Source: a virus. From it: DNA of 23,639 bases. This document shows, piece by piece, positions 1 to 23,639 of this stretch. The translations under genes and the position numbers were made by a program. The notes under the pieces were generated by a model, which did not search any database, was not told where the DNA came from, and saw only the letters and a list, made by a program, of their open reading frames with translations. How positions within the stretch are numbered: position 1 is the stretch's first letter; the number at the start of each line of letters is the position of its first letter. The stretch lies in the IMG/VR virus record IMGVR_UViG_3300035228_002458, positions 1 to 23,639 of that record; one strand, given 5' to 3'.

Positions 1-162
1 ACTAAAAACAGTAAAAGCGTGCGATATCGTGTATACGATAAACATGGAAGATACCATCATTCTTATGTCGAATACGCACACGCGAAAGATTGTGCTAAAC
101 ATATCGGCGGGAGAGTAGCTGATATTGAAAAGGATAATTCGAATCTCAGTAAAGATAAATGA
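1..162 (+). CDS. Partial unknown protein, C-terminal 53 residues
   Basis: The open frame enters from the left edge and ends with TGA at 160-162; the start lies outside the window. The visible part is basic and aromatic in its first half (RYRVYDKHGRYHHSYVEYAHAKD) and acidic/polar at its end. I recognise no family. Its stop overlaps the start of the next gene by four bases (ATGA), so the two are probably translated from one mRNA. The compact ATGA arrangement is typical of this phage's small-gene clusters. Confidence 0.6.
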   Translation, partial: TKNSKSVRYRVYDKHGRYHHSYVEYAHAKDCAKHIGGRVADIEKDNSNLSKDK

Positions 163-398
163 AATTTTGTGGATGTGGTAGTCCTATCGAAAAGGCCAGG
201 CAGCTGCTTGACTTAAAGCTTTGTAAGTCCTGCGCCTTTTCATTACCTGATGAGCTACCATTGAAAGGGAGGATGGTGTATAGCCATAAAACTGGAGGAG
301 AAATTGAAATTATGAGCACTGAATCATTTGAAGCAAACCGCAAATATTTTGTTCCAAATGGCCCTAGAAGCTCTGTTAAAAATTTCATGAGAGGATAA
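159..398 (+). CDS. Small protein with Cys pairs, possible zinc-binding
   Basis: 79 residues. The N-terminus has a CxC pair (FCGCG) and a CxxC pair (LCKSCAF) about 17 residues later, a spacing compatible with a small zinc-ribbon or zinc-finger. A middle stretch (RMVYSHKTGGEIEI) looks like a beta hairpin and the C-terminus is basic. From memory, similar small zinc-finger-like proteins occur in marine T4-like phages, but no function is known to me. The start is coupled to the upstream gene through an ATGA overlap. No Shine-Dalgarno sequence is visible. Confidence 0.7.
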   Translation: MKFCGCGSPIEKARQLLDLKLCKSCAFSLPDELPLKGRMVYSHKTGGEIEIMSTESFEANRKYFVPNGPRSSVKNFMRG

Positions 399-411
399 CT
401 AAACATTAAGT

Positions 412-606
412 ATGAACGAAATTAAACCAACCTTCACCTTAGCTTACAATGGATCCACTCAGTATTGGACGCACGGCGACCATTCTGGAATGATCACCTT
501 TCCGCAGGACGAGAGAGGTCCAATAGAAATTGAATGGGATGGTGATTGTCCCAAAAACTGGGAGGATATTGAAGAATGCGTTGAGCGTGAAGCAAGGTGG
601 ATTTAA
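412..606 (+). CDS. Small acidic hypothetical protein with WDG-CP-W motif
   Basis: 64 residues, acidic, rich in Trp and Glu. It carries WDGDCPKNWEDI near the end, which resembles the WDGNGECPNYW stretch of the protein at 5621-6118; the two may share a small domain. ATG at 412 follows the previous stop by 13 bases with an A/T-rich leader and no Shine-Dalgarno. Function unknown. Confidence 0.65.
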   Translation: MNEIKPTFTLAYNGSTQYWTHGDHSGMITFPQDERGPIEIEWDGDCPKNWEDIEECVEREARWI

Positions 607-620
607 ACCTAAATTGTATT

Positions 621-785
621 ATGGAAGAATCGATTTTAGATTTAGAAAAAAAATGGATGTCCGCGTACGAGAAATACAAACGCGCGAAAGATGATTCTGA
701 TCAATCTACCATGGAAAAATGGTATAAACAATTGACAGAAGTTGAAGCAAAGCTTCATAAACTAATGTACTCAGATAAAGCTTAA
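621..785 (+). CDS. Short helical hypothetical protein
   Basis: 54 residues, almost entirely predicted helix with heptad-like spacing (LDLEKKWMSAYEKYKRAKDD ... KQLTEVEAKLHKL), so probably a short coiled coil. A GTG at 597 would extend it by eight codons, but the ATG at 621 is preferred: it is preceded by AAATTGTATTATG, which recurs exactly at the next gene start (800), and it does not overlap the upstream gene. Function unknown. Confidence 0.6.
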   Translation: MEESILDLEKKWMSAYEKYKRAKDDSDQSTMEKWYKQLTEVEAKLHKLMYSDKA

Positions 786-799
786 ACACAAATTGTATT

Positions 800-1030
800 A
801 TGAATATTACTGGAAACTTATATTTCCCAAAAATGGAACAAATTGTTGCTAATAACAACGAGGTTTTTGTTACACTTAAATCTTTCTATGATGGAACTGA
901 GCGATGGACCTTATGGTCTCAAGAGGAAAAACCTAAAGAGCTTTCTTTTATGCAAAAAAAGAAAAGGCGTAAAAGTGATCCAGAAGGGATTATGGCATAC
1001 CTTTTAGAAAAAGCTCAATTGTCTATGTAA
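800..1030 (+). CDS. Basic hypothetical protein
   Basis: 76 residues. The N-terminal half looks like beta strands (NNEVFVTLKSFYDGTERWTLWSQ) and the C-terminal half has a strongly basic patch (KKKRRKSDPEG) before a short helix, suggesting nucleic-acid contact, though this is only inference. The start has the same AAATTGTATTATG context as the gene at 621. Last gene of the first small-gene run; a new promoter follows at 1057. Confidence 0.65.
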   Translation: MNITGNLYFPKMEQIVANNNEVFVTLKSFYDGTERWTLWSQEEKPKELSFMQKKKRRKSDPEGIMAYLLEKAQLSM

Positions 1031-1034
1031 AAAA

Positions 1035-1047
1035 TGCGTTATACGCA
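1035..1047. repeat. Small perfect inverted repeat upstream of promoter
   Basis: TGCGT-TAT-ACGCA forms a five-base-pair palindrome about ten bases upstream of the -35 element of the promoter at 1057-1085. It could be an operator. A terminator is less likely because no clear U-run follows on the plus strand. Confidence 0.3.
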
Positions 1048-1056
1048 AAAATTATA

Positions 1057-1085
1057 TGTACAAACTCTATATTTTGTGTTAGAAT
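1057..1085 (+). promoter_or_regulatory. Sigma70-like promoter (TGTACA-N17-TAGAAT)
   Basis: The -35 TGTACA and -10 TAGAAT are separated by exactly 17 bases. The -10 is preceded by GT and followed by a segment ending AATCAAGC, which closely matches the promoters at 5564 and 6161. It should drive the gene at 1110 and the DUF932-like gene. Confidence 0.6.
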
Positions 1086-1109
1086 AGTACTACAATCAAG
1101 CAAGACAGT

Positions 1110-1277
1110 ATGCAGAAAACTAAAAAAACCGAAGACGAATCTATCACCCTATCCAAACAATTTAGAATCTTTTCTCAATTGGTTGCGCTTTTAGAAGAAG
1201 GCAGCGAAGAATATAGTGTGGATGAGCTCAGATTAGACCTCAACAAACTCGACGAAAAGCTTGAAAAGCTTGGATAA
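1110..1277 (+). CDS. Short acidic helical protein
   Basis: 55 residues starting at the first ATG after the promoter at 1057-1085. It is mostly helical and charged, with a Leu-rich C-terminal heptad region (VDELRLDLNKLDEKLEKLG) that looks like a short coiled coil. Position directly behind a sigma70-like promoter suggests early expression. No homologue recognised. Confidence 0.6.
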   Translation: MQKTKKTEDESITLSKQFRIFSQLVALLEEGSEEYSVDELRLDLNKLDEKLEKLG

Positions 1278-1307
1278 CAAACAACAAAAAAGTAGAAAAA
1301 ATATATT

Positions 1308-2138
1308 ATGGGATTCTTTAAAGAAATTACAGGCCTCGAAGAAATTGAACAATTCGAAATCGAAAAAGTTGGTATTAAAGACGTAAATAACAGAGCGATT
1401 CCTGGTGTTTTCTCGGTTCAACGTACTGACACCGCACAACACTTAGGGGTTGTTAAGAAAAATTATCGTCCTATTCAAATGTCTGAAATGCTTGACATTA
1501 TTGATACTGCATCGAAATCAGTAGGAAACATTTCACACACTGGCTGGGCATCATCTCGCAATGGAAGCCGTATTGTTATTAAATCAAGGCTCGATGATGA
1601 AATCAATGTAGACGGAGACGTTGTTATTCCTCACTTCTATTCTGTCATTGATAACAGTGGAATGGGCAGTAACAAAACTCTCCCTTCTACTCAGCGAATT
1701 GCTTGTGATAATGCTTTGCACCTCGTTAACGTTCATGGAAATATGTACAATGCAACACACAATAGCACTTTTGATGAAAAGGTTTCCTCGTTGATTAACA
1801 AAATTACAGCGAATGTTGACATCACTAAAAACTTTACCAGGACTGTAGAGAAATTGAAGAATCAGAAATTTACATTTGATCAAATGGTTGAATTGGCTCA
1901 AATGCTTATTCCTCTTAAAAAGGATGAGACTCAAAATCGTGCTAAAAAGCGCGACAAACTTATCGGATTGTTTTCTACTGGAATGGGCAACGCCGCAGAA
2001 AGTAGATGGGACGCCCTTAACGCAGTGACCGAATACGAAACACACTCAGGCAAGCAATCAGCTGAAAAGTTTTTGCGTTCTTTCGGTAAAAACACATTGT
2101 CACATAGAGCACACGCACACCTTGCAGACTTCGCATGA
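1308..2138 (+). CDS. DUF932 / phage-plasmid-like protein
   Basis: 276 residues. The N-terminal part contains the signature run of the DUF932 family (also TIGR03299, phage/plasmid-like protein): VQRTDTAQHLGVVKKNYRPIQ, then a middle block on binding or integrity (SRNGSRIVIKSRL), VIPHFYSVIDNSGMGS, and RIACDNALHL (family pattern: R-x-x-C-x-N-x-L). The C-terminal third is helical and ends with a His-rich stretch (RAHAHLADFA). Members are widespread on phages and plasmids; the biochemical role is not established. Start ATG at 1308 has the AATATATTATG context typical of this phage. The stop overlaps the next ORF by four bases (ATGA). Confidence 0.8.
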   Translation: MGFFKEITGLEEIEQFEIEKVGIKDVNNRAIPGVFSVQRTDTAQHLGVVKKNYRPIQMSEMLDIIDTASKSVGNISHTGWASSRNGSRIVIKSRLDDEINVDGDVVIPHFYSVIDNSGMGSNKTLPSTQRIACDNALHLVNVHGNMYNATHNSTFDEKVSSLINKITANVDITKNFTRTVEKLKNQKFTFDQMVELAQMLIPLKKDETQNRAKKRDKLIGLFSTGMGNAAESRWDALNAVTEYETHSGKQSAEKFLRSFGKNTLSHRAHAHLADFA

Positions 2139-2266
2139 AAGTAAAAGAAAAAATAAAAGACATTGTTACAACGGCTTTATACTATACTTCACTCGCCTGG
2201 TTCGCAGTAACAGTGGCAGTATTAGTGGCAGGATTTGCTTGGGCTATATATACTTACACAAAATGA
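2135..2266 (+). CDS. Single-pass small membrane protein
   Basis: 43 residues. A basic N-terminus (MKVKEKIKD) is followed by one long hydrophobic segment (about residues 18-39, SLAWFAVTVAVLVAGFAWAIY). The gene overlaps both neighbours by ATGA (2135-2138 and 2263-2266), a strong sign of real translational coupling. Inner-membrane location is inferred; function unknown. Confidence 0.6.
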   Translation: MKVKEKIKDIVTTALYYTSLAWFAVTVAVLVAGFAWAIYTYTK

Positions 2267-2430
2267 AAAATAAACCATATCAACCTCGTAGAACACAAGA
2301 AGTTCAAGACGAAATCGACAAAAAGATTGCACAGTTCAAAAAAAACTCAGCCGAATTTGCCAAACGGGAACCATTTCCGTTTGCTGGAGGGCCATCTTGG
2401 GCCTCACCGGCGCCTAGGATCGTTAAATAA
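2263..2430 (+). CDS. Small basic hypothetical protein
   Basis: 55 residues. A charged helix (TQEVQDEIDKKIAQFKKNSAEFAKRE) is followed by a Pro/Gly-rich tail (PFPFAGGPSWASPAPRIVK). ATG at 2263 is chosen because it overlaps the preceding stop as ATGA; a longer version starting upstream would run through the membrane-protein gene in another frame. Function unknown. Confidence 0.6.
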   Translation: MKNKPYQPRRTQEVQDEIDKKIAQFKKNSAEFAKREPFPFAGGPSWASPAPRIVK

Positions 2431-2435
2431 AACTA

Positions 2436-3284
2436 ATGAGAATTCTCTGCAAAAGTAGGCTTCTGCACCACCATAAAGCAATAAATGCTTTTACGTATGG
2501 TTTACAAAAATCTAGTAAGGCAGATATTGATTATTTTGATCACAATAATTTGCCTACAGGAAAATATGATTTTGCTATTTGTTGGGGTTTGAGAGCTATG
2601 GAGAAATTAAAAGCGTACACCAAAACTAAAAATTGTTTAGTGTTTGAAAACGCATATTTAAATAATGTTCAATCTGTAGAAAAAGAGTGGGTGTCTTTAG
2701 GTTGGAATGGCCTTAATGGTAGAGCTGATTTTTGCAATAAAAATTCACCAGCCGATCGTTGGAAAAAACACTTTGATAATGGTAGATTAAAGGAGTATAC
2801 TGACGGTGATTATATTCTCATTCCTCTTCAGATTCAAGGAGACCAATCCCTTAATTACATTTGGAGTAGCGTGTTAAACTACCAATACATTTGTGAGACT
2901 ATTCGTAAATTCACTGATATTCCAATTGTAATTAAGGATCATCCTACATTCCCAGGATCTCAACCTGAAGTGAAAGGCATAAAAAACTTAAAATATATTG
3001 ACACTAACATGCCAATTGAGAAAGCCATTTCTAAAGCAAAGGTTGTAGTGACAATTAATAGTAATGCTGGAGTTGATTCTATATTAGGCGGAAAACCAGT
3101 TGTTTCTCTCGATAAAGGTTCTATGGTGTGGAACATATCTGCGAACGACTTAAAAAGTATAAATACTCCTAAGTTTTACGACAGAATACAATGGTGTAAA
3201 GATATTGCTTATGCTCAATGGCATCCAAGAGAGCTAAAAACCGGAGAAGCCTGGGATCATTTAAAGAGTAAGCTCAAACTTTAG
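2436..3284 (+). CDS. Putative GT-B glycosyltransferase, KpsC/KpsS-like
   Basis: 282 residues. Elements reminiscent of the capsule polysaccharide transferase family (KpsC/KpsS-type, GT-B fold) are: ILIPLQIQGDQS (127-138), IVIKDHPTFPG (164-174, compare the family K-x-HP), and VVTINSNAGVDSILGGKPVV (204-223, the sugar-nucleotide-binding half with a Ser/Asn-x-x-G helix cap and GKPV). The N-terminal third (residues 1-110) would be the acceptor half. In phages such enzymes modify DNA bases or host/virion surface sugars; which applies here cannot be told. No signal peptide is seen, so it is cytoplasmic. It starts five bases after the previous stop. Confidence is good for a GT-B-like fold and moderate for the subfamily. 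Confidence 0.6.
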   Translation: MRILCKSRLLHHHKAINAFTYGLQKSSKADIDYFDHNNLPTGKYDFAICWGLRAMEKLKAYTKTKNCLVFENAYLNNVQSVEKEWVSLGWNGLNGRADFCNKNSPADRWKKHFDNGRLKEYTDGDYILIPLQIQGDQSLNYIWSSVLNYQYICETIRKFTDIPIVIKDHPTFPGSQPEVKGIKNLKYIDTNMPIEKAISKAKVVVTINSNAGVDSILGGKPVVSLDKGSMVWNISANDLKSINTPKFYDRIQWCKDIAYAQWHPRELKTGEAWDHLKSKLKL

Positions 3285-3286
3285 TA

Positions 3287-3315
3287 TTTACAAACCACAA
3301 AAAATACAGTATAAT
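3287..3315 (+). promoter_or_regulatory. Sigma70-like promoter (TTTACA-N17-TATAAT), leaderless
   Basis: TTTACA at 3287-3292 and a perfect TATAAT at 3310-3315, spacer 17. The ATG of the next gene is at 3322, only six bases after the -10, so transcription should start at or very near the A of the start codon. Confidence 0.7.
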
Positions 3316-3321
3316 ATCATC

Positions 3322-3582
3322 ATGAACACAGAAAAGGTAGTAATCGACACTCTCGGTAATGACAAATTTATAATGCAAGATTATAAATACAATGACGAAT
3401 CTGTTATATCAGCAAAGGTCGCATATCAACACTATTTTAACTGTGACCACAAGTTACTGCCAATTCACTTTACTAAAAACGCACTCGATGAAATCCAAAA
3501 CGCAATTGAAGATGAGCTCGTTAGACAAGAGGAATCTAGCGCGGCATCCTATGCCCCGACCAACGCTAAAATTTTCCGATAA
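3322..3582 (+). CDS. Hypothetical early protein
   Basis: 86 residues, acidic in the second half (HFTKNALDEIQNAIEDELVRQEESS). No family recognised. It has its own promoter, predicted to give a leaderless mRNA, and is the first gene of a short transcription unit with the membrane protein at 3603 and the ParB-like gene at 3757. Confidence 0.65.
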   Translation: MNTEKVVIDTLGNDKFIMQDYKYNDESVISAKVAYQHYFNCDHKLLPIHFTKNALDEIQNAIEDELVRQEESSAASYAPTNAKIFR

Positions 3583-3602
3583 GAAAAAATTGCGATCTAA
3601 AA

Positions 3603-3773
3603 ATGCGTGCCGTTCTAAAAAGAATCCAATTTGAGGTTATTTTTGCCATACTAGTTGTCATAGGCATTCCAATATTTTTACTCATGACTTATTGGAATGT
3701 GACAATCGATATGTTTAAAAAGGCACCTTCTGAACTTGAAAAAATTGTACGAAGTTATGTCTACGGAGATTAA
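3603..3773 (+). CDS. Single-pass small membrane protein
   Basis: 56 residues. A basic N-terminus (MRAVLKRIQFEV) leads into a hydrophobic stretch (about residues 12-30, IFAILVVIGIPIFLLMTYW), then an amphipathic charged tail (MFKKAPSELEKIVRSYVYGD). The 3' end overlaps the start of the next gene by 17 bases in another frame. Function unknown; topology by inference N-in. Confidence 0.5.
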   Translation: MRAVLKRIQFEVIFAILVVIGIPIFLLMTYWNVTIDMFKKAPSELEKIVRSYVYGD

Positions 3774-4203
3774 AATATTAAAGTCTGAATATCCATTAGA
3801 GTGGAATGGGTTTGAGGTCCGTGAACTTCCTGTAGAAGATATTTGGCAGTCCGTCCCTGTTGCTGAAAATATTGCTGGTAAACCATTTTATTCTAGAGTA
3901 AAGGCTGATATCAAAACAAACGGAATGCATTTTCCAATTATGTGTGTTCATACAAATTATAGGACTCTTGAAGAAGCAAAGGAAAGGTGGAGTAAAAAAA
4001 TAAATGAATTGCCTTTTTGGCACAACACTTTGGGTAAACATAAAAAAATGGTTTGGAGTGTGTGGGGTGGATCTAACCGACTAGCTATAGCGAAAGATAT
4101 TGGCTATACGCATATTGACGCAGCAGTCCTTCCGTCAATTGGTAAGGCTATTAGTATGCAAAAATGGATGAGGAAACCCTTTGAAGATACTTATTATAAA
4201 TAG
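3757..4203 (+). CDS. ParB/sulfiredoxin-like domain protein
   Basis: 148 residues. The segment SRVKADIKTNGMHFPIMCV (46-64) followed by VWSVWGGSNRLAIAKDIGYTHIDAAVLP (99-126) matches the layout of the ParB N-terminal/sulfiredoxin-like fold, in which G-x-x-R-L-x-A-A-x-x-x-G binds nucleotide. Phage proteins with this fold include nucleases and DNA-associated proteins, so a DNA-linked role is plausible but unproven. A TTG at 3736 would add seven residues; ATG at 3757 is preferred. The last codons TAT AAA TAG spell the late promoter used by the next gene. Confidence 0.55.
   Translation: MSTEIKILKSEYPLEWNGFEVRELPVEDIWQSVPVAENIAGKPFYSRVKADIKTNGMHFPIMCVHTNYRTLEEAKERWSKKINELPFWHNTLGKHKKMVWSVWGGSNRLAIAKDIGYTHIDAAVLPSIGKAISMQKWMRKPFEDTYYK
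4195..4202 (+). promoter_or_regulatory. T4-type late promoter TATAAATA
   Basis: Exact match to the T4 late -10 octamer recognised by the gp55 sigma factor. It is embedded in the Tyr-Lys-stop end of the preceding gene. The next ATG is only seven bases beyond it. Confidence 0.65.
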
Positions 4204-4209
4204 AATATT

Positions 4210-4470
4210 ATGAGCGAACTATTTGATTTTGGATTTACAGCTGTTGACGAAACTGAACTTAATTCTTACCAGAAAGCAGAAGCAAAGGTAGAAGAAACAG
4301 AAGCAGTAGCTGAAGCAACACAGAAAAAGATCGATGATCTTTATAATGCTATACAGCCTCTTTTAAACAACCTTAAAGCGAACCCAGAAAAGGAGTATAT
4401 CCTATGGCCTAATCGCTTAAAAAAGGTTGAAGAATTTGAAAAATTTCTTTACGACATTTATAAGTCGTAA
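4210..4470 (+). CDS. Small conserved T4-like phage protein
   Basis: 86 residues. An acidic N-terminus is followed by a coiled-coil stretch (about residues 20-45, KAEAKVEETEAVAEATQKKIDDLYNAI) and LLNNLKANPEKEYILWPNRLKKVEEF. From memory, small proteins with a NPEKEYI-WPNR motif are conserved in T4-like phages of marine bacteria; their role is unknown to me. A late promoter precedes it almost directly. Start ATG has the AATATTATG context. Confidence 0.65.
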   Translation: MSELFDFGFTAVDETELNSYQKAEAKVEETEAVAEATQKKIDDLYNAIQPLLNNLKANPEKEYILWPNRLKKVEEFEKFLYDIYKS

Positions 4471-4502
4471 AGCATTGAAGAAAAAAAAATAAAATATATT
4501 AT

Positions 4503-5279
4503 ATGAAAAACAAAAAAACACTAAGCATCACCGCACTCGTTATTGGTCTATTCGCCATTAGCATGCCTGCGGTGCAGTCAGAAGAGACTCCTGAAATCGT
4601 AATTTGCGAGGCTACAAAATGTAGTAAAAGCGTCATTTGTGACCTTGCTAATGGATTTGACTTGTTTCTTACTAAGCCAATCGGACTAGTTTCTGAAGTT
4701 GGTTTTTTCGAAGAAAGGATCGATGGAGGTCTATTTACACATTCTGATGCTCTTTTTGTTAAAGCAAAAGGCACAGTCGGAACTGTGTATGGTAAGAATT
4801 TGGTAACATCTTTGGAGTTTGCAGATGGTCAAGGGGATTCATTCTTTGGCGGATTTGTTGGTCTTGAAGATGATAGCAAATATGTAGGAGCAAGGCTCGG
4901 AACAAATTACGCTGACGGAGACCTCAGTGGTGATACTGATCTTGAACTCAATTTTGGAATTGTTGGATTGCCATTGCCATTGCTCAAAGGAGTTTATGTA
5001 GGAGTTGATTGTGCTCTTGTTTCAGGAGGAGGCTACGATGTTTCACTAAATGTTAAACGCTCTATTGGAACATTCTTTAATGTCGATGTTACGGCACTTG
5101 GAGAAGTTGGAAAAACATGGGATTATTCAGACAATTATGAATACGTCCTTGGAGCTCTTCGAGGCTCGTACAATCTTTATGGTGGAACTCTATATGGTCA
5201 AGTTAGCTCTGTAGATAACGAAGTTCAAACCGATGGATTTGAAAGCGTATTCCAAGTTGGTTATACCTTGTCGTTTTAA
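4503..5279 (+). CDS. Predicted outer-membrane beta-barrel protein
   Basis: 258 residues. A signal peptide is clear: MKNKKT, hydrophobic LSITALVIGLFAISMPA, likely cleavage after VQS. The mature part has two Cys pairs near its start and then repeated alternating hydrophobic/polar strands with Gly turns (VGARLGTNYADGD, LELNFGIVGLPLP, GVYVGVDCALVSGGG, LRGSYNLYGGTLYGQV), ending VFQVGYTLSF, the C-terminal Phe strand typical of Gram-negative outer-membrane barrels. A phage-encoded barrel can mask receptors or exclude superinfection, but that is inference. A strong terminator follows, so it ends its transcription unit. Confidence 0.65.
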   Translation: MKNKKTLSITALVIGLFAISMPAVQSEETPEIVICEATKCSKSVICDLANGFDLFLTKPIGLVSEVGFFEERIDGGLFTHSDALFVKAKGTVGTVYGKNLVTSLEFADGQGDSFFGGFVGLEDDSKYVGARLGTNYADGDLSGDTDLELNFGIVGLPLPLLKGVYVGVDCALVSGGGYDVSLNVKRSIGTFFNVDVTALGEVGKTWDYSDNYEYVLGALRGSYNLYGGTLYGQVSSVDNEVQTDGFESVFQVGYTLSF

Positions 5280-5302
5280 TTAAAAAACCTCATAAATCTA
5301 TT

Positions 5303-5336
5303 AAAACTCCTACCTTTTTGGTAGGGGTTTTTTCGT
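5303..5336 (+). terminator. Rho-independent terminator
   Basis: A 12-base-pair stem (5303-5314 with 5320-5331, core CTCCTACC/GGTAGGGG with one T-G pair) closes a five-T loop and is followed by a T-rich run. It ends the outer-membrane protein unit. Confidence 0.9.
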
Positions 5337-5340
5337 TTTT

Positions 5341-5563
5341 ACATAACTCACTTGTAACCAATTACTTATTTTTAAAACTTGCACGGCCGTCTCTAACTTG
5401 TTGATTACGAGTGAGTTATTCATAAAGTACTGGTACTCAATAAGTTATGATGATTTTGGCCGTAAAAGTTAAAAACTAGCAAAAAAGGCGAAAAAAGTTT
5501 TTGGCACAACTGATTGGTAATCAACAAGTTATGAAAAACTGCCAAAAAAGATTAAAAAGGCTA
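5341..5563. other. Intergenic region with nested inverted repeats
   Basis: No gene is seen in this stretch (the whole gap is 5280-5620). It holds several perfect inverted repeats: ATAACTCACT (5343-5352) with AGTGAGTTAT (5410-5419); AACTTGTTGATTAC (5395-5408) with GTAATCAACAAGTT (5517-5530); TTTTTGGCA (5498-5506) with TGCCAAAAA (5540-5548); the palindrome ACGGCCGT (5383-5390); and TGATT-GGT-AATCA (5511-5523). TCAAYAAGTTATGA occurs twice (5437-5450, 5521-5534). A replication origin, a multi-site operator or a structured RNA are all possible. Confidence 0.5.
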
Positions 5564-5592
5564 TTTACATTTCTGTGAAAATAGGTTAGAAT
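5564..5592 (+). promoter_or_regulatory. Sigma70-like promoter (TTTACA-N17-TAGAAT)
   Basis: TTTACA 5564-5569 and TAGAAT 5587-5592 with a 17-base spacer. The 22 bases 5585-5606 are identical to 6182-6203 at the next promoter, covering the -10 and the first transcribed bases with an ATTC-A-GAAT inverted repeat. Confidence 0.75.
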
Positions 5593-5620
5593 ATATTCAG
5601 AATCAAGCTAGAACTACCAT

Positions 5621-6118
5621 ATGACTACCACAACTACAGAAAAATTCACCCAGATTTTCACTCAAATCCACGAAAATTATGGTTCACATGATTGGGACGG
5701 AAATGGCGAATGTCCGAACTATTGGAAAGCTAAAGGAGGTACAACGTACATCCTCGAGGATCCACAGAATCCCGATGGTGTTGATGTTGCCGCTTTTATC
5801 AAAGCTATTGAAAGCGAAGACGACTTTTTCACGGAGAAAGTCAGACACCAGGAGGTTGTTGAAGACCCATACGAAAATGTTGAGTCTTGGGATCCACCAA
5901 CATTTGTTACGAGGGCCAAAGATGGTTTTTTTCTAGACGTTACACAAACGGCTGAAACCAGCTCTTTACACCCAAAAATTGCTGTGAAAAAGACTGTCAC
6001 GTGTCTTAGCTTTGAGGGGTATTTTAACCATCTTGAAACAGTGTACACTACTGTTGATGGCGAAATTCTCGGATCGTCTAAAATCGAAGCTTGGCTCAAA
6101 GCGAATCCTTCTCGTTAA
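5621..6118 (+). CDS. Hypothetical protein with WDG-CP-YW motif
   Basis: 165 residues. It starts with a Thr run (MTTTTTEKF), then NYGSHDWDGNGECPNYWKAKGGTTYIL (about residues 19-45), which recalls the WDG-CP-W of the small protein at 412. Two later segments look like beta sheets (FFLDVTQTAE; FNHLETVYTTVDGEILGSSKI). No family recognised. It is first behind its own sigma70-like promoter, so probably expressed early. Confidence 0.7.
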   Translation: MTTTTTEKFTQIFTQIHENYGSHDWDGNGECPNYWKAKGGTTYILEDPQNPDGVDVAAFIKAIESEDDFFTEKVRHQEVVEDPYENVESWDPPTFVTRAKDGFFLDVTQTAETSSLHPKIAVKKTVTCLSFEGYFNHLETVYTTVDGEILGSSKIEAWLKANPSR

Positions 6119-6160
6119 TCAACCTAAACCGTAAAAAGTGTGTTTTTAGTGAAAAAAAGC

Positions 6161-6189
6161 TTTACACAACGCATTTTTTATGTTAGAAT
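6161..6189 (+). promoter_or_regulatory. Sigma70-like promoter (TTTACA-N17-TAGAAT)
   Basis: TTTACA 6161-6166 and TAGAAT 6184-6189, spacer 17. It shares an identical 22-base block (6182-6203) with the promoter at 5564. It decides the start of the next gene, since an ATG at 6180 lies upstream of the -10. Confidence 0.75.
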
Positions 6190-6218
6190 ATATTCAGAAT
6201 CAAAAAGCAAACTATATT

Positions 6219-6611
6219 ATGAAAAAAGTAACACAATTCGATAAGTCGTCAGTAAAAGAAATTAGGGTAGCTATGGACGCAGCCCTTGCGAAAGTAGAAA
6301 AGCAGTATGGAATTAAGATTTCTGCAGGAAACGCCAGGTTCTCAGACGATGAGGTTACCTTCCAGGTTAAAGCTAACGTCGTTGATACTGGCGGAAGCGC
6401 GAAGACGAAGGAGGCTAAAGCATGGGAGACGATTAAAGGAGCTCTTGGCCTAGATAGCTTATCGGTGGGAGATGAAGTTAAGGTTCAAGACAAGTTTTTC
6501 GTATTGAAAGGCTATAATAGCAGAGCTAGAAAATCGCCTATTAACATCGAAGATTCTAAAGGTAGAGCATACAAAATTTCTATTGAAACCTTGGTAAAAT
6601 ACAATATGTAA
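6219..6611 (+). CDS. Hypothetical protein
   Basis: 130 residues. The first 70 form an alpha/beta region (SVKEIRVAMDAALAKVEKQYGIKISAGNARFSDDEVTFQVKANVV). The last 60 (LSVGDEVKVQDKFFVLKGYNSRARKSPINIEDSKGRAYKISIETLVKY) look like an SH3-like or KOW-like small barrel. ATG at 6219 is used rather than 6180, because 6180 lies upstream of the -10 element and would not be on the mRNA. No homologue recognised. Confidence 0.7.
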   Translation: MKKVTQFDKSSVKEIRVAMDAALAKVEKQYGIKISAGNARFSDDEVTFQVKANVVDTGGSAKTKEAKAWETIKGALGLDSLSVGDEVKVQDKFFVLKGYNSRARKSPINIEDSKGRAYKISIETLVKYNM

Positions 6612-6614
6612 ACG

Positions 6615-6845
6615 ATGAGAGAAACAGATCAAATTAGATACAGCGAAGTTACAAAATTCATTCACGATAGGATTGAGCTATATTCGGAACTTAATAATAA
6701 AAATTACGAATTATCAATGTACGACGTTTTTGACGAAATTGCAGCTGACCTTGAGCATCATTGGGAAGACAAAAACAATTCTTCTCCACAACCAAAAATA
6801 GTAAATCGGATCATATCAAAAATGTTTGGTCCGCAGTATAAATAA
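6615..6845 (+). CDS. Hypothetical protein
   Basis: 76 residues, acidic and mainly helical (YSEVTKFIHDRIELYSELNNKNYELSMYDVFDEIAADLEHHWEDK). It starts three bases after the preceding stop and ends Tyr-Lys-stop (TAT AAA TAA), whose bases provide the late promoter of the lysozyme gene. Function unknown. Confidence 0.65.
   Translation: MRETDQIRYSEVTKFIHDRIELYSELNNKNYELSMYDVFDEIAADLEHHWEDKNNSSPQPKIVNRIISKMFGPQYK
6837..6844 (+). promoter_or_regulatory. T4-type late promoter TATAAATA
   Basis: Exact octamer, lying in the Tyr-Lys-stop codons of the previous gene. The lysozyme ATG is eleven bases downstream. Confidence 0.65.
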
Positions 6846-6855
6846 AAAAAATATT

Positions 6856-7503
6856 ATGAGATTAGTGATTTTAAGCGGAGTGTTAAGCGTTGTTTCGTTA
6901 ACGATGTTTCTTAAAAGAGAAACAAAAATAATTAAGGTAGAGGTACCAAAAATTGTTGAGGTACCTCAGGTTTTTGAAGTAGTTAGGACTGAGATTATTA
7001 TAAAATACGTAGACAGACCGGTTATTATTCGTACAGAGCCTATAGTTGTTAAACCAAATGTAAATTGGAATAATAAAATGCTCCGCGGAGTTAAATTTTT
7101 TGAAGGTTATAGTGGTGAAGCATATAAGTGTTCTGGAGGAGTTATGACAATTGGATACGGTTGTACAGATAAATCTGTCGTTAAAAATGGGAAGATTAGC
7201 GAAAATGAAGCTGAAAGTCTTTTATGCGAACACTTAAAAGAAGTTAGAAAAAAGGTAGACGAAGCTGTCACTGTTAATCTTACTGACTACCAATTAAATG
7301 CTTTAACTTCTTTTGCCTTTAATTGTGGAATGAGCAACCTCAAGCGTTTGGTTGAAGGTGAAGGCCGACTTAATGAGGGAAATTTTAAAAGTGTTGAAGA
7401 AAATTTGCCTAAATACCGTATAGCTGGAGGTAAAGTTCGTAAAGGTTTGGAGAAACGCAGACAGTGGGAGTTATCTCTATGGAAAGGAAACCCAGACATT
7501 TAA
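6856..7503 (+). CDS. GH24 phage lysozyme (endolysin) with N-terminal anchor
   Basis: 215 residues. Residues 1-19 are hydrophobic (RLVILSGVLSVVSLTMFL), a signal-anchor or signal peptide. Residues 24-67 form a Val/Pro-rich stalk (VEVPKIVEVPQVFEVV). From about residue 73 a GH24 lysozyme domain starts: GVKFFEGYSGEAYKCSGGVMTIGYG fits the family triad E-x8-(D/C)-x5-T as Glu83, Cys92, Thr98, with Cys at the middle position. Later NALTSFAFNCG is also typical. It hydrolyses peptidoglycan glycan strands. Start ATG 6856 is chosen because it lies after the late promoter; a TTG at 6826 lies before it. The amidase gene follows. Export by a signal-anchor route would make it partly holin-independent (inference). 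Confidence 0.85.
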   Translation: MRLVILSGVLSVVSLTMFLKRETKIIKVEVPKIVEVPQVFEVVRTEIIIKYVDRPVIIRTEPIVVKPNVNWNNKMLRGVKFFEGYSGEAYKCSGGVMTIGYGCTDKSVVKNGKISENEAESLLCEHLKEVRKKVDEAVTVNLTDYQLNALTSFAFNCGMSNLKRLVEGEGRLNEGNFKSVEENLPKYRIAGGKVRKGLEKRRQWELSLWKGNPDI

Positions 7504-7506
7504 ATA

Positions 7507-7514
7507 TATAAATA
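7507..7514 (+). promoter_or_regulatory. T4-type late promoter TATAAATA
   Basis: Exact octamer just after the lysozyme stop. The amidase ATG is nine bases downstream, so the leader would be only a few bases long. Confidence 0.6.
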
Positions 7515-7523
7515 AGATTGACT

Positions 7524-8159
7524 ATGAAATTTAAAGGAAAAGACAATGTCGTTAAAGAGGTCCAAGCTAAACTTGGTCTTAAGGCGGACGGAATCGATGG
7601 ACCAAATACGTGGAAAATGATTTGGGAAAATTTGGTGCACGCCGGAAAGGGAGCTCCAGAAAAACCTGAGCCACCCGTTGTTGATCTTAAAGATGATTAC
7701 CCTGAAGTATATAAAGCAAGCCCAAACCAATCTGGAACTATAAAACCAAAGTTTGTGGTTTTACACCACAGCAGCGGAAGCCATGATGGTACAAGATCTT
7801 GGATTCTAAATAAAGCTTCACAGGTCAGTTACCACTATCTAATTGCAGCCGATGGTTCTAGGACGCAGTTTGTCTACGACACTAAAAAAGCATGGCATGC
7901 TGGACGATCAAAATGGAATGGAATCAGTGGTCTTAATAGCCATAGTGTAGGAATTTCTTTCTACGGAAATACTCATTCTAGGACACCTAGTGCGGCCGAG
8001 ATTGACTCTGCTGCTAAAAAATGCTTATACCTTATGGATAAATTTGGAATAGGTATAGATGGCATTCTAACACACAAAATGGTGGCCCCAGGAAGAAAGG
8101 ATGACCCATCTGAAGAAACTTACAATCTTGTGATTGCTAGAATAAAAGAGCTTACATAA
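7524..8159 (+). CDS. N-acetylmuramoyl-L-alanine amidase (Amidase_2) endolysin
   Basis: 211 residues. Residues 8-36 resemble a peptidoglycan-binding repeat of PG_binding_1 type (VVKEVQAKLGLKADGIDGPNTWKMIW). Residues 75-210 are an Amidase_2/T7-lysozyme-type zinc amidase: FVVLHHSSG (His81 likely zinc ligand), SYHYLIAADG, AWHAG, and ILTHKMVAPGRKDDP (His184 and an Asp after GRK as further ligands). It cuts the bond between MurNAc and L-Ala. No signal peptide, so it needs a holin. A TTG at 7518 would add two residues, but ATG at 7524 is preferred. It is paired with a lysozyme in front and ends at a bidirectional terminator. Confidence 0.9.
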   Translation: MKFKGKDNVVKEVQAKLGLKADGIDGPNTWKMIWENLVHAGKGAPEKPEPPVVDLKDDYPEVYKASPNQSGTIKPKFVVLHHSSGSHDGTRSWILNKASQVSYHYLIAADGSRTQFVYDTKKAWHAGRSKWNGISGLNSHSVGISFYGNTHSRTPSAAEIDSAAKKCLYLMDKFGIGIDGILTHKMVAPGRKDDPSEETYNLVIARIKELT

Positions 8160-8166
8160 AACGATT

Positions 8167-8179
8167 CATAATACTAGTA
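8167..8179 (+). repeat. 13-base element before terminator, copy 1
   Basis: CATAATACTAGTA occurs here and again at 15200-15212, each time between a plus-strand stop codon and a terminator hairpin. TACTAGTA is palindromic. Confidence 0.35.
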
Positions 8180-8185
8180 ATAAAA

Positions 8186-8222
8186 AAGGAGCCACCCTTT
8201 TAGAGTGGCTCCTTGTTTTTTT
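8186..8222. terminator. Bidirectional terminator between convergent genes
   Basis: Stem AAGGAGCCAC (8186-8195) with GTGGCTCCTT (8205-8214), 10 base pairs, loop nine bases. A T-run follows on the plus strand and the A-run at 8182-8187 gives one on the minus strand, so it can stop both the amidase and the spanin transcripts. Confidence 0.9.
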
Positions 8223-8234
8223 TATTTTTAAAGC

Positions 8235-8465
8235 TTATTGGTTAATAAGCATCTCTCTAAATGCATAGTCAGAGTGAAATACTTGACCTCGACCTTTTAA
8301 AGTTCCTTCTTGAAACTGGTATGTTTGACCTTCAATCAGACGAATCTGACTTGGATCGTACAGTGCCGAATTGTTTAATGTATCTCTGTTTTCTGACCAA
8401 GAGTCGCTTGATCCGCAACTTACTAGCAGCATCTGAAGAGGAAGCAGCAATAGAATCAATTTCAT
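8235..8465 (-). CDS. Outer-membrane lipoprotein, probable o-spanin (Rz1-like)
   Basis: 76 residues. A lipoprotein signal peptide is evident: MKLILLLLPLQMLLVSC, with lipobox LVSC and Cys17 as the acylated residue, followed by GSSDSW. The mature protein is about 60 residues, in the size range of outer-membrane spanin subunits. The first 45 codons overlap the upstream gene (8332-8565) in another frame, which is the classic Rz/Rz1 arrangement. It lies in a minus-strand cassette with a holin-like gene, convergent to two endolysins. It would fuse inner and outer membranes at the end of lysis. Function assignment is by architecture, not by sequence similarity. Confidence 0.6.
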   Translation of the reverse strand: MKLILLLLPLQMLLVSCGSSDSWSENRDTLNNSALYDPSQIRLIEGQTYQFQEGTLKGRGQVFHSDYAFREMLINQ

Positions 8466-8565
8466 CTTCTATATTATCTATATGAGTTTCACGCTTCCAT
8501 TGTATGTGAGCAGCATACGCGTTTAACGCAGCTGTAGCAGCAGATAGTATGGCTTTTCCCCACAT
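8332..8565 (-). CDS. Probable i-spanin (Rz-like) protein
   Basis: 77 residues. The N-terminus (GKAILSAATAALNAYAAHIQWKRE) is a moderately hydrophobic helix that may be a membrane anchor, though weaker than in typical i-spanins. It is followed by a charged coiled-coil-like region (THIDNIEDEIDSIAASSSDAASKLRIKRLLVRKQRY). It overlaps the lipoprotein gene by 134 bases in another frame and lies 18 bases after the holin-like gene. The i-spanin role rests on this gene order; the weak anchor is the main doubt. Confidence 0.5.
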   Translation of the reverse strand: MWGKAILSAATAALNAYAAHIQWKRETHIDNIEDEIDSIAASSSDAASKLRIKRLLVRKQRYIKQFGTVRSKSDSSD

Positions 8566-8583
8566 GCAACAATAGTGCTTTAA

Positions 8584-8772
8584 TTATTTGTTTTTGTCCT
8601 TAGCCTTACCAATGTTAAGAGCAAGAAGGTCAATAACACCGTAAACTTTAGCCATCAATGTTCCTTTTTTAGGGGTAGGCGTAAGAGCTGCGATAGAAGA
8701 AGCGAGTGCGATTGCAGCTGCTGCGACTCCGAACCATGGTTGGTCTTGTACGAATTGAAGTATTAGTTCCAT
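8584..8772 (-). CDS. Holin-like small membrane protein
   Basis: 62 residues with a first hydrophobic segment (about residues 12-30, PWFGVAAAAIALASSIAAL), a TPTPKKGT turn and a second, more amphipathic segment (MAKVYGVIDLLALNIGKAKDK). Proteins with a ...ALTPTPK... turn and NIGKAKD end are, from memory, common in marine phages and often called holins. First gene of the minus-strand lysis cassette, behind a late promoter with a leader of about 40 bases. It would form the inner-membrane lesion releasing the amidase. Confidence 0.6.
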   Translation of the reverse strand: MELILQFVQDQPWFGVAAAAIALASSIAALTPTPKKGTLMAKVYGVIDLLALNIGKAKDKNK

Positions 8773-8820
8773 ATCTTTATTTTCTGTTTATTGGATAGTT
8801 GACATAACCGTCCTTAATTC

Positions 8821-8828
8821 TATTTATA
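8821..8828 (-). promoter_or_regulatory. T4-type late promoter TATAAATA (minus strand)
   Basis: Reverse complement of TATTTATA. It faces left toward the holin/spanin cassette (ATG at 8772) and is back-to-back with the plus-strand late promoter at 8873. Confidence 0.65.
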
Positions 8829-8872
8829 CTTTATTTTTTTTTAACGTAATACTATTTTAAAGCAGCATATTT

Positions 8873-8880
8873 TATAAATA
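8873..8880 (+). promoter_or_regulatory. T4-type late promoter TATAAATA
   Basis: Exact octamer 16 bases before the ATG at 8897; drives the accessory operon 8897-11228. Confidence 0.75.
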
Positions 8881-8896
8881 GCCACTATACAAGTCT

Positions 8897-10204
8897 ATGG
8901 CTAACTTTATACCACAACCACCTAAGGACGATAGTCGATCAAATTTCTCACTTGAAGAAGCTAAAGACTTTGCTAAGCGTTTTTGCCAACCAGAAGACAA
9001 AGATTTAGTAGCAGATATTGATGAAAATGCTCGCGAGGCCGCGTGGCGATTGCTTAGAGCACTTGAAGAAAATCAGCAAGTGTCTTCCTGTGAATGCGAA
9101 AAATGTAATTCTGAAGACGAAGAGGAATACGAGGAGGGAGCCGCTGAAGATAGTTATAGTAAAAATGATGAAGAGCCAAAAAAAGAAGTTAAAGCAGGTG
9201 AAACTAGCGAAACTTCTACTATTGATAAGTTATCTGAGATAGCCGAGAAAAACAAAGATATTTTAGACAAGGCAGCAAAAGGTACTGCAGCTGTGGCAGC
9301 GGCAGGCGCAACAACACAAACCGCGAGTGCTGCTACTGGGTTGAGTGCGTTTGTTCAAGAAACAGTTCAAAAGGTAGGCACTATAGGAATGGCTGGTACA
9401 ATGTCGATTGGCAGCGGTGCTTATTTTCAAGCAAAAACTAGTAAAGAAAAGGGAACTGAAATTGCTGTTGTTGCCGAGCAAGAGCATCAAGTATTTTCTA
9501 GTTTAAACGACTTTACTGAATCAAGCATTGGGTTTCAACCGTTCGCTTCTGTAACAGATACTATAGTTGAATACGCTGAAAAGGGTTATGGTGACGTCAT
9601 AGGAACATCTGAAGAAGGATACAAAGGTAACGATAATGAAGGTGAAGGTGGTGAAGGTGAAGGTGGTGAAGGTGAAGGTGGCGATGGTGAAGGTGAAGGT
9701 GAAGGTGGCGATGGTGAAGAAAAACCAGAAGAAAATTCTGAAGAAGGCAATAACGAAGAAGCTACTAAACAAGAGGAGGAAACTGAAGAAACCGAAGAGG
9801 AAACTGAAGAAACCGAAGAGGAAACTGAAGAAACCGAAGAGGAAACTGAAGAAACCGAAGAGGAAACTGAAGAAACCGAAGAGGAAACTGAAGAGAAAGT
9901 AGACGAAGAGGAAACTGAAGAAAATTCTGAAGAGGAATCGGAGGAATCGGAGGAGAAGGCTGAAGAGGAGCAAGAGGAGAAGGCTGAAGAGGAGCAAGAG
10001 GAGAAGGCTGAAGAGGAGCAAGAGGAGGAGGCTGAAGAAAAAGGGGAGCCTGAAGAAAAAGGGGAGCCTGAAGAACAGTCTGAAGAGGGCGAAGAGAAAA
10101 AAACAGATATTGAGAATTCAGAAGAGACATTTGAACTAGAAGAAGATGATCAAGTCACTCAAGTCCCTGATGTGATTAAACTCCCTAACATGATAAGAAA
10201 ATAG
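8897..10204 (+). CDS. Large acidic repeat protein with hydrophobic middle
   Basis: 435 residues, no family recognised. Residues 1-130 are acidic with a CECEKC cluster. Residues about 131-180 are Ala/Gly-rich and hydrophobic (AAVAAAGATTQTASAATGLSAFV, VGTIGMAGTMSIGSGAY), possibly two membrane passes. From residue 245 the chain is low-complexity: GEGG repeats, then five perfect copies of EEETEET plus a partial one, three EEKAEEEQ-type units and two EEKGEP units. It ends with a non-repetitive tail (VTQVPDVIKLPNMIRK). It is expressed from a late promoter and followed by two membrane/exported protein genes. It may be a virion or envelope protein; an acidic tail could mimic DNA or bind cations. Function unknown. 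Confidence 0.75.
   Translation: MANFIPQPPKDDSRSNFSLEEAKDFAKRFCQPEDKDLVADIDENAREAAWRLLRALEENQQVSSCECEKCNSEDEEEYEEGAAEDSYSKNDEEPKKEVKAGETSETSTIDKLSEIAEKNKDILDKAAKGTAAVAAAGATTQTASAATGLSAFVQETVQKVGTIGMAGTMSIGSGAYFQAKTSKEKGTEIAVVAEQEHQVFSSLNDFTESSIGFQPFASVTDTIVEYAEKGYGDVIGTSEEGYKGNDNEGEGGEGEGGEGEGGDGEGEGEGGDGEEKPEENSEEGNNEEATKQEEETEETEEETEETEEETEETEEETEETEEETEETEEETEEKVDEEETEENSEEESEESEEKAEEEQEEKAEEEQEEKAEEEQEEEAEEKGEPEEKGEPEEQSEEGEEKKTDIENSEETFELEEDDQVTQVPDVIKLPNMIRK
9642..9718 (+). repeat. GGTGAAGGT-type coding repeats
   Basis: Irregular tandem copies of GGTGAA and GGTGGT/GGTGGC units encode the Gly-Glu (GEGG) tract of the acidic protein. Confidence 0.8.
9776..9895 (+). repeat. 21-base tandem repeat, five exact copies plus partial
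   Basis: The unit starts GAGGAAACTGAAG and ends AAACCGAA; exact copies begin at 9776, 9797, 9818, 9839 and 9860, with a diverging sixth from 9881. The copies are identical at the DNA level, which points to recent expansion by slippage or recombination. Each encodes EETEETE. Confidence 0.95.
9950..10069 (+). repeat. 24-base and 18-base coding repeats
   Basis: About three copies of a 24-base unit (GAGGAGAAGGCTGAAGAG then GAGCAA) encode EEKAEEEQ and are followed by two copies of an 18-base unit (GAAGAAAAAGGGGAGCCT) encoding EEKGEP. They lie in the same acidic tail as the 21-base repeats, but with a different unit. Confidence 0.85.
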
Positions 10205-10209
10205 TTACT

Positions 10210-10401
10210 ATGGAAGACTTATTTGATAAAATACTTGCTCCATATATGGGGTCAATGCCCGAGTTTATTATTTCAATACTGGGTTTACTTGGAACGCTTT
10301 CCTACATTGTTCCGGCTGAAAGTAAACTTGGCAGAATACTTGGTAAACTCACAGGAAATCTAACTAAACTTAAAAACTTTATACTGAAAAAGAAGAAATG
10401 A
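10210..10401 (+). CDS. Tiny membrane protein, basic tail
   Basis: 63 residues. One hydrophobic segment (about residues 17-36, PEFIISILGLLGTLSYIVPA) and a strongly basic C-terminus (LTKLKNFILKKKK). The size and PAESKLG-after-membrane pattern recall small holin-like proteins, but the lysis cassette is elsewhere. It starts five bases after the acidic protein and overlaps the next gene by ATGA, so all three are one operon. Confidence 0.6.
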   Translation: MEDLFDKILAPYMGSMPEFIISILGLLGTLSYIVPAESKLGRILGKLTGNLTKLKNFILKKKK

Positions 10402-11228
10402 AGCGTGCACTCATAACTTTACTTTCAATTATTTCCGTAGCTAAATCTGCTGTTATAATCTCTACAGGAGGTGTAATACGTAAAATAGACCCAACAGGGA
10501 ACCCTACTATTAACCCTGTAATTAATCCTGTAAGACCTACCTCGATTAGTAGTGAGGAAGTCGTAGAGACATCTGAAAGCGAAGATAAAAAAGAAGATTC
10601 AATTATTACTTGGGATGCAGAAGAAGAGGATATTTATGATATTTATGATGCTCCAAATTGGGATTTTTCAGAATCAGACTTAAAAGAGTTAGATCGAGAT
10701 TCTGCTATCGCTAGCATACTAACCATAACAGACGCAAAAATACTTGAGGATAGCCCTTCCTATTCAAACATTGAAATTGGAAATGGATTTTCACTTACGT
10801 TAAAATCAACTTCTTTTACTTTTAAAAACGACAATGGATTTACTGGAGTGAATGATGATGGGAATGTCTATTCAACTTTGAATATAACAGAAGGGTCGAT
10901 TATGAACGCTATGTTTTCTGCAATTGGACTGCAAATAAATGTAGATTCAACTAGTAGCTTGACACTACGAGGAGGTGGGGACTCAATCAATAGCCAAACA
11001 GAAAGATCTATCGTCAATTTGTCCCCAAATGCCAAACTCACTTTAAGTTCGTTAAATCAGTTTGCGGTACAAGGTAATGATATTTATTTGAATGGCGTAT
11101 CGTTCTCTCAAAATCCTGCTATTTTGAAGTTTAATGGCACCACAGGTACTGCCATTCCGGAAAGCAACTCTGTTCTATTGGCTAGTATTTTGCTTTTTCT
11201 TATTTTGAGCACCAAAAAACGCGCGTAA
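10398..11228 (+). CDS. Exported protein with PEP-CTERM/VPDSG-like sorting tail
   Basis: 276 residues. The N-terminus is a signal peptide (MKRALITLLSIISVAKSA). Residues 25-110 are Pro/Ser-rich then acidic. Residues 110-245 are beta-rich with polar repeats (FSLTLKSTSFTFKNDNG, INVDSTSSLTLRGGGDSIN, AKLTLSSLNQFAVQGND), like a surface-exposed beta helix. The last 24 residues have the three parts of an exosortase sorting signal: IPESNS motif, hydrophobic VLLASILLFLILS, and basic TKKRA. Canonical motif is PEP; the PES form is closer to the VPDSG-CTERM variant known from Verrucomicrobiota. It suggests processing by the host exosortase and display on the host surface. A terminator follows. Confidence 0.65.
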   Translation: MKRALITLLSIISVAKSAVIISTGGVIRKIDPTGNPTINPVINPVRPTSISSEEVVETSESEDKKEDSIITWDAEEEDIYDIYDAPNWDFSESDLKELDRDSAIASILTITDAKILEDSPSYSNIEIGNGFSLTLKSTSFTFKNDNGFTGVNDDGNVYSTLNITEGSIMNAMFSAIGLQINVDSTSSLTLRGGGDSINSQTERSIVNLSPNAKLTLSSLNQFAVQGNDIYLNGVSFSQNPAILKFNGTTGTAIPESNSVLLASILLFLILSTKKRA

Positions 11229-11237
11229 ATATCCGTC

Positions 11238-11272
11238 AAAAGCAAACACCACACCATTGTTTGCTTTTTTTT
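11238..11272 (+). terminator. Rho-independent terminator
   Basis: Stem AAAAGCAAAC (11238-11247) with GTTTGCTTTT (11259-11268), 10 base pairs with an eleven-base loop, followed by T-rich sequence. The next promoter begins within two bases. Confidence 0.9.
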
Positions 11273-11273
11273 A

Positions 11274-11301
11274 TTTACAAACAGGCGAAACTTGGTATAA
11301 T
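11274..11301 (+). promoter_or_regulatory. Sigma70-like promoter (TTTACA-N16-TATAAT), leaderless
   Basis: TTTACA 11274-11279 and perfect TATAAT 11296-11301, spacer 16. The ATG at 11308 is six bases after the -10, as at 3322, so the mRNA should begin at the start codon. Confidence 0.7.
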
Positions 11302-11307
11302 AATATC

Positions 11308-12465
11308 ATGCTAACAAAGAAGAACAAAAAGTTTCTTAAGTCTGGAATGGTTGCTTCACCTGATTTTAAATTCACTGGTGATGAACCATCTTGGCATAAT
11401 TGCCCTGAAGAAAAGTATCATGATAAACTTGGAAAATGTTTAAACTTCTATAATTACTATCTTGATCGGGATGACTATATCCCGATTATTCAAGAATACA
11501 TGAAAAATAATTCTTATTCAGATACTGATATTGCATGTATTCCGCACGTTCCAAAAAGTAGTTTTATATTTAACATCACTGGAAAGCTTTGTCGCTGCTA
11601 CAATATGGGAATGCCTGAATTTAGCACTAACCGAGAGTGTGTTAAAAACAACATCGGCTTTATTTTGTCTGATGCTAAATCTGAAATGAGTATTAAAAAA
11701 CCAACTGTTAAAAATAATTCAGGTCCAAAAAAACCCAACGTACACGCAATCATGACTAAAAAGGTTCAAGCCAGTGTACTTTTTGAACTAGAAGAAACAT
11801 TAGACGACTGGACAGATCCTAAAGCTAAAATAAAAAAGATACCTATTGCTTCTATTCTAAGAGGTGAAAATATTCCTGTTTCGTTTATTGGCCCTGTTGT
11901 AAATTGGTTAGAAAGACACAAAAGCGATTTTAGTGATGCATACGAAAATAGGTGTCCTCAAATGGTTGAAGGTTTTTCGTACCTTTCTAGACCTCAACTT
12001 AGAAATCGTATTAAAGCAATTGACGATATGTTAAATGAAATTGTGCTTTACAAATCTTCTAAAAAGGGTGCACGTAAACCACGTGTCAAAAAGGCAAAGA
12101 CCGCAGATAAACAAGTTGCGCGATTAAATTATTTGAATGAATCAGAAGAGTACTGTATGCAATCATGCGATCCTACACGCATTGTTGGTGCGCAATCACT
12201 ATTCATATTTAATACGAAATACCGAAGAGTGACAGTGTTTAAAGCAACCAGCCGCGATGGTTTTACTGTACAAGGTAGTACACTAAAAGGCTTTGACGAA
12301 GCCCAATCATATTCTCTAACACTAAGAAAACCGAAAGAATTTCTACCAATTCTTGCTGCTAAAACTGAACGGCAAGTAACAAAAGAACTCTCCAACTTGA
12401 AGACAAAACGTAAGCCGGCAAATGGCAGAATCAACAAAGATACAATACTTATTAGAACACTATGA
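11308..12465 (+). CDS. Hypothetical protein upstream of gp33
   Basis: 385 residues. Several Cys residues lie in the first 130 (NCPEEKY, GKCLNFY, IACIPHV, LCRCYNMG, RECVKNN). A basic linker (residues about 255-275, KSSKKGARKPRVKKAKTADK) is followed by a C-terminal domain (LNYLNESEEYC ... VGAQSLFIFNTKYRRVTVFKAT ... GSTLKGFDEAQSYSLTLRKP). From memory this kind of protein sits near gp33/gp59 in T4-like marine phages, but I know no function. The start at 11308 is set by the promoter, whose -10 ends at 11301; an upstream in-frame start at 11257 lies inside the terminator. Its stop overlaps gp33 by ATGA. Confidence 0.65.
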   Translation: MLTKKNKKFLKSGMVASPDFKFTGDEPSWHNCPEEKYHDKLGKCLNFYNYYLDRDDYIPIIQEYMKNNSYSDTDIACIPHVPKSSFIFNITGKLCRCYNMGMPEFSTNRECVKNNIGFILSDAKSEMSIKKPTVKNNSGPKKPNVHAIMTKKVQASVLFELEETLDDWTDPKAKIKKIPIASILRGENIPVSFIGPVVNWLERHKSDFSDAYENRCPQMVEGFSYLSRPQLRNRIKAIDDMLNEIVLYKSSKKGARKPRVKKAKTADKQVARLNYLNESEEYCMQSCDPTRIVGAQSLFIFNTKYRRVTVFKATSRDGFTVQGSTLKGFDEAQSYSLTLRKPKEFLPILAAKTERQVTKELSNLKTKRKPANGRINKDTILIRTL

Positions 12466-12731
12466 GCAACGACAGCAACGACAGCAAAGACAGTAAAGAC
12501 AAAATCATAATTAAACCAGCTATAACTAAAGAACAGTTGCGTTTTGAAGTTGAAAAACTTGTGTATGGAGATGGAATGACATACACTGAAGCAATCATCG
12601 AAATTTGCGAGCAAAAGGAAATTGATCCAGAGGATATGGCCAAGCTCGTAAAAGGCCCATTGAAAAGTAAGCTTCAAGTCGAAGCTATGGATAGAAACAT
12701 TATTAAGAGAACAACATCAACATTATATTAA
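12462..12731 (+). CDS. 33: gp33-like late-transcription co-activator
   Basis: 89 residues. A charged N-terminus (SNDSNDSKDSKDK, encoded by repeated AACGACAGC-like units) precedes a compact helical domain: EQLRFEVEKLVYGDGMTYTEAIIEICEQKEIDPEDMAKLVKGPLKSKLQVEAMDRNII. The YTEAIIEICE-x-x-x-IDPEDMAKL pattern is that of gp33 of T4-like phages from marine bacteria. In T4, gp33 bridges RNA polymerase and the gp45 sliding clamp at TATAAATA promoters, so it fits the nine such octamers seen here. Its start overlaps the upstream stop by ATGA. Confidence 0.75.
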   Translation: MSNDSNDSKDSKDKIIIKPAITKEQLRFEVEKLVYGDGMTYTEAIIEICEQKEIDPEDMAKLVKGPLKSKLQVEAMDRNIIKRTTSTLY

Positions 12732-12734
12732 ACC

Positions 12735-12863
12735 ATGAAAAAAATCGGAGAACACGAAGTAAAAAAGCGTATTAAAAGAAAAGGAATTCACGCTAAATCA
12801 AAAACATCCACAAATAAAGGATCGACAAATTACAAAAAACCTTACAAAGGACAAGGTAAATAA
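12735..12863 (+). CDS. Very basic 42-residue protein
   Basis: 42 residues with about 16 Lys/Arg, ending KKPYKGQGK. Small basic proteins with a RKG-HAKSK...NYKKPYKGQG layout are, from memory, conserved near the replication genes of T4-like marine phages; no function is known to me. Its position three bases after gp33 and the conserved layout support it as real. Probable nucleic-acid contact by charge only. Confidence 0.65.
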   Translation: MKKIGEHEVKKRIKRKGIHAKSKTSTNKGSTNYKKPYKGQGK

Positions 12864-12892
12864 GTAAGTAGCTGTGATTTTTGAATAATACT

Positions 12893-13231
12893 ATGAACGA
12901 AATTGAAGTAATTAGAAGTGCAGATGAGCATTGGTACGAAACGCGCTGGAATAGTGTTGTTGAATATAAAGGTGAGAAATATGTCATCTGTGTAGAGGAA
13001 ACACCTAAATGGTGTAATCGATCTTTGCATCACTATGACACTTCTCAAAGATATGATATTGGAGATGAGGTTGAAAGCGATGAAATTTATGCGGATATAA
13101 TTGAGACAATTGAAACTGAGGTCGGCTTAAGTCAAGGTGAATTTTGTGCAGGAGTTTGGTTTGGTGGTGATCCGGATTCTGGTTCCACACCTCCATTGTA
13201 TATTCCAGAGTTTACCAAAAAATCTGAATAA
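12893..13231 (+). CDS. Acidic hypothetical protein
   Basis: 112 residues, acidic, with an N-terminal beta-like region (IEVIRSADEHWYETRWNSVVEYKGEKYVICVEETP), a middle acidic stretch, and a Gly/Pro-rich end (FGGDPDSGSTPPLYIPEF). ATG at 12893 has the AATAATACTATG context and is chosen over a TTG at 12881. The stop shares one base with the start of gp59 (TAATG), so the two are coupled. Function unknown. Confidence 0.65.
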   Translation: MNEIEVIRSADEHWYETRWNSVVEYKGEKYVICVEETPKWCNRSLHHYDTSQRYDIGDEVESDEIYADIIETIETEVGLSQGEFCAGVWFGGDPDSGSTPPLYIPEFTKKSE

Positions 13232-13824
13232 TGAGCGGATATATAGCGTATCAAATTTACCAATCGCTAAAGCTACATTTCACTACTGATTACGATGCTG
13301 TAAAATACAATTTTAAAACCGCTGTAAAACAAGCAACATTTGAGAAACGCAAAGATCGTTACTTTTTTGAAAAACTATCTCGTCGTTTTAATAGGGAACA
13401 ACTTATTGAATATTACACTGCAAATTTAATTGAAAATCAAAATCTCTGGATTGGTGATATGTGCGATAATGTCTATAGTGCTTATACAGCGCGATACGAT
13501 AAATTGACGTACATGTTTGAACAAGATATGAACACACTCTTGAACAAAGGGTACACATTTGACGAAATCTGTTCAGCTACACCAGACTTCTCACAGAGTC
13601 CTGTATTAGAGGCCCTCAGAGGCGGCCAGATTAGCATTGAGAGCGTCGTCTTATTGGATATACTCGTCAATTTTTTAAAGAGCCTGAAGGGCATTCTGAG
13701 TGATCCTTTAGGCATAAATAAAGATCTGCTTGACTTGCTTATAAGCTATAAGTCAATCATGCTGCAAAAGCCATTGCCAAAAAATAAAATTAAGGATAAA
13801 GCGCTTTTAGTGTTTACAACTTAA
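13231..13824 (+). CDS. 59: gp59-like replicative helicase loader
   Basis: 197 residues (T4 gp59 is 217). It aligns by eye to T4 gp59: YQIYQSLKLHF, YDAVKYNFKTAVKQATFEKRKDRYFFEKLSRRF, LIEYYTANLIENQNLWIGDM (T4: KYDVIKYNW, YQKRRDKYFFQKLSEKY, FISNLVANQDAWIGDI). In T4, gp59 binds fork DNA and gp32 and loads the gp41 helicase, linking replication with recombination. The gp32 gene follows directly after its own promoter. Start by TAATG coupling with the preceding gene. Confidence 0.85.
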   Translation: MSGYIAYQIYQSLKLHFTTDYDAVKYNFKTAVKQATFEKRKDRYFFEKLSRRFNREQLIEYYTANLIENQNLWIGDMCDNVYSAYTARYDKLTYMFEQDMNTLLNKGYTFDEICSATPDFSQSPVLEALRGGQISIESVVLLDILVNFLKSLKGILSDPLGINKDLLDLLISYKSIMLQKPLPKNKIKDKALLVFTT

Positions 13825-13841
13825 CGAATTTATGTTAATAT
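13813..13841 (+). promoter_or_regulatory. Sigma70-like promoter of gp32 (TTTACA-N17-TAATAT)
   Basis: TTTACA 13813-13818 and TAATAT 13836-13841 with spacer 17, overlapping the end of gp59. The -10 is preceded by TGT as in the other promoters of this set. Confidence 0.65.
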
Positions 13842-13900
13842 AGCTTCTGTCAGAGAAAAACAAAATATACACTGCAAATACAAAAACAAAATAAAATACT
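13842..13900 (+). promoter_or_regulatory. gp32 5' leader, A-rich and G-poor
   Basis: The roughly 50-base transcribed leader is the longest of any sigma70-like promoter here. After a short G-containing start (CTTCTGTCAG) it is nearly free of G and made of AAAACAAAATA-type sequence up to the ATG. T4 gp32 represses its own translation by binding an unstructured leader, so this leader is a candidate autoregulatory site. Confidence 0.4.
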
Positions 13901-14800
13901 ATGTCATTCGAACAACTAAAACAAAACCGTGAAAGCGAGATTTCTAAACTCGTTTCTGCCGCTGATACAAACACCGAAAAAAAGTCATATGGCGATGATC
14001 GGTTGTGGAAGCCAACTGTCGACAAAGCGGGAAACGGCTATGCCGTTCTTCGTTTCTTACCAGCTGGTAGTGGCGAAGATCTTCCCTGGGTACGATACTG
14101 GGATCACGGCTTTAAAGGACCAACTGGGCGTTGGTATATTGAAAGGTCTTTGACTTCAATTGGTCAGCAAGATCCAGTTTCTGAATTAAACTCACAGCTT
14201 TGGAATACAGGCCGTGATGAAGATAAGGAACTTGCTAGATTGCGTAAGCGTCGTCTACATCACGTTTCAAACGTGCTTGTCGTTTCTGATTCTGCTAATC
14301 CGCAAAATGAAGGAAAGGTTTTTCTTTATGAGTATGGTAAGAAAATCATGGATAAAATTATGGATGTTATGCAACCACAATTTGAAGATGAAAAACCAGT
14401 CAACCCATTTGATTTTTGGTCAGGTGCCAACTTCAAATTGAAAATTCGGCAGGTAGAAGGTTATCGCAATTATGATAAATCTGAATTTGATACCCTTACT
14501 CCTCTCTTTGATGGTGATGAAGGTCAACTCGAAGAAGTATACAACAAAGTTTATAAGCTCAGTGAATTTACTGATCCTGAAAACTACAAATCATATTCGG
14601 ATCTTAAGCGCAAGTTGTTTGAAGTTTTAGGCGAAGCTGAAGTTGCTTCTACAATCTCAACAGAGCAACAGGTAGAGCTTAACACTGTGAAGGAAGCTCC
14701 TGATATGAATTCAGTTTCTAATGAAGACACTGCTGATTCTACTTCAGAAGGTGACTCAGAAGACACTCTCAGCTACTTTGCTAAATTGGCATCTAGCTAA
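13901..14800 (+). CDS. 32: gp32-like single-strand DNA-binding protein
   Basis: 299 residues (T4 gp32 is 301). Motifs in order: basic N-terminal cooperativity segment (SFEQLKQNRES), LWKPTVDKAGNGYAVLRFLPA, GRWYIERSL, RLHHVSNVLVVSDSANPQNEGKVFLYEYGKKIMDKI, NPFDFWSGANFKLKIRQVEGYRNYDKSEF, and an acidic C-terminal tail (EDTADSTSEGDSEDTL) that in T4 recruits partner proteins. It coats single-stranded DNA during replication, recombination and repair. The T4 zinc site is not kept: the region of the T4 CPVC reads DPVS (residues 91-94). Own promoter and an A-rich leader upstream. Confidence 0.93.
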   Translation: MSFEQLKQNRESEISKLVSAADTNTEKKSYGDDRLWKPTVDKAGNGYAVLRFLPAGSGEDLPWVRYWDHGFKGPTGRWYIERSLTSIGQQDPVSELNSQLWNTGRDEDKELARLRKRRLHHVSNVLVVSDSANPQNEGKVFLYEYGKKIMDKIMDVMQPQFEDEKPVNPFDFWSGANFKLKIRQVEGYRNYDKSEFDTLTPLFDGDEGQLEEVYNKVYKLSEFTDPENYKSYSDLKRKLFEVLGEAEVASTISTEQQVELNTVKEAPDMNSVSNEDTADSTSEGDSEDTLSYFAKLASS

Positions 14801-14813
14801 ACTACATAAGATA

Positions 14814-15188
14814 ATGAAAAATAAATTAATTACACTAATCGTTGCATCTCTCACAATGGGAGTTTGCGCAGCTGACCATCACAGTAAAGATGGAAAACAC
14901 AAAGCAAAACCTGCAAAGGTCGATGGCAAGCGTAAGCTTCCTCCTCATATGGCCAAGTTCGATAAGAATAAAGATGGTAAACTTTGTGATGCAGAGAAAG
15001 CGACAGCCAAAGCGGCTTGGGTCAAGCGATTCGATAAGGATGGCAATGGCAAAGTTGAAGGTAAGGAGCTAGCTGCAGCTAAAAAAGCTATGGCAGAGCG
15101 TCGTAAGAATGCTCAAAAAAATAAAGGCAAGGGCAAGAAAAAGCCAGCGCCAAAAGGTGGTAAAAAGCCTGCTCCTAAGAAGGGCTAA
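14814..15188 (+). CDS. Secreted EF-hand calcium-binding protein
   Basis: 124 residues. A signal peptide (MKNKLITLIVASLTMGVCA, cleavage near residue 19-20) is followed by a His/Lys-rich segment and two EF-hand loops: DKNKDGKLCDAE (50-61) and DKDGNGKVEGKE (74-85), both with Asp at 1 and Glu at 12. The last 35 residues are a Lys/Pro/Gly tail (KGKGKKKPAPKGGKKPAPKKG). Such small exported EF-hand proteins with basic tails are common in Verrucomicrobiota and Planctomycetota and unusual in phages, so acquisition from a host is likely. It would act in the periplasm or outside the cell. It lies 13 bases after gp32 and ends a transcription unit. Confidence 0.8.
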   Translation: MKNKLITLIVASLTMGVCAADHHSKDGKHKAKPAKVDGKRKLPPHMAKFDKNKDGKLCDAEKATAKAAWVKRFDKDGNGKVEGKELAAAKKAMAERRKNAQKNKGKGKKKPAPKGGKKPAPKKG

Positions 15189-15199
15189 TACATATAAAA

Positions 15200-15212
15200 C
15201 ATAATACTAGTA
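15200..15212 (+). repeat. 13-base element before terminator, copy 2
   Basis: CATAATACTAGTA, identical to 8167-8179 and in the same position relative to a hairpin between convergent genes. Confidence 0.35.
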
Positions 15213-15213
15213 G

Positions 15214-15237
15214 AGGGGTGGCTGAAAGGTCACCCCT
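15214..15237. terminator. Hairpin between convergent genes, probable terminator
   Basis: AGGGGTG (15214-15220) pairs with CACCCCT (15231-15237), loop ten bases. It lies between the EF-hand gene and the tape-measure gene, which converge here. Only a weak T-rich run follows on the plus strand (TATTAGTTATTTT). Confidence 0.65.
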
Positions 15238-15243
15238 TATTAG

Positions 15244-16665
15244 TTATTTTCCAGCTTCCAGCGCGTGCTTTAAAGCACCTGTGCTAATGCTATTATTATT
15301 AGTGCTGAAGTTATAATTGTTAATAATATTGTTAGTTGGTACTACGCCGTTTCTAACCTTATCTTGCTGCATTTGCGGAAGCTGCTTAGGTTTATTCTTA
15401 AAAAACATATCCTGAAGTGGCGTCTTATTTTTGTAGTTTTCTTTCAAATCTATTGCATTTGGATTCCTTGCATTCGGACCGACATCCTTCGTCTTTCTTT
15501 TTATTTCGGGCAATCCAAGTTTATCTGCAATCTTTTCTCCGATATCAGCAAAAAAGTCTAATACCCCTTTTGCAATGTCATTAATTTTATCACTTATTTT
15601 TCCTAAAACATCTGAACCAAACAAGTCTTTCACATAAGCCATAATTAATTCAAAAGGAACTAACAGAGCTTTTTTGATTCCTGTCCATATTCCGAGGAGA
15701 CCTTTCCCCATTTTTTCACTATCCCATGTGAAAATGCCAACTACTAAATCAATTAACCCGCCAAACACATCTTTAACGCTTTGAATAACATTTTCTGTTT
15801 GTTCACCTATTGCTTTCGCAAGATTGTCAAATCCTAACCATTCAGCAATCTTAGTTGGTATCCACATTAGTATTCGGAGGAGGCCGCCCACTAATCCATC
15901 GAATACATCCATAATACCTTGCTTAATACCTTCTATAATACCGCCTTCTTCATAGCCACGCATGAAACCTTTAACAAAATCGAATATGCTCATGAGAATA
16001 GTGATAGGCAAAAACACTTTACCTAGTATTCGTCCAATGGATCCAGCAAATTTCATGATTGCTTTAAACGGACCACCGGTTGCAAACTTTACGATTTTTC
16101 CAAAAATTTCAGCCAATCTTTTAAAAAATCCACCCTTTCCGCCAAACACTTTTTGAAATAAGCTGCTGATCGACTTAAATAATTTTGTATTTTTAATTTT
16201 GCCGATAATGTTGCTAATAAATTTGCCTAGCTTACTGTTTTTGAGACTTTTAAATATATTACTAAATACCGCTCTAAACTTTTGTTTAAAATTCTTTAAC
16301 CATATTGCGGCTTTTCCTTTCGTAAAGAAGTTGAGCTCTCTACCTAATTGACCAAGGAAGCCGACAAAGGCTGCGAATGGAGCTAGAAGCAATCCCAAGC
16401 CTAATCCCAAAAGCTTACTAAGACCACCATCAGTTTTAGGAATTAGACTTTTTAAACCTTTGAGAAGAGAATCACCAAGTCCCCTAATACCATCTGCTAT
16501 ATCTTGAAACAAGGCTTTTTGCTCAATACTTTTTTCAAGCTCCTTAAGATCATTTTTTTTCTGTTGATCAACAAGAGGTTTTGCGATGTCTTTTGAATTT
16601 TGAATCGCAACTTTTTGAGTTACGTCTTCAAGATCTTTTCTTGTTACAAATTTATCTTCAGCCAT
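15244..16665 (-). CDS. Tail tape measure protein (gp29-like)
   Basis: 473 residues. A charged helical N-terminus (MAEDKFVTRKDLEDVTQKVAIQ) is followed by repeated Leu/Phe/Lys amphipathic helices (FRAVFSNIFKSLKNSKLGKFISNIIGKIKNTKLFKSI), several membrane-like segments (LLGLGLGLLLAPFAAFVGFL; VFLPITILMSIFDFV; LVGGLLRILMWIP) and a polar Asn-rich end. This is the pattern of tape measure proteins, which set tail length and are ejected during DNA entry. It is shorter than T4 gp29 (590), which predicts a shorter tail of about 70 nm at 1.5 angstrom per residue. It comes after the gp26/gp51-like chaperone and its frameshift ORF, which overlaps its start by eight bases. Confidence 0.8.
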   Translation of the reverse strand: MAEDKFVTRKDLEDVTQKVAIQNSKDIAKPLVDQQKKNDLKELEKSIEQKALFQDIADGIRGLGDSLLKGLKSLIPKTDGGLSKLLGLGLGLLLAPFAAFVGFLGQLGRELNFFTKGKAAIWLKNFKQKFRAVFSNIFKSLKNSKLGKFISNIIGKIKNTKLFKSISSLFQKVFGGKGGFFKRLAEIFGKIVKFATGGPFKAIMKFAGSIGRILGKVFLPITILMSIFDFVKGFMRGYEEGGIIEGIKQGIMDVFDGLVGGLLRILMWIPTKIAEWLGFDNLAKAIGEQTENVIQSVKDVFGGLIDLVVGIFTWDSEKMGKGLLGIWTGIKKALLVPFELIMAYVKDLFGSDVLGKISDKINDIAKGVLDFFADIGEKIADKLGLPEIKRKTKDVGPNARNPNAIDLKENYKNKTPLQDMFFKNKPKQLPQMQQDKVRNGVVPTNNIINNYNFSTNNNSISTGALKHALEAGK

Positions 16666-16843
16666 TGTTTTGTTGTTGTCTTAGTTCTTCTTCTTTAATG
16701 TGGTTTTTTAAAAGTGTAATATAAATCTCCCTTTCCCATGGAATCATATTATCAAGTTCTGTTAAGCTGTATTTGTGGTGCTGTACAAGCGAGAATTGAA
16801 CATGATAATAGTTTTCTAATGAGTTATGAGAAAGGGCTAGGCG
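16658..16843 (-). CDS. -1 frameshift extension of the gp26/gp51-like chaperone
   Basis: This ORF has no ATG, GTG or TTG before its midpoint. Read after a -1 slip on the TTTTTTC heptamer it starts RLALSHNSLENYYHVQFSLVQ and ends HHKYSLTELDNMIPWEREIYITLLKNHIKEEELRQQQNNG: 61 codons, with TGA at 16658-16660 overlapping the tape-measure start. The predicted fusion is 293 residues (232 of the first frame plus 61). It matches the G-GT organisation of other tailed phages, where the short and long chaperones coat the tape measure during tail assembly. An internal ATG would give only about 29 residues. The YSLTELDNMIPWEREIY motif looks conserved, from memory, in T4-like marine phages. Confidence 0.75.
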   Translation of the reverse strand, partial: RLALSHNSLENYYHVQFSLVQHHKYSLTELDNMIPWEREIYITLLKNHIKEEELRQQQNNG

Positions 16844-17538
16844 AAAAAATCACCAAGACCACTTAAGATCTTTGTTCTCTCTTTACCCTGTGAACATTTG
16901 AATTTAATTTCCTTTTTAAGCGTTGGTATACTATCAACCCACTCTTTTATTTTATTAACCTGCTCGCTGCTCAATGAATCAATAAAGGTTTCTATTTCCT
17001 TTGGTTCTGCTTGCGCAAAAGGATATACGTTATCAGAATCATACACACTTTCGATTACACTCGAAAGTGATTGAACAATAGAGTTGTTTTGCTTATTATT
17101 TTTAGCTGCTTTTTCAGCTTCTTTAAGCCCGGGAGCTTTAAGTGTTATACCAACATCATCAGTTAGTTGCACTTTGTTTTCCTTTTCATTTTCCTTTGAA
17201 ACTTCTATTTCTGAAAGATCTATTGTTAATTCTATAATTTCGTCACACTCGTCGCATTTAAATCTAATTTCAGAAGTTTCGCCGACACTCTTTGAACGAA
17301 TTTGTAGTAAAATATACTCAAGATCGCTCATAGCTAACGAATAAATGTCCAATGCACCGAATGTACATGACTTTATTACGTCTTTCATCGCTGAAATCAT
17401 ACTTTGATTAGTTCCTGCTTCTTGTGCAATCATTAAAACCTTTTCCTCTTTTACAAGAAATGGTCTAAACTCAAGTGATTCGTTTGTTGATGGAATAGTT
17501 AAGAAATATTTAGGTGATTCAATTGTTGGTAATGCCAT
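16837..17538 (-). CDS. 26: gp26/gp51-like baseplate hub or tail chaperone
   Basis: 233 residues in the first frame. The N-terminus MALPTIESPKYFLTIPSTNESLEFRPFLVKEEKVLMIAQEAG and FKCDECDEIIELTIDLSEIEV (with CxxC) fit the T4 gp26/gp51 baseplate family. In T4 these proteins help assemble the hub and are not structural; here it may also chaperone the tape measure encoded just downstream. The start at 17538 is used rather than 17550, which lies inside the late promoter. The gene ends with GDFFA, five codons in which the slippery heptamer leads to a longer frameshift product. Distinguishing gp26 from gp51 is not possible by eye. Confidence 0.75.
   Translation of the reverse strand: MALPTIESPKYFLTIPSTNESLEFRPFLVKEEKVLMIAQEAGTNQSMISAMKDVIKSCTFGALDIYSLAMSDLEYILLQIRSKSVGETSEIRFKCDECDEIIELTIDLSEIEVSKENEKENKVQLTDDVGITLKAPGLKEAEKAAKNNKQNNSIVQSLSSVIESVYDSDNVYPFAQAEPKEIETFIDSLSSEQVNKIKEWVDSIPTLKKEIKFKCSQGKERTKILSGLGDFFA
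16843..16849 (-). promoter_or_regulatory. -1 frameshift slippery heptamer TTTTTTC
   Basis: In the gp26/gp51-like frame the bases read GA-T TTT TTC GCC TAG. T TTT TTC fits the X XXY YYZ consensus of -1 slippery sites with the correct phase, and the first stop follows two codons later. Slipping back one base joins the frame of the 61-codon ORF. Confidence 0.75.
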
Positions 17539-17547
17539 AATGTTTTT

Positions 17548-17555
17548 CATTTATA
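17548..17555 (-). promoter_or_regulatory. T4-type late promoter TATAAATG (minus strand)
   Basis: One base away from TATAAATA, just after the stop of the tube-protein gene and nine bases before the ATG of the gp26/gp51-like gene at 17538. Confidence 0.5.
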
Positions 17556-17557
17556 AT

Positions 17558-18214
17558 TTATATTAGCCGCTGCAGTACATTAAGCCTGTTGCTAGTACTA
17601 TTTATCATCGATCTAATAGGTGGCTCAACCTCAAAGAAATCGTACGTCATGTTCACACTCACTGATGCCACAGCGTCTGTATTGGCGTTAGAAAGATCTA
17701 TACTGTTTACAGCTGTAGGATAAGCATCTCTTAAGCGAACAGCATATACTGGTGTATTGTCTTTATCTAGTTCTTGAATAAAAACGTCTGTTTTATATTT
17801 GTCATCATAAGATACTAGTTGTGATGTTTGATCAACAATAGAATTTTGCCACGTATCAAATGTCTTCTTAGCATAAAAATCATTTGTGAGTAAAAAGGTA
17901 AATGCCACATCTTCTTGAATAGAGCTCTGCGGGTATTTTCTTGGATTGGCTCCGTACGCATCATAATCACCTGTCATAATTAGTTTGCCCGGCAAAGAGC
18001 AGGACTCACATAGTATGTTTATGTCCCGCGGATCATTAACTAATGGCCCATCACCAAGTAAAGCTCCTAGGTTTAATAGGCCTGCCGTTGGAGGTGTAAT
18101 AGTAATAGCAAATCTATTTGTAGTAGCTATACCACCTCGTTTACCAACAGTTGATTTAAACTCGTCAATCGTGACTGGGTTGATTGTATTTTTAATATCG
18201 TTTAGTAGTCCCAT
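17558..18214 (-). CDS. Tail tube-fold protein (gp54/gp19-like)
   Basis: 218 residues. It has the layout of the tube/initiator fold: RFAITITPPT, ILCESCSLPGKLIMTGDYDAYG, RKYPQSSIQEDVAFTFLLTNDFYAKKTFDTWQNSIVD, a long middle, VSVNMTYDFFEVE. LCESCSLPG and the ...FDTWQ... stretch fit gp19/gp54 of T4-like marine phages (from memory). gp19 forms the tail tube, gp54 the tube/baseplate initiator; the length (218, versus T4 gp19 163 and gp54 320) does not decide between them. It lies in a baseplate/tail gene run, six bases after the unknown protein. Confidence 0.7.
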   Translation of the reverse strand: MGLLNDIKNTINPVTIDEFKSTVGKRGGIATTNRFAITITPPTAGLLNLGALLGDGPLVNDPRDINILCESCSLPGKLIMTGDYDAYGANPRKYPQSSIQEDVAFTFLLTNDFYAKKTFDTWQNSIVDQTSQLVSYDDKYKTDVFIQELDKDNTPVYAVRLRDAYPTAVNSIDLSNANTDAVASVSVNMTYDFFEVEPPIRSMINSTSNRLNVLQRLI

Positions 18215-18220
18215 AACTTT

Positions 18221-18808
18221 TTAATTAAATTGTTTTTTAGATAGCGCCCATACGCCTTGTGCTCTGACCTTTTTAAATTGTTCTGATGGCAAGAATAAAA
18301 CAGACTCCCAATGTTGAGCTGGAACCTCGACAATCCGTGATTTAATATGGTCTGTGAGATAACGCTTGAAACACGGTGCAAAATATCTTAGCTTTGCATT
18401 AGATGCAAGAAAGTTATATTTAAGTCTTAAACGAGTTGTCTTATTGTATTTTTCATTATTTGTATATTCCGTCAAGTTATCAAAGAATATTGCTCTATAC
18501 CTAGGTGATAGATAGTGTAAATTAAGGCCGTAAAACCCTCCTTCAGCTCTGTCGATTAAGAATATTAAAGGAAATCTATCGTAGTACGGAAGAGTTTTCT
18601 TATGTTTCGGATCATACACATACATAAACATACGGCCTATTAGAGGCTTGTTGGTGTAATCGAGATTCTCATCTGCCATCAGCTTAGGCCTACTAGGCAT
18701 TTTGATGTTTTGAATTTCCTTCCTAAACCAATCTAGTGACTGTTTAGTGTTTCTTTCAATGCCGGAAAGAGTTGCTCGATCTTCAATCCTGTTAATAAAT
18801 GTAGCCAT
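18221..18808 (-). CDS. Unknown conserved T4-like structural or accessory protein
   Basis: 195 residues. Distinct motifs: IGRMFMYVYDPKHKKTLPYYDRFPLIFLID (about 57-86), GGFYGLNLHYLSPRYRAIFFDNL, and RYFAPCFKRYLTDHIKSRIVEVPAQHWESVLFLPSEQFKK. I recall closely similar proteins (YDPKHKKTLPYYDRFPL) in many T4-like marine phages next to head/tail genes, but I am not sure of a name. High basic and aromatic content fits a DNA-contact or connector role. The late promoter directly precedes it, overlapping the stop of gp4. Confidence 0.6.
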   Translation of the reverse strand: MATFINRIEDRATLSGIERNTKQSLDWFRKEIQNIKMPSRPKLMADENLDYTNKPLIGRMFMYVYDPKHKKTLPYYDRFPLIFLIDRAEGGFYGLNLHYLSPRYRAIFFDNLTEYTNNEKYNKTTRLRLKYNFLASNAKLRYFAPCFKRYLTDHIKSRIVEVPAQHWESVLFLPSEQFKKVRAQGVWALSKKQFN

Positions 18809-18815
18809 CTAAATC

Positions 18816-18823
18816 TATTTATA
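18816..18823 (-). promoter_or_regulatory. T4-type late promoter TATAAATA (minus strand)
   Basis: Exact octamer overlapping the gp4 stop codon. The next ATG (18808) lies only seven bases away, so the leader would be one or two bases at most. Confidence 0.65.
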
Positions 18824-19259
18824 AGATTTTTATACCAAATGACCTTAAAGTATCTTCATGCCATATTTCAAATGTCATGCCATATTTGTTTGCGTATGCT
18901 GAAGCAGCTTCCCATTTAGATTGGTTTTTAGCATACGTCAATACTTCAGTAAGGTACCTTTTAGTTTTGCGCCCTGGCTTTTTAGGAGGAAGCGTTTGCT
19001 TCTTAGGTTTGATTTCTATCAGAAACACTTTCCCATCCTTTGTACGAATAAATAAATCCACAAAATACCGGTGTATCTTACCATCAGTCTTACAACGATA
19101 TGGCACAACTACTTCTTCAGAGGACCAACCTATTACGCCTGGATTATTGTCTAACCACTTAAATGTCTGTCGTTCCCATAAAGATCTATACTTGACTTTT
19201 TTAAAATCACCTTCGTATTTTTTCGGGTTCTTTACTCTATATCTTCCAGAATACGCCAT
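18819..19259 (-). CDS. 4: gp4-like head completion protein, nuclease fold
   Basis: 146 residues. It matches T4 gp4: MAYSGRYRVKNPKKYEGDFKKVKYRSLWERQTFKWLDNNPGVIGWSSEEVVVPY, then HRYFVDLFIRTKDGKVFLIEIKPKKQT. The Glu (YRSLWE), Asp (YFVDLF) and EIKPK residues have the layout of a PD-(D/E)xK nuclease core. In T4, gp4 finishes the DNA-filled head before tail joining. A start at 19280 would add seven residues but lies at the predicted transcription start; ATG 19259 is chosen. Divergent from gp48 across a shared promoter region. Confidence 0.88.
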   Translation of the reverse strand: MAYSGRYRVKNPKKYEGDFKKVKYRSLWERQTFKWLDNNPGVIGWSSEEVVVPYRCKTDGKIHRYFVDLFIRTKDGKVFLIEIKPKKQTLPPKKPGRKTKRYLTEVLTYAKNQSKWEAASAYANKYGMTFEIWHEDTLRSFGIKIL

Positions 19260-19268
19260 GGTTTTTGT

Positions 19269-19276
19269 TATAAATA
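19269..19276 (+). promoter_or_regulatory. T4-type late promoter TATAAATA
   Basis: Exact octamer, 19 bases before the ATG of the gp48-like gene. It forms a divergent pair with the minus-strand octamer at 19289-19296. Confidence 0.7.
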
Positions 19277-19288
19277 ACACTAAATACT

Positions 19289-19296
19289 TATTTATA
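19289..19296 (-). promoter_or_regulatory. T4-type late promoter TATAAATA (minus strand)
   Basis: Exact octamer on the minus strand that shares its last base with the start codon of the gp48-like gene at 19296. It drives gp4 (ATG 19259). Confidence 0.7.
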
Positions 19297-20273
19297 TGGC
19301 ACCAGAATTATTACCCGAACTTCTTGTCGAAGCAGACCGAATCATAGACCCGCCTACTATGAAGTTCCCGATAGATCTAGAAGATAAGGGTAGGCCGATG
19401 ATTAGGTTTACATGCATACCATCTTCAGGAGATGAAGGAAATAGGTCAGTATTTTTCCCATGCCCGCAGGGTGTTAGCTACAGCGATGGTGGATCTTATA
19501 CTACTATTGATATTGGAATTATTGGGACACTCGCAAAAATCGCTGCAACAGAAGGTACTATCACAGATAAGGCAACCCAGGCCAAAGATATAGCCTTAAA
19601 AGAAGCCCAGGCTGCTGGTGGTATTGGCGCAACAATATTAGCCGCAAAAGCTTTAGGCGCGGATAATATAGCAACTTCTATTGAATTTGCGAACAAACAA
19701 GTTAGAAATCCAAGGACTAATACCGCATTTTCTGGAAATACACTTAGAAATTTCCAATTTGATTTTAAAATGATCGGAAAATCCAAGCAGGAAGTCCAGG
19801 AGATCGATGCTATACAACGAGTATTTAGAGAAAAGGTGTATGCATCGAAATTAGGAGGTGTTAGTAGTTTTATGCTTAAATACCCGCCAAAGTGGATTAT
19901 TGAATTTCTAGAGCCAAAAGGAGGGAAAGAATTAACCTATATGCCTAAAATTTATTCATGTTATCTTACAGCGGCAAATACAGTTATAAATGCGTCGTCA
20001 AACACTTTTCGTGATGAAGATATGTCACCTTATGAAATTGACGTGTCGTTACAATTCCAAGAAACAAAAATCCTTACGCGGGAGGAAATTGTTGATCTTG
20101 AAAAAGGTGTCAGAGAAAATGAATTTGACGAAGCATTTAACAGCTTAACAGATACTGTTGCAGAACTTCAGGATACGGCCCTGAAAAATCTAAAGGAAAG
20201 TGAAGAACAAATAACTAAGGCGAAATCAGCCCAAAATGCAATTAATTTTGCCAAAAAAATTACTGGCAAATGA
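19296..20273 (+). CDS. 48: gp48-like baseplate tail-tube protein
   Basis: 325 residues. TMKFPIDLEDKGRPMIRFTCIPS (21-43), FFPCPQGVSYSDGGSYTTIDIG, a central Ala-rich helix region (TQAKDIALKEAQAAGGIGATILAAKALGA), RNPRTNTAFSGNTLRNFQFDFKMIGKS, KYPPKWIIEF, YSCYLTAANTVINASSNTF, PYEIDVSLQFQETK. This order is that of T4 gp48/gp54-type tube-cap proteins; VFFPCPQGVSYSDGGSY fits gp48. It caps the tube onto the baseplate. A C-terminal coiled coil (about 270-320) is longer than expected. Late promoter upstream with a divergent partner. Confidence 0.75.
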   Translation: MAPELLPELLVEADRIIDPPTMKFPIDLEDKGRPMIRFTCIPSSGDEGNRSVFFPCPQGVSYSDGGSYTTIDIGIIGTLAKIAATEGTITDKATQAKDIALKEAQAAGGIGATILAAKALGADNIATSIEFANKQVRNPRTNTAFSGNTLRNFQFDFKMIGKSKQEVQEIDAIQRVFREKVYASKLGGVSSFMLKYPPKWIIEFLEPKGGKELTYMPKIYSCYLTAANTVINASSNTFRDEDMSPYEIDVSLQFQETKILTREEIVDLEKGVRENEFDEAFNSLTDTVAELQDTALKNLKESEEQITKAKSAQNAINFAKKITGK

Positions 20274-20346
20274 TATGGCCACACGACATTTTTGAAAAGT
20301 TAAAAATCTATATCCACCGCACGAATAATAAAGTAAATATAACACA

Positions 20347-21360
20347 ATGTTTTTTAATCAATTTCCAAAAGCTTTGTATAGTGTACAAGGCGATGCTATT
20401 CAAACTGTAATCACCGACTATTTTCGCTATGTGGATGTTATTGATCGATTAGCACAAAACTCATATGCATATAATACAGTTGATATTATCAATGCAGAAA
20501 GGCCTGACACAGTTTCGCATAGACTTTATGGCACACCTGATTACTATTGGACATTTTTTATCACTAACGACTCATTAAAAGAGGGTCTATCAGCATGGCC
20601 AAAAGGCGATAGCGAGATTAAAAACTATATAGCTAATCAGTACAAAAACATTTCTGCGTTTAGATTTCCAGTTGGAGAGGCTGACAGCCAAGGGAGGAGA
20701 TCAATGATAACGGGTATTCCGTTTAAAAATACATCTTATTCTCCGTATTTAAGGTTGTGTAAAGTTATTGGTACTGAGCAAAATAAACGAGTATTTGCTT
20801 CGGCTAAGATTATAGATTATGATCCAAATATGTCTCTTATTTGGATTGATAATAGCGACATCACTTGGTTTGCAGAAGATGCATCGGTAAATGCTGAAGT
20901 AGGCACAGAAAGCACCTTAGATATTAAATATTCGGCTGAATCAAAAATTAATTTATTCTATATTAGCGAAGCTTCCGGAGATTTTAGCGTTCAATTTCGT
21001 GATAATTCAACAACTATAGGCCTTCGTAAATCATTTTTAGACGAGCTAAGACCAATTGCAGTTAGATTTAGGCCGAATGCCTTTTTTGAAAATTATCCAG
21101 ATGATATCTTAGATGCAAATTACACGTTAACATCTACTCAGTATTGGAAAGACGGATCTCTTGCTCCTGCACATTATTACGATCCAACAAATATTAACGA
21201 GGAAATAAGTGAATATAATGCAGGTCCTGAAGCGAGCAATTATGTGTCAATATATGATGACATAATAGAGGAAAATAATTTGAGAAAAACAATCAAAGTA
21301 GTAGATCCAATATACATAGAGGCCTTCGCGCGAGAATTTAAAAAACTGCTGAATGAGTGA
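20347..21360 (+). CDS. 53: gp53-like baseplate wedge protein
   Basis: 337 residues, versus 196 in T4. The N-terminal 110 residues match gp53: MFFNQFPKALYSVQGDAIQTVITDYFRYVDVIDRLAQNS, then TVSHRLYGTPDYYWTFFITND and IKNYIANQYKNISAF. The C-terminal end (IKVVDPIYIEAFAREFKKLLNE) matches as well. Between them about 170 residues are inserted (ASAKIIDYDPNMSLIWIDNSDITWFAED ... FSVQFRDNSTTIGLRKSF), beta-rich. It forms part of the baseplate wedge. Its stop overlaps gp27 by eight bases. Confidence 0.8.
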   Translation: MFFNQFPKALYSVQGDAIQTVITDYFRYVDVIDRLAQNSYAYNTVDIINAERPDTVSHRLYGTPDYYWTFFITNDSLKEGLSAWPKGDSEIKNYIANQYKNISAFRFPVGEADSQGRRSMITGIPFKNTSYSPYLRLCKVIGTEQNKRVFASAKIIDYDPNMSLIWIDNSDITWFAEDASVNAEVGTESTLDIKYSAESKINLFYISEASGDFSVQFRDNSTTIGLRKSFLDELRPIAVRFRPNAFFENYPDDILDANYTLTSTQYWKDGSLAPAHYYDPTNINEEISEYNAGPEASNYVSIYDDIIEENNLRKTIKVVDPIYIEAFAREFKKLLNE

Positions 21361-22717
21361 TAAATTTAATAGAGGCTTTGTTGATGAAAAAGGTAATTCT
21401 ATAGGGAATTCTGCCTATCAATTGACAGAGTGTGTCATGGAAAATGTTAACGGCCAACGCCGTGACATACGTGGCATGGTAGGTTATACTAAGATACACG
21501 AAAGTCTTTTTTCTCCTGCGCTTGTATGCGAGGTTGGGATCCGTGATGAATCAAACTTCCTAGAAGAATTTAACATTACTGGTAACGAAATTCTTTATAT
21601 TGAAATTGTCACTAAATCATTTGATGTTGAACGTACACTATCTTATAAGTTTTACGTACAGGAATATAATGATTACGCTAGGAACGCTGAAAACTCACAG
21701 GTGCAGGCTTATACATTAGTTGCTGTGTCAGAGCATGCTTATATTGCACCGCTTAAAACAATTTCGCGAACAATATCTGGAACTAACGTATCTATCATCG
21801 AGCGAATCATGAAAGACGACTTGAATGTGTCGAATTTTGCTACATTTGGTAAATGCGGTACACAATTCGATGGTAATATAAACATATCAAATCCACTGAG
21901 AGCAGCTATGACAGTACTAGATACTGCTGCAGATATTAATCGCACACCATATTTTTTGTACCAAGACCTTTCAGGGTTTGTTCAACTTACGTCTTTGAGC
22001 TATATTAACAATAGAGATGAGAATCCTATTTATAAAACGTTTCGAAGTACAAATCAACTAGATACTACACCGAATACGCATGCCAACTATCTAGAGAGGT
22101 CTACACAGATGCTGAAAGTCAATTCAAATATCGGCCTTGCACCATCATTACAAGCGAAGAAAGGTGCGTTTGCATCTGAAAATCGTTATGTGGATATCGC
22201 TAAAAAGAATTATCGTAAGCATATATTCGATGCTTCAAAGGTATTAAAGAGTGAATACAGTACATCAAAAAAGAATGTAGCATATGGTCAATCTGTCAAG
22301 AATAAACGTGAATCTGAGGCGGGATCACCATTGAATAAGATACCACAAGCGAATATAGCATACCATTATGTGAATCGTTCGTCGTATAATGGACCAAAGA
22401 ATATGAATGAGCTTGCCGAAGAGCAATCACATATCTCACGTGCATATATTTCTAATTACGATGCGTGTTCCCATAGCTTTACTGTGATGGGAGATACACT
22501 TCTTAACCCAGGAAGAACGATAGCATTACATTTTCCGAAGGCAACCGATCCACTTATATATAAAGAGTACACTGGAAAATCAGATACAGAGCGGTATGAC
22601 CTTATGTTATCGGGCCAGTATCTTATATTTTCTTGTATTCATACGTTCAAAGATGGTGTACATGATACAGAGATAGTAGCAAAGACTGATTCGATACAAC
22701 CCGAAACAACATTATGA
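21353..22717 (+). CDS. 27: gp27-like baseplate hub protein
   Basis: 454 residues (T4 gp27 is 391). The tail-hub fold is visible as: GYTKIHESLFSPALVCEVGIRDESNFLEEFNITGNEILYIEIVTKS (44-89), YKFYVQEYNDYARNAENSQVQAYTLVAVSEHAYIAP, AAMTVLDTAADINRTPYFLYQDLSGFVQLTSLSYINN, and GDTLLNPGRTIALHFPKA. The trimeric gp27 hub supports the gp5 needle and forms the passage for DNA. It starts within gp53 and ends with an ATGA overlap with the gp5-like gene, so the three are one translationally coupled unit. Confidence 0.82.
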   Translation: MSDKFNRGFVDEKGNSIGNSAYQLTECVMENVNGQRRDIRGMVGYTKIHESLFSPALVCEVGIRDESNFLEEFNITGNEILYIEIVTKSFDVERTLSYKFYVQEYNDYARNAENSQVQAYTLVAVSEHAYIAPLKTISRTISGTNVSIIERIMKDDLNVSNFATFGKCGTQFDGNINISNPLRAAMTVLDTAADINRTPYFLYQDLSGFVQLTSLSYINNRDENPIYKTFRSTNQLDTTPNTHANYLERSTQMLKVNSNIGLAPSLQAKKGAFASENRYVDIAKKNYRKHIFDASKVLKSEYSTSKKNVAYGQSVKNKRESEAGSPLNKIPQANIAYHYVNRSSYNGPKNMNELAEEQSHISRAYISNYDACSHSFTVMGDTLLNPGRTIALHFPKATDPLIYKEYTGKSDTERYDLMLSGQYLIFSCIHTFKDGVHDTEIVAKTDSIQPETTL

Positions 22718-23639
22718 TTCAAAATCCACAATTCTTTATTGGTGTCGTAGAAGATAATAACGATCCATCTCAATTAAATCGTGTACGCGTACGTATATTT
22801 GGTAAGCACACCGAAGATTTAACACTACTGCCGACCAAGAGCCTACCATGGTATAATGTAGTTATGCCAGTGACATGCGCATCGACATCAGGTATAGGGC
22901 AGACACTCGGACTCGTACAAGGCAGCTGGGTGTTTGGTACATTTATTGACGGCCCGAACGAACAAGAAGCCTTGATACTTGGCTCACTACCAGGAGAAAG
23001 TACACAACCAGTACAAGACGGAGAAGGTTTTAAAGACCCGAATGGTACATACCCTAAACAAACTGGAACAGATACACCGAATAGTGCTACCGATTCTATA
23101 TCAGATGTATACAAAAACAGACTAGCACAAAGAGTTACAGACATACCTATTGCTAGACAACCACATCTATCTAGCCTATCCGATGAAGATAAACCAGAAG
23201 ATAAAGGTGTATCACTACCAGACCCAAAAACATACTATAATCCCCAATATCCACACAATAATGTTACACAAACTGAGGCTGGACACATAATTGAATACGA
23301 TGATACACCTACTTATGAGAGAATATCTACTACACATAGCTCTGGTACATCCTCCGACATTATAAGTGATGGATCTAAGATAGATACTATAGTAGGGGAT
23401 GGCTATACAGTACACTCTAAGGATAACACTGTCTATATAGTTGGTAATTGCAATTTAACCGTGGATGGAGACGTAAATGTTAAATGTGAGGGTAACTATG
23501 TTGTCGACGTAGGAAAAGACATGACCTTTAATGTGGAAGGTAATGTTAAAACTAAAATAGGCGGAGACTCTATCACAGAGGTTGTCGGCAAGCGTGAATT
23601 TAATATAGGCACTACTGATCTGCTTAAAGTAAAGGACGG
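22714..23639 (+). CDS. 5: gp5-like baseplate needle protein, 5' part
   Basis: About 308 residues are visible and the frame is still open at the window edge. Residues 1-95 form the OB-fold: FFIGVVEDNNDPSQLNRVRVRIFGKHTED, YNVVMPVTCASTSGIGQTLGLVQGSWVFGTFIDGPNEQEALILGSLPG. A linker (about 96-240) follows and then beta-helix repeats (NTVYIVGNCNLTVDGDVNVKCEGNYVVDVGKDMTFNVEGNVKTKIGGD). No lysozyme domain lies between them, unlike T4 gp5. It would make the membrane-puncturing needle on the gp27 hub. Confidence 0.85.
   Translation, partial: MIQNPQFFIGVVEDNNDPSQLNRVRVRIFGKHTEDLTLLPTKSLPWYNVVMPVTCASTSGIGQTLGLVQGSWVFGTFIDGPNEQEALILGSLPGESTQPVQDGEGFKDPNGTYPKQTGTDTPNSATDSISDVYKNRLAQRVTDIPIARQPHLSSLSDEDKPEDKGVSLPDPKTYYNPQYPHNNVTQTEAGHIIEYDDTPTYERISTTHSSGTSSDIISDGSKIDTIVGDGYTVHSKDNTVYIVGNCNLTVDGDVNVKCEGNYVVDVGKDMTFNVEGNVKTKIGGDSITEVVGKREFNIGTTDLLKVKD

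Follow-up and report, generated by a model that had tools for sequence, protein, structure and literature searches.

The tail region of the viral DNA analysed here, a stretch of 23,639 nucleotides from a marine T4-like phage, hereafter called the window, raises the question of how one short gene ahead of the tape-measure gene might yield two proteins, as its frame closes on a stop codon just where a second frame, open but start-less, runs on in the -1 phase. All of the features concerned lie on the minus strand, where PHROG and Pfam assignments give the order tail tube, TAC-N, TAC-C and tape measure (TAC, tail assembly chaperone). The gp26-like gene encoding the short form, TAC-N (16837..17538, 233 aa), matches Pfam PF12322 T4_baseplate (E 2e-55) and PHROG 150 at positions 6-232 of 282. 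Its upstream neighbour is a tail tube gene (17558..18214; PHROG 45, E 1e-34, with a weak PF06841 match), which places the gp26-like gene and the -1 ORF between tube and tape measure, the latter encoding 473 aa at 15244..16665 (PHROG tape-measure matches, E 4e-9 to 1e-8). The -1 extension, TAC-C (16658..16843; 61 codons plus TGA), is assigned to the gp51 C-terminal domain on the basis of PHROG 634 and dN/dS. A similar gene order is found in Melnitz, S-PM2, HTVC008M and S-SSM5.

Three further features of the surroundings were noted. In Melnitz (3908-4237) and HTVC008M (3900-4232), the -1 extension is followed by an extra ORF of ~110 aa before the tape measure begins; the window does not have it. 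The tape-measure protein of the window is short, a lineage trait and not a truncation, because the closest relatives have tape measures of 445-525 aa, with others reaching ~930 aa or more. A terminator-like hairpin (GGGGTGACC...CCACCCC, 15205-15238) separates the tape-measure gene from a small convergent ORF on the plus strand (14721-15188).

The gp26-like gene ends GGT GAT TTT TTC GCC TAG, with a T_TTT_TTC heptamer (16843..16849) in the X XXY YYZ phase needed for a -1 slip, as an earlier note on this DNA had recognized, and the frame-0 stop TAG at 16837-16839; the gap between them is 3 nt (GCC) and not the five bases given in that note. A heptamer by itself means little, since the ORFs of the window hold 46 in-phase XXXYYYZ heptamers in about 6,084 codon positions; the gp26-like site is the sole T TTT TTC within 2 codons of a stop among them. 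The expectation that relatives would keep the heptamer was borne out, with an in-phase TTTTTTN lying 0-9 nt before the stop in 327/327 loci (138 non-redundant at 90%, as some contigs occur twice under different locus ids; statistics were computed on sets filtered at 70% or 90% identity). These comprise a first set, in which an HMM search placed the gene in 179 of 180 loci and each single-gene locus has TTTTTTN in phase 0-9 nt from the stop, and 158 further loci added later, all of which keep the heptamer (158/158). The ORFs without it in the first set number 17, and all are gp26 or gp51 of T4-group phages. When the loci are grouped at <70% identity, 43 of 43 clusters retain the TTT codon and, before it, the wobble T (P about 10^-18.8, given the phages' own codon usage); this T belongs to a codon for any of four residues, S, D, N or A.

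This degree of conservation is decisive against chance, and a -1 programmed ribosomal frameshift signal is expected to have just such a heptamer, in X XXY YYZ phase and kept more strictly than codon usage would explain. A sequencing error or a decaying gene is ruled out by the 327 loci. An upstream Shine-Dalgarno-like stimulator is plausible in some lineages (GGAGGGA); the window has none (AGTGGTC). In Melnitz (3684-3700) and HTVC008M (3690-3706), gp26 ends in TTTTTTTT immediately before TAA, so that no codon separates the heptamer from the stop.

Of the signal as first described, the heptamer and the -1 ORF stood, and a downstream RNA stem had been missed. The 126 nt that follow the slip site fold with a mean z of -2.76 in 80 loci relative to a synonymous null, in which codons were drawn from each phage's own usage, compared with -0.63 for a control stretch of the same genes. 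Against the same null, pairing is depleted at nucleotides 1-6 past the heptamer (t -5.8, 80 non-redundant loci) and enriched at nucleotides 7-12 (t 14), with its peak at nucleotides 7-18. In the window, the depleted segment is a 6-nt spacer, GCCTAG (16837..16842), which contains the frame-0 stop codon. The putative stem would therefore begin within the spacing of 5-9 nt after the heptamer published for -1 frameshift signals (PMC5009743). Short folds of the 66-83 nt after the slip site show no structure (z above 0); the structure appears only when a distant arm is included.

For the window lineage, unsupervised RNAalifold run on 36 sequences aligned without gaps returned a single helix, P1, of 11 bp, in which CCCUUUCUCAU (16826..16836), starting 6 nt after the heptamer, pairs with AUGGGAAAGGG (16729..16739) and closes an 86-nt loop. 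P1 cells are paired in 91%, falling to 38-63% when the helix is slid, and two-sided changes number 24 compared with 12.2 after shuffling (0/500). The wobble bases of a Leu and a Glu codon covary across the helix (22 U-A, 10 C-G, 2 U-G and 2 C-A; Fisher 1.5e-5), and a control with other Glu codons gave no covariation (p 0.43). The Arg of the PWERE motif in the 3′ arm is coded AGG in 30/37 sequences, as opposed to 20/254 for other Arg codons. The pairing is also conserved in 50 held-out loci, which form 8.08 of 9 P1 pairs where 6.20 are expected, the wobble pairs being 15 U-A, 29 C-G, 4 C-A and 0 U-G (Fisher 3.5e-9). About a third of the sequences do not keep the outermost pairs of P1, the helix is weak in some members, such as HTVC008M, and part of the conservation of the arms is protein-driven, as they overlap conserved protein motifs. 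An inner helix in the fold of the window, UAUUAUCA/UGAUAAUA, does not look intact in relatives such as L017, and the consensus fold lacks it, so it is left out of the proposed structure. Other lineages have different stems at the same spacing, for example a 14-bp hairpin in S-PM2. The corresponding region of T4-group gp51 has no such RNA structure, so the protein sequence alone does not produce the stem. On this comparative evidence, a conserved long-range RNA stem appears to help the slip.

The stem could have another purpose beside a real frameshift, such as control of tape-measure translation or mRNA stability, given that about 65 nt separate its 3′ arm from the tape-measure start downstream and that its stimulatory role is a presumed one. 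We consider this unlikely, because the position of the structure is fixed relative to the heptamer, with a 6-nt unpaired spacer and nucleotides 7-18 paired across the 80 loci, because the same position is kept in lineages whose stems are local and quite different, and because the structure is missing where there is no frameshift. For the stem as a stimulator of the slip, we lean towards a signal of three parts, heptamer, 6-nt spacer and stem, in which, from lineage to lineage, one stem has given way to another several times, always at the same position. The 11-bp stem of the window lineage could then stay folded around its 86-nt loop because few ribosomes enter the loop, and such a stimulator would be one undescribed before.

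The product of a -1 slip at this site would be FF-RLALSHNSLENYYHVQFSLVQHHKYSLTELDNMIPWEREIYITLLKNHIKEEELRQQQNNG*, with 61 codons beyond the slip. Translation and coordinates bear out the earlier description of a continuation that ends eight bases inside the tape-measure gene: the TAC-C TGA (16658-16660) lies inside the tape-measure ORF, which starts at 16665, an overlap of 8 nt. The two forms predicted from the frames are a short one of 233 aa and a fusion, TAC-NC, of 293 aa. TAC-C matches PHROG 634 'baseplate hub assembly catalyst' (gp51) with E 4e-28, and tblastn with the extension returned 757 phage records. It is also correct, as had been claimed, that no ATG, GTG or TTG precedes the midpoint of the -1 ORF; the only one is an ATG 92 nt past the stop, beyond the midpoint. 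In the first 30 codons, ahead of this ATG, dN/dS is 0.12 for the -1 frame and 1 or more for the other frames. Every locus of sufficient length for the test has an open -1 frame, as had been anticipated, and no ordinary start codon turned up at a position common to relatives in the 43 clusters: the position of the first start codon varies widely from cluster to cluster, which is what one would see if none were used. Judged by its substitutions, the -1 extension is under protein-level selection ahead of any start codon common to relatives, and the locus has a coding -1 frame, placed as a C-terminal extension without a conserved start of its own, as is characteristic of tailed-phage TACs.

GenBank records annotate the small ORF as a separate gene ('gp51', 'baseplate hub assembly catalyst'), and in many relatives there is indeed an ATG, 50 or 53 nt beyond the stop, from which it could be translated by reinitiation after the gp26 stop. 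Each record, however, uses a different start, there is no common start position, and in the closest relatives of the window the only constant start would cut off about half of the C domain, even though the residues preceding it are strongly selected. A separate gene would also leave the heptamer unneeded and is at odds with T4-group gp51, a single chain joining both parts; we regard it as highly improbable.

T4-group phages encode the same N+C fusion as a continuous protein, gp51, in agreement with the fusion proposed in the earlier note. In T4, JS10 and 44RR, gene 26 consists of the N domain alone and gene 51 of the N and C domains in one chain, and T4-group gp51 matches PHROG 150 at residues 3-250. 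The gp26 proteins of T4 and JS10 end in Phe-Phe coded TTC TTT, with no heptamer, and the T4-group phages with separate short (gp26) and fused long (gp51) genes have lost it. The window departs from this two-gene arrangement: its one gp26-like gene is extended in the -1 frame. Genes 26 and 51 stand back to back on opposite strands in JS10 (2230-3656) and T4 (3303-4729), and the short and long chaperone genes of these two phages look as if they were the products of an inverted duplication. In PMC3004832, T4 gp26 and gp51 appear as hub assembly chaperones.

A structure model of the N domain (mean pLDDT 87) has as its best solved-structure match the HK97 tail assembly chaperone 2ob9, with Z 7.5 and rmsd 3.8 over 82 residues, where the notes of the structural aligner warn that a Z under 8 can be a common arrangement. 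The match takes in about 84 of 232 residues and the next one has Z 2.6; Foldseek gave 2ob9 a weak rank, with probability 0.10. We take the model as moderate evidence that the N domain has the TAC fold. A search of PDB sequences with the family profile found nothing meaningful. The earlier suggestion that the gp26/gp51 family acts here as the G-GT chaperone gains support from the conservation of the signal, the T4 fusion and the HK97 fold match.

Formation of the two forms by RNA-polymerase slippage on the T run, a site of 6-8 T, is very improbable, as the run usually has only 6-7 T, short for polymerase slippage, and is interrupted by C in 175/327 loci, and as the strict codon phase and the stem 6 nt downstream fit a ribosomal signal. 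Very probably, the gene yields two forms of tail assembly chaperone by a -1 frameshift of the G/GT type, promoted by the downstream stem. Most ribosomes would stop at the TAG and release the 233-aa TAC-N, and a minority would slip back one base on U UUU UUC, where the Phe-Phe tRNAs would re-pair, and read on beyond the stop to give the 293-aa TAC-NC with its extra 60-residue gp51 C-terminal domain. The stem, lying 6 nt past the slippery site and at the mRNA entry of the paused ribosome, would promote the slip; in the window lineage this would be the helix of CCCUUUCUCAU with AUGGGAAAGGG across the 86-nt loop. By analogy with lambda G/GT, the tape measure should be coated by both forms, and the C domain should recruit the tail tube.

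In 2022, Vladimirov and colleagues reportedly described both the frameshift in T4-like phages and its split into genes 26 and 51. Papers citing that work (PMC12846349, PMC10274946) credit Vladimirov, Gautam and Davidson (Virology 2022, 566:9) with identifying gp26/gp51 as tail assembly chaperones, and state that poly-T slip signals occur in the TAC-N genes of T4-like phages, some of which instead have one gene for the short form and another for the fused long form. By these accounts, the remark in the earlier note that T4-type phages are not generally cited for the frameshift is out of date, and the kind of system is not new, with the frameshift already published for T4-like phages. A 2016 review still excepted T4 from tail chaperone frameshifting. 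Cyanophage and vibriophage gp51 were seen to lack about 200 N-terminal residues (Sullivan et al. 2010), which the frameshift would supply. We found no description of the downstream stem in the literature, in which Vladimirov 2022 was represented by the papers citing it, and the conserved stem, which begins 6 nt downstream of the heptamer, may be a new element.

On this reading, hundreds of genomes of cyanophages, pelagiphages and vibriophages carry a 'gp51' annotation, as a tiny gene of its own, for what would be the C-terminal half of a product made by frameshifting. Should the stem truly act as a stimulator, these phages offer a natural series in which one structure is exchanged for another at a constant distance from a single slippery site, and the series could be used to measure how the kind of stem determines the ratio of the two chaperone forms.

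The T4-like gp26/gp51 of Vladimirov 2022 belong to the same protein family as the proteins of the window (PF12322, PHROG 150 and 634); relative to those TACs, as the citing papers present them, the window represents a marine metagenomic lineage, with the downstream stem described here. Lambda G/GT shares with the window the gene order (tube, G, T, tape measure) and the logic of a short form and a rarer -1 fusion (PMC5009743); the slip heptamer of lambda and its efficiency (ratio about 30:1) may differ from those of the window, and the likeness lies in gene order and logic. The TAC of Vandenendeviridae/Andersonviridae, represented by phage Adele (PMC12846349), has a conserved T-rich slip site, GTTTTT, an open -1 frame and a small ORF misannotated as a gene, as here, but comes from different phage families, and the passage on it in that paper mentions no RNA stem. 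Distant pairing aids the -1 slip in barley yellow dwarf virus and IS3411 (PMC5009743), as proposed for P1; those structures are loop-loop or ALIL pseudoknots, whereas the window has a plain stem closing an 86-nt loop.
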